Source of the DNA: Crocinitomicaceae bacterium
Lineage (GTDB): Bacteria; Bacteroidota; Bacteroidia; Flavobacteriales_D; Crocinitomicaceae
Assembly: GCA_023268965.1 (NCBI GenBank)
Contig: JALRJE010000091.1
Location: forward strand, 1-64,000
Reading direction: 5' to 3'
Length of the DNA: 64,000 nt
Part shown: positions 1-64,000 of the stretch, piece after piece
Position numbering within the stretch: the stretch's first letter is position 1
Layout: every line of letters begins with the position of its first letter
Notes under the pieces: model-generated
Databases searched by the model: none
The model's input: only the letters and a program-made list of their open reading frames with translations
What the model was told of the DNA's origin: nothing
Program-made: the position numbers and the translations under genes

Positions 1-83
1 ATAAAGAACAAGTCGTAAAACTGGCCAAAGACCTTTCAAAAACTGGCTATGGGCAATACCTACTCAAACGTTTTGACAAATGA
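1..83 (+). CDS. rfbA: glucose-1-phosphate thymidylyltransferase, C-terminal end (partial)
   Basis: The reading frame starting at base 3 is open to a TGA at 81-83 and ends with the motif TGYGQYLLKRF, which resembles the usual C-terminus of RmlA/RfbA nucleotidyltransferases (typically NGYGQYLL). Only about 26 residues are inside the window, so the catalytic part cannot be checked. The stop overlaps the rfbC start (ATGA at 80-83), which indicates translational coupling and supports a dTDP-sugar identity, since rfbA and rfbC are usual neighbours. RfbA makes dTDP-glucose from glucose 1-phosphate and dTTP. Confidence 0.7.
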   Translation, partial: KEQVVKLAKDLSKTGYGQYLLKRFDK

Positions 84-622
84 AAGTAATTGCTACTCCC
101 TTTGAAGGGCTTTTTGAATTAGAACCAAACGTTTTTGAAGATGCCCGCGGTTATTTCATGGAATCTTTCAAGCAAAGATGGTTTGATGAAAATGTAGCAC
201 CCACCACTTTTGTGCAAGACAACGAATCGAAGTCTAGCCGTGGGGTCTTGCGCGGTTTGCATTTCCAGGTAGGCGCATTTGCCCAAGCCAAATTGGTGCG
301 TGTTTTACAAGGAGAAGTATTGGATGTAGCCGTTGACATCCGCCCAAACTCACCTACCTTCGGGAAACACCATCGTACCATATTAAGTGAAGCCAACAAA
401 AAGCAGTTTTTCATCCCGAGGGGTTTTGCGCATGGTTTTGTAGTGCTCTCAGAAAGCGCCGTTTTTGCTTATAAAGTAGACAACGTGTACAGCAAGGCCC
501 ACGAAGGCGGCATTTTATACAACGACCCTGCACTTGGCATCGATTGGCAAATACCTTCTTCAGAAATCCTCCTCTCTGAAAAAGATGCGGTTTTGCCAAC
601 ACTTGAAGAATGGAAAAAGTGA
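80..622 (+). CDS. rfbC: dTDP-4-dehydrorhamnose 3,5-epimerase
   Basis: This 180-residue protein has the length and sequence of RfbC/RmlC, which epimerises dTDP-4-keto-6-deoxyglucose at C3 and C5 on the way to dTDP-L-rhamnose for surface polysaccharides. Visible hallmarks are the RGLHFQ motif with the catalytic base His61, Lys71 in QAKLVRV, the DVAVDIR strand, the IPRGFAHGF turn and Tyr131 in FAYKVDNVY, the expected catalytic acid. The start overlaps the preceding rfbA stop by ATGA, and the end overlaps the following VanZ-like gene, so the three are probably co-transcribed. No rfbB or rfbD is in the window; they would lie upstream. Confidence 0.95.
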   Translation: MKVIATPFEGLFELEPNVFEDARGYFMESFKQRWFDENVAPTTFVQDNESKSSRGVLRGLHFQVGAFAQAKLVRVLQGEVLDVAVDIRPNSPTFGKHHRTILSEANKKQFFIPRGFAHGFVVLSESAVFAYKVDNVYSKAHEGGILYNDPALGIDWQIPSSEILLSEKDAVLPTLEEWKK

Positions 623-978
623 AAGCAATCAACTGGAAACTTTTCTTTCGAATTACCTGGATTTTAACCGTCATCGGAATTATCATTCTTTCCTTGCTTC
701 CGCCAGCCAACATGAACTTCCAGGTCTATGGCAATGACAAAATTGGCCACACCTTTGCTTATGCCATTTTGAGCCTCAACACGCTTATCGTCTTCCAACG
801 CTGGCCGCTATGGCTGCTCATCCTAACCATGATTTTCTTCGGCATCTTCTTAGAATTTGGTCAAGGCCTCATCCCCGGCCGCGAACCCTCCGTTTGGGAC
901 GCCCTCGCCAACACCACTGGCGTCACCTTAGGAATCGTTATCTACATGAGAGGGAAGTATGAAAGGTTGGTGAAATAG
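610..978 (+). CDS. VanZ-like family membrane protein
   Basis: A 122-residue protein with four hydrophobic segments (about residues 11-30, 41-58, 66-82 and 96-112) and the VanZ-family pattern of an early acidic/charged loop (NDKIGHTFAYAIL) and the LEFGQGLIPGREPSVWDALANTTG motif region, of which FGQ, GRE, D and N are conserved in the family. Function is not established; VanZ homologues are inner-membrane proteins linked loosely to envelope stress or glycopeptide resistance. The start ATG at 610 overlaps the end of rfbC by 13 bases; a GTG at 619 is an alternative. Confidence 0.8.
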   Translation: MEKVKAINWKLFFRITWILTVIGIIILSLLPPANMNFQVYGNDKIGHTFAYAILSLNTLIVFQRWPLWLLILTMIFFGIFLEFGQGLIPGREPSVWDALANTTGVTLGIVIYMRGKYERLVK

Positions 979-986
979 AAATAGCT

Positions 987-1460
987 ATGATGAAACTCCA
1001 CCTCCTACGCCACGCAAAAACGAATCCTCATTCACCCACTGGTCTTGACTTTGACCGTGAACTATTGCCAAGAGGCTACGAACAAATTACTGAGCTCAAA
1101 AACTTCCTGAAAGAACACCCCATTGATCCAAAAATAATTTTGTGCTCGAGCGCCATGCGTACACGCCAGACTTTGGCTGAATTCCAAGGTTTGTGGCCCT
1201 CGGCAAGTATTCGTTTCATAGATGACCTCTATTTAGCATCCAAACAAGAAATTCTCAGCGAAATTTGCGCACTACAAACCTCAGATGAAATGTTAGTAGT
1301 TGGCCATAACGAAGGCCTGAGCGAACTAGCCATGAACCTCGCTCGCCCACGACATTTACTCAAAACCTGCGGCTTCATCAGCATGGAATTCCCCTTTGAA
1401 AGCAGCGCCTACATCTCGCAAGATACTGGGAGTATTTTGGCAATGTTTCGGGTGTTGTGA
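987..1460 (+). CDS. SixA-like histidine phosphatase (phosphohistidine phosphatase family)
   Basis: This 157-residue protein belongs to the histidine phosphatase (phosphoglycerate mutase-like) superfamily. The N-terminal LLRHAKT carries the catalytic histidine that becomes phosphorylated, SSAMRTRQT gives the second arginine-containing phosphate pocket, and VVGHNEGL carries the second catalytic histidine. The small size and RHAKT variant match the SixA group, known in E. coli to act on phosphorelay or PTS phosphohistidines; the substrate here is unknown. Two consecutive Met codons begin the frame, so the protein could start at 990. It follows the VanZ-like gene by 8 bases. Confidence 0.85.
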   Translation: MMKLHLLRHAKTNPHSPTGLDFDRELLPRGYEQITELKNFLKEHPIDPKIILCSSAMRTRQTLAEFQGLWPSASIRFIDDLYLASKQEILSEICALQTSDEMLVVGHNEGLSELAMNLARPRHLLKTCGFISMEFPFESSAYISQDTGSILAMFRVL

Positions 1461-1514
1461 ATATGCCACTCTGTCAGCAAAAATCGCGTGGCATAAAACT
1501 TGACTTGTTGGGGC

Positions 1515-2291
1515 ATGAGACCTGAGCCCAATTTTGAATATAGCCTCAAACCAGCCATGTTGCCGGCGCTATTGGTGCTCATCATTATGTGGTTAAGTTA
1601 TTGGGCAGACTTCCTTTTTACCACAGATTTACAGCGCTATGGTTTAGAGGCGCTCAGCACCCGTGGTTTGCGCGGTATTATTTGGATGCCCTGGATACAT
1701 GCGCACAACGATATCAAGCATATCCTCAATAATAGTTTGCCTACTTTTCTTTTAATGACTTTGTTATTTTACTCATACAAAGCAGTTGCTTGGCGTGTAT
1801 TTCTGTTTTCATGGATTTTTACTGGCCTTGGTTTGTGGTTCATTGGCGGTAGCAACGGCGCCATTCATATTGGCATGAGCGGTGTCATTTATGCGTTGGC
1901 CGGTTTTTTATTTACCTCTGGCGTACTGCGCAAATATTTACCGTTACAGGCGCTGTCTTTGTTTATCATTTTTCTTTACGGCTCCATGATTTGGGGCATC
2001 TTTCCGACCCAGCCGCGCGTTTCTTGGCAAGGGCATTTGTCGGGGCTCGTTGTCGGTATTATCTTGGCTATTGTTTACCGCAAGCAAGGCCCACAACGCC
2101 CCAAATATCAATACGAAATAGAAAAAGAATTGGGCATCGAACCTCCAGACTTCGAAGGAGACCTCCAACGCGCCATTGAAGCAGAGCAAGCTGCACTAGC
2201 AGCCCAACAAGAACTTGAAAAGCAGATGGCTCCTGAACAAGAGAACCAAAAGCCTCAGGTTGTTGTTTACGAATACAAAAAGAACGACTAA
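1515..2291 (+). CDS. rhomboid family intramembrane serine protease
   Basis: The protein (about 258 residues) has six hydrophobic segments and the rhomboid catalytic signature: the GMSG motif in HIGMSGVIYALAG carries the nucleophilic serine, and the histidine in WQGHLSGLVVG completes the dyad. HNDIKHILNNSLP matches the family HxxxxHxxxN stretch that builds the oxyanion hole. Residues after about 200 form a charged, Glu/Gln-rich cytosolic tail. Substrates are unknown. The frame opens at a TTG (1500), but I prefer the ATG at 1515 because the extra residues are not typical of the family. It is followed 9 bases later by the DUF2480 gene. Confidence 0.88.
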   Translation: MRPEPNFEYSLKPAMLPALLVLIIMWLSYWADFLFTTDLQRYGLEALSTRGLRGIIWMPWIHAHNDIKHILNNSLPTFLLMTLLFYSYKAVAWRVFLFSWIFTGLGLWFIGGSNGAIHIGMSGVIYALAGFLFTSGVLRKYLPLQALSLFIIFLYGSMIWGIFPTQPRVSWQGHLSGLVVGIILAIVYRKQGPQRPKYQYEIEKELGIEPPDFEGDLQRAIEAEQAALAAQQELEKQMAPEQENQKPQVVVYEYKKND

Positions 2292-2300
2292 TTTTAGGGC

Positions 2301-2804
2301 GTGGAAGATCTCATCAAAAACAAAGTCAAGGAAAGTGGCCTGGTTCAACTCGACCTCGCTGATTTCAAACCTAAAATGCCCCTCACCGGCATTGACCTCG
2401 CCGAACAACTCTGGCAGGGCTTGGTGCTCAAAGAAAAGGACTTCAGGGCCTGGATCAAAGCACACAACTGGAATGCTTATCAAGGAAAGGCCGTGTACAT
2501 TTACTGCAGCACTGACGCGATTATTCCAACATGGGCGTTTATGCTCGTGAGTTCAGCATTGCAAAAAGAAAATGTGTATAGTCAGGTTGGCACACAAACC
2601 GAACTCGCAAAGGCACTCATTCAAGAAGAAATTTGTTCGATAGATATCAGTACTGTACAAGATCAACGCGTCATCATCAAAGGTTGTGCAGACATCGAAG
2701 ACCCTGCTTTTGCCATGTCTTATTTGGTGCGCTTCCTGCAACCTTTTGTTAAAACCATTATGTACGGCGAGCCCTGCAGCACGGTACCAATTTTTAAGAA
2801 ATGA
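2301..2804 (+). CDS. DUF2480 family protein
   Basis: A 167-residue soluble protein matching DUF2480, a family I know only from Bacteroidota and without a known function. Recognisable are the N-terminal SGLVQLDLADF, GLVLKEKDFRAWIKAHNW and CSTDAIIPTWAFMLV blocks. The reading frame begins with GTG at 2301, directly after the rhomboid gene, and no better ATG precedes the conserved region. It ends inside the menA start (overlap 2801-2804), so the two are translationally coupled. Cys-containing patches in the middle (YIYCSTDAI) and near the end (GEPCSTVPIFKK) are conserved-looking but I cannot assign a role. Confidence 0.85.
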   Translation: MEDLIKNKVKESGLVQLDLADFKPKMPLTGIDLAEQLWQGLVLKEKDFRAWIKAHNWNAYQGKAVYIYCSTDAIIPTWAFMLVSSALQKENVYSQVGTQTELAKALIQEEICSIDISTVQDQRVIIKGCADIEDPAFAMSYLVRFLQPFVKTIMYGEPCSTVPIFKK

Positions 2805-3715
2805 TCAAAGCATGGCTTCATGCGGCGCGCCTCAGAACGCTTCCGCTCTCCCTTTCAGGAATTATTGTTGGTACAGGTTTGGCAGCGCTCATTGGTGCCT
2901 TTGATGGCCTCATTTTTAGCTTGGCTTTGCTCACCACTATTGGTTTTCAGGTACTTTCCAACTTTGCCAATGACCTCGGCGACAGCCAAAAAGGTACAGA
3001 CAACGCCCAGCGGGTGGGCCCCGCACGTGCCATTCAAAGCGGGCAATTATCTGCCGCTCAAATGAAAGTGGGTATGTGGGTGGTTGGTGTTTGTTCCTTA
3101 TTGAGTGCACTTTACCTCATCAAACTAAGTGTGCCCAATCTTACTACAAACGCCATCTATTTTTACATCATTTTAGCACTCGCTTGCATTGCTGCGGCCA
3201 TTACCTACACCGTGGGCAAAAACGCCTATGGCTACCGCGGGCTCGGAGACATCATGGTCTTTGTTTTTTTTGGCCTAGTAAGTGTCATTGGTGTGTTTGG
3301 GCTATACGGCGAAGGCTTTGAATGGTTGGTGTTGTTTCCGGCAATCAGCATTGGTGCCTGGAGTACGGCCGTGTTGAACCTCAATAACCTCCGAGACATC
3401 GACAACGATGCACAAATGCAAAAGCGCACCATGGTTGTTAAGTTAGGCTACGAGCGCGGGAAGCTTTATCATGTTTTTTTGGTGAGCGTTGGCATGGCTA
3501 CTTGGTTTTTTACAGTGTATTTGCTCGCGTTTAACACTTATAACTATTGGCTTTTTGCTGCGCTTTTGCCCTCTTTGGGCTTCGTTTTGCACCTCAAGCG
3601 CGTACTCGATAACCAAACGCCGGCAAGCCTAGACCCCGAACTAAAAAAAGTAGCCTTATTGACCTTCTTTTCAAGTATCCTTTTTGCAATTTTACTTAAC
3701 TTTGCACCGCATTAA
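2801..3715 (+). CDS. menA: 1,4-dihydroxy-2-naphthoate polyprenyltransferase
   Basis: This 304-residue UbiA-superfamily membrane protein has about eight or nine hydrophobic helices. The two Asp-rich prenyl-diphosphate/Mg-binding motifs are visible: NFANDLGDSQKGTDNAQRVG (about residues 55-75) and NNLRDIDNDAQMQKRT (about 195-210). The first, with its GTD and R-G-P residues, is the MenA form. The enzyme attaches the polyprenyl tail to DHNA to give demethylmenaquinone in the inner membrane. The gene overlaps DUF2480 and is followed directly by etfBA, whose dehydrogenase partners ultimately feed electrons to menaquinone. Confidence 0.95.
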   Translation: MIKAWLHAARLRTLPLSLSGIIVGTGLAALIGAFDGLIFSLALLTTIGFQVLSNFANDLGDSQKGTDNAQRVGPARAIQSGQLSAAQMKVGMWVVGVCSLLSALYLIKLSVPNLTTNAIYFYIILALACIAAAITYTVGKNAYGYRGLGDIMVFVFFGLVSVIGVFGLYGEGFEWLVLFPAISIGAWSTAVLNLNNLRDIDNDAQMQKRTMVVKLGYERGKLYHVFLVSVGMATWFFTVYLLAFNTYNYWLFAALLPSLGFVLHLKRVLDNQTPASLDPELKKVALLTFFSSILFAILLNFAPH

Positions 3716-3725
3716 ATCAACACTC

Positions 3726-4466
3726 ATGAACATTCTTGTTTGTATTTCTAAAGCCCCAGACACCACGTCTAAAATTGCATTCACCAACGGTGACACGCAG
3801 TTCGATGAAAACGGCGTCCAATATATTGTCAACCCCTACGACGAATGGTATGCCTTAGTGCGCGCACTTGAGCTCAAAGAAGCGCAAGGAGGTAACGTTA
3901 CCATCATTACTGTAGGCACTCCCGCAGACGACGCCGTGATTCGCAAAGCCCTCGCTATTGGTGCAGACGACGCCGTCCGCATCGATACACCTGCCACAGA
4001 CGCCTATTTTACGGCCATGCAAATTGCCGAATTTGCCAAGGGCAAAGGTTTTGACCTCATCCTTACTGGTAAAGAAACCATTGACTACAACGGCTCGCAA
4101 GTAGCCGGAATGCTCGCCGAAGCACTTGAGCTTCCATTTATATCAGTGGCAGCCAAACTAGATGTAGAAGGTGCTACGGTCAAAGCCGAACGAGAAATTG
4201 TAGGAGGGGCACAAGAGGTAGAGGTGCAGATGCCAGTGGTCATTAGCTGTGCCAAAGGGATGGCCGAACAACGCATCCCAAACATGCGTGGTATTATGGC
4301 CGCGCGCACCAAACCACTCAACGTGGTTGCGCCGGTAGCGCTCGATGCACTCACCACCTACAGCAGCTACAGCATGCCTGCAGCCAAATCTTCTGTCAAA
4401 CTCATCGATCCAAATAACCTCGACGAACTCGTTGCGCTTTTGCACAACGAAGCCAAAGTCATTTAA
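3726..4466 (+). CDS. etfB: electron transfer flavoprotein subunit beta
   Basis: The 246-residue product is the EtfB/FixA family. It starts MNILVCISKAPDTTSKIAF, and contains the YIVNPYDEWYALVRALELKE block and the AMP-binding region including AIGADDAVRID and LILTGKETIDYNGSQVAGM. ETF is a soluble heterodimer that takes electrons from acyl-CoA and other dehydrogenases. The open frame extends upstream into menA, but the ATG at 3726 gives the canonical N-terminus. etfA follows 10 bases downstream, the normal arrangement for an obligate heterodimer. Confidence 0.95.
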   Translation: MNILVCISKAPDTTSKIAFTNGDTQFDENGVQYIVNPYDEWYALVRALELKEAQGGNVTIITVGTPADDAVIRKALAIGADDAVRIDTPATDAYFTAMQIAEFAKGKGFDLILTGKETIDYNGSQVAGMLAEALELPFISVAAKLDVEGATVKAEREIVGGAQEVEVQMPVVISCAKGMAEQRIPNMRGIMAARTKPLNVVAPVALDALTTYSSYSMPAAKSSVKLIDPNNLDELVALLHNEAKVI

Positions 4467-4476
4467 GCCGTATCCT

Positions 4477-5418
4477 ATGAACCTCGTATACATCAATTCA
4501 GCAAATGGTTTGTCTAAAGCAGCTTTAGAAACCGTTACTTACGCCAAAAAATTAGGTGCTGATGTCGCAGTTGTCACTAACGGTGGTGCCGACGCATCGG
4601 TGTTGGCTTCACTCGGCAACTACGGTGCGTCTGTCGTTTATCAAGACAGCAGCCTCGACGGTCAAGATCCAAGCCAATTGGTAAAGCTCGTAGCTGCTGC
4701 TGCGCAAAAAGTTAGCGCCACAACCATTATCTTTTCTCATGACCTCATCGGTAAAGCCGTTGCGCCGCGCTTATCTGTGCGCTTGAAAGCCGGGCTTGTT
4801 GCGGGTGCAGTTGCACTTCCTGAGGCCAATGGAAATGTCAAAGTCAATGTGTTTTCTGGTAAAGCTTTTGGATTTGTTCAGGTCAACTCTGCAACGCGCA
4901 TTATTTCTTTGCTACCCAATAGTATTCAGCCAGAGGCTAACAGCGTTTCATGTTTAGTAGAGGCTTTTGATAGCCAAGCGGGCGCAAGTGCCATTACCGT
5001 TAAAGCCACCAAAAAACCAGAAGGCGCTATTCCTTTGCCAGAAGCAGAACGCGTTGTTTCTGCAGGCCGCGGGCTCAAGGGTCCTGAGAACTGGGGAGTA
5101 GTCGAAGATTTAGCCACAGCCCTTGGCGCAGCCACCGCTTGTTCACGCCCAGTTGCCGACATCGGCTGGCGCCCTCACCACGAACACGTCGGGCAAACCG
5201 GTGTGGCCATTCGGCCAAACTTATACATTGCAGCCGGCATTTCTGGTGCCATTCAGCACCTTGCGGGCGTCAATGGTTCTAAAGTCATTGTTGTCATCAA
5301 TACCGATGCCGAGGCGCCTTTCTTTAAGGCCGCTGATTACGGAATTGTTGGTGATGCCTTTGAAGTTTTGCCACGCTTTACCGAAGCTGTTAAGCGCTTC
5401 AAGGCCGCGCAACATTAA
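4477..5418 (+). CDS. etfA: electron transfer flavoprotein subunit alpha
   Basis: A 313-residue EtfA. The N-terminal domain (residues about 1-180) resembles EtfB, and the C-terminal FAD-binding domain shows GRGLKGPENWGVVEDLA, SRPVADIGWRPHHEHVGQTG, PNLYIAAGISGAIQH and VVINTDAEAPFFKAADYGIVGD, all standard EtfA motifs including the SR and QTG FAD contacts. The start at ATG 4477 gives MNLVYINSANG; the open frame extending back to 4345 runs inside etfB and is not used. Together with etfB it forms the ETF that links beta-oxidation dehydrogenases to the respiratory chain. Confidence 0.95.
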   Translation: MNLVYINSANGLSKAALETVTYAKKLGADVAVVTNGGADASVLASLGNYGASVVYQDSSLDGQDPSQLVKLVAAAAQKVSATTIIFSHDLIGKAVAPRLSVRLKAGLVAGAVALPEANGNVKVNVFSGKAFGFVQVNSATRIISLLPNSIQPEANSVSCLVEAFDSQAGASAITVKATKKPEGAIPLPEAERVVSAGRGLKGPENWGVVEDLATALGAATACSRPVADIGWRPHHEHVGQTGVAIRPNLYIAAGISGAIQHLAGVNGSKVIVVINTDAEAPFFKAADYGIVGDAFEVLPRFTEAVKRFKAAQH

Positions 5419-5445
5419 TCCTTATTTTTCGTAGAAGCCACCCGA

Positions 5446-6042
5446 ATGCAAAAAGTCAGTTTAGAGATAACGGGTATTGAATACAGTCAAACGCAGTCTG
5501 GCTCTTATGTGCTTACGCTCAAAGAAATAGATGGCTTGCGCAAACTTCCTATTGTTATTGGTGGCTACGAAGCTCAGGCTATTGCTGTTGAGCTCGAAAA
5601 CATGCAGCCTTCGCGGCCCCTCACCCACGATCTTTTCAGGGCTTTTAGTTTGGCTTTTGCTGTAGAAATCAAAGAAATTCTGATCTATAAATTCAAAGAT
5701 GGCGTTTTCTTTTCCAAACTCATTTGCGAACAAGAGGGCATCATAACCGAAATCGATTCTCGTACTTCAGACGCAATAGCAATTGGCGTGCGCTTTAATG
5801 CCAAAATATATACCCTAGACCGCATTCTCGATGCCGTTAGCGGCAGTTCACCCTCAGACTTCAACGAAGCCTACGATTTCGACGAAAATGATATCTTTGA
5901 GCAAGATGAGAACGCCCCTAATGAATGGGATATCTACGCCACAGAAGAGCTAGAGACCCAACTAACAGAGGCCCTCGAAAACGAAGATTACGAACTTGCC
6001 TCAAAAATAAGAGATGAACTCAATCGCCGCCATCAAAACTAG
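5446..6042 (+). CDS. bifunctional nuclease (BFN) domain protein with C-terminal UvrB/UvrC motif
   Basis: The 198-residue protein has the DUF151/bifunctional nuclease domain at residues about 1-135: LPIVIGGYEAQAIAVELE, RPLTHDLF, GVFFSKLIC and DSRTSDAIAIGVR are the family blocks (the SRTSDAIALA-type motif being the most characteristic). An acidic linker follows, and residues about 165-197 (LTEALENEDYELASKIRDELNRR) match a UVR motif, a helical hairpin used for protein contacts. Plant homologues have RNase/DNase activity; the bacterial role is unclear. The last 29 bases overlap the start of the transporter gene. Confidence 0.88.
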   Translation: MQKVSLEITGIEYSQTQSGSYVLTLKEIDGLRKLPIVIGGYEAQAIAVELENMQPSRPLTHDLFRAFSLAFAVEIKEILIYKFKDGVFFSKLICEQEGIITEIDSRTSDAIAIGVRFNAKIYTLDRILDAVSGSSPSDFNEAYDFDENDIFEQDENAPNEWDIYATEELETQLTEALENEDYELASKIRDELNRRHQN

Positions 6043-7285
6043 ACTCACGCTAGTTAGTTTCCTTCAATTTTTTGTGTGGGGCGCTTGGCTTACCACCATA
6101 GGCACTTACTGCACCGATGGCAAAGGCTGGACTTTTCCACAATTTGGCGCCATCTTCTCAACCCTTGCGCTCTCCTCTATCCTCATGCCTTCCATCATTG
6201 GCATCATTGCCGACAAATGGCTACGCGCAGAGCAACTCTACGGTATTTTACACCTCGTTTACGGGGCTTTCATGCTCTTGATTCCAAATATTTCCGCGTT
6301 ACAAGGCACTTTTCCAGCCCTCCAAAATATGGCCGAATACGAATTGCTGTACTGGATTGTCTTTGGCGGTATGCTCGCTTATATGCCCAGCATCTCCCTA
6401 TCGAATTCGGTGTCTTACCGCATTTTGAAAATGAACCAACTCGAGGTTCAAAAAGATTTTCCGCCGATCCGTGTTTGGGGTACTATTGGTTTTATTGCCG
6501 CAATGTGGCTCACTAACCTCAGCGGCAGCAAAGCAACTTCAGATCAGTTTTACATTGCAGGGGCAGGCGCGCTGTTGCTCGGCCTGTACGCCTTTTCCTT
6601 ACCCGCCTGTTTACCTCAAGGCAAAACAAGCGAGAAAAAATCAGTCTTCTCACAGTTAGGTTTAGACGCCTTTCGATTATTTGGCAATTACCGAATGGCT
6701 TTATTCTTTGTTTTTTCGATCCTGCTCGGGGCGGCCTTGCAGCTCTCTAACATGTACGGAGATACCTACCTCAGTAGTTTTCCGAAAGGTACTTTAGTCG
6801 AAAAATATTCCACAATCATCTACTCCATTTCTCAAGTTTCAGAAACAATATTTATCCTCACCATCCCTTTCTTCCTAAAGCGCTTTGGCATTAAAAATGT
6901 GATGCTATTCGCCCTGTTTGCCTGGGTCTTGCGCTACGGATTCTTCGCCTATGGCGATACCACTTTTGGTTTACCGCTGATTGTCTTGAGTTGTATTGTT
7001 TACGGAATGGCATTTGATTTCTTCCTGATTTCGGGCTCTATGTTTGTAGAATCCAACACAGACAGCAGCATCCGCTCAAGTGCGCAAGGATTGTTCATCA
7101 TGATGACCAACGGCATTGGCGCATATATCGGAACTGTAGCCAGTAGTTACCTCATCGGGAAATATTATATTTTACCTGATGGCCAAACCAACTGGAACGG
7201 TGCGTGGCTGCTCTTTGCTGGCTATGCCCTTGTTGTTGCGATCTTGTTTATGATTTTGTTTAGAGAAAAGCGTCAGGCGGTTTAG
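6014..7285 (+). CDS. nucleoside permease, NupG/XapB-like MFS transporter
   Basis: The 423-residue protein has about twelve hydrophobic helices. Its opening (LVSFLQFFVWGAWLTTIGTY, then IIADKWLRAEQLYGILHL) and the QVSETIFILTIPFFLKRFGIKNVML stretch are typical of the nucleoside:proton symporter family of the major facilitator superfamily (NupG, XapB). It should import nucleosides, though the substrate range cannot be read from sequence. The start ATG at 6014 lies inside the previous gene, pointing to translational coupling. It is convergent with the response regulator gene, only 3 bases apart. Confidence 0.88.
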   Translation: MNSIAAIKTRLTLVSFLQFFVWGAWLTTIGTYCTDGKGWTFPQFGAIFSTLALSSILMPSIIGIIADKWLRAEQLYGILHLVYGAFMLLIPNISALQGTFPALQNMAEYELLYWIVFGGMLAYMPSISLSNSVSYRILKMNQLEVQKDFPPIRVWGTIGFIAAMWLTNLSGSKATSDQFYIAGAGALLLGLYAFSLPACLPQGKTSEKKSVFSQLGLDAFRLFGNYRMALFFVFSILLGAALQLSNMYGDTYLSSFPKGTLVEKYSTIIYSISQVSETIFILTIPFFLKRFGIKNVMLFALFAWVLRYGFFAYGDTTFGLPLIVLSCIVYGMAFDFFLISGSMFVESNTDSSIRSSAQGLFIMMTNGIGAYIGTVASSYLIGKYYILPDGQTNWNGAWLLFAGYALVVAILFMILFREKRQAV

Positions 7286-7288
7286 TTT

Positions 7289-7975
7289 TTACTCCCTCAA
7301 AAACTTATACCCCACCCCCCTGATCGAATAGAAGTGCTGCGGATTTTTGGGGTCGGGTTCGAATAATTTTCTGAAGGCTAAGATATAATTGTCTATGGTA
7401 CGAGACGTCGGTATTTGCTCTGCGCCCCAAAGACGGTCTAGGATTTCATTGCGAGACACCACCTTTCCCTCTTTCTCTATAAAAAGTTCGAGCAATTGCA
7501 CCTCTCTTTTTGTAAATGTATGGAGTAAGTGTCCTTGCGGATCTCTTACCTCGAAGGTGGTAAAATTAACCTGGTGCTTGCCAATTTGTTGGGCTGTGGG
7601 CTGCTCATTTTGAACAGAACCATTGATCAAGATTTGTACTTTTAGCAACAATTCTTCTAGGTCGAAGGGTTTGACGAGGTAGTCGTTGGCGCCAAGTTTG
7701 AGCCCCGCTACGCGGTCTGATGTAGTGCCTTTAGCAGAAAGGAACAACACGGGTACCGACGAGTGCTTGCGGATTTCTTTACAGAGATCAAAACCAGAAA
7801 AATGAGGCAGCATGACATCTAGTATGACTAAGTCAAAATGAAAAGGCTTTGTAAAAAGGGTATTTGCCGACGCGCCATCGGCATAGGCCTCGACCACATA
7901 ACCCTCCAATTCTAGGTTGAGGGTGATCATGTCTCGGAGGCTCTGCTCGTCTTCAACTAAACAAATTCTGTGCAT
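7289..7975 (-). CDS. OmpR/PhoB-family response regulator transcription factor (no adjacent kinase)
   Basis: The 228-residue protein has a receiver domain (residues about 1-118) with the acidic pair in LVEDEQS, phosphoacceptor Asp53 in VILDVMLPHFSGFDL, Ser/Thr at LFLSAKG and Lys102 in DYLVKPF, followed by a winged-helix DNA-binding domain (about 130-226) with TFTKREVQLLELFIE, SRNEILDRLWG, SRTIDNYILAFRKLFE and SIRGVGYKF. It is a full-length OmpR-type regulator. No histidine kinase lies next to it, so its partner must be elsewhere. It is convergent with the nucleoside transporter and divergent from the secreted protease. Confidence 0.93.
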   Translation of the reverse strand: MHRICLVEDEQSLRDMITLNLELEGYVVEAYADGASANTLFTKPFHFDLVILDVMLPHFSGFDLCKEIRKHSSVPVLFLSAKGTTSDRVAGLKLGANDYLVKPFDLEELLLKVQILINGSVQNEQPTAQQIGKHQVNFTTFEVRDPQGHLLHTFTKREVQLLELFIEKEGKVVSRNEILDRLWGAEQIPTSRTIDNYILAFRKLFEPDPKNPQHFYSIRGVGYKFLRE

Positions 7976-7996
7976 TCGGTTTACCTAGAAAAACAT

Positions 7997-8004
7997 TATT
8001 TTTG
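7997..8004 (+). promoter_or_regulatory. -7 promoter element TATTTTTG of the secreted protease gene
   Basis: TATTTTTG is an exact match to the Bacteroidota -7 consensus TAnnTTTG. Transcription would begin about 4 nt after the G, near 8008, which is downstream of the first in-frame ATG (8005) and upstream of the ATG at 8032. This decides the protein start in favour of 8032. Confidence 0.6.
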
Positions 8005-8031
8005 ATGAAATTACAACAAACTCTGCAAACT

Positions 8032-10164
8032 ATGAATAAATTTTTACGCTTTGGCCTTCTTGTTTTAGGCTTACAATTTGCCGCTTTGGCACAGGAGGCA
8101 CAGCGCCCTTCTACGCCTTTTCAAATCGCTAAAGAAATTCCTACCCTTCAATTGCAAACGCCGAACCTTCAAGACCTCGCTCAAGAAGACCTCCTCCGAG
8201 ACAAACAAGGTGTTCTTTACCGAATTGGGGTGGCTATTCCAACGCACCTCAGCCCACAGAACGCAGGTCTTTGGACCTCCAACCCTGACGGAAGCCGAAC
8301 ATGGCAAATCATCATCTCAGCTCCCGGCGCCGAAGCAATTAGTTACTTATTTGAGCACTTTGTATTGCATGGTAGCAGCACCCTAAGGATTCAAAATCTT
8401 TACGGCCAAGACGTGCATCCGTTATTGACAAGCGCAGACGTCGAAGTACACCAAATGCAAAACGCAGCGCTTTGTGGCGGAGCCACTCATCTACTGACGC
8501 TTACCGAACCAGCCTACACCACTCCGTCAGAGCTCTACCTCGACCGCATCATGTACAACTACCGCTCTACAGGTTACGGCAGCGCAGAAAAAATCAATGA
8601 GTCTGATCCGTGCGAGGTCAATGTCAATTGTTCTCCAGTTGGCGACCCGTGGCAAGACGAAAAACGCGGTGTGGCCCGTATTTATGTGGTGGAGGGCAAC
8701 CAAGCAGGTTGGTGTTCTGGGTCTTTGGTCAATAACACCGCTCAAGACTGCAAGCCTTATTTCTTGACGGCACTACACTGTGGTGTTAATGCTACTGCTT
8801 CCAACATGAACCAATGGAAGTTCTTCTTCCGCTACGAAGCGCCAACATGCACCAACCCCACAACCGTTGGCACCTTAGCCAACTACTTTATTTCTGGCTG
8901 TTTGCGTATTGCCGATTCCGGCGATGGCGGTGGCAATTCAGGGTCAGACTTCTTGCTCGTCAGATTGGGCAACACCAATAACGAAAATAACGTCATCAAC
9001 AACCTGAAATCAGCCAACTTTAATGCCTACTGGAATGGTTGGAATGCCAGCCCAAACCCAACTACCGGAGGTGCAAGTATCCACCACCCGGCTGGCGATA
9101 TCAAAAAGATTTCTACGTTTACAGGCAATACCATTTCTACCCAATGGGGCAGTGCAGCGGGTTCACATTGGCGCGTCAACTGGACGGCCAACCCCAACGG
9201 GCACGGCGTTACGGAAGGTGGCTCTTCTGGTTCTCCACTCTTTGACGGCGCAGCAGGCTACATTATAGGCACCCTCACCGGCGGCTCATCTTACTGCACC
9301 TCGCCAAATGCTCCTGACCAATACGGCAAGATGTCTTTCCACTGGACAGCCAACGGCACCACCGCCGCCGAACAACTCAAGCCGTGGCTAGACCCCGCCA
9401 ATCAGAATATTTTGGTATTTGGAGGTTCTGCTGATCCTTGCACCCCACTTGCGGGCCCCTGCACGGCAAGTGCAGTTTGCGATGAGTACATCAATACCGT
9501 GAGTTTGAATACCATCAATAACAGCTCCGCATGTGGCAATAACGGCTATACCGATTACACGAACATCAGCACCTCTTTGGCAAAAGGCAATACCTACACC
9601 CTTACCATCACGCCAGCCATTATCAATAACACGCAATCAATTGCCTATACCAACGACGAAATTGCCGCCTGGATCGACTTCAATAACGATTTTGACTTCA
9701 GTGATCCAGGAGAACAAGTTGCTTATGTGTTAGTCGGCAGCGGCTGGACCAACACTTTTAACGTCACCATTCCACTGACTGCACAAACTGGGCAAGTTCG
9801 CATGCGTGTGCGCATTTCTTACCAACCAGACGGCGCCATTACCCCTTGTGGGCCCTCTACCTTTGGCGAAACCGAAGATTACAGCATCAATATTACCTCA
9901 GGCGTAGGTATCGACGAGCATCCTTTAGCACAAGTTCAGGTGTACCCTAACCCTGCAAACGAAGTACTGTTTATAGACCTAAAAGATGTAGAAAACGTAA
10001 ATAGCATTGCGCTGCTAGATGTCAATGGCAAGCAAATTCAAGAATTGACCAACGTTAAAAATGGTCTGAATACTTTCCAAATTGAGCAGCTTGCCGCAGG
10101 TGTTTACCAGGTTAGAATAAGTCAAGATGGGTATCAGGTGACACAGCGCGTGGTTAAACTCTAG
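8032..10164 (+). CDS. secreted trypsin-like (lysyl endopeptidase-like) serine protease with GEVED and T9SS sorting domains
   Basis: The product (about 710 residues) starts with a signal peptide (MNKFLRFGLLVLGLQFAALAQ). After a propeptide-like region, a chymotrypsin-fold protease domain (about residues 205-470) shows the triad: His in PYFLTALHCGVNA, Asp in SGSDFLLVRLG and Ser in TEGGSSGSPLFDG; paired cysteines suggest disulfides, as in Achromobacter-type lysyl endopeptidase. A GEVED domain follows (about 500-630; WIDFNNDFDFSDPGEQV and CGPSTFGETEDY). The last ~75 residues (VQVYPNPANEVLFIDL ... YQVTQRVVKL) are a type A T9SS C-terminal sorting signal, so the enzyme should be secreted by the T9SS whose SprA pore is encoded in this window. 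Promoter position favours ATG 8032 over TTG 8002 or ATG 8005. Confidence 0.9.
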   Translation: MNKFLRFGLLVLGLQFAALAQEAQRPSTPFQIAKEIPTLQLQTPNLQDLAQEDLLRDKQGVLYRIGVAIPTHLSPQNAGLWTSNPDGSRTWQIIISAPGAEAISYLFEHFVLHGSSTLRIQNLYGQDVHPLLTSADVEVHQMQNAALCGGATHLLTLTEPAYTTPSELYLDRIMYNYRSTGYGSAEKINESDPCEVNVNCSPVGDPWQDEKRGVARIYVVEGNQAGWCSGSLVNNTAQDCKPYFLTALHCGVNATASNMNQWKFFFRYEAPTCTNPTTVGTLANYFISGCLRIADSGDGGGNSGSDFLLVRLGNTNNENNVINNLKSANFNAYWNGWNASPNPTTGGASIHHPAGDIKKISTFTGNTISTQWGSAAGSHWRVNWTANPNGHGVTEGGSSGSPLFDGAAGYIIGTLTGGSSYCTSPNAPDQYGKMSFHWTANGTTAAEQLKPWLDPANQNILVFGGSADPCTPLAGPCTASAVCDEYINTVSLNTINNSSACGNNGYTDYTNISTSLAKGNTYTLTITPAIINNTQSIAYTNDEIAAWIDFNNDFDFSDPGEQVAYVLVGSGWTNTFNVTIPLTAQTGQVRMRVRISYQPDGAITPCGPSTFGETEDYSINITSGVGIDEHPLAQVQVYPNPANEVLFIDLKDVENVNSIALLDVNGKQIQELTNVKNGLNTFQIEQLAAGVYQVRISQDGYQVTQRVVKL

Positions 10165-10167
10165 GGC

Positions 10168-11634
10168 TTAAGCACCATTTTCAAAATAGAATGCGGCCCG
10201 CTCTAAGTGGGCCGCTTTTTTTTGAGGCAACATGCGGTTCCAATTAGCGACCATTTGAACCGTTCGCAAATTTTTGCGCAACCTTTCTTGGTGCTTGTCT
10301 ACAAAGTGCCAAAAAAGGGCATCAAACAAGACAGCTCCTTCTGAATCTATTTTAAAGCCTTGCTTTTTGAGGTAGTTTGAGCCCGAAAAATAGGGTTTAG
10401 TGGTCATCAGGCCTCCATCGGCATATTGGCTCATGCCGTATACATTCGGAACCATTACCCAGTCGTAGGCGTCCATGAAATGTGTCATAAAGAACCGATA
10501 CACTTCGTCCGGATGTATTTCAGACAAGAAAAAGAAATTGCCCAAAAGCATAAGGCGCTCGATATGATGCCCATACGCATGTTGCTCGAGCTTATGTTTG
10601 GTCTTTTCTAAAAACGGCAGCGTACCCAACTGTTCCCAAGTGAAAGTTCGTTCGTGTGCCATGGCATTCGTAGTGCGCTGCTGCACGCCTACACGCTCGT
10701 AGACAGCGCGCACAAACTCTCTCCATCCGATCACCTGCCGCAAGAATCCTTCGGCGCTCTCTATACTTACTTTTCCTTGCTGATAGCATAGGAGCACTTC
10801 GTCAATGACTTGTTTTGGGCTGAGCAAACCCGAGTTGAGGGCGGTAGATAAATTGGAATGGAATACATAGGGCGCATCGGTGCTAAAGGCATCTTGATAA
10901 GGACCAAAAAATTCCAAATTGTGCTGTACAAAGTAATGCAGTGCTTCTTGTGCTTCTTGGTGTGTAACCGGATAATACGAAAGATCCGGGTTTCCAGTAT
11001 TGTTAGGGAATTCGGCAGTAATATCTCGCTCAGCTATGGCAGACCATTGGCTTTTGTAAGATGGAAAAGCAGGTAAGGCCATTCCTTTAGGTAAGGCCTT
11101 TCTGTTTTCGGTGTCAAAACTCCAACGCCCCCCTGTTGGTTGGCCATCTGCTTCGAGAAGGATACCGAGGCGCGAGCGCTGTTTTTTATAAAAATCGGCA
11201 AGTAAGAAACGTGCCCCCCTTTTGCCGAGCAATTGCTCATTGATTGAACGCGTATTGAGAAACATAGGGTTCTCATGCCAAGTAAGCTCAATTTGGTGCA
11301 TTTTGGCAAAGCGCTCCATTCTTCGGGTCAGCAAATAATCAGTCGGGTCGACGAGCTGAATTTGGGTGGTTCTTTTCTTGATTTCTTGAAAAACGTCGGC
11401 TAATTGCGCATCTTTGTGCGGGATATAACGCACTTCAAAGCCTTTACTCCGTAGTTTTTCTGCGTAGTAACTCATCGATGCACGATGATACGCCAACTTT
11501 TTACGGTGAAATGGAAGGCGAGTAAAAAACAAATCGTCTTCGATCAACCAAAAAGTCTGAACCTCAGCAAACGCAGGGTGCTGCTCGAAAAGCTGGTGAG
11601 GAAAGACCAAACATATAGGTGCTGTCATGACCAT
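10168..11634 (-). CDS. cryptochrome/photolyase family protein (COG3046, prokaryotic FeS-BCP-like) lacking the cluster cysteines
   Basis: The 488-residue protein belongs to the deoxyribodipyrimidine photolyase-related group that includes the (6-4) photolyase PhrB. The N-terminal Rossmann part begins ICLVFPHQLFEQHPAF; the FAD-binding helical part has GFLRQVIGWREFVRAVYE, GHHIERLMLLGNFFFLSEIHPDEVYRFFM and DAYDWVMVPNVYGMSQYADGG, all diagnostic. In PhrB, four cysteines hold a 4Fe-4S cluster, three of them just after TKPY; here TKPYFSGSNYLKKQGFKIDSE carries none, and the whole protein has only two cysteines elsewhere. Repair activity is therefore plausible but not certain. The start may be 11634 or 11628 (MTAPICL). 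It converges on the protease gene with a 3-base gap. Confidence 0.88.
   Translation of the reverse strand: MVMTAPICLVFPHQLFEQHPAFAEVQTFWLIEDDLFFTRLPFHRKKLAYHRASMSYYAEKLRSKGFEVRYIPHKDAQLADVFQEIKKRTTQIQLVDPTDYLLTRRMERFAKMHQIELTWHENPMFLNTRSINEQLLGKRGARFLLADFYKKQRSRLGILLEADGQPTGGRWSFDTENRKALPKGMALPAFPSYKSQWSAIAERDITAEFPNNTGNPDLSYYPVTHQEAQEALHYFVQHNLEFFGPYQDAFSTDAPYVFHSNLSTALNSGLLSPKQVIDEVLLCYQQGKVSIESAEGFLRQVIGWREFVRAVYERVGVQQRTTNAMAHERTFTWEQLGTLPFLEKTKHKLEQHAYGHHIERLMLLGNFFFLSEIHPDEVYRFFMTHFMDAYDWVMVPNVYGMSQYADGGLMTTKPYFSGSNYLKKQGFKIDSEGAVLFDALFWHFVDKHQERLRKNLRTVQMVANWNRMLPQKKAAHLERAAFYFENGA
10193..10223 (+). terminator. Rho-independent terminator of the protease gene, inside photolyase coding sequence
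   Basis: Stem GCGGCCC (10193-10199) pairs with GGGCCGC (10209-10215) across a 9-nt loop and is followed by eight T. It lies within the 3' coding part of the convergent photolyase-family gene, whose codons there read as Lys-Lys-Lys-Ala-Ala-His-Leu-Glu-Arg-Ala-Ala. Confidence 0.85.
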
Positions 11635-11723
11635 CTAACACCCTAAAAAAGGGTTTGTTCTTAATGCTAAAAATAGCTTAACAATAACTTCATCAAATGA
11701 GCATATTGCGTACGAACTCTGTG

Positions 11724-11731
11724 TAATTTTG
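11724..11731 (+). promoter_or_regulatory. -7 promoter element TAATTTTG of sucAB
   Basis: TAATTTTG matches TAnnTTTG exactly and lies 20 bases before the sucA ATG. The predicted start of transcription is near 11735. A possible -33 TTG occurs at 11706-11708 but the spacing is short. Confidence 0.6.
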
Positions 11732-11751
11732 TCTTGACTATAAAAAATAAC

Positions 11752-14463
11752 ATGGATAAAGTTTCTTACGTTGGCAACGCAGATGTAAACGCCATAGACC
11801 ACCTCTACCAACAATACCGACAAGATCCAACAAGTGTGGACCACAGCTGGGCTAAATTTTTTGAAGGATTTGAATTTGCCCAAACCAACTTTGAACAAGA
11901 CGGGGCCATTCCGGAGAACTTCGTCAAAGAATTCAAAGTAATCAACCTGATCAATGGGTACCGCACGCGCGGGCACCTCTTTACCAAAACTAACCCGGTC
12001 AGGGAGCGGCGCAAGCACAGCCCCAACCTAGAGATCACGCATTTTGGTTTGAGCGACCAAGACCTCAACGACGTTTTTCAGGCCGGTGAACAAATCGGTA
12101 TTGGCGCAGCCAAACTTTCCGACATCATTGCGCACCTCGAACTCACCTATTGCCAGTCGATTGGCATCGAATATATGTACATGCGTGACCCCGAACGCAT
12201 CGATTGGTTTCGCAACAAAATAGAACTCAATAACCGTCCGGTTTTTGACCCTCTACGCAAAAAGAATATCTACGAAAAACTCAATCAAGCAACAGGCTTT
12301 GAGGCCTTTCTTGGCAAAAAATTTGTGGGTCAAAAACGCTTTTCTATCGAAGGTGGCGAGGGCCTTATTCCTGCCCTTGATACACTTGTGCGCAAAGGCG
12401 CTGCCTTGGGTGTGGAATATTTTGTGATGGGTATGGCACACCGCGGCCGCCTCAATACGCTCGCCAATATCTTTGAAAAGCGCCCCCGAGACATCTTTAG
12501 AGAATTTGAAGGAAAAGAATTTGATTATGAAACGACCTTCGATGGCGATGTCAAATACCACCAGGGCTTTACTTCGCATATCGCTCTAGAAAACGGACAG
12601 CAAATTGGTCTCACCCTGGCACCCAACCCCTCACACCTCGAGGCGGTTAGTACAGTAGTAGAAGGCATAGCCCGTGCCAAAATAGACCACGTTTACCAAA
12701 CCGAAGACAAGGTTTGCCCCGTACTTATTCATGGCGATGCCGCAATTGCAGGCCAGGGAATTGTCTACGAAACCATTCAGATGGCGGGCCTAGATGGCTA
12801 CCGAACAGGAGGCACCATACATATTGTAGTCAATAACCAAGTAGGTTTTACCACCAACTACCTCGACGGCCGCACCTCTACCTATTGTACGGATGTAGCC
12901 AAAACAACACTGTGCCCTGTCTTCCATGTGAATGGCGACGACATCGAAGCGGTGGTTACCACTATTGAAATTGCCATGGAATACCGTCAGGCTTTTCATC
13001 GAGATATTTTCATCGACTTGTTGTGCTATCGTAAATACGGCCATAACGAAGGTGATGAACCTAAATTTACCCAGCCGAAGCTCTACAACATCATTGCAAA
13101 GCATCCGAACCCAAGAGAAATCTATTTGGAACAACTGCAAAGAGAAGCGCTGCTCACCGCAGAAGAAGCCAAGCAAATTGAACAAGACTACCAACAATTT
13201 CTCGAAGAAGAATACGAGCAATCAAGAAGTAGAGATAAAGCTTTGGTATATGACTTTCTCAGCCTTACTTGGAAAGATTACCGCCACGGCACCGCACAAG
13301 ATTTTGAAAAATCGCCAGAGACCGGTATTGCAAAAAATGAATTACTTAAGCTCGGACGCAAACTATCTACCCTTCCTGAGGGTAAAAAATATTTCAGAAA
13401 AATTGCAAAAATATTCGAAGACCGCCTCCAGGCTATTGAGAACGACAAACTAGATTGGGGTTCTGCAGAAATGTTGGCTTATGCCACCCTGCTCGCAGAG
13501 GGCCACGCCGTTCGAATTTCGGGTCAGGACGTCGAGCGCGGTACGTTTTCGCATCGCCACGCCGTGGTTAAAACCGAAGATACCGAAGAAGAAGTATTGA
13601 CGCTCAATATGCTCCAAGCGCAGCAGGCGCCATTTACCATCTACAACTCGCATTTATCGGAATACGGGGTACTCGGCTTTGAATATGGCTACTCTCTGGC
13701 GCATCCATCTGGTCTTACCATTTGGGAGGCGCAATTCGGCGACTTCTTTAATGGAGCTCAAATTATGGTGGATCAATTCATCTCAGCCGGAGAAGACAAA
13801 TGGGCCACACAAAGCGGTTTGGTCTTGTTGTTGCCCCACGGCTACGAAGGGCAAGGCGCAGAGCATTCCAGCGGCCGAATGGAACGCTTCTTGCAGCAAT
13901 GTGCCGACCTCAATATGCAAATTGTCAACACCTCCACACCTGCCAACCACTTCCATTTATTGCGCCGTCAAATCAAGCGCGACTTCAGAAAGCCGCTCGT
14001 GGTATTCTCTCCAAAAATGCTCTTGCGCTACCCCGACGCTACCTCTACTTTAGATGAAATGGCAAAGGGCAACTTCCAGGAAGTACTCGACGACCCAACA
14101 GCAATTGCCAAAAACACCGATACTGTTGTTTTGTGTAGTGGTAAATTCTACTACGAAATGAAAGTAAAAGCAGCCGAACTCGGCGTCAAAAACATGGCTT
14201 TTGTCCGTGTAGAACAACTCTATCCGTTGCCAACTGCACAAATCGATGCCATCTTGCACAAATACAAAGCCAAAAACATCATATGGGCCCAAGAAGAACC
14301 AGCCAATATGGGTGCTTGGATGCACATGGCCATGAATATGCGCCATCTGCCACTCGTAGGTATCTGCCGCCCTGCTAGCGCCGCAAGTGCCGAAGGATCC
14401 AAAAAATTACACGAAATTCGTTTGAAACAATTATTCACTGACCTCTTTGCCTACGCAAAGTAA
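11752..14463 (+). CDS. sucA: 2-oxoglutarate dehydrogenase E1 component
   Basis: The 903-residue protein is the thiamine-diphosphate-dependent E1 of the 2-oxoglutarate dehydrogenase complex, which decarboxylates 2-oxoglutarate and passes the succinyl group to E2. The N-terminus carries the E1o-specific helix YVGNADVNAIDHLYQQYRQDP that contacts E2. ThDP-binding and active-site blocks include FVMGMAHRGRLNTLANIF, GDAAIAGQGIVYETIQMAGL, IHIVVNNQVGFTT, and in the C-terminal part SEYGVLGFEYGYSLAHP and VLLLPHGYEGQGAEHSSGRMERFL. The frame opens at TTG 11734, but the ATG at 11752 gives the family N-terminus and sits a suitable distance from the promoter. sucB follows 17 bases later. Confidence 0.97.
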   Translation: MDKVSYVGNADVNAIDHLYQQYRQDPTSVDHSWAKFFEGFEFAQTNFEQDGAIPENFVKEFKVINLINGYRTRGHLFTKTNPVRERRKHSPNLEITHFGLSDQDLNDVFQAGEQIGIGAAKLSDIIAHLELTYCQSIGIEYMYMRDPERIDWFRNKIELNNRPVFDPLRKKNIYEKLNQATGFEAFLGKKFVGQKRFSIEGGEGLIPALDTLVRKGAALGVEYFVMGMAHRGRLNTLANIFEKRPRDIFREFEGKEFDYETTFDGDVKYHQGFTSHIALENGQQIGLTLAPNPSHLEAVSTVVEGIARAKIDHVYQTEDKVCPVLIHGDAAIAGQGIVYETIQMAGLDGYRTGGTIHIVVNNQVGFTTNYLDGRTSTYCTDVAKTTLCPVFHVNGDDIEAVVTTIEIAMEYRQAFHRDIFIDLLCYRKYGHNEGDEPKFTQPKLYNIIAKHPNPREIYLEQLQREALLTAEEAKQIEQDYQQFLEEEYEQSRSRDKALVYDFLSLTWKDYRHGTAQDFEKSPETGIAKNELLKLGRKLSTLPEGKKYFRKIAKIFEDRLQAIENDKLDWGSAEMLAYATLLAEGHAVRISGQDVERGTFSHRHAVVKTEDTEEEVLTLNMLQAQQAPFTIYNSHLSEYGVLGFEYGYSLAHPSGLTIWEAQFGDFFNGAQIMVDQFISAGEDKWATQSGLVLLLPHGYEGQGAEHSSGRMERFLQQCADLNMQIVNTSTPANHFHLLRRQIKRDFRKPLVVFSPKMLLRYPDATSTLDEMAKGNFQEVLDDPTAIAKNTDTVVLCSGKFYYEMKVKAAELGVKNMAFVRVEQLYPLPTAQIDAILHKYKAKNIIWAQEEPANMGAWMHMAMNMRHLPLVGICRPASAASAEGSKKLHEIRLKQLFTDLFAYAK

Positions 14464-14480
14464 GCCTTAAATAAAATCGT

Positions 14481-15734
14481 ATGTCATTATTAGAAATGAA
14501 AGTCCCGAGCCCGGGAGAATCAATCTCAGAAGTAGAAATTGCCGCTTGGCTTGTTGCCGATGGCGATTACGTCGAAAAAGACCAAGCCATTGCTGAAGTC
14601 GATTCAGACAAAGCTACCTTAGAATTACCTGCAGAAGAAAGCGGCATCATTACGCTTAAGGCTGCAGAAGGCGACGTCGTCAAAGTAGGGCAAGTTGTTT
14701 GCCTCATCGACACCGCTGCTGCGCGCCCGGCGGGTGCGCCAGTTGCCGCTACGCCAGCGCCAGAAGCCAAAGCTGTGCCAGCTGCTGCTCCTGCAGTTGC
14801 TGCTCCAAATCCAGATCCAATCAAGCCAGCAAGCTATGCTGCAGGGGCGGCCTCACCTGCAGCGGCCAAAATCATAAAAGAACAAAATATCAACCCTGCT
14901 TCCATTAAAGCAACGGGCAAAGACGGACGCATCACCAAACAAGACGTTGTGGCGGCCATGTCGGCAGGTTTCTCTACCGAAGCAGCGCAAGGATGGGGCG
15001 GAACCCGCGAGCAAAGTCGCGAAAAGATGTCCATGCTGCGCCGCAAAATTGCAGAGCGTTTGGTTTCCGTCAAAAACGAAACGGCCATGCTCACGACCTT
15101 TAACGAGGTCGATATGAAGCCAATTATGGATGTGCGCGCCAAATACAAGGACGCCTTTGCCAAACACCACGAAGTGAACCTCGGCTTTATGTCGTTTTTC
15201 ACCAAAGCGGTAACAGAAGCACTCAAAATGTTTCCAGCGGTCAACGCACAAATCGATGGTACAGAAATGATTTTGCACGACTACGCCGATATCGGCATTG
15301 CCGTTTCTTCTCCGAAAGGGCTCATGGTACCGGTGGTGCGCAACGCCGAACAAATGAGTTTAGCTGAAATCGAACGAGAGATCAAGCGTCTTGCCATCAA
15401 AGCACGCGACGGCAAAATCACGCCCGAAGACATGACCGGAGGCACCTTCACCATCACGAATGGTGGCGTTTTCGGCTCTATGCTCTCTACCCCGATTATC
15501 AACCCACCGCAATCTGCCATTCTCGGCATGCACAATATCGTAGAACGCCCTGTTGCCATCAACGGCAAAGTAGAAATTCGACCTATTATGTATGTTGCGC
15601 TCTCCTATGACCACCGCATCATTGATGGCAAAGAATCGGTTGGCTTTTTAGTTAAAGTGAAAGAAATGCTCGAAAACCCTGAGCGCATGATTTTTGGATC
15701 CAAAGATCCACTGCAGATCTTACTCGGGCTGTAA
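14481..15734 (+). CDS. sucB: dihydrolipoyllysine-residue succinyltransferase (E2 of 2-oxoglutarate dehydrogenase)
   Basis: The 417-residue protein has an N-terminal lipoyl domain with lipoylated Lys44 in [14 protein letters not shown], an Ala/Pro-rich hinge (about residues 78-125), a peripheral-subunit-binding domain (about 126-162; [19 protein letters not shown] and [11 protein letters not shown]) and the catalytic acyltransferase domain (about 185-417). Catalytic His378 and Asp382 are seen in [12 protein letters not shown]. Together with sucA upstream it forms the TCA-cycle complex; the E3 dihydrolipoamide dehydrogenase is not in the window. A strong terminator follows. Confidence 0.97.
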
Positions 15735-15754
15735 AAAATAATTTGTACACAATT

Positions 15755-15783
15755 AAAAAAGCGCTGCAAGGAGCGCTTTTTTT
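15755..15783 (+). terminator. Rho-independent terminator after sucAB
   Basis: AAAAAAGCGCT pairs with AGCGCTTTTTTT across GCAAGG; GC-rich hairpin directly followed by seven T, 20 bases after the sucB stop. Confidence 0.9.
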
Positions 15784-15809
15784 GCTTCGGACCTTTAGAT
15801 TGCTTTTCG

Positions 15810-15817
15810 TATATTTG
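15810..15817 (+). promoter_or_regulatory. -7 promoter element TATATTTG of maeB-ruvA-sprA
   Basis: TATATTTG (followed by C) is an exact TAnnTTTG match, 23 bases before the maeB ATG, immediately downstream of the sucAB terminator. The predicted transcription start is near 15821. Only a weak -33 candidate (TTCG at 15786) is present. Confidence 0.6.
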
Positions 15818-15840
15818 CTGTTCTAAAAAAAGTACTTACA

Positions 15841-18111
15841 ATGTCAAAAATCAGGAAGCAAGAAGCCCTAGATTACCATTCCTCCGGTAGGCCCGGTAAA
15901 ATTGAAGTTGTTCCATCTAAGCCCTACGCCTCCCAACGAGACCTCTCCTTGGCCTATTCTCCTGGTGTAGCTGAACCCTGCTTGCGCATTGCAGAAAACA
16001 AAGCCGACGTTTACAAGTATACTGCCAAACGCAATTTGGTAGCCGTTATTACCAACGGAACCGCAGTTCTCGGCCTCGGTGACATCGGCCCAGAAGCCGC
16101 AAAGCCTGTTATGGAAGGCAAAGGCTTATTGTTTAAAATTTTTGCGGATATCGATGTATTTGACATCGAAGTAGACGCCAAAGACCCAGAACTTTTTATC
16201 CAGACCGTCAAGGCCATTGCCCCCACTTTTGGTGGCATCAACCTCGAGGACATCAAAGCACCTGAAGCTTTTGAAATTGAACGCCGGCTCAAAGAAGAGC
16301 TCGATATTCCCATCATGCACGACGACCAACACGGCACCGCAATCATCAGCGCCGCTGCCTTGCTCAATGCATTAGAACTTGCCAACAAAAAAATCGAGCG
16401 CATCAAAATTGTGGTCTCCGGTGCCGGAGCAGCAGCAGTTTCATGTATCAAATTATACCATCGTCTGGGTGTAAAGCCCGAAAACGTCTACATGTACGAC
16501 TCCAAAGGCCTTATCCACAGCAGGCGTACTGACCTCGACGACATGAAACAAATCTTCGCCACCCACCCAAAAGATATTGATTTCGAAGCCGCTTTTAAAG
16601 GTGCTGACGTCTTTCTTGGGTTGTCCAAAGCAGGGCTTGTTAGCAAAGAAATGATTGCCGCAATGGCCAAAGACCCTATTGTTTTTGCCCTCGCCAATCC
16701 CGAGCCAGAAATTCCTTACAAAGAAGCAATGGCGGTGCGCAAAGACATCATTATGGCAACAGGGCGGTCAGACCATCCCAACCAAGTCAACAACGTACTT
16801 GGGTTTCCTTATATCTTCAGGGGCTCGCTAGACGTTCGTGCGACCACCATCAATGAAGAAATGAAATTGGCTGCCGTAAAGGCCATCGCCTCTCTCGCCA
16901 AAGAAACCATCCCAGAAGAAGTGATTGAAGCCTATGGCGGTAAAAACATTTCTTTTGGTCGGGAGCAAATTATTCCAAAACCATTAGATCCTCGACTCAT
17001 TTACTATGTGGCGCCAGCAGTAGCACGCGCAGCCATGGAGTCTGGTGTAGCTCAAGAGCCCATCGAAGATTGGGAAGAATACGAAAACCAACTCAAAAGC
17101 CGCCTTGGCCTGGACAACAAACTACAGCGCAATATTACTTCCAAAGCACAAGGTAGCCCCAAAACGGTAGTGTTCCCCGAAGGCGACAACATCAAAATTT
17201 TGAAAGCTGCCCAGCAAGCCTATGACGAAGGGGTAGCCATCCCGATTTTACTCGGTAAAAAACAACGCATCCTGGAGCTCATGAACGAGTACAGCATCGA
17301 AATACCAGAAGTGCAAATCATCGATTGTAAATCCGATGAAGAAGAGGCGCGGCGCACTGAGTATGGCACTGCATTCTTTGAATTGCGCAAGCGCAAAGGC
17401 ATTACCGAATATGAAGCCATTTCTTTGATGCGCGAGCGCAATTATTTTGGCGCCATGATGCTCAATATGGGAGCAGCCGACGCTATGCTTACGGGTCTTA
17501 CCCGCAGCTATCGTTCGGTATTGCGTCCAGCAATTAGCACCATTGGCTTGCAAAAAGATGTCAAAACCGTCTCCGGAATGTACATCTTAAACACCAAAAA
17601 AGGCCCTCTGTTCTTGGCCGATACCACCGTCAATTTAAACCCATCTGCAGCGCAAATTGCAGAAATTACCGTCAACGTAGCCAAGTTTATCCGCCGCCTC
17701 AAAGTACAACCCCGAATTGCTTTATTGAGTTATTCTAACTTCGGGTCTTCTCCAGGAGAGGATCCCGAAAAAATGGCAAAAGCAGTTCGGATCCTACACG
17801 AAACACAGCCCAATCTGGTGGTCGATGGCGAAATGCAAGCCAACTTTGCCCTCAACTCAGAACTAATGAACGAGAAATTCCCTTTCTCCTTCCTTGCCAA
17901 CAAAGAGGTCAACACACTTATTTTTCCGAACCTATCCGCAGGCAATATTGCCTACAAACTTTTGCAACAAACCAATGAGCTCGATGCCATCGGACCTATT
18001 TTAATCGGGATGCGCAAATCCTTACACGTACTGCAACTAGGCGCCAGCGTCAGAGAAATCCTTTCAATGATCAAAATTGCCGTCATTGACGCACAAAGCC
18101 AAGACAAATGA
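15841..18111 (+). CDS. maeB: NADP-dependent malic enzyme with C-terminal phosphotransacetylase domain
   Basis: The 756-residue protein is the MaeB-type fusion. Residues about 1-430 are malic enzyme: SLAYSPGVAEPC, VITNGTAVLGLGDIGPEAAKPVMEGK, DDQHGTAIISAAALLNALEL and the Rossmann motif VVSGAGAAAVSC are clear. Residues about 430-756 are a phosphate acetyltransferase-like domain (VVFPEGDNIKILKAAQQAYDEG, NMGAADAMLTG, PNLSAGNIAYKLLQQ), which in MaeB proteins is thought to be regulatory, sensing acetyl-CoA, rather than catalytic. The enzyme oxidatively decarboxylates malate to pyruvate, making NADPH. The stop overlaps the ruvA start (ATGA at 18108). Confidence 0.96.
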   Translation: MSKIRKQEALDYHSSGRPGKIEVVPSKPYASQRDLSLAYSPGVAEPCLRIAENKADVYKYTAKRNLVAVITNGTAVLGLGDIGPEAAKPVMEGKGLLFKIFADIDVFDIEVDAKDPELFIQTVKAIAPTFGGINLEDIKAPEAFEIERRLKEELDIPIMHDDQHGTAIISAAALLNALELANKKIERIKIVVSGAGAAAVSCIKLYHRLGVKPENVYMYDSKGLIHSRRTDLDDMKQIFATHPKDIDFEAAFKGADVFLGLSKAGLVSKEMIAAMAKDPIVFALANPEPEIPYKEAMAVRKDIIMATGRSDHPNQVNNVLGFPYIFRGSLDVRATTINEEMKLAAVKAIASLAKETIPEEVIEAYGGKNISFGREQIIPKPLDPRLIYYVAPAVARAAMESGVAQEPIEDWEEYENQLKSRLGLDNKLQRNITSKAQGSPKTVVFPEGDNIKILKAAQQAYDEGVAIPILLGKKQRILELMNEYSIEIPEVQIIDCKSDEEEARRTEYGTAFFELRKRKGITEYEAISLMRERNYFGAMMLNMGAADAMLTGLTRSYRSVLRPAISTIGLQKDVKTVSGMYILNTKKGPLFLADTTVNLNPSAAQIAEITVNVAKFIRRLKVQPRIALLSYSNFGSSPGEDPEKMAKAVRILHETQPNLVVDGEMQANFALNSELMNEKFPFSFLANKEVNTLIFPNLSAGNIAYKLLQQTNELDAIGPILIGMRKSLHVLQLGASVREILSMIKIAVIDAQSQDK

Positions 18112-18683
18112 TCTCCAGACTCAACGGCCGCCTCATTGAAAAAAACCCGACAGACCTGCTAGTGGAATGTGCAGGTGTCGGATACGAGGTCAAGATTTCT
18201 TTGCACACCTTTACTGCTTTGCCAGATGCAGAAGCAATTATCTTGCACACCAAGCTCATCGTCAGAGAAGATGCCCACCTGCTTTATGGGTTTGCCACCA
18301 AAGAGGAGCGCGAAATGTTCGGACACCTCATCAGTGTTTCTGGCATAGGCCCCAACACGGCCCTCATCATGCTTTCTTCCATGACCCCCGACGACATCGC
18401 GCATGCCATTCTTGCAGAGGACGTCGTGAGTATTCAAAAAATAAAAGGGATCGGTACCAAAACAGCGCAGCGCGTCATTATCGACCTCAAAGGAAAAGTA
18501 TCTAAAATGGAACTCGGAAGCGAGAATATTTTCTCTTCGAACAATAGAAACCGATTTGATGCGTTAAATGCATTAGTTTCACTCGGTTTTGACAAAAAAT
18601 CAGCTGAAAAAGTATTGGACAAAATTGATACAGGAACCCAAACCGTAGAACAACTGATCAAAGAAGCGTTAAGACTACTATAA
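18108..18683 (+). CDS. ruvA: Holliday junction branch migration protein RuvA
   Basis: The 191-residue protein has the three RuvA domains: an OB fold (residues 1-64; MISRLNGRLIEKNPTDLLVECAGVGYEV), the tandem helix-hairpin-helix domain (about 65-140; LISVSGIGPNTALIMLSSM and IKGIGTKTAQRVIIDLKGK, the hairpins that grip DNA backbone) and the mobile C-terminal three-helix domain that binds RuvB (about 145-191; DALNALVSLGFDKKSAEKVL). It forms the tetrameric platform for Holliday-junction migration. It overlaps maeB by 4 bases and is 2 bases from sprA; the ruvA-sprA neighbourhood is common in flavobacteria. Confidence 0.97.
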   Translation: MISRLNGRLIEKNPTDLLVECAGVGYEVKISLHTFTALPDAEAIILHTKLIVREDAHLLYGFATKEEREMFGHLISVSGIGPNTALIMLSSMTPDDIAHAILAEDVVSIQKIKGIGTKTAQRVIIDLKGKVSKMELGSENIFSSNNRNRFDALNALVSLGFDKKSAEKVLDKIDTGTQTVEQLIKEALRLL

Positions 18684-18685
18684 CC

Positions 18686-21600
18686 GTGCAACACAACTAC
18701 TGGAAAAACTATTTAACAAGTATCATCATGCTCATGGTGGTGTTTTTTACTTTTGAGGAAGTGAGTGCACAGACCCCTAACCTCCCTTTTCCAATCTTTA
18801 ATCCGCTCAATCCTTTTCAAAATTTACCCCAAAGTTTTGACCTCGGAGACCCCACCAATCTCAACCAAACGATTGTCTACGACCCCGAATCTAAAACATT
18901 TGTCTTTCGAGACATCATGGGCAAAGACACCTATTTTAGGGCTCCTCAGGCTATGAGCCTCGAAGAGTATCTCGAATACGAAGAGAAAAAAAGCTTTTCT
19001 TTAGATTGGAAAGAACTCGTGGCCGAAGAAAGTGCAGAAAACCGAACATTTGAATTGCCAATAAAAATAGGATCCAAAGCATTTCAAAGTTTCTTTGGCT
19101 CAGATGAAATCACCATTACCCCGGGCGGAAACCTCGAAATTTCACTTGGCGCCAACCACTCTCGGGTAGACAACCCTATTCTTCCCATGCGGCAGCGCAA
19201 CATCACGCGCTTCGATTTCAATCAAAACATCAACATGGACATCACCGGCCAAATCGGCACCAACATGAAGGTGAATATGAAATACAACACCCGCGCCAAC
19301 TTTGATTTCGAAAATATTTCCAAATTAGAGCGCACCGGGCAAGAAGACGACATCCTACAAAAAATTGCGCTAGGGCAAGTTAGTTTGGAGCTTCCTACTA
19401 CCCTTATTCCGAGTTCACAAACACTTTTTGGCTTTAAAACACAACTCAAATTTGGCCGTTCGACCGTCGATTTTATCTTAGCACAATCAAAAGGAAAACG
19501 TACCGAAATCAACGTAACCGGCAAGGCCCAAGTTCAAAAGTTTGAAATTACTGCCGATAATTACGAGGCCAACCGCCACTACTTTCTCAATTTGTATCAT
19601 CAGCAGCACTACGATACCGCAATGGCCACCTTGCCTGTTGTGAACTCAACGACCTACATTACCCGAATAGAGGTTTGGGTTACCAACCGCAGCAGCATAA
19701 CCGAAAACACCCGAAATATTGTCGCATTTTCAGATTTAGGCGAGGCCAAACAAGCCAACTGTCAGGGCAATCCGGGCAACTACTCGACCCAAGAAATTCC
19801 AGACAACCAAGCGAATGGTCTCTATGACTGGGCAGCAGCTCAACCTTTGGTTCGTGGCTTCTCCAATGCGGTGTTGGCGCTTAGTGCACAAGTCAATTCT
19901 CCGGGGCCATTTAATCAGGCTGTCGATTACGAAAAAGTAGAAAATGCCCGCAAACTCAATGACAACGAATTTACCTACAATGCCTTACTTGGCTACGTCT
20001 CACTCAATACAGCGCTCAATAACGACGAAGTTTTAGCAGTAGCCTACGAATACACCTACCGAGGCCAAACCTACCAAATAGGTGAGTTCTCTACCGATGG
20101 TACCAACGGGCAAGAAGCACTCATTCTCAAATTAATCAAACCAACCATCACGAGTCCAAAAATCAAAATTTGGGACCTCATGATGAAAAACGTGTACTCC
20201 ATTGGCGCGTATCAAGTCGATCAACTTGGCTTTAAAATAGACATGTATTACAACAACCGCGAAACCTCTGTTTTGCAACCGTTCTTACCCTTTGAACAAG
20301 GAAACATCAATAAAAAACAGATTGTTACCCTACTCGACATGGATAAAATCAATCAAAACAACCAACCTTTCTCGGATGGTGTTTTTGACTTTGCTCCGTT
20401 TAATGTAGTCGGCAACAAAATTGATAATGGCGGAACCATCAACCGCAAAAACGGACGCATCTTCTTTACTACCGTTGAACCTTTCGGCAAAACACTCGCC
20501 GACAAATTAACCGAGGCTGGCGTACCTAGTGTGTTCATTAATCAATTGGCCTATACAGAACTCTACGACTCTACCAAAACAGCAGCGCAGCAAATTCCGA
20601 GTAAAAATCGTTTTGTGTTCAAGGGAGAGTTTCAGTCTTCGATCTCCTCTGAAATTCCATTGAACGTAATGAATATCCCACAAGGGGCGGTAGTGGTGAC
20701 GGCTGGTGGAATGCGTTTGGTAGAAGGAGTCGACTTTACTGTAGATTACGCATTTAGTCGCGTAAAAATCCTCAATACAGGAATTTTAGAATCCAATACC
20801 CCTATTAAAATTTCAATAGAATCAAATTCTGTATTTGGTTTTCAAGCGCGTTCTATGATTGGTGGGCGCTACCAATACCGCATCAATGAAAACTTCAAGG
20901 TGGGTGCCACCTGGCTGCGCATGATGGAGCGTCCGGTTACACAAAAAGTTGATTTTGGCAGCGAGCCCTTCAAAAACAACGTGCTTGGCGCAGATTTCGC
21001 TTTTCGTACCAACGTACCTCTGCTCACTAAATTGGTCGACTTACTTCCCGTTATTTCTACCAATACCATGTCTACCCTTTCTATGTCCGGAGAAGTAGCC
21101 ACACTCAGGCCGGGTCAGCCACGCGCCATTAACAAAGAAGGCACCTCGTACATAGACGACTTTGAGGCATCGCAAAGTGCCATTGACCTCAAAAACATTA
21201 GCGCATGGCGTTTGGCGTCTATACCGCAGGGCCAGCCAGATCTCTTCCCTGAAGCAGCCAAAAAAGACCTCAGTGCTGGTTTCAAGCGCGCCAATCTCGC
21301 ATGGTATACCATTGACCCCGTTTTTTACCAAAGCAATCAGCTCACGCCCGCACACATCAAGCAAGATCCGTCCATGCTTTACGACAGCCGCATGAGACTC
21401 ATTCAAATGACCGACATTTTTCCGAACCTACAACTTCAATACGGCTCTATCTCCAATATCAACGTGCTCGATTTAGCCTACTACCCTGCCGAACGTGGCA
21501 TGTATAATTTTGATACCACCGCTACTGTAGATTCTATCGGGCGCTTTACCAATCCAGAAGAGCGTTGGGGAGGCATTATGCGCGGCCTTAGCACCAACGA

Positions 21601-24600
21601 TTTTGAATTGGCGAATATCGAATTTATTCAATTTTGGGTGCTGGATCCGTTTAATCAAGACGCTGAAAATCAAAATCCAAACGCCCCTATGTCTGGCGGA
21701 GACCTCTACTTTAATCTAGGAAATGTTTCAGAGGATATCCTTCCCGACTCCCGAAAAAGCTTTGAGCACGGCTTACCTTCCAACAGCGACCCCTTATTAC
21801 AAGACAACATCGATACCACCCAGTGGGCGAGAATTTCAACCCAACAGGTGGTAGTCAATGCCTTTGCCAATGACCCCGCCTCGCGCATCAAACAAGACGT
21901 TGGCCTAGATGGCTGGGACAACACAGACGAAAGGCAAAGTTATGCTGCCTTTGTGAGTTGGGTGCAAAACAACACAACGCTTAGTGCAGCTACAAAAGCG
22001 CGCATGATTGCCGACCCTTCTACCGACGACTACAACTATTACCTCGACGATAACTACGATGCCGCTCAGCTCACTATTCTCGATCGCTACAAACACTACA
22101 ACGGCATGCAAGGCAATTCTCCAACAACAGAAATGTCAGATACCGCAAATGCTCTAGGCTACCCGACCATTGCCTCCAACTTTCCCGACATCGAAGATAT
22201 CAACCAAGACAACAACCTCTCAGAATCTGAAGCTTACTTTCAATATCGCGTCAGCCTCCGCCCGGGCGATATGCAAAATGTGGGTAGCAACTTTATCACC
22301 AACAAACAAGTATACCAAAACGGGAACAAAACAGAAACTTGGTATCAATTTAAAGTCCCGATCCGCGACTTCGAAAAACGTATCAATGGTATTCAAGACT
22401 TCCGTTCCATCCGCTTCATGCGCATGTATTTGAAAGGTTTTGACGAGCCTGTAGTACTGCGTTTTGCACGTTTAGAATTTGTTCGTGGCGAGTGGCGCCG
22501 TTACTTTGAAGACCTCACCCAACCAGGGCTGAGCGTCCAGACCGACCCTAACCTCACTGCTTTTAATATTGCCGCACTCAATATCGAAGAAAATGCACAG
22601 CGTCAGCCGATCAATTATGTGGTTCCGCCAGGTATTGACCGAGAAATAGACCCCTCACAAGTATATCAACGTCAAATGAATGAACAAGCGCTGGTACTAG
22701 AAGTTTGTAATTTGCAAGACGGAGACGCCAGAGCAGCTTATCGAAACGTACAGTTCGATGTGCGTACATACAAAAAATTGAAAATGTTTGCACACGCCGA
22801 ATCAGTGGTAGAAAATCAACTCAAAGACAATGAGCTCACTCTTTTTGTGCGCTTGGGCACAGACTTCGTAGAGAACTACTACGAATACGAATTGCCACTC
22901 AAAGTGACCGACTGGAACGCAACCAACCCAGACCTCATCTGGCCTACGGCTAACAATATCGAAATCGAATTTGACCGCCTACTCGACCTTAAAATGGAGC
23001 GAAACGATAAACTCGAGCAAGGCGTTCCGGGTGTCTCAAGCGTGGTAGAATACGAAAAAGCTGATCCCAATAATGCGGCCAACCGAATTAAAGTAAAAGG
23101 AAGCCCGAATCTACAAGGTATCAGAACCATCATGATCGGTGTTCGAAATCCGTCCAAAGCTGACCCGGACAACACCTGGGGCCCCGACAATGGCGACGCC
23201 GAATGCACCAACGTATGGGTCAATGAAATGCGTTTAACCGACTTTGTCAGTGATGGTGGCTCGGCTGCTGTTGGCCAAATGCAAGTTCAGTTGGCCGATT
23301 TTGCCGTTGTACAAGCTGCCGGTAACTACTCAGGCATCAACTGGGGTGCTGTAGATAGCCGTGTACAAGACCGCCAGCGAAACCAACGCATGGGTGCAGA
23401 CATCAGTACCACCATGCAACTCGGACAGTTCTTCGGCAAGCAAGCACGCGTTTCTTTACCCTTCTACTATGGCTATTCTATCGGACTCATTAATCCAGAA
23501 TACGACCCCTTTAACCCCGATATCAAACTTTCCAACTACGACATTGCTACCCGTAAAGAGCGCATGCGTTTAGGCCAAGACTTCACGGAGCGCCGCTCTT
23601 ACAATTTTACCAATGTACGTAAAGAGGCAAAAGCGGGTACCAAACCACAATTTTGGAGCATTTCCAATTGGTCGGCAACTTATGCATTTGCCGAAAATAT
23701 CCGACGCGATTTCAATATCAAATCAGACATGACCCGCACCTGGACGGGCGCCCTCAACTACAACTACACTTTTGCAGGGAAACCCTGGGAACCTTTTAAA
23801 AAATGGAAACCTGCTCAAAAGAATCCTTGGCTCAAACCGCTCAAAGATTTCAACCTCTTTTACTTGCCAAAAAATATTGCGTTTACCAACGATTACTCAC
23901 GAATCTACAACGAACGGCAAATCCGCAATATCATCGTCCCTGAATTTGATTTTGAACCTATCTACCTCAAACGCTTTGACTGGAACCGCAACTATCAAGT
24001 TGGCTATGATGTAACCAAAGCACTCAAAACAACCTTTACGGCCAACAACCGATCCATTTTTGAAGAAGGAAACCATGCTGTAGACAGGCGTAGCAACCCC
24101 GAAGGATACCAAGAATTTATGGATACCATCCGTTCTCAAATGAACACCTTTGGCCGCACCATGGACTACACGCACAACTATTCCATTAGCTATACCCTGC
24201 CCTTCAACAAACTACCGATTACTTCCTGGCTCTCCTCCAACATACGCTATTCAGGTACCTACAACTGGCAGCGTGCCCCACTAGGGCAAGCTGAGTTCGG
24301 CAACACCATCCAAAACTCGCGTGCTATCAACATGACCGCACAAGGCAATTTGGTTACATTGTATAACAAAATACCATATTTCAAACGCGTGCTCTCCGAC
24401 GGTAGAGGTATGAAAACCAACAGTGCCAGAATGGGTGCTGGCGGCCCACAACCTGGTAGGGGTGGCCCACCAAAGAAAGCAGAGTTCAAGCCTAAAAAAC
24501 CGCTCGAAGAAATGACCGACAAAGAGCGCAAAGAATACGACAGGCAACTCGCCAGATTCGAACGCAAACAAGCCCGCGAAGAAGCACTCAAAGAAAAAGA

Positions 24601-26008
24601 AACAGAACCTATTAATCCTGTTTTGGGCACATTGGCGCGCATGTTGATGTCTGTTCGCAATATTTCAGGGACCTATACGCTATCTGATGGCACCATGCTC
24701 CCTGGTTACAATCAAGAATCTAGTGTGCTCGGTATGAACGGCGGTTCTTTTGGGCTCATGCCATTCGTATTTGGAAAACAAGGCTATGATGTATTTGGAA
24801 GAGAAAACGGTTACCATGTTGGCGATTTCGCCCGAGATAACAACTGGTTGGTCCAAAATGAAAACATCAACAGACAATTTATGGTGAACCATACGGCTAA
24901 TCTTCAATTAAAAGCAACGTTAGAGCCCCTCAAAGACCTCAACATCAACCTCAATGCATCGCGCAACTACAGTACGCAAGCCGGAGAATTCTATCGCTGG
25001 AATCCGAATGCAAATGCCTTTGAAGGACAAAGTCGTTTTGAAACGAGCACGCTTACCTATACCACCATATCTTGGGGTACCGCCTTCGCAAAAATGGACA
25101 GCTCGTTTCGTTCGCCCATCTTCCAACAAATGATCAACAATAGCCAACAAGTTTCTCAACTCATAGGCGCTACTAACACCAATGCGAGTTCGCTTCCAAA
25201 TGGTTATTACGAAGGTTATTCTGCCACCCAACAAGAGGTTGTTATTGGTTCTTTCCTAACTGCCTATACCAATTCACCTATCGATAGCAAGACCATTAAC
25301 CCGCGTTCTAATTTACCTTTACCAAACTGGACGATCAACTACGCAGGTCTGAGCAAATTTGCATTCGCTAAAGATGTCGTGAAGTCTTTCAAACTCAACC
25401 ACGGCTACTCATCTTCGGTGTCCGTTAATGGCATGCAAACCAACCTCAATGCAACGCTAGATGCCAATGGTTCGCCAACAGCCCTCGACCTCAACAATAA
25501 TTTCATTTCAGCGATGCAAGTTCAGAACATCACCATTTCGGAGCGTTTTTCTCCGTTAATTGGTATGCTCGCTACCTGGAAAATTGGCGGCAAGAACATC
25601 ACTACCAATTTTGAATACAAAAAAGACCGTCAAGCAACGCTTTCCTTAAATAACAACCAAGTGACAGAAACCTTGGGTCAGGAAATTGTCGTCGGTACGG
25701 TAGTCAATATCCCAAAACTTAAATTGGTTAGAAGTGTTGATGCCAGCGATCTACTCATCAATGTAAACTTCTCTTTCCGAGATAATGCAACGGTCATCCG
25801 AAAGGTAGTCGAGAACACGAACATGGCAACAGCGGGGCAAACAACAGTTAGCTTTAAGCTAGATGCCAACTACAAACTCAACGAATATTTAAGCGCCATC
25901 TTCTACTACGAACAGTTTATTAATACGCCAAAAGTTTCCTTGAGCTACCCTACCGGTAACCTTAAAACAGGCGTCACACTCCGCTTTGACCTCAACGGAC
26001 TTAAATAA
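18686..26008 (+). CDS. sprA: SprA/Sov, type IX secretion system outer-membrane translocon (gliding motility)
   Basis: At 2440 residues this is the giant SprA (Sov in Porphyromonas) protein, which forms a very large beta-barrel, the outer-membrane pore of the type IX secretion system. A signal peptide is visible after the GTG start (TSIIMLMVVFFTFEEVSAQ). Recognisable blocks include GDPTNLNQTIVYDPES, EITITPGGNLEISLGANHSRVDNP, RKNGRIFFTTVEPFG, REWRYFEDL-like GEWRRYFEDL, and the repeated aromatic/Asn-rich beta strands to the C-terminus (LSYPTGNLKTGVTLRFDLNGLK). Residues about 1905-1975 are a Lys/Glu/Pro-rich insertion (PPKKAEFKPKKPLEEMTDKE), charged and probably exposed. An ATG at 18728 is an alternative start but would cut the signal peptide. 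T9SS cargo in this window include the protease at 8032 and the esterase at 46242. Confidence 0.95.
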   Translation: MQHNYWKNYLTSIIMLMVVFFTFEEVSAQTPNLPFPIFNPLNPFQNLPQSFDLGDPTNLNQTIVYDPESKTFVFRDIMGKDTYFRAPQAMSLEEYLEYEEKKSFSLDWKELVAEESAENRTFELPIKIGSKAFQSFFGSDEITITPGGNLEISLGANHSRVDNPILPMRQRNITRFDFNQNINMDITGQIGTNMKVNMKYNTRANFDFENISKLERTGQEDDILQKIALGQVSLELPTTLIPSSQTLFGFKTQLKFGRSTVDFILAQSKGKRTEINVTGKAQVQKFEITADNYEANRHYFLNLYHQQHYDTAMATLPVVNSTTYITRIEVWVTNRSSITENTRNIVAFSDLGEAKQANCQGNPGNYSTQEIPDNQANGLYDWAAAQPLVRGFSNAVLALSAQVNSPGPFNQAVDYEKVENARKLNDNEFTYNALLGYVSLNTALNNDEVLAVAYEYTYRGQTYQIGEFSTDGTNGQEALILKLIKPTITSPKIKIWDLMMKNVYSIGAYQVDQLGFKIDMYYNNRETSVLQPFLPFEQGNINKKQIVTLLDMDKINQNNQPFSDGVFDFAPFNVVGNKIDNGGTINRKNGRIFFTTVEPFGKTLADKLTEAGVPSVFINQLAYTELYDSTKTAAQQIPSKNRFVFKGEFQSSISSEIPLNVMNIPQGAVVVTAGGMRLVEGVDFTVDYAFSRVKILNTGILESNTPIKISIESNSVFGFQARSMIGGRYQYRINENFKVGATWLRMMERPVTQKVDFGSEPFKNNVLGADFAFRTNVPLLTKLVDLLPVISTNTMSTLSMSGEVATLRPGQPRAINKEGTSYIDDFEASQSAIDLKNISAWRLASIPQGQPDLFPEAAKKDLSAGFKRANLAWYTIDPVFYQSNQLTPAHIKQDPSMLYDSRMRLIQMTDIFPNLQLQYGSISNINVLDLAYYPAERGMYNFDTTATVDSIGRFTNPEERWGGIMRGLSTNDFELANIEFIQFWVLDPFNQDAENQNPNAPMSGGDLYFNLGNVSEDILPDSRKSFEHGLPSNSDPLLQDNIDTTQWARISTQQVVVNAFANDPASRIKQDVGLDGWDNTDERQSYAAFVSWVQNNTTLSAATKARMIADPSTDDYNYYLDDNYDAAQLTILDRYKHYNGMQGNSPTTEMSDTANALGYPTIASNFPDIEDINQDNNLSESEAYFQYRVSLRPGDMQNVGSNFITNKQVYQNGNKTETWYQFKVPIRDFEKRINGIQDFRSIRFMRMYLKGFDEPVVLRFARLEFVRGEWRRYFEDLTQPGLSVQTDPNLTAFNIAALNIEENAQRQPINYVVPPGIDREIDPSQVYQRQMNEQALVLEVCNLQDGDARAAYRNVQFDVRTYKKLKMFAHAESVVENQLKDNELTLFVRLGTDFVENYYEYELPLKVTDWNATNPDLIWPTANNIEIEFDRLLDLKMERNDKLEQGVPGVSSVVEYEKADPNNAANRIKVKGSPNLQGIRTIMIGVRNPSKADPDNTWGPDNGDAECTNVWVNEMRLTDFVSDGGSAAVGQMQVQLADFAVVQAAGNYSGINWGAVDSRVQDRQRNQRMGADISTTMQLGQFFGKQARVSLPFYYGYSIGLINPEYDPFNPDIKLSNYDIATRKERMRLGQDFTERRSYNFTNVRKEAKAGTKPQFWSISNWSATYAFAENIRRDFNIKSDMTRTWTGALNYNYTFAGKPWEPFKKWKPAQKNPWLKPLKDFNLFYLPKNIAFTNDYSRIYNERQIRNIIVPEFDFEPIYLKRFDWNRNYQVGYDVTKALKTTFTANNRSIFEEGNHAVDRRSNPEGYQEFMDTIRSQMNTFGRTMDYTHNYSISYTLPFNKLPITSWLSSNIRYSGTYNWQRAPLGQAEFGNTIQNSRAINMTAQGNLVTLYNKIPYFKRVLSDGRGMKTNSARMGAGGPQPGRGGPPKKAEFKPKKPLEEMTDKERKEYDRQLARFERKQAREEALKEKETEPINPVLGTLARMLMSVRNISGTYTLSDGTMLPGYNQESSVLGMNGGSFGLMPFVFGKQGYDVFGRENGYHVGDFARDNNWLVQNENINRQFMVNHTANLQLKATLEPLKDLNINLNASRNYSTQAGEFYRWNPNANAFEGQSRFETSTLTYTTISWGTAFAKMDSSFRSPIFQQMINNSQQVSQLIGATNTNASSLPNGYYEGYSATQQEVVIGSFLTAYTNSPIDSKTINPRSNLPLPNWTINYAGLSKFAFAKDVVKSFKLNHGYSSSVSVNGMQTNLNATLDANGSPTALDLNNNFISAMQVQNITISERFSPLIGMLATWKIGGKNITTNFEYKKDRQATLSLNNNQVTETLGQEIVVGTVVNIPKLKLVRSVDASDLLINVNFSFRDNATVIRKVVENTNMATAGQTTVSFKLDANYKLNEYLSAIFYYEQFINTPKVSLSYPTGNLKTGVTLRFDLNGLK

Positions 26009-26014
26009 GAATGC

Positions 26015-26458
26015 ATGATTAGAGCTGCAGAACCCAAAGACGTCGCTGCTATTTTTGGCCTAATCAAAGAACTTGCCACCTACGAACGTGCTCCTGAACA
26101 GGTCAGTAATACTGCTCAACAACTGCACATCGACTTATTTGAAGATCAAATTTGCCATGCCATTGTTGCCGAAAATGCACACGGAACTGTCATTGGTTTT
26201 GCACTTTACTATATTTCGTATTCCACTTGGAAAGGCCGCTGTCTCTATTTGGAAGATTTTTATATCATGGAAACGGAAAGAATGCAAGGGTACGGGCAAG
26301 CATTATTTGATGAAGTCGTTAGCATTGCGAAATCTAAAGGTGTGAAACGCATGGATTGGCAAGTCTTGGACTGGAACCACACCGCCCTCAATTTCTACCG
26401 CCGCAACCATGCTACTCTGGACCCTGAATGGATCAATGGACGCTTATTTTTTGAATAA
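26015..26458 (+). CDS. GNAT family N-acetyltransferase (diamine/thialysine acetyltransferase-like)
   Basis: The 147-residue GNAT protein closely resembles the spermidine/spermine acetyltransferase-like group: MIRAAEPKDVAAIFGLIKELATYE, then LYLEDFYIMETERMQGYGQALFDEV, where ERMQGYGQAL is the acetyl-CoA pyrophosphate-binding loop (R/Q-x-x-G-x-G/A), and DWQVLDWNHTALNFYRRNHA, the family signature for the final strand and helix with the likely catalytic Tyr. The acceptor, an amine such as a polyamine or thialysine, is inferred only from resemblance. It begins 6 bases after sprA and may be read through from it. Confidence 0.88.
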   Translation: MIRAAEPKDVAAIFGLIKELATYERAPEQVSNTAQQLHIDLFEDQICHAIVAENAHGTVIGFALYYISYSTWKGRCLYLEDFYIMETERMQGYGQALFDEVVSIAKSKGVKRMDWQVLDWNHTALNFYRRNHATLDPEWINGRLFFE

Positions 26459-26525
26459 ACACTGCTGTATTTTAAAATATTCGCAAAAAATCGGGCAATA
26501 TTCAGCCAATCTCACAAGATGTTCA

Positions 26526-26563
26526 TTTGGTGCGTACGATACAAAAATTTCGTATTAAGTTTA
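26526..26563 (+). promoter_or_regulatory. possible promoter of the 6S-like RNA
   Basis: TTTG at 26526-26529 and TAAGTTTA at 26556-26563 (one mismatch to TAnnTTTG) would place transcription start near 26567-26569, at the 5' edge of the folded RNA. The 26-base spacing is longer than usual, so support is moderate. An imperfect inverted repeat ATACAAAA/TTTCGTAT (26539-26555) lies between them. Confidence 0.35.
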
Positions 26564-26568
26564 ATATG

Positions 26569-26750
26569 AAATAAGGAGAGAAACAGGTAACTTCTTTTGC
26601 ATAGCAGTTGACATGCTGCTTGGAGAGGCAGTTTCATTTTCTAGTTTGATAAGAGTTTAATAGTTTTTGTCAACGTCCGAAAGGAATATGCAAAAGAGGT
26701 TCCTGTCCTTATTACTTATCACGTACCACTCAGACAGTTTTGTCTACTAC
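26569..26750 (+). ncRNA. ssrS: 6S RNA-like structured small RNA (6S-Flavo type candidate)
   Basis: No protein is encoded here, yet the two ends of the stretch pair over a long distance. AACTTCTTTTGCATA (26589-26603) pairs with TATGCAAAAGAGGTT (26687-26701); ACAGG with CCTGT and AAGG with CCTT extend the stem outward with small bulges. Inside, GTTGACA (26607-26613) pairs with TGTCAAC (26668-26674), CTGC/GCAG forms a hairpin at 26616-26631, and a small AGACA/TGTCT hairpin follows at 26732-26745. A long closing stem, a large internal open region and a standalone terminator are what 6S RNA looks like; it sequesters RNA polymerase by mimicking an open promoter. tmRNA, RNase P and SRP RNA signatures are absent. 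Identity is an inference from fold and context. Confidence 0.5.
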
Positions 26751-26754
26751 TAGG

Positions 26755-26782
26755 AAAAGGGCTACTTGTTAGCCCTTTTTTT
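26755..26782 (+). terminator. Rho-independent terminator shared by the 6S-like RNA and the convergent cyclase gene
   Basis: AAAAGGGCTA (26755-26764) and TAGCCCTTTT (26770-26779) form a perfect 10-bp stem with a 5-nt loop, followed by TTT on the plus strand and preceded by A-runs, so it can act in both directions. The cyclase stop codon (26769-26771) lies within it. Confidence 0.85.
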
Positions 26783-27521
26783 CTTGCAGCTTATAAAGCA
26801 GTGGTCTGCTGGGGCTCGCATCATTACAAAAGTTAGCCACCTGTAATTCCAAAATATATTCACCATCACTTATTGTACTATCTACAAAAACTAGTTCAGT
26901 AATGGTGCGGTCTTTTCTAGGTTGTTGCGGGTAGTTCCAAAAGGCATGATGAAAAGCGAGTACACCTGCATCCTCCTCCCTATCTACAGATGGCGTATCA
27001 ACTAAAAAATGCTTGACTTCTAATTGATTCAAAAGGTCAACTACCCCTACATCAAAATAACAAGGGTTTGTTCCGGAGTAATTGTTGCTTTTTTTCTCTG
27101 AAAGATTGGGCAATGTTCTGATGACGACCGCTTCGGTAAAACCAAGCGTCAATAATTTTTCTAATTGATCTGCAAATACCACTCGATCGCCATTTGCCAA
27201 TACGCGAGGTGTAACACTCATTAAACTCGCTTTAAAAAAATAGTCCGAAAACACCTCATTCACCGGAAATATCTCACAGCTAATATGACCATAAGACTCG
27301 GTATGTGTGCCGTGTCCATGCGGATTAAAATAGACATCCCGAAAATTGACCGCCCCTCCTTCGGCTATACTGCCAATAAAACCATTTGCGCGCACGGGTT
27401 CTATGCGGGGTGCTTCTACATACCATGCTCTTGGATTCTCTTTTGTTGCGCTCAAAGGCAAAGAAAGATCGAAAGCGGTATTCGTATCGATAAATTGCTG
27501 AGGGTTGAGGTAAAAAATCAT
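26769..27521 (-). CDS. cyclase family protein (kynurenine formamidase-like hydrolase)
   Basis: The protein (250 residues from ATG at 27521) contains the cyclase/KynB-type metal-binding signature in the form NPHGHGTHTESYGHI (the family pattern is HxGTHxDxPxH), preceded by an aromatic-rich N-terminus (WYVEAPRIEPVRANGF) and followed by the conserved HFLVDTPSVDREEDAG and HHAFW regions, which hold other active-site residues. Members hydrolyse N-formylkynurenine or related amides using a divalent metal. No other tryptophan-degradation gene is in the window, so the substrate is open. The frame begins further upstream at 27554, but a TATTTTTA element at 27526-27533 favours 27521. Confidence 0.82.
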   Translation of the reverse strand: MIFYLNPQQFIDTNTAFDLSLPLSATKENPRAWYVEAPRIEPVRANGFIGSIAEGGAVNFRDVYFNPHGHGTHTESYGHISCEIFPVNEVFSDYFFKASLMSVTPRVLANGDRVVFADQLEKLLTLGFTEAVVIRTLPNLSEKKSNNYSGTNPCYFDVGVVDLLNQLEVKHFLVDTPSVDREEDAGVLAFHHAFWNYPQQPRKDRTITELVFVDSTISDGEYILELQVANFCNDASPSRPLLYKLQEKKG

Positions 27522-27525
27522 AGAG

Positions 27526-27551
27526 TAAAAATAGTGCTTTTCGTATCTTTG
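27526..27551. promoter_or_regulatory. back-to-back -7 elements for the cyclase (-) and glycyl-tRNA synthetase (+) genes
   Basis: On the plus strand TATCTTTG (27544-27551) is an exact TAnnTTTG match that ends 5 bases before the glyS ATG. On the minus strand TATTTTTA (27533-27526; last base differs from consensus) ends 4 bases before the cyclase ATG. With initiation about 4 nt after the element, both transcripts would be leaderless or nearly so, and the two polymerase footprints overlap. Confidence 0.55.
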
Positions 27552-27556
27552 CAACT

Positions 27557-29104
27557 ATGGAAGCACAAAAAGACCGCCTTAAAGACCTCATTTCACACGC
27601 CAAAGAGTACGGATTCGTATTCCCATCCTCAGAAATTTACGACGGGCTTGCCGCCACCTATGACTACGGCCAGTTGGGTGCAGAACTCAAAAACAACATC
27701 AAGACCTATTGGTGGAAGGCCATGGTTCAGCTACACGAAAACATCGTAGGCCTCGACTCCGCTATTTTCATGCACCCAACCACTTGGAAGGCTTCAGGGC
27801 ATGTCGATGCTTTCAATGACCCCCTAATAGACAACAAAGATTCCAAAAAACGCTACCGCGCTGATGTACTTTTAGAAGACCACATCGAAAAGATCCGTCA
27901 AAAGATCGTAAAGGAAGTCGAAAAAGGTCAAAAACGCTTCGGTGACGCTTTTGATGCCGAACAATTTAGGGCCACCAACCCGAATGTCTTGCGCAATCAA
28001 GAAAAAATTGCGCAAATAGAAGAGCGCATGAAAAATGCCCTCGAACAAAACGACCTCGAAGGTGTACGCCAGCTCATCATCGACCTCGAAATCGTTTGCC
28101 CTATTTCTGGTTCTAAAAATTGGACAGAAGTCCGTCAGTTTAACCTGATGTTCTCCACAGAACTCGGGTCAGTAGCTGGTGACGCCAGCACTATATACTT
28201 ACGTCCAGAAACCGCTCAGGGTATTTTTGTCAACTTCTTGAATGTTCAGAAATCTGGCCGCATGAAAATCCCATTTGGCATTGCCCAAATTGGAAAAGCG
28301 TTCAGAAACGAAATTGTTGCCCGCCAATTTATTTTCCGCATGCGCGAATTCGAACAAATGGAAATGCAATTTTTTGTACGCCCAGGCGAAGAAATGAAAT
28401 GGTACGACTACTGGAAAAACATGCGCACCAAATGGCACCAAAACTTGGGTTTAGGGGCAGAACGCTACCGTTTCCACGACCACCTCAAATTGGCCCACTA
28501 CGCCAATGCAGCCTGCGACATCGAATACAACTTCCCGATGGGCTTCAAAGAACTAGAAGGAATCCATTCCCGTACCGACTTTGACCTCAAACAACACGAA
28601 CAACACTCAGGCAAAAAGCTCCAATTTTTTGATCCTGAGCTCAACCAAAGTTATGTTCCTTATGTCGTAGAAACTTCAGTAGGTCTTGACCGCATGTTTT
28701 TAGCCGTCTTGAGTGCCGCTTATCAAGAAGAAGCATTGGCAGATGGCTCTGAGCGCGTGGTACTCAAAATTCCTGCTGTGCTGGCTCCCTACAAAGCAGC
28801 CATTCTGCCGCTCATCAAAAAAGACGGCTTGCCAGAAAAGGCCCGTGAAATCATGGCCCAATTGCAGCTCGAATACAGCGTCCAATACGACGAAAAAGAT
28901 TCAATTGGCAAGCGCTACCGACGCCAAGATGCCATTGGCACGCCTTTTTCCATAACCGTTGACCACCAAACCCTAGAAGACAACACCGTTACCATCCGGG
29001 ACCGCGACACCATGAACCAAGAGCGCATTGCCATCTCAGCGCTCGAAAACGTCATTGCTGACAAAGCGAGTTGGAAACGCGTGCTTGCTGATTTGATATC
29101 GTGA
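27557..29104 (+). CDS. glyS: glycine--tRNA ligase (dimeric class II type)
   Basis: The 515-residue protein is the alpha2-type glycyl-tRNA synthetase found in Bacteroidota, unlike the alpha2beta2 enzyme of E. coli. Class II signatures are RPETAQGIFVNFLNV, motif 2 in GIAQIGKAFRNEIVARQFIFRMREFEQMEMQFF and motif 3 around SVGLDRMFLAVL; the C-terminal anticodon-binding domain spans about residues 400-515 (VLAPYKAAILPLIKKDGL, YSVQYDEKDSIGKRYRRQDAIGTPF). A charged insertion rich in Lys/Glu occupies about 100-180. The start is fixed by the family N-terminus (LISHAKEYGFVFPSSEIY) and the promoter just upstream. Confidence 0.96.
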   Translation: MEAQKDRLKDLISHAKEYGFVFPSSEIYDGLAATYDYGQLGAELKNNIKTYWWKAMVQLHENIVGLDSAIFMHPTTWKASGHVDAFNDPLIDNKDSKKRYRADVLLEDHIEKIRQKIVKEVEKGQKRFGDAFDAEQFRATNPNVLRNQEKIAQIEERMKNALEQNDLEGVRQLIIDLEIVCPISGSKNWTEVRQFNLMFSTELGSVAGDASTIYLRPETAQGIFVNFLNVQKSGRMKIPFGIAQIGKAFRNEIVARQFIFRMREFEQMEMQFFVRPGEEMKWYDYWKNMRTKWHQNLGLGAERYRFHDHLKLAHYANAACDIEYNFPMGFKELEGIHSRTDFDLKQHEQHSGKKLQFFDPELNQSYVPYVVETSVGLDRMFLAVLSAAYQEEALADGSERVVLKIPAVLAPYKAAILPLIKKDGLPEKAREIMAQLQLEYSVQYDEKDSIGKRYRRQDAIGTPFSITVDHQTLEDNTVTIRDRDTMNQERIAISALENVIADKASWKRVLADLIS

Positions 29105-29997
29105 AACAATTCTTTCTCGCGCTTTTCTTAGTATTTTTTTTGAATAGCCTTCAAGGGCAATTCATTCTCAATCAAGAAGGTCAAGCATTTGGAACAACCC
29201 CCTTTTTCAATGCAGAGCTGATTGCAGCCCAACACATCAAAACCATTGAAGGGTTCTATACCTATAAAAAAGGGAATGAGGCGTTCAAACCAAGCCTTGA
29301 CGCCTTTAGCTACCGTTTTAACGCCTCTGGGCAACTCATTTCCAGTTTGGAAATACGACAAAAAGGTTCCGTCAAGGATACCCTATTTCATCATTATGCC
29401 TACCATACCGACGGCAAACTTAGCATGCACCGATTCTCCGCATATGGCGGTGCAATTTCAGAGCACTATGCGTACGATTCCATGCAACGCCTAGTCAGTA
29501 TGGCCTTGTACCGAGATGTCTTTGACCACCGCCAAGACTCACTGCTGTCCTCCTTCAAAATGCGCACCGAAACCTTACGCTATCACCAAGGAAATGGAGG
29601 AAACTACACCCGCTACAACAATTATCAGAAACCTTATTTAGAAGTCAGTTTAGAACATGACAACAACCAATTTTTAAAACGTAGTGTGGCCTATTACCGT
29701 ATTTCACAGCACAGTGAAACAACACTTTACACCTACAATCGAGAAGGCCTGCTTGCATCCAAAGCGTGCTACATAGACAGTGCACAGGTCGCCAAAGAAG
29801 AATGGCGTTATCGCTATGACCAATGGGGCAATTTAATCGAAATGCACCAATATGTGCATGGCGTTTTTCAAAAAGACTTCCAGATTATATATGACTACAA
29901 AACCGGATTTTTAGGCTCCGTCATCCAAAAAGAAAATGCAACAGACCAAATGAGCATATTGCGGTTTACAAACTATACCTACTTCTCTAGACCCTAA
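29101..29997 (+). CDS. secreted YD-repeat-like protein of unknown function
   Basis: The 298-residue product starts at a GTG overlapping the glyS stop (GTGA, 29101-29104) and has a signal peptide (KQFFLALFLVFFLNSLQGQF). The rest is a series of antiparallel-strand units with aromatic/charged patterns such as YAYHTDGKLSMHRFS, YAYDSMQRLVSMALY, YTYNREGLLASKACY and YRYDQWGNLIEMHQY, which resemble the YD repeats of RHS-type proteins: a Y-x-Y-D/N-x-x-G-x-L pattern recurring about every 25-50 residues. No catalytic motif is seen. It is probably periplasmic or outer-membrane-attached. It is not part of a toxin cassette as far as the neighbours show. Confidence 0.7.
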   Translation: MKQFFLALFLVFFLNSLQGQFILNQEGQAFGTTPFFNAELIAAQHIKTIEGFYTYKKGNEAFKPSLDAFSYRFNASGQLISSLEIRQKGSVKDTLFHHYAYHTDGKLSMHRFSAYGGAISEHYAYDSMQRLVSMALYRDVFDHRQDSLLSSFKMRTETLRYHQGNGGNYTRYNNYQKPYLEVSLEHDNNQFLKRSVAYYRISQHSETTLYTYNREGLLASKACYIDSAQVAKEEWRYRYDQWGNLIEMHQYVHGVFQKDFQIIYDYKTGFLGSVIQKENATDQMSILRFTNYTYFSRP

Positions 29998-30014
29998 AAT
30001 TGGTCGTTAAATTT

Positions 30015-30038
30015 TTCTTAAAAACTTATTTTTAAGAA
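30015..30038. repeat. perfect 10-bp AT-rich inverted repeat upstream of the Ig-repeat protein gene
   Basis: TTCTTAAAAA and TTTTTAAGAA are exact reverse complements separated by CTTA. It is followed at once by CTTTGG, part of GAACTTTG (30036-30043), a one-mismatch -7 element. It could be a weak terminator for the preceding gene or an operator covering the promoter of the next. Confidence 0.55.
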
Positions 30039-30079
30039 CTTTGGCATAGAATTTAGGCGAGTCAATTAAAATCAAAATT

Positions 30080-33000
30080 ATGAGAAAACTTTACACACTT
30101 CTTCTCTTCGTACTTACCATTCAGATCGCAAACGCGCAACAAGTCGATTATAATTCTTCGAAATGGTTCTGGGGGCTCAATTACGGCGGCACCTGGCACA
30201 GCACAGATCTTGCACATGAACGCTACAACGGCTGGGGCCTTACGCTAGGGCGTTCTTACAATTACGATTATGGCCAAAACTTGTCTTTTGACTTGAGAGG
30301 CCGTTTTTTGTCAGGTGAATGGTATGGGCAGTCTGATGCATTGACCCAATTGACAAGCAGTGTTAACCCTGCTTTAGGTGCTCTTTATTCAAACAATGCC
30401 AATTATGTTCATAATTTTCGCTCCGATATCCGCGAACTCGACTTAGAACTCGTCATACACGCTGGTCGTTTGCGCGAGCGCACAGGTTGGGATCCTTTTG
30501 TATTTGGCGGCTTAGGACTAACATGGCAACAAACTTGGACCGATGCCCTCCTCGACTCGACTTTTAGTACTTATGACTATACTAGTTTAGATCCTCAACA
30601 ACCTGTACAACAACAGCTCATCGGCGTACTCGACGACATCTATGAGACCAGACTTGACGGTCTACAGAGCAACGATTGGGCGGTGAATTGGATGCCGAGC
30701 CTAGGGTTCGGATTGGCCTACCACAAAGGCCGATTCAGCATTGGTGTAGAGCATAAAACCACGTTTACTATGGCCGATGCTTTTGACGGTCTTATTCAAA
30801 CGGATCCACGCCTCCGCAATGACTGGTATCACTACACCTCTGGTTTTTTTCAAATTCACTTTAAAAATAGAGCGCCTAGGCCTACTCCCATTCGAGAGAA
30901 CAACAATTCAATCAGCAACCAATCTCCGTTTATTCCAGATTGCTTGCAACCGAATGTTCAAGTTATTAATGGTCAAATCAATCCAATAACCGTTCAACAA
31001 TCTGTTTTCTTACTCAATGCCTCTATTAGTGGTCATTTGAACAATAATCAAGTTCAAATCTTACACAATGGCATGCAGCTCAACGGATTTAATTTCAATC
31101 CGAACAACGGACTTTTACAGCGCAGCATCAACTTGCTTCCTGGTAGCAACACCATTCGTGTCACCGCTTTCAATGACTGCGGTAGTGCTTTTGATCAAAT
31201 CACAATCAATTATGACGACTGCCTTAGTCCTCAACTTTTTTGGCTGCACCCAAGCGCACCAGGCACAACCACTAACCAAAATATTTTTTCACTCAATGCA
31301 CAATTAGTAGGCACTACCCAAAATGGTCAATTAGTTGTTTTGCACAATAACATTCCCATAGCGAATGCTCAACAAATAGGCAACACAATTAGTGCAAACC
31401 TGGTACTCACGCCTGGGCTCAATACTTTTCAAGTGCGCTATAGCAACGCTTGCGGCACCGCACAAATCAACAGCAGTATCAATTTCCAAAATTGCTTGGC
31501 GCCAATTATTACGGTTACAAGTCCGGTAATCAATACCACGCTCAACAATGCGGCATTGCGTCTTCGGGCAACAATTAGTCATGTCAGCAACAGGAACAAC
31601 ATTAAAGTTATCCTCAATGGGTTAGAACAAAATACATTTACGTTTAATCAGTCAGGGCAGTTGGAACTCAGTACGCAGTTGCTTTCGGGCAGCAATACCA
31701 TCACAATTACAGCAGCAAACGATTGTGGCTCAGACATCCAAACCTTCACTTATAATTTTAATGACTGCCAAGCACCCATCATTAGCCTTCAGGGTAATTT
31801 GAATAACGCTAACGCTAACAACCCAATTGTTGCTTCTAACCCCAATTTTACAGTATCCGCCACACTGCAATATATGCCAAGTCAAAATGGCTTGAGTATT
31901 ACCAATAATGGCGCTCCTGTTGCATTTGATTATACGAACGGTAATTTCAATTCCATTAACGGAAGCTTAAATGCTACGATCAATTTACAACCTGGTATAA
32001 ATCAGATTGTCATCAATGCAGTGCGTTCTTGCGGGCAAGCGACTCAAACTATCTTTGTGCGCTACGACAACTGTATAGCACCAGCTATTACTTTGATGCA
32101 ACCAACGGCGAGCGGAACCACTACAAGCAACCAAACGCTTGCACTAGTTGCCAATGTAAGTCAGGTCGCAACAAGCCAATCTATTCAGGTAATATGGAAT
32201 GGCACAAGTGTTCCTTTTAGCTGGACAAATAATCAAGTGACAAGCACCATCAGCCTTCAGCAAGGTAATAATGTGATTGAAATTCAAGCAACCAACGCTT
32301 GCGGTAATGACACAGAAAATTTAGTTATCAATCTTGTACAGTGTCAGGCACCACAAATTGCAGTGACTGCTACTATTCCTAACGGCACAAACACAAGTCA
32401 TTCTTCGTTGAACTATACGGCAACACTGACCAACACCTTAGCCAATCAAATTCAACTTACTGTAAATGGCCAAGCGCAAAATTACAGCTTCGCTAATAAC
32501 CAAGTCAGTGCTGCAATCACCCTACAACCCGGTGACAACCTGATTCAATTAATTGCAACGAACGCATGTGGTCGGGCTATCGAAAATTGGCATGTCAATT
32601 ACGAACAGTGTACTGCACCGCAAATTAGCAATACGCGCCCACAGACCAACCTTCAAAATGCAGAACAGCAAATCAATGTAAGTGCACAACTTATAGGCAT
32701 CACAAACCCCAATGAAATTAGTTTGCTTGTCAATGGCGCCCCAAGTGTCTTCAATTTCTTGAACGGGCTCTTTTCTGCAACGCAACAATTACAGCCCGGA
32801 GAAAACACGCTTGCATTGAGTGTGACCAACAATTGCGGCTCTGCCGTACATGTCTGGACCTTCAATTACCAACCTTGCGTGAGTCCGCAAATTGCACTAG
32901 CCAACCCAGCACTCAATGGAAGCACGGTCAATAGTGCAGCTTTACAACTCAGTGCACAAGTGACCGCCCTTACTGCAGCCCAACTTACCTTATCCTTGAA

Positions 33001-34141
33001 TGGGCAAAGCGGGCAACCATTCACCCTTCAAAATCAAAACTTCAGTGCAGCACTCAACCTTCAAAGTGGTCCCAATATTATTGTCATTCAAGGCAAAAAC
33101 GCATGTGAGCGCACCAGTCAAACCCTTCACATCAATTACACACCTTGTGTTCAACCTGGAGTTCAAATAACGAGTCCGGCAGCGGGCTTATTTGGTGTAA
33201 GCAATCCGAACATCATTGTAACTGCAACAGTTGATCAAATTACAGACCTATCAGAAGTTCAGGTCTTCAACAATGGTGTGGCTCTGATAGGTGCTGCGCT
33301 TGTCGGAAACCAATTGAGTATGCCAATCATTTTGCAAGCTGGCATCAATAATATTGTAATCACCGTTACCAATAATTGTGGTACGGCCTCTCAAAACCGA
33401 GAAATACGCTACGAGCCTTGTGCGGTACCTGAGGTTGTGTACAATATGGGGCCTAACAACCAAACCGTAAGTCAGCCGGTATTTACATACCAAGCGCAAG
33501 TATTAAATTATACGGCCAGTACTTTGATTACGCTCTCAATCAATGGTCTTGTCGTGACCGGCTACAGCAATAATTTAGGTAATCTTGTAGCTGAACTTGG
33601 TCTTAACGTTGGCCAGAATAATATTCAAATAAGTGCAACTAATGACTGTGGTACCTTGACGGATAGTTATCTGGTCATCTATGATGGTGCAGGTGGTGCA
33701 GGGATCAATGCACGGCCTAGTGGAAACCAACAACAGAATAGCAAGCCTTCCTTCAACAATACACCCAATAAAGTAAATGTTCCGGCTCCGGTTACACCAA
33801 AACCCGTTGCACCCAAACCAACACCAGCGCCCACTACACCTAAACCTGTTGCTCCCAAACCAACACCAGCGCCCACTACACCTAAACCAGTTGCACCCAA
33901 GCCAACACCAGCGCCCGTCACACCCAAACCGGCTGTACCCAAACCAGCACTCAAACCTGTTGTAACAAAACCGGTTGCACCCAAACCAGCACCCAAACCT
34001 GTTGTAACCAAACCGGTTGCACCCAAACCAACAAAACCGGTTGCACCAAAGCCTTCAACACCTAAACAGGGTGGCAATGCAGCAGATCCAAAAACAAACA
34101 AAACAAATGAAAATACCAACGTAAAAGGAGGAGGTCGTTAG
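30080..34141 (+). CDS. large surface protein: beta-barrel-like N-terminus, ten Cys-bracketed Ig-like repeats, Pro/Lys-rich tail
   Basis: The 1353-residue protein has a signal peptide (RKLYTLLLFVLTIQIANAQ). Residues about 20-270 look like an outer-membrane barrel (alternating aromatic strands, LSFDLRGRFLSGEWYGQ, IRELDLELVIHAGRL, FQIHFKNR). From about 287 to 1205 come ten repeats of roughly 90 residues, each beginning with Cys (as in DDCLSP, QNCLAP) and ending with N-x-C-G plus a strand; the core pattern is NG-x3-5-F then LxxGxN-x-I-x-I-xAxNxCG, an Ig-like sandwich. Each repeat so carries two Cys, a likely disulfide. Residues 1236-1330 are TPKPVAPKPTPAP-type repeats (42-bp DNA unit), followed by a polar end. 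Homologues by domain type occur in Bacteroidota; the function is unknown, adhesion or envelope spanning being guesses. Confidence 0.75.
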   Translation: MRKLYTLLLFVLTIQIANAQQVDYNSSKWFWGLNYGGTWHSTDLAHERYNGWGLTLGRSYNYDYGQNLSFDLRGRFLSGEWYGQSDALTQLTSSVNPALGALYSNNANYVHNFRSDIRELDLELVIHAGRLRERTGWDPFVFGGLGLTWQQTWTDALLDSTFSTYDYTSLDPQQPVQQQLIGVLDDIYETRLDGLQSNDWAVNWMPSLGFGLAYHKGRFSIGVEHKTTFTMADAFDGLIQTDPRLRNDWYHYTSGFFQIHFKNRAPRPTPIRENNNSISNQSPFIPDCLQPNVQVINGQINPITVQQSVFLLNASISGHLNNNQVQILHNGMQLNGFNFNPNNGLLQRSINLLPGSNTIRVTAFNDCGSAFDQITINYDDCLSPQLFWLHPSAPGTTTNQNIFSLNAQLVGTTQNGQLVVLHNNIPIANAQQIGNTISANLVLTPGLNTFQVRYSNACGTAQINSSINFQNCLAPIITVTSPVINTTLNNAALRLRATISHVSNRNNIKVILNGLEQNTFTFNQSGQLELSTQLLSGSNTITITAANDCGSDIQTFTYNFNDCQAPIISLQGNLNNANANNPIVASNPNFTVSATLQYMPSQNGLSITNNGAPVAFDYTNGNFNSINGSLNATINLQPGINQIVINAVRSCGQATQTIFVRYDNCIAPAITLMQPTASGTTTSNQTLALVANVSQVATSQSIQVIWNGTSVPFSWTNNQVTSTISLQQGNNVIEIQATNACGNDTENLVINLVQCQAPQIAVTATIPNGTNTSHSSLNYTATLTNTLANQIQLTVNGQAQNYSFANNQVSAAITLQPGDNLIQLIATNACGRAIENWHVNYEQCTAPQISNTRPQTNLQNAEQQINVSAQLIGITNPNEISLLVNGAPSVFNFLNGLFSATQQLQPGENTLALSVTNNCGSAVHVWTFNYQPCVSPQIALANPALNGSTVNSAALQLSAQVTALTAAQLTLSLNGQSGQPFTLQNQNFSAALNLQSGPNIIVIQGKNACERTSQTLHINYTPCVQPGVQITSPAAGLFGVSNPNIIVTATVDQITDLSEVQVFNNGVALIGAALVGNQLSMPIILQAGINNIVITVTNNCGTASQNREIRYEPCAVPEVVYNMGPNNQTVSQPVFTYQAQVLNYTASTLITLSINGLVVTGYSNNLGNLVAELGLNVGQNNIQISATNDCGTLTDSYLVIYDGAGGAGINARPSGNQQQNSKPSFNNTPNKVNVPAPVTPKPVAPKPTPAPTTPKPVAPKPTPAPTTPKPVAPKPTPAPVTPKPAVPKPALKPVVTKPVAPKPAPKPVVTKPVAPKPTKPVAPKPSTPKQGGNAADPKTNKTNENTNVKGGGR
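33788..34060 (+). repeat. 42-bp tandem repeats encoding Pro/Lys-rich tail
   Basis: A 42-bp unit coding for TPKPVAPKPTPAPT recurs about three times (33797-33930), then a related 42-bp unit coding for PVAPKPAPKPVVTK recurs about two times to 34020. Units differ mainly at third positions. Such arrays may vary in copy number between strains. Confidence 0.75.
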
Positions 34142-34153
34142 ACCTCCTTTTTT
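34126..34153 (+). terminator. Rho-independent terminator overlapping the end of the Ig-repeat gene
   Basis: GGAGGTC (34130-34136) pairs with GACCTCC (34141-34147) across GTTA and is followed by six T. The last codons (Gly-Gly-Arg-stop) are within the hairpin. Confidence 0.88.
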
Positions 34154-34217
34154 GTAGCGAATTACTTGGGGCTCTGCTCAAATCTTCCTATATTCGCAAT
34201 CTTAAAATCGAATATAA

Positions 34218-36446
34218 ATGGCATTAATTGGTAAAATACGCGCAAAATCTGGCTTACTAGTAGCAATGATCGGAATCGCCTTGCTGGCATTCATTTTAAA
34301 TGACTACCAAAGTTTATTTGGAATTGGTGAAGGAGAATACGGTATTGGTCTTGTTTTCGGAGACAAAGTAGATCCGGCTAGCTACAGCATTGCTAGTGCA
34401 AAATTTCAAGAGCAAGAGCGCAGTCAAGCCATGCAAAATGGTAAAGAATTTACCGAGACCGATATGGAAGCATCCAGCGATAAAGCCTGGAACTTCATGG
34501 TAGACTCCACTATCCTTAGCAAGGAATATGACAAACTAGGCATCAACGTAACCGACCGTGAGCTCGAGTCTTATTGGTTTGCCAAAGATGGTTTTAGCGT
34601 TTTACCTGATCTCAATCAATTTTTTACTGATTCTTTAACAGGAATCCAGACACCGCAGTCTATTGAAAACGGACGTGTCAAACTAAAAGCTACCCTAGAT
34701 AACCTCAAAAAATCAAAAGAAGCACAGGCTGTTAATCAATGGAATGGATTCAAAGCCTACCATACCGACCGACGCAAAACCGAAAAATATTTTGGTCTGC
34801 TCAAACAAGGCGTTTACGTCACTGACCTAGAAGCTGCCGATCAATACTACGCCAACAACGAAAAACAAACCATTTCTTTTGTAGTGCGCCGATACACTGA
34901 GATGTCAGATGCCGATATCAAAATCTCTGAATCAGAATTAAAATCTTATTTCGACGAACATAAAAGCGAGAAAAAATACTTAGTGCGCAATCCAAGCCGA
35001 GACATCAAAATGTTTGATGTAAACATCAGCCCCTCAAAAGCTGACTCTGCTGTCTTTACGGCAAAAATGAATACCCTACGTGGAGGCTTCTCAACAAGTA
35101 CCAATGACTCCGCATTTATCGCAAAAAATAGTGAAACACCTATATATTTTAGCGACAAACGCGCTACCGCTGTCCCGGAAGGGCACCCTAAAGCCGATCG
35201 CTACCAAACCTATCCTAGAAGTCTCGATACCATTTTCAAAATAGCTGCACTCGGCCAGTTAGTTGGCCCATATGTTTCCAAAGAAAAAATGGTGCTCTCT
35301 AAAGTAATTGGCTTTACGCCGTCTGCGCTCAAAGCACGCCATATTCTGATTTCTACCAACAGTTCTAAAGACGAAAAAATAATTGCTGCCAAGAAGAAAA
35401 CGGCAGATAGCATTGTCAAAGTACTGAACAACACCAACTGGGACCAACTCGTTCTCAAGCACTCCGATGACCCGGGTTCGAAGGAAAAAGGCGGGGTATA
35501 TGAAGACTTCCTCGAAGGAGACATGGTCAAAGAATTTGGTGGATACTGCGCCACCGCACCTATAGGAAAAGTAGGTATAGTCAAGACTGACTTTGGTTTC
35601 CATATTATTGAAGTTTTAGAACGTGCAGCGAGTAAATTCCCATTAATTGCCTCTGTGAGTATTACGTTCAAACCATCCGAAGAAACCGTTGCCAATATGG
35701 AAAGCGAAGTAAACGGTATTCTATTAAAACTAGACCGTAAAGTATCTAAAGAAGACGACCCTTTCAAAAAAGCGGCCTTATTTGATACAATTGTTACACG
35801 CGCAAACTACGCACCCCGCGTCATTCAGATAGAAGACAAAGCGCCAAAAGTAATGGGTTTCACGACCTCAATGGCCCGCGACCGTATCCTCGAAATGGCC
35901 TACAGTGACGACGCAGCTGTTGGCACCATGACTATGTCACCGATCCGTGATAAAGACAAATATATTATTGCCATGATCAGTGCCATTCGTCCTGAAGGCG
36001 AGCCGCTTTTTGAAAACGTTCGCGCTCAAATGGAAAGAGAACTTGTACAAGAGAAAAAAGCCAAAAGATTCATGAATCAAATGGCAGGTCAATCTTTACA
36101 AGCTATTTCTAAACGATACAACACACCCATCATTGACGGCGAAGTTACTTTCGGGAATCCTCAAATTTCAAATGCTGGTTACGAACCTTCGATTATCGGA
36201 AACTTATTCTCTGGAAACATCAAAAAAGGTCAACGTACCTTACCCCTTAAAGGAGAAACAGGTGTTTACGTAATCCAAATTAAATCAGTAACTAAAGCAC
36301 CTGCAACAACCAATTTCCAAGCAGAGAAAGACCAGTTAACCCAAGGTCTTGCTGGTCAGGTGGAAGGTCAGGCAATGGGTGGTTTGCGTAAAAAGGCTGC
36401 GGTAGTAGATAACCGCAAACTTTCTGAACTAGGTGTTCGATTCTAA
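34218..36446 (+). CDS. PpiD/SurA-like membrane-anchored peptidylprolyl isomerase
   Basis: The 742-residue protein begins with a short cytoplasmic end and one membrane helix (about residues 12-30; SGLLVAMIGIALLAFILND), then a SurA-N-like chaperone region and a parvulin rotamase domain at about 370-475 (KARHILISTNSSKDE, DQLVLKHSDDPGSKEKGG, GDMVKEFGGYCATAPIGKVGIVKTDFGFHIIEVL). A second degenerate rotamase-like region and C-terminal helices follow, as in PpiD. It would assist folding of envelope proteins at the periplasmic face of the inner membrane. A TATATTCG element at 34189-34196 (one mismatch to TAnnTTTG) is a likely promoter. The 5-FCL gene follows 2 bases later. Confidence 0.9.
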   Translation: MALIGKIRAKSGLLVAMIGIALLAFILNDYQSLFGIGEGEYGIGLVFGDKVDPASYSIASAKFQEQERSQAMQNGKEFTETDMEASSDKAWNFMVDSTILSKEYDKLGINVTDRELESYWFAKDGFSVLPDLNQFFTDSLTGIQTPQSIENGRVKLKATLDNLKKSKEAQAVNQWNGFKAYHTDRRKTEKYFGLLKQGVYVTDLEAADQYYANNEKQTISFVVRRYTEMSDADIKISESELKSYFDEHKSEKKYLVRNPSRDIKMFDVNISPSKADSAVFTAKMNTLRGGFSTSTNDSAFIAKNSETPIYFSDKRATAVPEGHPKADRYQTYPRSLDTIFKIAALGQLVGPYVSKEKMVLSKVIGFTPSALKARHILISTNSSKDEKIIAAKKKTADSIVKVLNNTNWDQLVLKHSDDPGSKEKGGVYEDFLEGDMVKEFGGYCATAPIGKVGIVKTDFGFHIIEVLERAASKFPLIASVSITFKPSEETVANMESEVNGILLKLDRKVSKEDDPFKKAALFDTIVTRANYAPRVIQIEDKAPKVMGFTTSMARDRILEMAYSDDAAVGTMTMSPIRDKDKYIIAMISAIRPEGEPLFENVRAQMERELVQEKKAKRFMNQMAGQSLQAISKRYNTPIIDGEVTFGNPQISNAGYEPSIIGNLFSGNIKKGQRTLPLKGETGVYVIQIKSVTKAPATTNFQAEKDQLTQGLAGQVEGQAMGGLRKKAAVVDNRKLSELGVRF

Positions 36447-36448
36447 CG

Positions 36449-37018
36449 ATGACAAAAGCCGATATTCGCCAGCTTTATAAAGCCAAGCGAGCTCAGCTAA
36501 GCCCTTATGATATCTCAAAAATCTCAGCACAAGTACAAGCGCTTGTGCTGGATTCTTTTGGATTTTCTTCCAAGTTCATAAGTATTTTTCTACCCATTGA
36601 ACAGCAAAGAGAAATCTCTACTTATGGGCTTCTAGAAGACATCATCTTAAAAGGTGGGCATCCTGTACTATCAAAAGCCAATTTCAATGACCACAGCTTA
36701 ACCCTCTATCATTACGAGCACCCCAGTCAGTTAGAAATTAGTGCTTATGGCATACCAGAACCAAAGTATGGCCGTACCCTACTTGCCAATAAATTAGATT
36801 TCGTCTTTGTTCCTTTGTTAGCGCTTAACTCAGAGGGGCAGCGGGTTGGCTACGGAAAAGGATTTTATGACCGCTTATTGAAGCAATGTAAGCCAGATTG
36901 TATATTTATTGGCCTACATTTATTTGATGAATTTGTCTCGATTTCGGATTTAAATGCCGAGGATATCCCACTCCATATCTGCTTTACGCCAGGTGGGATT
37001 TATGATTTTAGAAAGTAA
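36449..37018 (+). CDS. 5-formyltetrahydrofolate cyclo-ligase
   Basis: The 189-residue protein is the 5-FCL/YgfA family: it starts TKADIRQLYKAKRAQLSPYD, has the substrate region EISAYGIPEPKYGRTL and the ATP-binding signature LNSEGQRVGYGKGFYDRLL near residue 130-145. The enzyme converts 5-formyl-THF to 5,10-methenyl-THF with ATP. In E. coli this gene is co-transcribed with 6S RNA; here the 6S-like RNA lies about 10 kb upstream, so no operon link exists. It is 2 bases after the PpiD-like gene and convergent with the DUF4920 gene. Confidence 0.92.
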   Translation: MTKADIRQLYKAKRAQLSPYDISKISAQVQALVLDSFGFSSKFISIFLPIEQQREISTYGLLEDIILKGGHPVLSKANFNDHSLTLYHYEHPSQLEISAYGIPEPKYGRTLLANKLDFVFVPLLALNSEGQRVGYGKGFYDRLLKQCKPDCIFIGLHLFDEFVSISDLNAEDIPLHICFTPGGIYDFRK

Positions 37019-37025
37019 AACGAGA

Positions 37026-37505
37026 TCAGTTTTTAGCCGACTTCTTCACTAAAACACCATCGGCCTCAAAATTCAGTTCGATTTTTGGCGCTGTTATTTG
37101 GTCGATTTCAGATTGAGAAGCTTTTGCGTCCTCTAAAAAATGTTTTTGTAACTCCACCGAAAGCGTATCATAATACACCTGACCCCGAAAATACGCGATA
37201 GAATTGAGCTCAGTAGCAGGAGGTATTAAAAAATGATCCTTGAAGCGAACCCTAATGACATCTCCGTTACTTGGTTGTACATTAACCCAGCATCCGGCAC
37301 TTTGGCAAACACCAACAAGCGGAGCCGAAAAGGTAAAAAACTCTTTTTGAGGGTCAGCATTGTAAATGGCAAGCATTTCATCTAAAGACACTGCTTGTGT
37401 GGTATCCACAGCTGCTGGCCCATAATGTTTGTAGGCTATTTTTGATGTTTTGCAACTAGTAAGAAGTAACAATACAAGGGGTAGTGCAATCAGGATGATT
37501 TTCAT
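37026..37505 (-). CDS. DUF4920 domain lipoprotein
   Basis: The 159-residue protein has a lipoprotein signal peptide with lipobox LLTSC (Cys18), so it should be lipid-anchored in the envelope. The domain matches DUF4920, a Bacteroidota family; APLVGVCQSAGCWVNVQPSNGDVIRVRFKDH is its signature, with the CxxxGCW cysteine pair. Function is unknown; the conserved Cys pair could bind a metal or form a disulfide. It lies 33 bases downstream of the small secreted protein gene on the same strand and probably shares its transcript. Confidence 0.85.
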   Translation of the reverse strand: MKIILIALPLVLLLLTSCKTSKIAYKHYGPAAVDTTQAVSLDEMLAIYNADPQKEFFTFSAPLVGVCQSAGCWVNVQPSNGDVIRVRFKDHFLIPPATELNSIAYFRGQVYYDTLSVELQKHFLEDAKASQSEIDQITAPKIELNFEADGVLVKKSAKN

Positions 37506-37538
37506 GACGAGGTTGACGTTTTAACTTGACAGGTAAGG

Positions 37539-37907
37539 TTACTTTAAGAAGGTATCGTAGAAAGAACCGAGGTCATAGCTACGGTCAGAAACTTGAACAT
37601 TCGCAATTTGGTTGGCCCCTAAAAAACGCAAGATCACACGTCTTGAGTTGGCATCATTGGATAGCATATGAAAAGTAGCTACACCGGTCTTTGCATCAAA
37701 TGCTACAGTAAACATATTTGTGTAATACTTAGCATACATCATAACGTTTTCTTCAGTTACTTCTGCGGGTAGAACGAGTTGAATATGGCCAGAGGTGACG
37801 CCACTTTGTAGTTCTGCCTTGTTTGTGGCACTTGCGCTTAATGTTTTTTGTCCGAACACAAGTAAGTTAAGGCCGAGCGCTAAGACGAGAAGAGTTGCCT
37901 TTTTCAT
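37539..37907 (-). CDS. small secreted protein of unknown function
   Basis: From the ATG at 37907 the product is 122 residues with a good signal peptide (KKATLLVLALGLNLLVFGQ, cleaved after GQ). The mature part (about 100 residues) is predicted mixed alpha/beta with no Cys and contains VTEENVMMYAKYYTNMFTVAFD and RRVILRFLGANQIANVQVSD. I do not recognise the family. The open frame extends 14 residues upstream (37949), but those precede the signal peptide and are unlikely to be translated. It is divergent from rnhB. Confidence 0.7.
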   Translation of the reverse strand: MKKATLLVLALGLNLLVFGQKTLSASATNKAELQSGVTSGHIQLVLPAEVTEENVMMYAKYYTNMFTVAFDAKTGVATFHMLSNDANSRRVILRFLGANQIANVQVSDRSYDLGSFYDTFLK

Positions 37908-37961
37908 GATTGCTAATTTAGTGAAGTATAAAACTACAAAATATTTCAATAATTTGGTCTC

Positions 37962-38585
37962 GTGGAATCCTTAATCTTACAGTACCAAGAATTATGGCCT
38001 GAGGCTGGTTGTGATGAAGCAGGCCGGGGTTGCCTTGCAGGGCCTGTTGTTGCTGCAGCAGTCATTCTCGATCCAAACAAACCTATCATAGCCCTCAACG
38101 ATTCCAAACAACTGAGTCCAAAAACAAGAAATCAATTAAGGCAAGAAATCATAGAAAAGGCACTTTGTTATGGTATTGGCATAGTTGATCACAACGAGAT
38201 TGATCAAATCAACATCCTTAATGCAAGTATTTTAGCAATGCATCGGGCGCTCGCCCAAATGCAACAACAACCGCAATTTATATTAGTCGACGGCAATCGG
38301 TTCAAAGCCTATCAAGATATCCCATACGAATGTATGGTAAAAGGTGATGCGCGTTTTTCGAGCATTGCCGCAGCGAGTATTATAGCCAAAACGCAAAGAG
38401 ATCTGCTGATGAGCCATTTACACGAAAGCCATCCGCAATATGGGTGGGAGCGCAACCAAGGTTACCCGACAAAAGAACATCGGAGGGCAATTGCTGAATT
38501 TGGCGTTAGCCCCTATCACAGACTTACATTTCAATTACTGCCCAACGAAATTCAACTCGATCTCTTTAAATCTGAAGGCCCTTAA
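37962..38585 (+). CDS. rnhB: ribonuclease HII
   Basis: The 207-residue protein has the RNase HII active site: Asp18 and Glu19 in CDEAGRG, Asp110 in FILVDGN and Asp129 in [18 protein letters not shown], plus [10 protein letters not shown] and [21 protein letters not shown]. It removes RNA primers and single ribonucleotides from DNA. The frame begins with GTG at 37962; the next in-frame Met is far inside the active-site region, so GTG is required. AATTTGG just upstream (37951-37957) may belong to a near-leaderless promoter. Confidence 0.96.
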
Positions 38586-38636
38586 ACTGTGTACACAACC
38601 ACTTGTTGATTAGATTCAATTTCAGCTGCCAAAAGA

Positions 38637-40817
38637 GTGAAAACTCCACTTAACTTTGATCAAAAACAAATGCGCCAACGTCTTATCCTGCTATTTATCA
38701 GCTTATTCGCTTTTGGTTGGGTGATTTTCAGCTCTTATGACTTGCTTTCCAATGAAAATCTAGTTGATTTCAAACGCTACTTCAACCATAAGGACCAAAC
38801 TGTTTATTTTATTCAAGACCAGGGTGCTTTTGATTGGGAGAACGAAGGGCTAGTTACCACTGAGCTCAACGAAAGCCTTTACTTTTCCATACGCAGACGC
38901 TGCAAAGAACCGCTGACGCTCTCTTTTAGTAAAAATTCCACCAAAATACTCGTTGAAAAGAAAGGCAACTGGACTAAAAAAGAAGTTCTAGACCTTTTTA
39001 ATAATGGATTATTTCCATTTGAAATGGGCAAGCTTAAAAGTTTTGAGTACGGTAAATTACATGGCCAATATAACCGAAACCAACTTTTGATTTACGAGGG
39101 TGAGTTGCCAGCGGCTGTGCCTTTCCACATTCAAATCAGTAGTAAGGCCAGTTACGCTTGGTTAAAATGGAGCAAAGATGGTCAAATTCGGCTCACTGAA
39201 ACCTACAAAAAGAAAGATGGATTTTATAGATATATTAAATACAAGAACCCAAATCCATCTTTAAGAAAAATAGACGATCAAGCCCTGTTTGCAACGGTGA
39301 CTCCTGATTTTTTCAAGCAGTATTTTTTCTACGAAAAAAATTATGCTCAACAACTCGACCCTAACTTTGTAAAAACACCTTGGCATAAATGTATCAACCG
39401 CGGTTTTGTACATTTAAAAAAAGACAGTTCCAGCCTCATTATTTTTGACTTTGAAGGCAACGCGCATCCGATTCAAACCCTCAACGAATTCTTCCAAAAA
39501 GAAGAACTCAATACCGAAAGTGCTGCTTTTTCCAATTTGTCATTTTCTAGTCTCGTTGACAAAAGCAAAAAGACTTGGTATGTTGGCGTTTTTGAGCAGT
39601 TTGGTTTTGCCAGTCCTAGCAAAGCACTGCTCGATGAATCTTTAGCTGCGGCTAGCCTCGGCCAAACCGTTGCTCAGAACGAAAACAAAGCGCAACGAAT
39701 TTATGCCAATATGCCCCGCAAAGTGAGTGCGCGCTGGGTAGATGCACTTCAGAAAACTACCGTCACCCTACTAGGTCAACAAATTCTAGAAACGAGCTAT
39801 CACAAGTCAAGTGCTCAAATTCAGCAAAATCAGGAAGAAATTCGCGATTATTTTGTCATGAATCCGGGTTTTAGGGTGATTCGCTTTGCTGCATTTGCCG
39901 AGCGAGGTAATGTCATTACTTTAAATGAAAACCATCAATTAGTTGGGTACATCAATGGCTTGCGCAAATGGGAAAAACCGCTCCAACAAGAGGTCAGCGA
40001 TCTTTACCAAATATCCGGAACAAGTGCACTGATTTGCGTTCAATTTGAACACGAAGCCCAACTTTACGATAAAACAGGAAGGCTTATATATCGCCTGACC
40101 CACGAAGCCGGCACCCGAGTTCAAGTCAATGAGAACAACGGCAAAAAAGAATTTATCTGTTCAAACGGTGGCGCAGCTGTTCAACTCGTCAACGAAAACG
40201 GAGCCGTAATTAAACAATTTAGCATCAGCGGAAAATTAAAAGACCTTTATAGCTTTAGGCAAAATGGAAAAACCTATGTCAGTATTTTAACGGACCAACA
40301 AATACAATTTATTGACCTGACTAAAAGAAAGCCAGCGACGAAGCAAAATGCAGATTCTACCTATGTTCTGATTGGCAACACCAATGCAGCCTTTGCCGTA
40401 AAAGTGCAAAATACCACTGCGACTGTATGTGCCCTTGAAGGCGCCAAACAATTTACAGTGCCTTCCAACGTTGAATGCATTGGGGCGTACCTACAATTGA
40501 ATCGCCAAATTCTCGTTTTTAAACGCAATAAATCAATTTTCGCCTTGGATACAAAAGGACAACGCATATGGGAAAAATCATTCAATGCCATTGAACTTAC
40601 TACGTTCAGTAGTTTTTATGGCCCCAACAAAAAGACCATGTTAAGTATTTTAGACGCCGTAGACAACCAAATCTACTTACTAGACGATGCAGGTCACAAC
40701 CTCGATACAGACAAGCGTCACGGCGAACAAGTTGTGCAACTCAGCGCCTTTGGCAATAATGCCTATTCAGTTACTACCTATCTCGGAAACTACATCATTC
40801 AATACACAAAACAATGA
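38637..40817 (+). CDS. single-pass membrane protein with beta-propeller-like C-terminal half, unknown function
   Basis: The 726-residue protein (GTG start at 38637) has one membrane helix at about residues 13-32 (RQRLILLFISLFAFGWVIFSS), so most of it should be periplasmic. Residues 50-380 resemble no family I can name. Residues about 390-726 show recurring short strand units such as LNENHQLVGYINGLRKWEKPL, YDKTGRLIYRLTHEAG, VNENGAVIKQFSISG and LDTKGQRIWEKSFNAI, which look like blades of a PQQ/WD40-type propeller. Its stop overlaps the start of the DUF5723/OmpA gene (ATGA at 40814), so the two are translationally coupled and probably act together at the envelope. Confidence 0.7.
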   Translation: MKTPLNFDQKQMRQRLILLFISLFAFGWVIFSSYDLLSNENLVDFKRYFNHKDQTVYFIQDQGAFDWENEGLVTTELNESLYFSIRRRCKEPLTLSFSKNSTKILVEKKGNWTKKEVLDLFNNGLFPFEMGKLKSFEYGKLHGQYNRNQLLIYEGELPAAVPFHIQISSKASYAWLKWSKDGQIRLTETYKKKDGFYRYIKYKNPNPSLRKIDDQALFATVTPDFFKQYFFYEKNYAQQLDPNFVKTPWHKCINRGFVHLKKDSSSLIIFDFEGNAHPIQTLNEFFQKEELNTESAAFSNLSFSSLVDKSKKTWYVGVFEQFGFASPSKALLDESLAAASLGQTVAQNENKAQRIYANMPRKVSARWVDALQKTTVTLLGQQILETSYHKSSAQIQQNQEEIRDYFVMNPGFRVIRFAAFAERGNVITLNENHQLVGYINGLRKWEKPLQQEVSDLYQISGTSALICVQFEHEAQLYDKTGRLIYRLTHEAGTRVQVNENNGKKEFICSNGGAAVQLVNENGAVIKQFSISGKLKDLYSFRQNGKTYVSILTDQQIQFIDLTKRKPATKQNADSTYVLIGNTNAAFAVKVQNTTATVCALEGAKQFTVPSNVECIGAYLQLNRQILVFKRNKSIFALDTKGQRIWEKSFNAIELTTFSSFYGPNKKTMLSILDAVDNQIYLLDDAGHNLDTDKRHGEQVVQLSAFGNNAYSVTTYLGNYIIQYTKQ

Positions 40818-43384
40818 GCAAAATCACCTTCACTTTTTTATTGATCATTTCTGGGCTTCAAGTGCAAGCACAGGCCTATCTTGGTGTTAACTCCAGTAAT
40901 TATGCAGGTGCACTAGGAAATTTAGTCAATCCTGCATCATTTGTAGATGGGCGGTACAAAATGGATCTTGCACTCCCTGCCCTCAATTTATTTACTTATC
41001 AAAACTTTGGTTCATTTAACGCCGACGCCATGCGCGCCGAACAAGGTGGCGAAGGCAATTGGTGGTACCGATCGTTTGCAGACACGGCCGTCTTGAATTC
41101 TTGGGCCTACCCCTCGTCTAGTTTCATCGATCGCTTAATTGTCCGCAACTACAGCCCCTCTTCATCGGGCGTTTTAGGGGCAAATATCAACTTTAGATTG
41201 GATCTCTTCAATTTAGCATTTCATATCGGTGAAAAGAAGTCACTGGGTTTTTACGCAAATCTGCGCTCAATTACCAACGTAGACAATATGGATCCTAAAT
41301 TAGCCGTACTCTCAGAAGCGGGTCTAGAATACCCTGCTTTATGGAACATACAACTCAATGAAGAGCTCGTCAATGTGAATCACCTCACGTGGAGTGAAAT
41401 CGGATTCAACTACAGCCAAGTGCTGATCGACAACAAAGAACATTTTTTAAAAATCGGTATCAGCCCGAAAGTTTTACTAGGTTTTGCAAGTGCCTATGTA
41501 CATACCGAAAATTTCAGCTACAACCTCATCAACGAAGATACCTCTCAATATTTAGCAGGTACTTTTGACTACGGTTACTCCAAAGAAGTAGGCGATTTTA
41601 TTACTGCGGGTGTCAACGGACAAATTAACGAGAATAACATCTCCTCTTATCTCAAACCCGGTTCAATGGGAATTGGTCTTGATTTAGGTGCTGTATACGA
41701 ATGGCGTCCGAACTATGCAAAATACAAATACGATATGGACGGCAAAACCGACCTCTGGATGCGCAATGAAAATAAATACAAAGCAAGAGTTGGGCTTTCT
41801 ATTTTGGACATGGGAGGAATGAAGTTCACTAAAGGGGGGCTCAGCCGAAACTTTGTAGTCAATTCAAATGCGTTTTTCGATCTCCGTCGTTTTGATAGCG
41901 CAACTGATCTGGAGACTTTTGATATGGTCATCGATTCTTTAATCAATGAATCGACAGCAGCTAACAACACAGAATGGTTTGCCTTACAAGATCCATCTCA
42001 AACCTACCGGATGCGTACCCCAACTGCCCTTAGCCTGCAGCTCGACTACCATATTTGGAGTTATTTCTACCTCAATGCCACAGCAATGGTCAATATGATT
42101 CCTAAAAACAAGGACACCAAAGTAAATATAGCTAGTCAATTTTCTTTGACGCCTAGCTTCGACAGCCCTTATTTTGGACTTTATCTACCTATCGCCTATA
42201 ATCAATACAGTGGTTTGCGAGGCGGTTTAGCCACCCGAATAGGCCCAGTTATTCTCGGGCTCAACGACCTCAATTTAATACGTGCCCAAAACCAAATTAG
42301 TGGTGTAGACTTTTACGTAGGGACGCGTCTACCCATTCTGTACCACCGTGTAAAAGATAAAGATAAAGACAAGGTATCAGACAAAATGGACGAATGCAAA
42401 AATGTGCCCGGAGTATGGGCCTTCTTAGGCTGCCCAGATACCGACGGCGACGGTATTCCAGACTCAGAAGATGCCTGTGTAACCGTTGCTGGCCTCAAAG
42501 AATTTAAAGGTTGCCCAGATACCGATGGTGACAAAATAATCGACAGCGAAGATGCTTGCCCAACGGTTGCCGGCCTCAAAGAATTCAAAGGTTGCCCAGA
42601 CACCGATGGAGATAAAATCATCGATAGCGAAGATGCCTGTCCTACTATAGCGGGCGTTGTAGCACTCAAAGGTTGCCCTGACCGCGATGCCGATGGCATT
42701 ACGGATGCTGACGATGTGTGTCCTGACAACGCTGGCCCCAAAGAAAATCAAGGTTGCCCAGATCAAGATGCCGATGGCCTTTATGACTTTGTAGACAACT
42801 GCCCAGAGGTAGCAGGGCCGAAAGAAAACCAAGGTTGCCCATGGCCAGATACCGATGGCGACGGCTTGCTCGACAAAGACGACGACTGCCCTAAACTCGC
42901 AGGGCCAAAAGCCAATAGAGGTTGCCCATATAAAGACTCTGACAACGATGGCCTACTCGATAAAGACGACGACTGCCCCAATACCCCGGGTCCAAAATCA
43001 AATAAGGGTTGCCCAGTCATTGAACAAGCGGTAATTGAAGTACTCAAAACGGCATTTGACAATTTAGAATTTGAAACCAATAAAGACGTGATTTTTGAAA
43101 GCTCTAAGCCATCGCTCGATGAGCTAGCAGAAGTTCTCAAAAAGAAAACGACTTGGAAACTCGAAATTACTGGCCACACCGATAACGTTGGGGACGACAA
43201 CCTGAATTTAGCGCTCTCTAAAAAACGTGCAGAGGCACTCAAGGCATATTTGATGATCCAAGGCGTAGAAGAGTTTCGTTTACTTACACTGTACTTTGGC
43301 GAAACCAAACCGATTGCCACAAACGATACGCCGGAAGGCCGTCAGAAGAACCGACGCGTCGAAATGAAAATTGTTTTTGAATAA
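40814..43384 (+). CDS. DUF5723 outer-membrane protein with thrombospondin type 3 repeats and OmpA domain
   Basis: The 856-residue protein has a signal peptide (TFTFLLIISGLQVQAQA). Residues about 20-500 match the DUF5723 barrel-like family (YLGVNSSNYAGALGNLVNPASFVDGRYKMD). Residues about 514-735 contain eight thrombospondin type 3 units (DTDGDGIPDSEDAC type), Ca-binding and usually rigid; two adjacent units are nearly identical at protein level over an 81-bp period. Residues about 740-856 form an OmpA C-terminal peptidoglycan-binding domain (EFETNKDVIFESSKPSLDELAEVL, EITGHTDNVGDDNLNLALSKKRAEALKAYL, NRRVEMKI). It would link an outer-membrane barrel to peptidoglycan. A terminator follows. Confidence 0.88.
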   Translation: MSKITFTFLLIISGLQVQAQAYLGVNSSNYAGALGNLVNPASFVDGRYKMDLALPALNLFTYQNFGSFNADAMRAEQGGEGNWWYRSFADTAVLNSWAYPSSSFIDRLIVRNYSPSSSGVLGANINFRLDLFNLAFHIGEKKSLGFYANLRSITNVDNMDPKLAVLSEAGLEYPALWNIQLNEELVNVNHLTWSEIGFNYSQVLIDNKEHFLKIGISPKVLLGFASAYVHTENFSYNLINEDTSQYLAGTFDYGYSKEVGDFITAGVNGQINENNISSYLKPGSMGIGLDLGAVYEWRPNYAKYKYDMDGKTDLWMRNENKYKARVGLSILDMGGMKFTKGGLSRNFVVNSNAFFDLRRFDSATDLETFDMVIDSLINESTAANNTEWFALQDPSQTYRMRTPTALSLQLDYHIWSYFYLNATAMVNMIPKNKDTKVNIASQFSLTPSFDSPYFGLYLPIAYNQYSGLRGGLATRIGPVILGLNDLNLIRAQNQISGVDFYVGTRLPILYHRVKDKDKDKVSDKMDECKNVPGVWAFLGCPDTDGDGIPDSEDACVTVAGLKEFKGCPDTDGDKIIDSEDACPTVAGLKEFKGCPDTDGDKIIDSEDACPTIAGVVALKGCPDRDADGITDADDVCPDNAGPKENQGCPDQDADGLYDFVDNCPEVAGPKENQGCPWPDTDGDGLLDKDDDCPKLAGPKANRGCPYKDSDNDGLLDKDDDCPNTPGPKSNKGCPVIEQAVIEVLKTAFDNLEFETNKDVIFESSKPSLDELAEVLKKKTTWKLEITGHTDNVGDDNLNLALSKKRAEALKAYLMIQGVEEFRLLTLYFGETKPIATNDTPEGRQKNRRVEMKIVFE
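42499..42660 (+). repeat. two near-identical 81-bp units in the TSP3 region
   Basis: The unit coding for 27 residues from GLKEFKGCPDTDGDK to CPTVA occurs twice in tandem (about 42490-42570 and 42571-42651), identical at almost every residue but with several synonymous differences, so the duplication is not very recent. Confidence 0.7.
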
Positions 43385-43404
43385 GCTTTCAAAAATTCTC
43401 AACA

Positions 43405-43433
43405 ATAAAGGGAAGTCTTAGGTTTCCCTTTAT
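43405..43433 (+). terminator. hairpin terminator after the OmpA-family gene
   Basis: ATAAAGGGAA (43405-43414) and TTCCCTTTAT (43424-43433) form a perfect 10-bp stem with a 9-nt loop, 20 bases after the stop codon. The T-tract is part of the stem and is followed by ATTAATTTAAT, so efficiency is uncertain. Confidence 0.75.
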
Positions 43434-43434
43434 A

Positions 43435-43493
43435 TTAATTTAATGTTAATTAATGGTATAAATGAATTAATGCTTATTTAATCATTGATTAAT
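43435..43493 (+). promoter_or_regulatory. 11-bp-phased TTAAT direct-repeat array upstream of the phoB-like gene
   Basis: TTAAT begins at 43435, 43446, 43467, 43478 and 43489; the intervening register (43457) holds the degenerate TATAA and one unit is 10 rather than 11 bp. The spacing of one helical turn is what OmpR/PhoB-type regulators bind (compare the 11-bp period of the Pho box). The array ends 21 bp before a GACCTTTG element, the likely -7 of the regulator gene that follows. Autoregulation is the natural inference. Confidence 0.6.
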
Positions 43494-43514
43494 GAAGTCA
43501 TTAGATTTCGAAGT

Positions 43515-43522
43515 GACCTTTG
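43515..43522 (+). promoter_or_regulatory. probable -7 element GACCTTTG of the response regulator/kinase pair
   Basis: One mismatch to TAnnTTTG; predicted start near 43526, 15 bases before the ATG at 43541. No TTTG lies at -33, as expected if a bound activator on the TTAAT array substitutes for it. Confidence 0.4.
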
Positions 43523-43540
43523 TATTCTAAAATTAGGATA

Positions 43541-44221
43541 ATGGAAAACACAAAAGGCCACACCATACTCATTGTAGATGACGAGCCAGACATCCTCGAA
43601 TTTCTCTCTTACAACGTTCGCAAAGAAGGCTATAAAGTGTTTACAGCGAGTAACGGCATTGAAGCACTGCGCTTAGTGCAGCAAATCAATCCATCCTTAA
43701 TTCTTTTAGACGTAATGATGCCCAAAATGGATGGCATCGAAACGTGTCAGGTGATCAGAAAAGACCTCAATATGGTTCAGCCGGTCATTGCCTTCTTAAC
43801 GGCCAGAACAGAAGACTACGCGCAAATTGCCGGTTTTGAAGCAGGTGCCGACGACTACATCAGTAAACCCATCAGACCACGTTTACTCATTAGCAAAATT
43901 GAATCTTTATTGCGCCGCCTCAAAAATAAAGCTGGTGCAGAAGGCACAGCAAATATCGTTATCGATAGAGATCGCTACATGGTAGAGCTTGAAGGTAAAG
44001 AACTTCAATTGCCAAAAAAAGAATTTGAACTATTAGAATTACTTGCAAGCCGCCCTGGTAAGGTTTTTAACCGCGATCAAATTTTAGCTGTAGTTTGGGG
44101 TAACGACACCATAGTAGGTGAGCGCACCATCGATGTTCATATTAGAAAATTGCGCGAAAAACTTGGAGATACGTATATTCGTACCATAAAAGGCGTCGGA
44201 TATACCTTCAATGAAAAGTGA
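43541..44221 (+). CDS. PhoB/OmpR-type response regulator
   Basis: The 226-residue protein has a receiver domain with IVDDEPDILEFL, phosphoacceptor Asp57 in LILLDVMMPKMDGIE, Thr in FLTARTED and Lys in ADDYISKPI, and a C-terminal winged helix (about 128-225) with LPKKEFELLELLASRPGKVFNRDQIL, GERTIDVHIRKLREKLGD and IKGVGYTF. It is closest in look to PhoB/PhoP. A TTG-initiated extension to 43520 exists but would overlap the promoter, so ATG 43541 is used. The stop overlaps the kinase start (GTGA at 44218), so the pair is one operon. The TTAAT array upstream suggests self-regulation. Confidence 0.93.
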   Translation: MENTKGHTILIVDDEPDILEFLSYNVRKEGYKVFTASNGIEALRLVQQINPSLILLDVMMPKMDGIETCQVIRKDLNMVQPVIAFLTARTEDYAQIAGFEAGADDYISKPIRPRLLISKIESLLRRLKNKAGAEGTANIVIDRDRYMVELEGKELQLPKKEFELLELLASRPGKVFNRDQILAVVWGNDTIVGERTIDVHIRKLREKLGDTYIRTIKGVGYTFNEK

Positions 44222-45288
44222 GAAAAGCTAGACCAAGTTTCTTAGTTTTAAGTGGCAGTATTCTATTTTATGTATTGAGTTTCCTCTTTACACTCTTCGT
44301 GCACCTTCAAATTGTCACGTTAAGCAATACCCTCATTTTTTTAATACCCCTCGTTACTGGAATTTTTGCCTACACCATTTTTTACTACATCATCAAACGC
44401 TTTTTGCAATACCGCATGAGTTTGATTTATAGAAGTATTCAAAATATGGATGCCGAAAAAAGAACGGATCAAACCATAGATCAGCTTGTTGATCAAGGAG
44501 AAGAAGACGTTAAAGAGTGGAAACAAAAACGAAATCTCGAAATTGAAAAGCTAAAAGAACAAGCTGCTTTTCGAAAAGAATTTTTAGGTAACCTCGCCCA
44601 CGAACTCAAAACACCCGTTTTTTCTATCCAAGGATACATCGATTCTTTGCTAGATGGAGGTATGGAAGATCCTGAGGTACTCAAAACTTTTTTAGAGCGC
44701 GCATCAAAATCAACAGAGCGCATGACCCATATCTTAGAAGACCTAGATCAGCTCACTAAACTAGAAATAGAGCGCATTCCATTAGACATCAGAAGTTTTG
44801 ACTTACTGGACCTCGTCAAAGAATCCTTTGAAGCTTTGGAGCTCATTGCCAATGAAAAACGTTACAGATTAAGGATAGAAGTAGCTGACCCTTTTTGCTA
44901 TGTCAATGCCGATCGAAATAAAATTGCTCAAGTTCTCATTAATTTGTCTACCAATGCCATTGCCTACGGAAAAGATGGTGGAGAAATGTGCATCAATATT
45001 GTTCAAATCGACGATACCTATAACATTCAATTGAAAGATGATGGACCTGGAATTGAACCACAGCACCTTCCTCGCCTTTTTGAGCGTTTCTACAGAGTTG
45101 AAAAAAGTCGGAACAGAAACGAAGGCGGTTCGGGCTTAGGGTTGGCTATTGTCAAGCATATTATTGAATCGCACGGCCAACAAATTCAGGTAGCGAGTTC
45201 TTTTGGTGTTGGTACAACCTTTACTTTTAGCCTTGAAAAAAGCAAAGCACTGGGCCCAGTGAGTTCAAGAGGGATTCCGTTGAAATAA
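44218..45288 (+). CDS. sensor histidine kinase, PhoR-like
   Basis: The 356-residue kinase starts at GTG 44218. Two membrane helices (about residues 8-30 and 37-60) are separated by only a few residues, so there is no periplasmic sensor domain; a coiled-coil (about 70-120) leads to the HisKA domain with phosphorylated His128 in FLGNLAHELKTPVFSIQGY. The ATPase domain has the N box (IAQVLINLSTNAIAYG), G1 (LKDDGPGIEP), F box (LPRLFERFYRVEKSRNR) and G2 (GGSGLGLAIVKHI). Lack of a sensor domain suggests that the signal comes through a membrane or cytosolic partner, as for PhoR with PstSCAB-PhoU. Those partners are not in the window. Confidence 0.93.
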   Translation: MRKARPSFLVLSGSILFYVLSFLFTLFVHLQIVTLSNTLIFLIPLVTGIFAYTIFYYIIKRFLQYRMSLIYRSIQNMDAEKRTDQTIDQLVDQGEEDVKEWKQKRNLEIEKLKEQAAFRKEFLGNLAHELKTPVFSIQGYIDSLLDGGMEDPEVLKTFLERASKSTERMTHILEDLDQLTKLEIERIPLDIRSFDLLDLVKESFEALELIANEKRYRLRIEVADPFCYVNADRNKIAQVLINLSTNAIAYGKDGGEMCINIVQIDDTYNIQLKDDGPGIEPQHLPRLFERFYRVEKSRNRNEGGSGLGLAIVKHIIESHGQQIQVASSFGVGTTFTFSLEKSKALGPVSSRGIPLK

Positions 45289-45289
45289 T

Positions 45290-46162
45290 TTAGTGAGTTG
45301 CCGTCATATTCTCGGGTACACATATAATAAAATCAGCCCGTCCATTGTGTTCTTTTTCTAATTTCCGAAGGTCTTTCTGACTAACCGTAGTTATAGTCAA
45401 TATGTTCATTTGTGGTGCTTCTTGCTGCACATACCACATGATTCCCTGATAAAAATCGGAATGATACGCCCCATTAAAATGCAAGTGAACCGTACCAATT
45501 TTACGCGTCGAATTATGCAAAATAAAATGCGCCATCGTTGCATCTTTGATCGCCTGAGCCTCTACCATGCGCCAACCCATTCCAGGCCCCATATGAGCGC
45601 CCATTCCTTTCATGGCTTGATACTGAGATAGTGTGGTGTCAAAAGCAAATGAGAGTGGTGCCATTTGTTGTTTGATGTGCTCCGGTAGTGTGTCTAGCGA
45701 CGCTCTTCCCTTCTTGAATAACATACTTGCATACTTCCTTTGAATATTCGTTGCCACACAAGAAAGGCCTTTTTCTTTAGCGAACGCTACTAAAGGCGCA
45801 TAGTCTGTGTGGTAATTTGGCCACAACCGCAGGGTATCCTTCAACTTATCCTGAGCAATTTCTCCGTTTACATAAGCACTCAAAACCGTTTGCTGATCCT
45901 GTTCAAACATTTCAAATCCCAATTGCAAATTGCTTCCATGTTCAGCAAACATTTGCTGTGTCAATTCTAATTGCAACCAATGTGCTATGGGGTTGTCGTG
46001 AAATTCACCAAACAAAACCAACTCGCTTTGTTTGGCGGCCCTTGCTATTTTTTCAAAAGAAACTTTCTTTCCATTGCTATCGAAAATCTGATAAGCTGGT
46101 AAATCTTGTGCAAGAAATGATTGAATTCCAATCAAAAAGAAAAAGTAGGTGAATTTTAACAT
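45290..46162 (-). CDS. ChaN family (haem-binding uptake, Tiki superfamily) protein
   Basis: The protein (290 residues) has a signal peptide (KFTYFFFLIGIQSFLAQ) and the ChaN fold signature: ELVLFGEFHDNPIAHWLQLEL (GE-x-H motif), LQLGFEMFEQDQQ, RLWPNYHTDYAPLVAFAKEKG and GMGWRMVEAQAIKDATMAHFI. Campylobacter ChaN binds two cofacial haems, and the family is predicted to have metal-dependent hydrolase ancestry. It is not a lipoprotein here because no lipobox Cys follows the signal. Its gene converges on the kinase gene with a 1-base gap. ATG at 46162 is preferred to the TTG at 46165. Confidence 0.87.
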   Translation of the reverse strand: MLKFTYFFFLIGIQSFLAQDLPAYQIFDSNGKKVSFEKIARAAKQSELVLFGEFHDNPIAHWLQLELTQQMFAEHGSNLQLGFEMFEQDQQTVLSAYVNGEIAQDKLKDTLRLWPNYHTDYAPLVAFAKEKGLSCVATNIQRKYASMLFKKGRASLDTLPEHIKQQMAPLSFAFDTTLSQYQAMKGMGAHMGPGMGWRMVEAQAIKDATMAHFILHNSTRKIGTVHLHFNGAYHSDFYQGIMWYVQQEAPQMNILTITTVSQKDLRKLEKEHNGRADFIICVPENMTATH

Positions 46163-46241
46163 CAAAATATTTTAGAAGCAAAGTAAGTAAATTCTGGGGC
46201 TTCCTATGAAAATTTCATAAATTTAGAAACAAATTGAATAC

Positions 46242-47558
46242 ATGACGAAACAACTACATGGCCTTATTGGTGCCATTTTTCTGAGCATTACAACACTTCA
46301 TGCACAAGACCCCTGCGCAAGCGGCCGCTACGCAGAAACGGTTTTTACTCAGTTTGACCTTACAAGTAATATTACTTATGGTCAAAATAACAATTGGGCC
46401 AATTCCAACACAACTCTCAAACTTGATTTTTACGAGCCCACCAACGATCCTTTAACTGCAAGGCCACTCATCATTTGGGTACACGGAGGTAGCTTTATTG
46501 GCGGAAGCAAAACTGACCTAGATGTTAAAACCCTTTCAGAACGTTTTGCCAAAAAGGGTTATGCATGTGCAAGTATTGACTATCGATTGGGGTTCTTTCC
46601 CTTTGACTCCACGAATGCAATTAAGGCAGTAGTGCGCGCTGTTCAAGACCTTAAAGCAGCTATTCGCTATTTTTACCAAGACGCACAAACTGCAAATACA
46701 TTTAAAATCGATACCAATCATATCTTCATTGGAGGTAGCTCGGCCGGAGCAATTACTGCACTTCACGTGGCTTACCTCAATGATGCATGCGAGTTTAGTG
46801 ATTACATGAGTACAAGCGCTTTAACAAGCCTTGGTGGCCTAGAGGGGAACTCGGGCAACCCTGGCTATTCTACAAAAGTGCATGCTGTTATCAATGGCTG
46901 CGGCGCTTTGGCGCGCTACAATTGGCTAGAAGCCGGCGACGTGCCGTTGTGTTCTGTGCACGGGACCAATGACGCAACAGTAACCTACAACCGTGGCTTA
47001 GTTAATCCTGGAACTCCGCTAATGTATCTAGATGGCAGTCGTATGTTGCACGAGCGTGCTTGCGCAATTGGCGTAAGCAATCAAATTTATACTTTTAATG
47101 ATGCATCGCATGTGCCCTATTTTAGCAATGCAGCCTATATGGACAGTACCGAGCGCTTCGTTCGGGACTTTCTTATTGGTATTTTGGGCTGTACGCAAAC
47201 AATGTTGTTAGCTCCCAACGAAATGCAAGAACAAGCTTATCTTTACCCTACCACTTACTGCGATGGTTTACCGAGTAATGAAGTATGCTCAGGCACAGCA
47301 ATAAACGAGTTGGCAACCATCAACAAACTTGAATGTTACCCCAACCCGAACAGCGGAAACTTCACAATTCAAACCATTAGTGGTTTTGAATTATTGCGCA
47401 TTTACAATGTCTCTGGTGTTCTGATTCACGAAGCTAGAGGCGATCACCTAACTTCATTTGAAGTAGGTTTACATACTCAAGTAAACGGTCTTTATCTTGT
47501 AGAAGTAGCATTTGACAACAAACAAATTTTGAGAACCAAAATTCAACTTATACGTTAA
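46242..47558 (+). CDS. secreted alpha/beta-hydrolase (carboxylesterase-like) with T9SS sorting domain
   Basis: The 438-residue protein has a signal peptide (LIGAIFLSITTLHAQ). The alpha/beta-hydrolase domain spans about residues 40-315: oxyanion-hole motif IIWVHGGSFIGGSK, nucleophile Ser167 in GGSSAGAIT, acid in SVHGTNDATVTY and His in NDASHVPYF. This resembles BD-FAE/lipase-3-type esterases acting on ester-linked sugars or lipids; the substrate cannot be read from sequence. The last ~75 residues (LECYPNPNSGNFTIQT to LRTKIQLIR) are a type A T9SS sorting domain, so it is exported through SprA. A near-consensus TAAATTTA at 46218-46225 may be its promoter. Confidence 0.88.
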   Translation: MTKQLHGLIGAIFLSITTLHAQDPCASGRYAETVFTQFDLTSNITYGQNNNWANSNTTLKLDFYEPTNDPLTARPLIIWVHGGSFIGGSKTDLDVKTLSERFAKKGYACASIDYRLGFFPFDSTNAIKAVVRAVQDLKAAIRYFYQDAQTANTFKIDTNHIFIGGSSAGAITALHVAYLNDACEFSDYMSTSALTSLGGLEGNSGNPGYSTKVHAVINGCGALARYNWLEAGDVPLCSVHGTNDATVTYNRGLVNPGTPLMYLDGSRMLHERACAIGVSNQIYTFNDASHVPYFSNAAYMDSTERFVRDFLIGILGCTQTMLLAPNEMQEQAYLYPTTYCDGLPSNEVCSGTAINELATINKLECYPNPNSGNFTIQTISGFELLRIYNVSGVLIHEARGDHLTSFEVGLHTQVNGLYLVEVAFDNKQILRTKIQLIR

Positions 47559-47625
47559 CGTACGACTTTTATCAAAAAAACTAATCAAGTTCAAGGTCTG
47601 ACTTTTTTAAAACTGTAAAATTTCT

Positions 47626-47633
47626 TATCTTTG
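47626..47633 (+). promoter_or_regulatory. -7 element TATCTTTG of tRNA-Cys
   Basis: Exact TAnnTTTG match, 10 bases before the tRNA 5' end; predicted start near 47637. Confidence 0.6.
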
Positions 47634-47643
47634 CCCACCTGAT

Positions 47644-47714
47644 GGTCTCATGGCCGAGCGGTTAGGCACCGGTCTGCAAAACCGTCTACAGCAGTTCGAA
47701 TCTGCTTGAGACCT
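47644..47714 (+). tRNA. tRNA-Cys (anticodon GCA)
   Basis: A 71-base cloverleaf: acceptor GGTCTCA (47644-47650) pairs with TGAGACC (47707-47713); the anticodon loop is CTGCAAA with anticodon GCA; the T loop is TTCGAAT. The discriminator base is T at 47714, the identity base of cysteine tRNAs. One C-T mismatch is present at the top of the anticodon stem (27-43). No CCA is encoded. Confidence 0.96.
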
Positions 47715-47720
47715 CAATTA

Positions 47721-47753
47721 AACCCCTCTTTCTTTTTGACTGAGGGGTTTTTT
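47721..47753 (+). terminator. Rho-independent terminator after tRNA-Cys
   Basis: AACCCCTC (47721-47728) pairs with GAGGGGTT (47742-47749), followed by a T-run. Confidence 0.85.
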
Positions 47754-47918
47754 ATGCACAAACATTTGCTGCTTCTCTTCAAAAAGAACAATGTTAAATC
47801 TATATTAAGAATTATTGCCCTAGTTATTGAATTCTGGCTTTAATCAGCTCAAAATCGCGAGCTTTTTGTTAGAAAGACAATAATTATGCGTTACGGAATT
47901 GGAAACATTAAATTTCGT

Positions 47919-47950
47919 TTTGAAAAGGGGCTAAAGTTTTTTTATATTTG
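47919..47950 (+). promoter_or_regulatory. full-consensus promoter of the exbB-exbD-exbD-tonB operon
   Basis: TTTG (47919-47922) and TATATTTG (47943-47950) match the Bacteroidota -33 and -7 elements with a 20-bp spacer. Predicted start is near 47954, 37 nt before the exbB ATG. The rest of the 237-base gap back to the tRNA terminator has no supported gene; two TTAA tracts 11 bp apart (47794, 47805) resemble, weakly, the array at 43435. Confidence 0.75.
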
Positions 47951-47990
47951 GCGTTCAATTGTAAAAATGAAAAATTAAAAAACGATCATT

Positions 47991-48794
47991 ATGGACAAAA
48001 AACAAAAAACCGCCGGAGGATTCTCAGCTATTATTGCATTTCTGGCAATTGCACTTGCGCTCATTGCAGGTATCTTAATTTACAAATTTATTTTTGGTGA
48101 CCCAGGAAACTTCGTGGACAGAAATCCAGAAGCAGAGCCAGTTGAAGGAAACCTCATGGGAGTTATCTACAAAGGTGGTTTTATCGTACCTGGTTTGGTT
48201 GCCGTTAACCTCATCGTATTAATTTTTACAATTGAGCGTTTGGTGACACTTATGTTAGCGAACGGAAAAGGCAAAGCCAACCAATTCATTGAAAAAATCA
48301 AAGAATTGATGGCTGCTAAAGACATTAGTGGTGCAATTGAAGCATGTGATGTACAACGCGGTTCATTGGCTAATGTAGTACGCGCTGGTTTGGTAAAATA
48401 CCAAATGATGACCAAAGACGACCACATGGACAAAGAACAAAAGCTCGAGGCTTTGAAAAAAGAATTAGAAGAAGCTACATCCTTAGAACTGCCAATGCTT
48501 TCTAAAAACCTACCTGTTCTTTCCACTACAGCATCCATCTCTACGCTAATTGGTCTAATTGGTACCGTACTTGGTATGATTCGTTCATTTGCCGCTATGT
48601 CACAAGGTGCTCCAGATACGGCAGAACTTTCTACTGGTATCTCCGAGGCACTTATCAATACCGCATTTGGTATTACCGGTTCAACTATCGCGATCATCGC
48701 GTTTAGCTTCTTCTCCACTAAAATCGACGCCATGACCTATGGTATCGACGAAGCAAGCTTTACTATTGTTCAAGATTTTGCTGCCAATAACTAA
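47991..48794 (+). CDS. exbB: MotA/TolQ/ExbB proton channel protein
   Basis: The 267-residue inner-membrane protein has an N-terminal helix (about residues 10-32), a second at about 58-80 (GFIVPGLVAVNLIVLIFTIERLV), and a C-terminal pair (LPVLSTTASISTLIGLIGTVLGMIRSFAAM and SEALINTAFGITGSTIAIIAFSFF) with the TolQ/ExbB signature of small residues and conserved Thr lining the proton path. With ExbD it converts proton flow into TonB motion. It is the first gene of a four-gene TonB operon. Confidence 0.95.
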   Translation: MDKKQKTAGGFSAIIAFLAIALALIAGILIYKFIFGDPGNFVDRNPEAEPVEGNLMGVIYKGGFIVPGLVAVNLIVLIFTIERLVTLMLANGKGKANQFIEKIKELMAAKDISGAIEACDVQRGSLANVVRAGLVKYQMMTKDDHMDKEQKLEALKKELEEATSLELPMLSKNLPVLSTTASISTLIGLIGTVLGMIRSFAAMSQGAPDTAELSTGISEALINTAFGITGSTIAIIAFSFFSTKIDAMTYGIDEASFTIVQDFAANN

Positions 48795-48824
48795 TTGAAA
48801 CTTCATTAAGTAAATCCTCAAGCA

Positions 48825-49490
48825 ATGCCAAAAATCAAAATGCCCAAAGGCACTCCTTCCATAGACATGACCCCTATGGTAGACTTGGCGTTCTTGCTTG
48901 TGACCTTCTTTATGTTGACTGCTTCATTTAGGACTGCAGAACCCGTAACCGTAGAAACACCATCAAGTATTAGCGATAAAATTATCCCTACCAATGTCTT
49001 GATGGTTACCCTAGATAAAGACGGCCGCGTGTTCTTTAACCTTTCCGACCCTGAAGCCCGCAAAGAAATGCTTAGCAGCATGCTCGAAAAATATAAGGTA
49101 AACCTTAATGAAGAGCAAGTAGAAGAGTTTTCCTTTATGTCAACCTTTGGTTGTACCATGCAAGAACTTCCTGCATACATGAATACCGAAGCAGCTAAAC
49201 GTGCAAGTTTCCCTACCAAAGGGATCCCTACAGACTCTACGCACAACGAACTTTTAGACTGGATTTCCTTTGCTGCAAGTGCAGCTGGCAATACCGGGCG
49301 CACCGCTTATGAAAAAGCAAAACTCAAAGGTGCCGACCCAAAAATGGAAGATTTCAAGCCTAAATTTATTTTGCGTGTAGATTCCAAAACCCTGTACAAA
49401 GATGCTGCTATTGTAATTGATGTATTCAGAGAATTGAATTTGAATAATTTGAATTTTGTAACCTCTGCGGAAGCAATTCCGGTTAACTAA
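48825..49490 (+). CDS. exbD: ExbD/TolR biopolymer transport protein (first paralogue)
   Basis: The 221-residue protein has the short cytoplasmic start MPKIKMPKGTPSIDMTPMVDLAFLL with the essential membrane Asp in MVDLAFLLVTFFML, one membrane helix (about 17-38) and a large periplasmic domain. It is longer than E. coli ExbD (141 residues), as is usual in Bacteroidota. The pair of exbD genes in one operon suggests a heteromeric ExbD dimer within the ExbB pentamer; that is inference. The second copy begins 6 bases after it. Confidence 0.93.
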   Translation: MPKIKMPKGTPSIDMTPMVDLAFLLVTFFMLTASFRTAEPVTVETPSSISDKIIPTNVLMVTLDKDGRVFFNLSDPEARKEMLSSMLEKYKVNLNEEQVEEFSFMSTFGCTMQELPAYMNTEAAKRASFPTKGIPTDSTHNELLDWISFAASAAGNTGRTAYEKAKLKGADPKMEDFKPKFILRVDSKTLYKDAAIVIDVFRELNLNNLNFVTSAEAIPVN

Positions 49491-49496
49491 TAAAAC

Positions 49497-50138
49497 ATGG
49501 CACAAATCGCAGAAAGCGGCGGTGGCGACCACGGCAAAAAAGGCAAGAAAAGAGCCAAAAAGGGTTCTACACACGTAGACATGACCCCTATGGTGGATCT
49601 AGCGTTCCTCCTACTTACTTTCTTTGTCTTGACTTCAACCTTCAGTAAGCCTAAGGTCTTGCCGCTCAATTATCCCGCTAAAATAGAAGATCGCCCCGAT
49701 GTAAAACCACCAAAGGTAAACAACGCTGCTACTTTCGTTCTAGCAGACGACAAAGTATACTACTATCGCGGAGAATTTTACACGAAAGATAACCCCGGGC
49801 CAAATGGCCCCACCCAATTCGAAGAAGCAAATTTTGGTTCTGGAGAAAATAGTGTCAGAAAATTGTTAGCTTCTTGGAACGAATACGTTATTAGAAATAA
49901 GGCGATACTCGAACAAAAGCTAGACAAAAAGCAAATTGCAGATAGTACCTTTGAACGCAAATTAGATGAGCTCACCGTAGACAAAGAAGCGGTTAAAGTA
50001 CTCATCAAAACCGATGACAAAGCCCTTTGCAAAAGTTTCATTGACCTAGTGGACGAACTCAAGATTGCAAACGTCGGTGTAATTGCACCAACTGATTTGT
50101 CGCCTGGAGAAAAAGAGTTATTAAAAGAAAAAAACTAA
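49497..50138 (+). CDS. exbD: ExbD/TolR biopolymer transport protein (second paralogue)
   Basis: The 213-residue protein shares the THVDMTPMVDLAFLLLTFFVLTSTF helix (Asp present at the proton-binding site) with the first copy but has a longer basic N-terminus (GDHGKKGKKRAKKG) and a diverged periplasmic domain ending in VIAPTDLSPGEKELLKEKN. A short LIKTDDKALCKSFIDLVDELKIANVGV block matches the ExbD C-terminal fold, also seen in the first copy as LRVDSKTLYKDAAIVIDVFRELNLNNL. It lies 4 bases before tonB. Confidence 0.93.
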   Translation: MAQIAESGGGDHGKKGKKRAKKGSTHVDMTPMVDLAFLLLTFFVLTSTFSKPKVLPLNYPAKIEDRPDVKPPKVNNAATFVLADDKVYYYRGEFYTKDNPGPNGPTQFEEANFGSGENSVRKLLASWNEYVIRNKAILEQKLDKKQIADSTFERKLDELTVDKEAVKVLIKTDDKALCKSFIDLVDELKIANVGVIAPTDLSPGEKELLKEKN

Positions 50139-50142
50139 GGCC

Positions 50143-51006
50143 ATGACAGTCATTTATGTAATCGTCGCTCTTATTACCGGTTTCTCTCTTTTTGACTACT
50201 ACGTCAATAGAAACTGGGAAGCCATCACCTCTGTAAGCCGTAACGAAGCTGTTTTTGCACATCGAAATAGAGCATACGGCGCTTATGTCCTGCGCTCAGG
50301 CTACAACAAACGCATGACCCTCATTTTAGGTGGTCTAGTAGGTTTTGCAGCCCTTCTTTTCGCTGTAACTTTTATCATCAAGAACCTTCCCAAAGAAGAG
50401 GTAAAGAAACCAAGAGTAAGTGAAAAAAACTTCACTATTGCACCTCCACCTAATGAAGTTCCACCACCACCCCCTCCAACCACGCCTCCACCACCCCCAA
50501 TGACCGAAACGCAAGCGTTCATTGCACCGGTAGCTGAGGACGACCCAGTTGAAGACGAAATGCCTTCTCAAGCACAACTTGAAAACATCACAATTTCTAC
50601 CGAAACCAATGAAGGTGAAGACTCGTGGGGCTTACCAGAAACGCAAGACGAAGGTCCTGGGCTCACGGATGTACCTGTGGTTGAAGCCATTGTAGATGTA
50701 GCAGAAGAAGACGCTGAATTTCCTGGTGGCTATGAAAAACTCGCTGCCTTTATCAATGAAACCATCAATTACCCTGATGAAGCCATTGAACTCGGTGTCA
50801 AAGGACGTGTTGTAGTTCGTTTCGTTGTTGAAAAAGACGGACGTATTTCTAATGCGAGTGTAGAGCGCGCAATCATAGAATGCCCTGCATGTAACAAAGA
50901 AGCACTCAATATCATCAACAAAATGCCAAAATGGACGCCTGCCAAAAACGCTGGGCGCCCAGTAAGGCTTTGGGTTCGTGTTCCTATTATCTACGACACA
51001 CAGTAG
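50143..51006 (+). CDS. tonB: energy transducer TonB
   Basis: The 287-residue protein has a first hydrophobic stretch at residues 1-17, the Bacteroidota-typical RNRAYGAYVLRSGYNKRM lead-in, a membrane helix at about 58-80 (LILGGLVGFAALLFAVTFII), a Pro-rich spacer (about 105-125; PPPPPPTTPPPPP) and the C-terminal TonB domain (about 195-285) with FPGGYEKLAAFINETINYP, GVKGRVVVRFVVEKDGRISNASV and AGRPVRLWVRVPIIY. It carries proton-motive energy from ExbB/ExbD to outer-membrane receptors. The extra N-terminal hydrophobic stretch, giving possibly two membrane passes, is unusual. A strong terminator follows. Confidence 0.94.
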   Translation: MTVIYVIVALITGFSLFDYYVNRNWEAITSVSRNEAVFAHRNRAYGAYVLRSGYNKRMTLILGGLVGFAALLFAVTFIIKNLPKEEVKKPRVSEKNFTIAPPPNEVPPPPPPTTPPPPPMTETQAFIAPVAEDDPVEDEMPSQAQLENITISTETNEGEDSWGLPETQDEGPGLTDVPVVEAIVDVAEEDAEFPGGYEKLAAFINETINYPDEAIELGVKGRVVVRFVVEKDGRISNASVERAIIECPACNKEALNIINKMPKWTPAKNAGRPVRLWVRVPIIYDTQ

Positions 51007-51022
51007 CATCAAATCTTCTTTT

Positions 51023-51053
51023 AAATCCCCATTTCGATGGGGATTTTTTTTCC
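51023..51053 (+). terminator. Rho-independent terminator after tonB
   Basis: AAATCCCCAT and ATGGGGATTT form a 10-bp stem closing a TTCG tetraloop, followed by a T-run. Genes downstream (51063, 51254) may be transcribed by read-through, since no other clear promoter is seen. Confidence 0.88.
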
Positions 51054-51062
51054 CAACTAAAT

Positions 51063-51251
51063 ATGAAATATATTCAGTTATCTCTCGGCATACTCGTAGT
51101 TGTACTTTGCATCGTGTTCGCAATTGTATTGCTATTTACAGATTTGTTTCCGATGGAATCATGGCGAAAAAATACTTTAGTTATAGTGTTTGTGAGCTAT
51201 GGTGTTTTTCGTGGGTGGCGTGTCTTTAATGCTTTTAAAATCAACAAATAA
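51063..51251 (+). CDS. small two-helix membrane protein of unknown function
   Basis: A 62-residue protein starting at ATG 51063 with two hydrophobic helices (residues about 3-26, QLSLGILVVVLCIVFAIVLLF, and 37-50, NTLVIVFVSYGVFRGW) and a short basic tail (RVFNAFKINK). It sits between tonB and the PstS-like gene, 12 bases past the terminator hairpin, and is 2 bases before the next start, so it is probably translated. I do not recognise its family. Small proteins with this position recur in Bacteroidota TonB operons as far as I know, but I cannot confirm it here. Confidence 0.6.
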   Translation: MKYIQLSLGILVVVLCIVFAIVLLFTDLFPMESWRKNTLVIVFVSYGVFRGWRVFNAFKINK

Positions 51252-51253
51252 AA

Positions 51254-52162
51254 ATGCGAACAACTTTTTTCATTCTTTTTTGTGCTGTGCTACTTACTGC
51301 TTGCGATAGCAACAATAACCCATTTGTCTATCAAAAGGATGCACATGGCCGTGGAAAAGCCCATATATATGTCGAAGAGTCGTTTAAGCCCTTATTTATG
51401 ACCTCTATTTCTACGTTTGAGAGTCAGTATCCAAAAGCAAAGGTAACGGCAAACTTTAGCGCTGAGAATCAAATAATCGCTGCCTTTTACGCAAACAAGA
51501 CCAAAACGATTGTCATTACGCGCAACTTCAACACCAAAGAAAAAGAGTACCTCAAAAGCAAAAATGTGTCCTACCGCAGTGATAAGATTGCAACAGACGC
51601 CGTCGTAATCATCATGCATCCTTCCATGACAGACACGATCCTAAGTGTAGCGCAAATCAAAAGGCTTCTTTCTGATAATGATGCGCGTTTACCTTCGAAT
51701 GCAAACCCAACACAAATTGTATTTGATCAAAAAGGCTCTGCTAATTTCAACTACCTGACAAATATGTTGCAAATTGATCAGCTTTCCACACGTGTTTCTG
51801 CACTCAAGTCGAACGAAGAGGTGATCAATTACGTAAAGACCCACCCAGGTGCCATGGGTATCATTGGTTTAAACTGGATTTCTGACCAAGACGACCCCAC
51901 TTCTCAGTCTTTTATGGACGGAGTCCGGGTTGCTTCTGTTTTTTCGAACAACCCTTCAGACGCCTGTAAACCCTACGCTGGATTTATTTATACCAAAGAA
52001 TATCCTTTAATTAGAGACATTTGGGTCATTAACAAAGGGCGCCGTTCAGGACTCCATACCGGCTTTGTGTTGTTTATGAAAAAAGACGATAAAGGACAAC
52101 TCATTATTCAGAAGTCTGGACTCGTACCTGCGCTCACACCGGTTCGGCTAGTATTGCAATAA
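51254..52162 (+). CDS. PstS-like phosphate-binding lipoprotein
   Basis: The 302-residue protein has a lipobox (LLTAC, Cys17) after a short signal, so it is lipid-anchored. The PBP-like domain shows HIYVEESFKPLFMTSISTFESQYP, the periplasmic-binding hinge VIIMHPSMTDTILSVAQIKRLL, IVFDQKGSANFNYLTNMLQI and VINKGRRSGLHTGFVLFMKK, all typical of the PstS family. There is no PstCAB permease nearby, so it is not in a normal Pst operon; a role in the TonB system or in phosphate sensing for the PhoB/PhoR-like pair 7 kb upstream is a hypothesis. Confidence 0.82.
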   Translation: MRTTFFILFCAVLLTACDSNNNPFVYQKDAHGRGKAHIYVEESFKPLFMTSISTFESQYPKAKVTANFSAENQIIAAFYANKTKTIVITRNFNTKEKEYLKSKNVSYRSDKIATDAVVIIMHPSMTDTILSVAQIKRLLSDNDARLPSNANPTQIVFDQKGSANFNYLTNMLQIDQLSTRVSALKSNEEVINYVKTHPGAMGIIGLNWISDQDDPTSQSFMDGVRVASVFSNNPSDACKPYAGFIYTKEYPLIRDIWVINKGRRSGLHTGFVLFMKKDDKGQLIIQKSGLVPALTPVRLVLQ

Positions 52163-52189
52163 TTTCAAAAAATAATAACAGGCACAATT

Positions 52190-52219
52190 TTTGTATCCCA
52201 AAAAACTAGGCTATTTTTG
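52190..52219 (+). promoter_or_regulatory. promoter of the TPR gene
   Basis: TTTG (52190-52193) and TATTTTTG (52212-52219) with an 18-bp spacer. Predicted start near 52223, 24 nt before ATG 52247, which excludes the longer frame opening at TTG 52217. Confidence 0.65.
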
Positions 52220-52246
52220 GCCCGTATTTACATAAAAAAAATAAAT

Positions 52247-53905
52247 ATGAAACGCATCATACTCTTTTCCACATTACTTTTCTCTGGATTGCATTACGCA
52301 CAGAGCTTACAAGTTGCCAATGCAAAAACTGAAAACGAACGCTACCGCGAGGCAATTAACGACTTTAAAAAGTTAATTGCAGCAGACCCTATTAATGGGG
52401 AGAACTACTTTTATTACGGAGACTGTTACTTTGAAATGGAAGAAGTCGACTCTGCAAAAATCATGTGGAAAAAAGGCTATGATGTCGACAAACTCCGTGC
52501 AATGCCACTTGTTGGGTATGGTCGTGTACTTTGGCTAGAAGGCAAAAGCACTGAAGCAAAAGCAGAATTCACCAAAGCGCTTTTGATGACAAAAAGAGAC
52601 AAGCTAAAAAAAGCAGAAGTGATTCGCGGTATTGCTGAAGTTTATATTGAAGCCCCTAATAAGAATTTAGATGAGGCACTCATCTTATTAGAAGAGGCCA
52701 TTATCAAAGATCCTAAAAACGAAGACAACTATTTGCTCAAAGGCGATGCACTTTATGCCCGCAATTCTTCAGATGCCTCTGAAGCGCTAAAGGCTTATAA
52801 TCAAGTTTTGGTTATTAATCCGAGATCTCCACGAGGTATTGTCCGCAAAGCACTTATTTATCAACGTGCACGCAACGAACAAGAGGCCAATAAGATGTAC
52901 AATGAGGCCAAAGCCATTGATCCTACTTATGCGCCAGCGTATCGTCTAAATGCAGAGCTCTACATGATGTTCGGGAAAAACGATAAAGCCATTGAAAACT
53001 GGGAAAAATACCTTGAACTCAACAATAATATTGAATCTCGTTACCGTTATGCAAACGCCTTATTTGGAGCAAAAGCTTACAGCACGCTTTTGGACCAACT
53101 TGAAGTCCTCAAAACAAACGGACTTTCCAATTTTTACACCGAGCGTATGTACACGTTTGCCTATTCCGATAATAACGATTCGCTAACTTTGGTAAAGGGG
53201 TTGAGTGCTTCTGACCGCTTTTTTTCTTTGGTTCCGCAAGACAAAATCAATTACCAAGATTACAAAGTAAGAGGTACTATCTTTCAAAAACTGGGCAATG
53301 ACAGCCTCACAATTCTCGCATTTGAAAAGGCAGCTTCTATGAACGAAACTGGCTATAAAGAATTAGCCAACGATCTTTTGAGGTTATATTCTAAAAATAA
53401 AATGTACGACAAAGTCATCTCTCATTATGCTGATCGCCGTCAAAAAAATGGTAAATTGTTAGCCCATGAAGAATATGATTTAGGTAAGGCCTACTATTTT
53501 GGTTTGAAAAACTACGCCATAGCAGACAGTCTATTTCAAATTGTCATAGAAAATGACTCTACTTACGTACCAGCTTTCATTTACCGAGCCAGATGTAATT
53601 ACAAACTTGATACATTGAATAGTGCAGTAAATGCAACTTGGCGTGCATTCCCATACTACTCAAAAGTCACAGAAATTGTCAAAGAAGCTGATCGTCAACA
53701 ACCTTCAAAGAAAAGTTTTATTTTGGAAGCGTTACGTTATTGCGCAGATTACCATTCTAAATCAAAAAACCAAGATCTTGATAAAGCGAAATCATATTTT
53801 GAACAAATTCTTGCAGTTGAACCTAACGACCCTGTTGCAAAACGCGTCTTAGGTATAAAAGATCCCGTACCAACTGACGAGTCACCAAGTCCTGATCGCA
53901 ATTAA
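52247..53905 (+). CDS. secreted tetratricopeptide repeat protein
   Basis: The 552-residue protein has a signal peptide (KRIILFSTLLFSGLHYAQS) and about ten TPR-type helical hairpins across the rest, e.g. RYREAINDFKKLIAADPINGENYFYYGDCYFEM, ALKAYNQVLVINPRSPRGIVRKALIY, NKMYNEAKAIDPTYAPAYRLNAELY and KSYFEQILAVEPNDPVAKRVLG. TPR arrays bind peptides or proteins, so it probably is a periplasmic scaffold. It follows the PstS-like gene but has its own promoter. A very strong bidirectional terminator ends it. Confidence 0.85.
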   Translation: MKRIILFSTLLFSGLHYAQSLQVANAKTENERYREAINDFKKLIAADPINGENYFYYGDCYFEMEEVDSAKIMWKKGYDVDKLRAMPLVGYGRVLWLEGKSTEAKAEFTKALLMTKRDKLKKAEVIRGIAEVYIEAPNKNLDEALILLEEAIIKDPKNEDNYLLKGDALYARNSSDASEALKAYNQVLVINPRSPRGIVRKALIYQRARNEQEANKMYNEAKAIDPTYAPAYRLNAELYMMFGKNDKAIENWEKYLELNNNIESRYRYANALFGAKAYSTLLDQLEVLKTNGLSNFYTERMYTFAYSDNNDSLTLVKGLSASDRFFSLVPQDKINYQDYKVRGTIFQKLGNDSLTILAFEKAASMNETGYKELANDLLRLYSKNKMYDKVISHYADRRQKNGKLLAHEEYDLGKAYYFGLKNYAIADSLFQIVIENDSTYVPAFIYRARCNYKLDTLNSAVNATWRAFPYYSKVTEIVKEADRQQPSKKSFILEALRYCADYHSKSKNQDLDKAKSYFEQILAVEPNDPVAKRVLGIKDPVPTDESPSPDRN

Positions 53906-53920
53906 TATTCATATTGAAGT

Positions 53921-53959
53921 AAATAAAAATGGCGGCCTATAGAGCCGCCATTTTTATTT
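53921..53959. terminator. bidirectional terminator between the TPR gene and riboflavin synthase
   Basis: A perfect 16-bp stem (53921-53936 with 53944-53959; core ATGGCGGC/GCCGCCAT flanked by A- and T-tracts) with a 7-nt loop. It fits termination of both convergent genes. Confidence 0.92.
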
Positions 53960-53971
53960 CATTTTAATCCT

Positions 53972-54558
53972 TTAAGACTGCTGCAATCCTAGATAGCGAG
54001 CCACATATTTTCCGATAATGTCAAATTCTAAATTGACTTCGGTTCCTGCATTTATTTGATGGAAGTTAGTGTGTTCATACGTATATGGAATGATGCAAAC
54101 AGAGAAGCGGCCTTTTGAGCATCTACCACGGTTAAACTTGTGCCGTTTACTGTTATAGACCCCTTTTCTACAGTAACAAAAGAATCTGGATGTGAAAAAG
54201 TAAAGCGCCAAGATCCGTTTTCATCGAGTACCTCAGTGCAGGTGCCAACACAATCTACATGGCCTTGAACCAAATGGCCATCTAAACGCCCCCCGAGCTG
54301 CATACAGCGCTCCATGTTAATTTTACTACCCACCTGCCATGAGCCTAAATTGGTTTTGAGCAGTGTTTCTTGAATAGCTGTAACGACATGTTGGTCATTA
54401 TGCTGCGATACCACAGTTAAACAACAGCCGTTATGAGCCACGCTTTGGTCTATTTTAAAACCAGAGGATAAACCAGAGGCAATCGTAAAATGAATATTGC
54501 CTCCGTCTTTTTGAATGGCTAGTACTTTGCCGATATCTTCGATTATTCCTGTAAACAT
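53972..54558 (-). CDS. ribE: riboflavin synthase, interrupted by a one-base frameshift
   Basis: Riboflavin synthase makes riboflavin from two molecules of 6,7-dimethyl-8-ribityllumazine and consists of two similar beta-barrels. The first frame (54558 to about 54117) encodes MFTGIIEDIGKV, HNGCCLTVV, GGRLDGHLVQGHVDCVG and SITVNGTSLTVVD, all typical. It then goes out of frame at a run of four A (54113-54116, plus strand TTTT) and would stop at 54052, while the normal ending (GRFSVCIIPYTYEHTNF, AGTEVNLEFDIIGKYVARYLG) continues in the -1 frame to 53972. One extra A restores an intact protein of about 195 residues. Whether this is a sequencing error or a real mutation cannot be decided here. Confidence 0.85.
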
Positions 54559-54562
54559 ATTG

Positions 54563-54570
54563 CAAAATTA
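54563..54570 (-). promoter_or_regulatory. -7 element TAATTTTG of riboflavin synthase
   Basis: Exact TAnnTTTG match on the minus strand, ending 4 bases before the ATG at 54558; implies a leaderless transcript. Confidence 0.6.
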
Positions 54571-54577
54571 CACAATC

Positions 54578-56299
54578 TTATGCGCTCAGACACAAATCTT
54601 GAAGTTGGAGTTGTAAGGTGGTGCGGTTCATGTAAGAATTGGGCGTGATCTGAAAGACGATATCTATCCTAACCCCAGGAGCTAATTGCTTTTCAAAAGC
54701 AGCGAGCTTAAAGCCAATGGCGTCTATCATTACATGCGCGTCTGGCTGCGTAAGTTTGAGCTTGAGATGTGACCCTTTGAGCACTTTGTGTTCAACCACG
54801 ATACAATTCTTAGCAAAAAATACAGGATGCATATTGCCAGGCCCGCAAGGTTCAAAAGCAGCAAGAATTTGTAATACACGCGGAAAATGAACTTGCGGGT
54901 TAGAACCGAGCTCTTTAAAATGGATGCTTGTATCGATGTCAATTTGACGTTGTAGTTGCTTGCCGAGGAGTGCCACTGATACGGCTTGCTCAAATGCAGC
55001 TTTAAATTTTTGGAGCTGCTCTGGTAAAAGCGTGAGGCCTGCTGCAAACTGATGCCCACCAAACTGAAGGAGCTGCGCTTGACAAGATTCAAGGAGTTCG
55101 TAAAGATGCAGTGGGGCCATACAGCGCGCAGAACCGGTCAAAACACCATTAGACTCTGTAAGTACTATGGTAGGTCTGTAATGGCTCTCTATTAGGCGTG
55201 AGGCTACAATTCCGACCACACCCTTGTGCCAACTAGGGTCAAAGACTATAGTGGTGAGTTGAGCCGAAAAATTGGGGTCTGATGCAATTTGATCCAGGGC
55301 TTGGGCAGTTATTTCTTGATCAAGGGCGCGGCGGGTGGTGTTGTCATTGTTTATAGCTAATGCCAATTCTTCTATCTCTTTCTGGTTGCTGCTGAGCATC
55401 CAGTCAACTGCGCGCTTGCCGGACGCAATTCTGCCTGCGGCATTGATGCGAGGAGCCAAGATAAAGACAAGGTCTCGGAGCGAGAGCGGTAGAGATTGAG
55501 CAGCAAGGGAGAGAATCGCCAAAAATGCCGGACGCGGGGCTGCATTGAGCTGCGCCAATCCTTTGGCACAAAGCGTGCGGTTCTCATCGAGCAACTCCAC
55601 GATATCTGCACCGATAGCCAAAGCAACTAAATCAAGACTTCTGAAAAGGGAGCTCAAGTCTCTTTCAAGATGTATATAGAGTCCCTGTAGTAACTTAAAT
55701 GCGACTCCACAACCCGATAATTCTTTGTAAGGATAGGAACAACCTGCCTGCTTCGCATTGAGTACAATTGCAGGTGGCAGTTTGGTGTCGGGTTGGTGAT
55801 GATCACAGACAATGATATCGATACCCGCTGCATAGGCGCGTTCTAATGTGGTATGGGCTTTAATACCGCAGTCTAGTGTGATAAGTAGTTGAAATCCTTC
55901 TTGAATCGTAAAGTCTATGCCAGCCTCACTGACACCGTAGCCTTCTTTGTAGCGGTCTGGAATGTAATAAGCACAGTGAAGACCGAGTAAAGCGAGTTGT
56001 TCGTGCATGAGCGCAACCGCGGTGGTGCCATCTACATCGTAATCTCCGAATAAGAGTACTTTTTCTTGGTTCGTAATTGCTTGACTTAACCTCAAGACAG
56101 CCTTACTCATGTTGCACATTAAAAATGGATCGTGTAAGGGCTGATCTTGTGGTTTGAAAAAAGAAACCGCTTTGGCACGGCTATCTATTCCTTTTTGCAA
56201 CAAAATTTGTGCAGCAAACTGCGGTATTTTAAGTGTTTCGGAGAGTTCAACAACTGCAAGAACTGGTTCTTGAACCCGGAGTTTCCAAGTCTGATTCAT
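54578..56299 (-). CDS. recJ: single-stranded-DNA-specific exonuclease RecJ
   Basis: The 573-residue protein is RecJ, a 5'-3' exonuclease used in recombination and mismatch repair. The DHH core has LLFGDYDVDGTTAVALMHEQL, LLITLDCGIKAHT and DIIVCDHHQPD, with the metal-binding Asp/His residues in place; the DHHA1/OB part follows (IVFDPSWHKGVVGIVASRLIE, LTGSARCMAPLHLYELLE, LLQFGGHQFAAGLTL). Length is normal. The gene is 38 bases after pyk, and an imperfect TACCTTTA element (56304-56311) ends 4 bases before its ATG. Confidence 0.96.
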   Translation of the reverse strand: MNQTWKLRVQEPVLAVVELSETLKIPQFAAQILLQKGIDSRAKAVSFFKPQDQPLHDPFLMCNMSKAVLRLSQAITNQEKVLLFGDYDVDGTTAVALMHEQLALLGLHCAYYIPDRYKEGYGVSEAGIDFTIQEGFQLLITLDCGIKAHTTLERAYAAGIDIIVCDHHQPDTKLPPAIVLNAKQAGCSYPYKELSGCGVAFKLLQGLYIHLERDLSSLFRSLDLVALAIGADIVELLDENRTLCAKGLAQLNAAPRPAFLAILSLAAQSLPLSLRDLVFILAPRINAAGRIASGKRAVDWMLSSNQKEIEELALAINNDNTTRRALDQEITAQALDQIASDPNFSAQLTTIVFDPSWHKGVVGIVASRLIESHYRPTIVLTESNGVLTGSARCMAPLHLYELLESCQAQLLQFGGHQFAAGLTLLPEQLQKFKAAFEQAVSVALLGKQLQRQIDIDTSIHFKELGSNPQVHFPRVLQILAAFEPCGPGNMHPVFFAKNCIVVEHKVLKGSHLKLKLTQPDAHVMIDAIGFKLAAFEKQLAPGVRIDIVFQITPNSYMNRTTLQLQLQDLCLSA

Positions 56300-56303
56300 G
56301 CAG

Positions 56304-56311
56304 TAAAGGTA
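56304..56311 (-). promoter_or_regulatory. possible -7 element TACCTTTA of recJ
   Basis: One mismatch (last base) to TAnnTTTG on the minus strand; 4 bases before the recJ ATG. Weaker than the exact sites elsewhere. Confidence 0.35.
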
Positions 56312-56337
56312 AGCGAATTAAAAACTGCTGGCGTCCG

Positions 56338-57756
56338 TTAATCTACGTAGGAGAGCTTCAACATATTTGAACCTCCGAGATCCTCTAAGGGAATAGATGC
56401 TACATTGATAACTACATCACCCTTTTGAAGATGGCCTTCTTCTTTCAATATGTGTTTGATATCAGCAATGGTGTGGTCTGTTGATATACGCTTATTGTAA
56501 TAAAAGGCCTGAACACCCCAAACCAAATTGAGCTGGGTAAGGATTTTACGATTATGGGTAAAGACATAAATTTGTGAAGCAGGTCTTTGCGAAGCAATTT
56601 TGTAGGCGGTGTATCCGGAAAACGTCATGGTAATGATGGCATTGGCTTCGACGCGTTGAGCCAAGCGGCAAGCATTGAAACATATTGAGTCCGAAATAAA
56701 GCGCGGACTCCCTTTTGGCGGCAGCTCTTCTTTGTGATACATACTCGGGTGCTGCTCCATTTCTTTGATGATATTGGCCATTGTTTGAACTACCTGAACT
56801 GGGTACTGTCCAACAGAAGTTTCTCCAGATAACATCACGGCATCGGCGCCATCTAGTACAGCATTGGCCACATCATTTACCTCAGCTCGGCTTGGCGTCA
56901 GGCTATTGAGCATGGATTCCATCATCTGGGTTGCAACAATAACTGGCTTTGCTTTAGAAATAGACTTGGCGATGATCATTTTTTGAATTAGCGGCACATT
57001 CTGATACGGGATTTCGACACCGAGGTCTCCGCGCGCTACCATTAAAGCATCGCTCTCATGTATGATTTCATCGATGTTTTCTAGGGCTTCTGGTTTTTCT
57101 ATTTTAGCAACGACTTTTGCTATACTGCGTTTTTTGGCAATCTTTTCTTTAAGATCAGTAATACATTTGGCACTGCGAACAAAAGAAAGCCCAATCCAAT
57201 CTACGCCTAATTTGAGTGCGTAATTGAGGTCTTCAATATCTTTCTCCGTTAAAGATGGCATGGAAATTTTAGTGTTCGGGAAGTTGACTCCTTTTTTAGA
57301 GCACAGCAAACCGCCTTGAATCACTTCACAGCGGATTTTTTCTTTTTTATCGGTCTCTAAAACAGTTAAGACCAACTTGCCATCGTCTAATAAAATGAGC
57401 TCTCCCGGATTCACATCTCGAGGTAATAAATGGTAATTGATCGAAAAACGCTTGTTATTGCCTATGACCTTTTCTACGACAATATCTATTTGCTGACCGA
57501 CCTCGATGAGCACACCATTGTTTTCCATTTCGTGGGTACGAATTTTTGGACCCTGAAGATCGGCTAAAATAGCAACGTTTAGGCCTAACTCTTCATTGAG
57601 TTCTCTGATCAGTGCTACTGCACCGGCGTGGTCTTGATGGCTTCCATGCGAAAAATTTAGTCGGCAAACGTTAAGCCCTGCACGCATCATGTCGGCAAGT
57701 ATTTCTTTTTTGAGAGAGGCTGGCCCCATTGTGGCCACTATTTTGGTTCTTTTCAT
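56338..57756 (-). CDS. pyk: pyruvate kinase
   Basis: The 472-residue protein is a complete pyruvate kinase: RTKIVATMGPASLKKEILADMM at the N-terminus, RLNFSHGSHQDH, the catalytic and metal region VAKIEKPEALENIDEIIHESDALMVARGDLGVEIP, and VILATQMMESM-like PVIVATQMMESML with NAVLDGADAVMLSGETSVGQYP. The C-terminal domain (about 350-470) would carry allosteric sites. It converts phosphoenolpyruvate and ADP to pyruvate and ATP. It begins 1 base after the IPExxxVDY gene, a pairing I know from flavobacteria. Confidence 0.97.
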   Translation of the reverse strand: MKRTKIVATMGPASLKKEILADMMRAGLNVCRLNFSHGSHQDHAGAVALIRELNEELGLNVAILADLQGPKIRTHEMENNGVLIEVGQQIDIVVEKVIGNNKRFSINYHLLPRDVNPGELILLDDGKLVLTVLETDKKEKIRCEVIQGGLLCSKKGVNFPNTKISMPSLTEKDIEDLNYALKLGVDWIGLSFVRSAKCITDLKEKIAKKRSIAKVVAKIEKPEALENIDEIIHESDALMVARGDLGVEIPYQNVPLIQKMIIAKSISKAKPVIVATQMMESMLNSLTPSRAEVNDVANAVLDGADAVMLSGETSVGQYPVQVVQTMANIIKEMEQHPSMYHKEELPPKGSPRFISDSICFNACRLAQRVEANAIITMTFSGYTAYKIASQRPASQIYVFTHNRKILTQLNLVWGVQAFYYNKRISTDHTIADIKHILKEEGHLQKGDVVINVASIPLEDLGGSNMLKLSYVD

Positions 57757-57757
57757 G

Positions 57758-58186
57758 TTAACTAGTAAGGTAATCTAAAATGTCAAATTCTTGGCTATTA
57801 AAGCTAAAAACAGCAACGATGCCATTGATAGTTCTGAGCTGTTCGATTAAGGTTGCAGGCTCGTGAGAATAATTTTCTTTTAAGACCAGAAAGTAATCGA
57901 TCATGGGTCTATCTGCTTGTAATAATTGTTGTTCTTGTTTATTTTTAATCAAAAAAAAGCGGGTCAAGAGTTCTTGGTCTTCAAATGTGAAGTAACTAAA
58001 AGGATGCTTTATCTTTAATTTGGGTAAGTAAAGTTCAAAACGTTGTTGTTCCTTTTCTAAATGAATGCCGAGCATTTGGTTGAGCTCCCAAGTAAGTCGG
58101 TAATCGGCAAAAGCACTTGAAATTCCATAAACTTCGAAGGGTTGTTCGTCGTCGAGGGTGAGGTCGTATTTTTTAACTTTTCCCAT
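57758..58186 (-). CDS. IPExxxVDY family protein
   Basis: A 142-residue protein of the IPExxxVDY family, found in Bacteroidota beside pyk and rnc. The characteristic region is ADRPMIDYFLVLKE, where Met-Ile-Asp-Tyr stands in the family V-D-Y position. The N-terminal KVKKYDLTLDDEQPFEVYGISSAFADYRLTWELNQML is also typical. Its function is unknown. The ATG at 58186 lies 6 bases after a TAAATTTG element; the longer frame to 58195 would overlap that element and is unlikely. Confidence 0.8.
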   Translation of the reverse strand: MGKVKKYDLTLDDEQPFEVYGISSAFADYRLTWELNQMLGIHLEKEQQRFELYLPKLKIKHPFSYFTFEDQELLTRFFLIKNKQEQQLLQADRPMIDYFLVLKENYSHEPATLIEQLRTINGIVAVFSFNSQEFDILDYLTS

Positions 58187-58192
58187 TGACCC

Positions 58193-58200
58193 CAAATTTA
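58193..58200 (-). promoter_or_regulatory. -7 element TAAATTTG of the IPExxxVDY-pyk operon
   Basis: Exact TAnnTTTG match on the minus strand; predicted start near 58189, 3 nt before the ATG. Confidence 0.6.
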
Positions 58201-58283
58201 CTCATTTAATGGCAAACGCAACATCAACAATTCATTGTCAATTGATTTATTCCTTATGAAGATCTGCCCTGCAGTTTAATGTT

Positions 58284-58291
58284 TAATTTTG
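58284..58291 (+). promoter_or_regulatory. -7 element TAATTTTG of the barrel protein gene
   Basis: Exact TAnnTTTG; predicted start near 58295, downstream of the ATG at 58279 and upstream of the ATG at 58309, which fixes the start codon. Confidence 0.6.
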
Positions 58292-58308
58292 TTCATACAA
58301 ATATTCGT

Positions 58309-59013
58309 ATGCGCAAATATCTCCTTCTATCTTTTTTTGGCCTACTCGGTACATTGCTCCCAACTGACCTCTTTGCACAGCCAGATAAAATGATCACCAA
58401 CCGCGATAACTATTTTTGGCAATTTGGACTGGCCTGGACGACTACCGACGACGACGGGCAAGAACTCAATCCAGCGCCATTTGATCAACTACACGGTTTG
58501 CCCTTTCCATCGCGTTTGTATATTGACCGCTATATTTACAATGGCTGGAGTGCCGAAGCTGTATTGGGTGCCCAAACCTACAAGCCAGAAAGAATTGTCA
58601 ATGACTCAACAGGAGTGAACGGCCTGATCGGTTATTTTGATGTGGCGCTGAAGTACTCTTTCTATAAACAATTGGGGAGAGGTGCTATTGATCCGTATTT
58701 AGGAACAGGTATGGGTTTTAGTTTGCGTTCTTCAGACCCCAAGCAAAGCGCGCCTTTACTCACCCCCACCGTGAACTTTTCTGCAGGCTGCACTTTTTGG
58801 ATCAGTAAGCAAATTGGTCTTCAGGCGCAAGGTGTCTATAAATTTGGGCTTGTGGATATCTTAGGTAGTGCCTCATATGCTCAATACAGCCTTGGCTTGG
58901 TTTACCGCATAGACAAAACCGACGGTTACAAGAGTGATTTTCATAAATCCAAGTATAAATTACCAAGAAAACCATCGCGTATTAAAGTAGAGAAATCTAC
59001 AGACGAGTCCTGA
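58309..59013 (+). CDS. outer-membrane beta-barrel protein, unknown function
   Basis: The 234-residue protein has a signal peptide (YLLLSFFGLLGTLLPTDLFAQ) and, after a charged linker, alternating strand pattern: IYNGWSAEAVLGAQTYKP, IGYFDVALKYSFYKQLGRGAIDPYLGTGMGFSLRS, VNFSAGCTFWISKQIGLQAQGVYKF and AQYSLGLVYRI, which fits an 8-stranded barrel of the OmpX/opacity type common in Bacteroidota. The Lys-rich end (KSKYKLPRKPSRIKVEKS) is unusual. No function can be named. Confidence 0.75.
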   Translation: MRKYLLLSFFGLLGTLLPTDLFAQPDKMITNRDNYFWQFGLAWTTTDDDGQELNPAPFDQLHGLPFPSRLYIDRYIYNGWSAEAVLGAQTYKPERIVNDSTGVNGLIGYFDVALKYSFYKQLGRGAIDPYLGTGMGFSLRSSDPKQSAPLLTPTVNFSAGCTFWISKQIGLQAQGVYKFGLVDILGSASYAQYSLGLVYRIDKTDGYKSDFHKSKYKLPRKPSRIKVEKSTDES

Positions 59014-59024
59014 TTGAACCGAAC

Positions 59025-59393
59025 CTAGTTCGATATTGTCATGCGTTTTTTGGTCTCTTGATCAGCGGTTTTGATGCCATAATAATAGACGCCATTGGCA
59101 AGGCCTTTGCTATCAAAACGCAAAATATGCCCCCCCTTTTCGAATGTGGAATGAGCCAGCTGCTGAATCTCCACATTATTTTGCCAAATACTGAACTGAA
59201 CGGTTGTCAGTTCAGGACAAACGAAGTAGAATGACAACTCTCCTTGAGCTGGCTCTTGGTCTAGGGTATAAAGCTCACAATAATCTTTATGCTTTACTTG
59301 TCCTCGTTGAAAACGACGCAGGAGCGCTCTGTAGGCAATTATGGCCAACAAAATGAGCAAGGAGACGAACAAAAATTTGATAATTGCTTCCAT
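59025..59393 (-). CDS. small membrane-anchored protein, unknown function
   Basis: A 122-residue protein with one N-terminal helix (about residues 5-23, IKFLFVSLLILLAIIAYRALL) followed by a basic stretch and a soluble domain of mostly beta character (FYFVCPELTTVQFSIW, GGHILRFDSKGLANGVYYYGIKTA). The soluble part resembles the last strands of a T9SS-like or FN3-like beta-sandwich, but too weakly to call. Its start ATG overlaps the last base of the DUF493 gene stop. Confidence 0.65.
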   Translation of the reverse strand: MEAIIKFLFVSLLILLAIIAYRALLRRFQRGQVKHKDYCELYTLDQEPAQGELSFYFVCPELTTVQFSIWQNNVEIQQLAHSTFEKGGHILRFDSKGLANGVYYYGIKTADQETKKRMTISN

Positions 59394-59656
59394 TAAAGAG
59401 AGATTATTCCCGGAATAAGTGCCGCACGTTCGTAAACAGAAATGATGTCAGTTGCAGAGAGCATCACTTCTTTTGCGCTAAGGCTTACGTACTTGCCGTT
59501 TCCGGAATGATGATAAGTGATTTCGCTGTTGGCATCAAAAAGCGCAGTTACTAGCGCTAAATGGTGGTTGTCATTGGGAACAATAAACTTAAACAAATAA
59601 ATATTTGGCCATTCTTGCTGTTCGAGTTGTGCTTGGAGCGCGTCAAATGTTCCCAT
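59393..59656 (-). CDS. DUF493 (YbeD/UPF0250-like) family protein
   Basis: The 87-residue protein resembles DUF493: it has an early F-K-F-x-V-P strand (YLFKFIVPND), then GNGKYVSLSAKEVMLSATDIISVYERAALIPGIISL, where GKYVSL, a run of helix and a final IPGIISL strand are the family landmarks. YbeD is a small ACT-like regulator with unknown ligand. It overlaps the next gene by one base. A TAATTTTG element ends 4 bases before the ATG at 59656. Confidence 0.75.
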   Translation of the reverse strand: MGTFDALQAQLEQQEWPNIYLFKFIVPNDNHHLALVTALFDANSEITYHHSGNGKYVSLSAKEVMLSATDIISVYERAALIPGIISL

Positions 59657-59660
59657 GGTA

Positions 59661-59668
59661 CAAAATTA
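59661..59668 (-). promoter_or_regulatory. -7 element TAATTTTG of the DUF493 gene
   Basis: Exact TAnnTTTG on the minus strand; predicted start at 59657, one base before the ATG. Confidence 0.6.
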
Positions 59669-59700
59669 CGAACTTGCGCTAGACCAAAGCAAGCAATTTT

Positions 59701-59781
59701 TATATTTGTTTGGTGCATTTTAGAAAGGGACTAAAAATCTGGGTCACTTTCTAAGCACGAGCAGAATGCCTTCTTGTTTTT
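59701..59781 (+). ncRNA. candidate promoter-driven hairpin RNA or structured leader
   Basis: TATATTTG (59701-59708) is an exact -7 element with a predicted start near 59712. Immediately downstream a stem forms: GTGC (59713-59716) with GCAC (59755-59758), TTAGAAAG (59720-59727) with CTTTCTAA (59747-59754), and GAC with GTC inside, with a 3-base bulge. A weak hairpin and T-tract end near 59781. It lies between divergent genes and encodes no ORF. It could be an sRNA or a leader for the gene at 59815. Confidence 0.35.
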
Positions 59782-59811
59782 GCGTGCATAGGAGTATAAA
59801 TCGTAAATTTG
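59779..59811 (+). promoter_or_regulatory. promoter of the DUF5916 gene
   Basis: TTTG (59779-59782) and TAAATTTG (59804-59811), 21-bp spacer. The element ends 3 bases before ATG 59815, predicting a leaderless mRNA. Confidence 0.6.
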
Positions 59812-59814
59812 CCC

Positions 59815-62265
59815 ATGCGTTGGCAATACCTGCTCTTTTTGATTCCTTTCTATGGCTTTACACAGCAACAATTAGAGGCGAAATACAGTACAGAAAAAAT
59901 AACCATCGACGGCCTTTTGAATGAGTCCTCTTGGACAAGCACAAACCTTACTGCTCCATTCATACAAATCAAACCGGAGCCAGGAAAACCATCAAAAAGC
60001 TTAACCAGTGTACAATTACTCTACGATCAAGATGCCGTCTATTTTGGCATTTTTTGTCAAGACCCACCTGATTCGATTTCAAGAGTACTTTCCCTCCGAG
60101 ACGACTACCATCCTAATTGTGACATCATTGGAATTTTCTTGGATACCTATAACGATAACCAGAATGGTTTTTATTTTGGCCTGACCAGCAAGGGTGTTCA
60201 GCTAGATGCCAAGATTGCGGCAAACGATTACAACGACAAACTTAACTTAGTTTGGCACAGTGCTGTTCAAATCGTTGAAAATGGCTGGGTAGCAGAAATT
60301 CGTATCCCCTATTCTGCACTGCGTTTTCCGCAGAAAGAAGTCCAAGATTGGGGGGTCAATTTTGGAAGGCAAATTGCCAGAAACCGAGAAGAATCTTCTT
60401 GGGTGGCCGTAAACCCCGACCTAGAAAACATGCTATTAGAGAGCGGAGATATCACCAACATCAAAAATATTTCACCCCCGCTTCGATTGGCACTTATCCC
60501 CTACGTTTCAGCCTACGCTGATGAAGTACGCAACGCAGATGGCTCCAAAAGCCTTTTGCGCTCATTTAATGGCGGCATGGACATCAAATATGGTATCAAT
60601 GAAGCATTTACCCTCGACGTCACGCTTGTTCCTGATTTTGGTCAAGTAGTTTTTGACCAACAAGTCCTCAATCTGAGCCCATTCGAGGTTCAATTCAATG
60701 AAAACCGTCAATTTTTTACGGAAGGAATGGAGCTTTTCAATAAAGCGGGCATCTTCTACAGCCGCCGAATTGGCATCCAAGCGCCATATAAGGTCACCCA
60801 AACCATGCTTCAGCCAAACGAATACCTCGAAAATGCCCCCGGGTCGTCTCAACTATATAATGCCTCAAAGATTTCAGGTCGCAATAGCAAAGGTTTAGGT
60901 ATCGGCGTCTTCAATGCAGTAAATGCCGAACAAATTGGAACCGCTGTTTCTACCCTAGACGAAACCAGGCGAGCAGTTCTTATTTCACCGCTGACAAATT
61001 ATAATGTGGTTGTATTTGATCAAAACCTCAAAAACAATTCCTCCGTTACCTTTACCAACACAAATGTTTGGCGTTCTGGTTCTTTTTATGACGCAAATGT
61101 CTCGGCGTTTAATTTTAATGTCAACTCCAAAGACAACAATTATAATATCAACGGAAAAGGAATTTTATCTGCCCAGCTAGATGCGAATAGCACACTTGGA
61201 CACAACATGAGTTTAAATATTCAAAAGCAACGTGGAGCGCTTATCGGTGGCATTGGTTACCTAGAAGAGTCCGATACCTACGACCCCAACGACCTCGGTT
61301 TTAACTACAACAATAACCGTAGAGTCTTTGATGCAAATATAGCTTATCGCGAGTTTGCACCAAAGTGGGATAAACTCATGAAATGGAGCGTCAATGCCGC
61401 TTTTTCGCAAGCTTATTTATACGAGCCCAATGTATTCACAAGCAATATGACGAGTCTGAATTTCTTTACGGTCACAAAGAAATTCAACGCTTTTGGCGGG
61501 AGCGGTGGCGCAACGCTGCGCCCATCACAAGACTACTTTGAACCAAGAACCGACGGTGCAGTATTTACCATCCCTCAATTTTACTTTGTGAATACGTGGT
61601 TTTCTACAAATTACCAACGAAAAATTGCCATAGATGCAGGTGGAAGCTTTGTGGAATACATTGGCAACCCCTGGAAGCAATACGCCTATAACTTTGGCCC
61701 TCGTGTAAGGCTTTCAGACGCCTTATTTATTATTTACTCTTTTGAAAAAGAACTCCAGTACAACAACTTGGGTTATGCCATCCCTTTTGCTACACCTGCC
61801 ATGAGTTATCAAGGCATCCTATTCGGCAAAAGAAACCGCAATACTACTGTTCAGGCCATCTCTCTGGATTACATCATGACCAACAGAATGTCCTTGAGTT
61901 TACGCCTCAGGCATTACCGCTCCGCACTTCAATACGAAGCGTTTGCGCTGCTACAAACCGATGGAAGCTTGTCTTTGCTGCCCGACTTCAATGGGCTCAC
62001 TACTGAGGGTAAATCAGCTTATGATATTAACTACAATGCCTTTACTATTGATCTTGTTTTCCGTTGGGTATTTATGCCAGGTAGTGAAATCAATGTCGTT
62101 TGGAAAAACTCCGTTTTTGCAAGTAACGATGCTATAGAAGTTGCCTATTGGCAAGACCTTTCAAATACCCTGCAAACCAATGCGCTGAACAGCTTTTCTT
62201 TCAAACTCATCTATTGGCTAGACGCCCAACAAATAAGAAAGGGCGATCGTTCGTTACCACGCTGA
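59815..62265 (+). CDS. DUF5916 / carbohydrate-binding family 9-like outer-membrane protein
   Basis: The 816-residue protein (ATG 59815) has a signal peptide (RWQYLLFLIPFYGFTQQ). Residues about 20-210 are a carbohydrate-binding family 9-like domain (ITIDGLLNESSWTSTNLTAPF, VQLLYDQDAVYFGIFCQDPP, GWVAEIRIPYSALRFPQKEVQDWGVNFGRQIARNREESSW). The rest (about 230-816) matches DUF5916, a beta-rich region with FGQVVFDQQVLNLSPFEVQFNENRQFFTEGMELFNKAGIFYSRRIG, ending in barrel-like strands (VFRWVFMPGSEINVVWKNSVF). The protein is probably exposed in the outer membrane; the ligand is unknown. The end overlaps the PspC gene by 12 bases (convergent). Confidence 0.85.
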   Translation: MRWQYLLFLIPFYGFTQQQLEAKYSTEKITIDGLLNESSWTSTNLTAPFIQIKPEPGKPSKSLTSVQLLYDQDAVYFGIFCQDPPDSISRVLSLRDDYHPNCDIIGIFLDTYNDNQNGFYFGLTSKGVQLDAKIAANDYNDKLNLVWHSAVQIVENGWVAEIRIPYSALRFPQKEVQDWGVNFGRQIARNREESSWVAVNPDLENMLLESGDITNIKNISPPLRLALIPYVSAYADEVRNADGSKSLLRSFNGGMDIKYGINEAFTLDVTLVPDFGQVVFDQQVLNLSPFEVQFNENRQFFTEGMELFNKAGIFYSRRIGIQAPYKVTQTMLQPNEYLENAPGSSQLYNASKISGRNSKGLGIGVFNAVNAEQIGTAVSTLDETRRAVLISPLTNYNVVVFDQNLKNNSSVTFTNTNVWRSGSFYDANVSAFNFNVNSKDNNYNINGKGILSAQLDANSTLGHNMSLNIQKQRGALIGGIGYLEESDTYDPNDLGFNYNNNRRVFDANIAYREFAPKWDKLMKWSVNAAFSQAYLYEPNVFTSNMTSLNFFTVTKKFNAFGGSGGATLRPSQDYFEPRTDGAVFTIPQFYFVNTWFSTNYQRKIAIDAGGSFVEYIGNPWKQYAYNFGPRVRLSDALFIIYSFEKELQYNNLGYAIPFATPAMSYQGILFGKRNRNTTVQAISLDYIMTNRMSLSLRLRHYRSALQYEAFALLQTDGSLSLLPDFNGLTTEGKSAYDINYNAFTIDLVFRWVFMPGSEINVVWKNSVFASNDAIEVAYWQDLSNTLQTNALNSFSFKLIYWLDAQQIRKGDRSLPR

Positions 62266-63807
62266 GTACTGACCGTCGCCGTAGACATACGCACGGTCGC
62301 TGACCTGATCCTGCTCAGTTTCCGAAAAATAAGGGTACACAACTTTGTCTTTGTGCAAGACTACCTTGCCTTTAGGAACCTCAATGTGTAGTACCACTTC
62401 TTGATCTCGCAAGCGGTCTTTTGCTGGAAAAGAGAAGCCACTTGACAGCTCTAATTTACCTTCTTTCAAACGACATGGAAAATGAATATGAGAAGCGCGC
62501 TGATTTGCTTTCAAGTAAGAGGCACCATTTGCTTTCTTTTCGATTCGTATATGATACAAGCTATCATATGAAGTACTGTATTCAATGGCGATCCCACTAT
62601 TGTACACACGACCATTTTCAGCAAGTAGAAAGCCCTGATCAGGATTTCTACTAGGTTTGAAATCACCTACATTGAGCTGTAACTTATGCTGATTAAATGC
62701 AGACAAATGAAGATCCGATGATATGTCTAATTGTAGAGAATCGCCATTATAAGCGTTTAGTTCTGCACTCAAGCCTCCTTCTATTGCGAATGATTTAGCG
62801 GTAGAAACACCTGCAACAATAAGCAAAATGATGCCAACTACTGATGCTGCACTAAATAAGCCAAGCATTGCTCGGAACCATTTGCCCTGTAATACTAAAA
62901 GTAGACGAAAGCCGATCAGCATGCTGGATAGCGCAATAGAAAAAGCTAGCAAAGCAACACCCGTGAAAATAAAATCATTGATCTGCCCTGTTTCAAAAAA
63001 CAAAGCGCTCAACTGACCCAAGGAGGTAAACTCACCATTAATTTGGGCCGGTATAAGTTTCGGATCGATGAATAAAAAGATGCTAACGCTTACCATAGAA
63101 GCTAAACCCCAAAAAATCAAAAATACGCCTACCGCTTTGCTTATAAAGTCTACGAATCTTCTGGCACTTTGGCTCAGGCCCGAACCATTGCGCAGCTGCT
63201 TAGTCCACCGCATAGCTTTACCTTCTACCCGGTCTGCGGCCTCTTTAAACTCTGTTTTGATGCTCTCCACATTTACAGGACGACCTTTCATTTGTAATTT
63301 TTCACTGGCCGTTTTTGCCACAGGTGTAATGATCCAAAGCAAAATATAAATTGGAACTCCCGAGCCAAAAACCATCGTGAACAATACAAATGCTACGCGG
63401 ATAAACACAACATCAATATTGAAATATGCTGCTACGCCGCTGGCAACACCTCCGAGTAAAGCACTATCCGTATCTCTGAAAAAGCGCTTATCTGCTGAAG
63501 GCGTACTGGCATTCTGAGCGGCATCTTGCGACGCTGTGTTTTGGTCGGTTGTACCGAATTCTTCAGGGTTACCCAATACTTGAATAATAGCTTGAATTTG
63601 CTCAAGTTGCACCACCTTTTGAGTACTGCCTTTTTCTTGTAAAAGTTCTACGATTCGAAGTTCGATATCCTGCAATATTTCTTCTTTACCTTCTTCATTT
63701 TGAAGAATCGCTGCGAGGTCTGTAAGGTATTTGCGCAGTAAATCATATGCTTGCTCTTCTAACAGAAAAGCAAACCCTTGAATGTGAATAGAAACTGTTT
63801 TATTCAT
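62254..63807 (-). CDS. PspC domain-containing membrane protein
   Basis: From ATG 63807 the protein has 517 residues. It starts NKTVSIHIQGFAFLLEEQAYDLLRKYL, a domain found before PspC in Bacteroidota. A PspC domain lies at about 105-165 (KRFFRDTDSALLGGVASGVAAYFNIDVVFIRVAFVLFTMVFGSGVPIYILLWIITP), followed by several membrane helices (about 225-350) and a C-terminal beta-rich domain. It is likely an envelope-stress sensor or adaptor. A PadR-type regulator precedes it, a pairing usual in the phylum. The frame opening at 63858 is an extension without motifs. Confidence 0.88.
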   Translation of the reverse strand: MNKTVSIHIQGFAFLLEEQAYDLLRKYLTDLAAILQNEEGKEEILQDIELRIVELLQEKGSTQKVVQLEQIQAIIQVLGNPEEFGTTDQNTASQDAAQNASTPSADKRFFRDTDSALLGGVASGVAAYFNIDVVFIRVAFVLFTMVFGSGVPIYILLWIITPVAKTASEKLQMKGRPVNVESIKTEFKEAADRVEGKAMRWTKQLRNGSGLSQSARRFVDFISKAVGVFLIFWGLASMVSVSIFLFIDPKLIPAQINGEFTSLGQLSALFFETGQINDFIFTGVALLAFSIALSSMLIGFRLLLVLQGKWFRAMLGLFSAASVVGIILLIVAGVSTAKSFAIEGGLSAELNAYNGDSLQLDISSDLHLSAFNQHKLQLNVGDFKPSRNPDQGFLLAENGRVYNSGIAIEYSTSYDSLYHIRIEKKANGASYLKANQRASHIHFPCRLKEGKLELSSGFSFPAKDRLRDQEVVLHIEVPKGKVVLHKDKVVYPYFSETEQDQVSDRAYVYGDGQYSAW

Positions 63808-63812
63808 GACTA

Positions 63813-64000
63813 TTAATTTTGAGTAAGTGAGGAAACTGCTTGTTGTAATTCTTGCCAAGTTTTGGACAGGTCTGTAAAAAACTGAGTGCCTTTAGGTGTT
63901 ATACAATAGTACTTGCGTGGAGGCCCAGAAGTAGATTCCTCCCAACGATAGGCCAATAATTCCAAATTTTTTAGACGTGTCAATAACGGATAAACGGTTC
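63813..64000 (-). CDS. PadR family transcriptional regulator, C-terminal part (partial)
   Basis: The minus-strand frame, truncated by the window end, encodes TVYPLLTRLKNLELLAYRWEES, then TSGPPRKYYCITPKGTQFF, the winged-helix half typical of PadR regulators (family: GTIYPLLxRLxxxGLL and GPPRKYYxLTxxG). About 62 residues are present; the N-terminus is beyond 64000. The stop is at 63813-63815, 5 bases before the PspC start codon, so the two genes form an operon. PadR would repress or control the PspC gene. Confidence 0.88.
   Translation of the reverse strand, partial: TVYPLLTRLKNLELLAYRWEESTSGPPRKYYCITPKGTQFFTDLSKTWQELQQAVSSLTQN

Follow-up and report, generated by a model that had tools for sequence, protein, structure and literature searches.

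A tandem array of TTAAT repeats lies upstream of a two-component operon in the genome of a Crocinitomicaceae bacterium. Is this array an operator, and if so, which regulator acts through it and to which signal does it respond? The window analysed here is a stretch of 64,000 nucleotides (contig JALRJE010000091.1). The array is a real, conserved regulatory element. It is probably the operator at which a PhoB/PhoP-like regulator controls its own, activator-dependent promoter, the signal being most likely phosphate shortage. Switches of this kind are already known, and the present one belongs to a little-studied group of Bacteroidota; the array provides a concrete, testable candidate operator for probable phosphate control in that phylum.

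Structure of the array and its promoter

The array is composed of five TTAAT half-sites, all of which are exact at the positions assigned to them in the preliminary description (Table 1). Two additional off-register copies, at 43440 and 43450, bring the number to seven TTAAT per 59 bp; elsewhere in the window, a 65-bp stretch contains at most two on the same strand. Among 5000 dinucleotide shuffles of the intergenic sequence 43385-43540, none reaches seven TTAAT, none reaches three pairs at 11 bp, and the triple is found in 0.02%.

Table 1. Features of the array region in window coordinates; promoter counts refer to the congeneric alignment described in the text.
Feature	Coordinates	Strand	Remarks
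ompA-like gene	40814..43384	+	PF00691 and PF18990; upstream of the array; adjoins the array in relatives, locus marker
Terminator-like hairpin	43405..43433	+	follows the ompA-like gene and immediately precedes the array
Distal half-site 1, TTAAT	43435..43439	+	-32 from core; TTAA there in 10 of 21 promoters
Distal half-site 2, TTAAT	43446..43450	+	-21 from core; TTAA there in 13 of 21 promoters
Core half-site 1, TTAAT	43467..43471	+	exact match; aligned in 21 promoters
Core half-site 2, TTAAT	43478..43482	+	exact match; aligned in 21 promoters
Core half-site 3, TTAAT	43489..43493	+	occupies the expected -33 place, as deduced from TTTG/TANNTTTG promoters (PMC6847099)
-7 element GACCTTTG	43514-43521	+	CTTTG or TTTTG equidistant from core half-site 3 in 21 of 21 promoters
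Response regulator, receiver and OmpR/PhoB-type winged helix	43541..44221	+	PF00072 and PF00486 over cut-off
Histidine kinase	44218..45288	+	PF00512 and PF02518 over cut-off; 4-bp overlap with the regulator gene

The 11-bp phasing holds within the distal pair (43435/43446) and within the core triple (43467/43478/43489), each of which has the Pho-box layout of at least two direct-repeat units with an 11-bp period. However, the single degenerate register that had been proposed between them conceals a phase shift of one base: the step from 43446 to 43467 is 21 bp and not 22. The array is therefore of a 2+3 type with a 21-bp step, without an unbroken 11-bp register. The 21-bp step is seen again in the promoters of relatives. 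The half-site itself is TTAAY and does not match CTGTCAT, the half-site of the E. coli Pho box.

The Bacteroidota -7 consensus is TAHHTTTG (PMC6847099). The element GACCTTTG agrees with it at five of six key letters, lacking T-12, and its position is conserved. The preliminary description had the array end about 21 bp before a -7 element without a good -33 partner. The last repeat stands at the -33 place, with a gap of 20 bp between it and the -7 element. This gap is constant in 21 promoters, and the last site is thus positioned to replace or overlap the upstream promoter element, as in a Pho box. Bacteroidota promoters differ from textbook ones in general.

A genome search for phased TTAAT triples, suggested in the preliminary description, singles out the array only in its strict form. 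Three exact TTAAT at 11 bp occur once in the 2.05-Mb genome, namely in the window array, but triples with two mismatches number 23 against 26 for the reversed-pattern control. In the absence of an excess of degenerate triples over the control, no large regulon is claimed. The same counts would suit a chance cluster in AT-rich intergenic DNA, a reading that is contradicted by the shuffles, the conservation and the fixed spacing and has a negligible probability.

The regulator and kinase genes

The array is preceded by a hairpin with an RNA folding energy of -12.5 kcal/mol (z -4.1; no shuffle equally stable) and followed by the regulator and kinase genes. The regulator is of the OmpR/PhoB type, with scores of 98.5 bits for PF00072 and 88.3 bits for PF00486 (Trans_reg_C). 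A PAS domain is absent among the domain matches of the kinase. The operon had been called PhoB/PhoR-like. The regulator is best matched by the PhoB models of NCBIfam, and the kinase by PnpS and PhoR models. All of these models score below their cut-offs: NF053854 with 204.1 versus 270 bits and TIGR02154 with 201.3 versus 296.2 bits for the regulator, and, among the PhoR models, TIGR02966 with 229.7 versus 334.2 bits and NF053855 with 173.3 versus 500 bits for the kinase. For this reason, the two proteins are designated PhoB/PhoP-like and PhoR-like.

The genome encodes at least three further regulators of similar length and type, one of them 56% identical, and the array could be bound by one of these, in which case it would not be autoregulatory. 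Against this, array and regulator operon stay together in 31 genomes of the genus, the gene of the nearest paralogue is not preceded by an array, and binding to its own operon is reported for the counterpart in Riemerella (PMC9603813). Binding by another regulator of the family is thus very unlikely.

Conservation in congeneric genomes

Orthologues of the regulator (E <= 1e-80) are found in 53 of 61 congeneric genomes. Among the loci read, the array lies directly 5' of the regulator only in the window species and in the genomes G035, G013, and G024. The other loci read have a terminator about 20 bp 5' of the regulator start codon and a different upstream gene. Conservation in relatives had been set beforehand as a test of the array, and the immediate upstream regions, mostly without an array, would suggest that it is not conserved. 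This appearance is misleading, as two genes separate the promoter from the regulator in most congeners. An exact search for TTAAY-N6-TTAAY-N6-TTAAY over the same genomes places an array 5' of the regulator gene in 31 of them, with the two sharing strand and contig. The distance is 47-66 bp in seven genomes and 4.7-6.4 kb in the remainder, where the array stands at the operon head. The search yields 104 matches versus 54 for the reversed control, near-palindromic matches being scored on both strands.

Those congener loci read in which both genes are complete have the order ompA, array, TonB receptor, T9SS-secreted protein, terminator, regulator, and kinase. The receptor is about 949 residues long, and the secreted protein, which carries a T9SS sorting domain, mostly about 848. 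The receptor and secreted-protein genes are missing from the locus in the window species, G035, G013, and G024. Natural variants thus exist within the genus: one promoter leads into only the regulator and kinase genes in some species, and in others into a long operon that also encodes receptor and secreted protein.

Twenty-one congeneric promoters were aligned on the core triple. With the core sites at 0, 11, and 22, CTTTG or TTTTG stands at +29 from the third site in every promoter. The identity between promoter pairs is 61% in the distal half-sites, 89% in the -7 element, and 42% in the spacers; the first two were not part of the pattern by which the promoters were found. The core triple is 91% identical, a value that is partly by construction, since the triple was the search pattern. 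A pattern of two half-sites at the fixed distance to YTTTGY gives 54 matches versus 32 for the control, and in many genomes the single match is the array promoter of the regulator operon.

In the long-operon congeners (L167, L169-L172, and others), only about 20 bp separate the end of the terminator-like hairpin from the regulator start codon, too little for a promoter. Expression of the regulator in these species may rely on read-through of transcripts from the array promoter, and the terminator may keep the regulator level below that of the receptor.

The window locus (40814-45288) and that of G054 (L167) are about 95% identical in the ompA and regulator-kinase DNA and 59% identical in the array region, and G054 contains two extra genes. 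In the array region, the window has a higher identity to G035 (79%), the more distant of the two, than to G054. Judged from these alignments, the promoter and the two genes look like a block that was exchanged or lost between close species.

Exact TTAAY triples in congeners are also located 5' of secreted-protein genes and, in two species, 5' of a putative adenine glycosylase gene (L190, L194, L201, L204, L191, and L192). These triples may reflect either regulon membership or chance. No clear array is seen in the 126 bases read upstream of a distant homologue pair of the TonB receptor and secreted protein on contig C66 of the own genome.

Arrays at phosphate transport genes

Several congeners (L187-L189, L202, and L203) contain arrays 5' of a gene pair encoding DUF47 (PF01865) and the PHO4/PitA transporter (PF01384), and one (L193) has an array 5' of a Na/Pi cotransporter with a PhoU domain. 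Presence at other phosphate genes, a further feature of a Pho box, is thus seen in the congeners. The divergent neighbour of the DUF47-PitA pair is a porin-like gene in these congeners; its equivalent next to DUF47 in the own genome encodes a phosphate-selective porin O/P (PF07396). The phosphate genes of the own genome have only a weaker box, which lies near DUF47. Of 30 congeneric upstream regions, 19 carry a block, GTTATGTTTACGTTA, near the pit promoter, and so does the own genome. Where a TAnnTTTG element was found, the block is 41-42 bp from it. This spacing from the -7 element is unlike the one in the operon promoter, so the block lends weaker support.

On contig C28 of the own genome (L247), TTAAC repeats and a conserved GTTATGTTTACGTTAAC block lie between the divergent porin and DUF47 genes. 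The DUF47 gene there runs past the contig end.

PhoU (PF01895) has no match in the own genome, which is 95% complete, and is present in 9 of the 61 genomes of the genus search. The own genome therefore does not display the PhoU of a classical Pst/PhoU-controlled Pho system. Phosphate depletion in F. johnsoniae raises PhoB together with a TonB receptor and a secreted lipoprotein from the same cluster (PMC8115612), a gene set much like that of the long operon.

These data bear on whether the array is an OmpR-family autoregulatory operator that serves a signal other than phosphate, for example redox or envelope stress. Such a signal would be in line with the scores of regulator and kinase below the PhoB and PhoR cut-offs, with the lack of PhoU in the own genome, and with the PhoP motif of R. 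anatipestifer, which its authors describe as ArcA-like while discussing stress roles (PMC9603813). It is less easily reconciled with the congener arrays at the DUF47-PitA and Na/Pi-PhoU genes and with operon partners similar to those of the phosphate-induced F. johnsoniae cluster (PMC8115612). A signal other than phosphate is thus unlikely, and phosphate shortage is retained as the probable one.

A model of autoregulation and comparison with known systems

In the proposed mechanism, the regulator (43541-44221) would be phosphorylated by its kinase and stack head to tail on TTAAY half-sites spaced by 11 bp, occupying the two distal sites and, after the 21-bp step, the three core sites. At the last core site, which would stand in for the missing -33 element, it would contact RNA polymerase and recruit it to the weak GACCTTTG. 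The regulator would thereby activate its own operon, most likely upon phosphate shortage. In most congeners, the equivalent promoter would drive the TonB receptor, the secreted protein, the terminator, the regulator, and the kinase. The window species has neither of the first two genes, and its array would act, by the same model, directly before the regulator.

The closest parallel in layout is the Pho box of PhoB/PhoP in E. coli, Streptomyces, and others, which likewise consists of 11-nt direct repeats bound head to tail by an OmpR/PhoB-type protein at phosphate genes (PMC4415409); binding to the window array is a prediction. The half-sites differ, TTAAY here versus CTGTCAT or GTTCACC, although the Pho-box consensus varies between species (PMC4415409). 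The window array further differs in its five half-sites with a 21-bp step and in its Bacteroidota-type -7 element.

PhoP of R. anatipestifer, also of the Flavobacteriales, binds upstream of its own operon and has the motif core TTTAACA (PMC9603813). It is similar to the window system in motif and self-operon site and is likened to it without a claim of orthology. The accessible part of its description contains no 11-bp multi-repeat array, unlike the window. The E. coli ArcA sites share the multi-repeat layout and the spacing: most of them comprise three to five direct repeats, with a spacing that is mostly 11 bp but can also be 22 bp (PMC3798270). More than two half-sites are therefore not unusual for the family, contrary to what had been supposed at first. 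ArcA differs in that it mostly represses, and in regulator, signal, and promoter type. The F. johnsoniae phoBR cluster places PhoB and PhoR beside a TonB receptor and a secreted lipoprotein. In the congeners, genes of these kinds make up a single operon, their secreted proteins being likened by kind only, whereas neither receptor nor secreted protein is encoded at this position in the window species.

The repeat signal across Bacteroidota

The upstream regions of homologous regulators across Bacteroidota (73 non-redundant regions) contain 17 TTAA[CT] pairs at 11 bp and 12 at 22 bp, compared with 0.7 each after shuffling. No other spacing from 5 to 35 bp exceeds six. Promoters of F. johnsoniae commonly have AT-rich motifs on successive helical turns 5' of the -7 element (PMC6847099), and the array might accordingly be such a phased element that bends DNA or contacts polymerase without a specific activator. 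However, AAAA and TTTA show no 11- or 22-bp peak in the same regions, and TTAAY is retained in the promoters while equally placed spacers drift, making this alternative highly improbable. The preliminary assignment as a PhoB/OmpR-type direct-repeat operator at an activator-type promoter is supported at the sequence level by the fixed -7 spacing in 21 promoters, the 11/22-bp signal in the phylum, and the congener arrays at phosphate transport genes. Counting against phosphate-responsive autoregulation are the sub-cut-off PhoB and PhoR scores, the lack of PhoU, the absence of a genome-wide excess of degenerate triples, the differing distance of the pit box, and a scattered label on the regulator tree.

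On that tree, the array label appears in 27 of 81 rows with 17 changes, a pattern that fits regulators not first in their operon and also fits site turnover. No published description of a Bacteroidota Pho box was found in the literature search. A wider picture may be put forward tentatively, though it is rather doubtful: a TTAAY Pho box in the form of a two-block array could extend across Bacteroidota, and the Pho system of the genus could operate mostly without PhoU, with the PitA-adjacent, PhoU-related DUF47 taking over PhoU feedback on the kinase.

Some sequences group unexpectedly with respect to their titles. Metagenome-assembled genomes (MAGs) titled Chryseobacterium gleum or Chitinophaga pinensis (L058, L066, L113, and L128) encode a regulator grouping with Crocinitomicaceae-like sequences, and the regulator of a Glaciecola-titled chromosome (L068) is nearly identical to that of a Fluviicola MAG.
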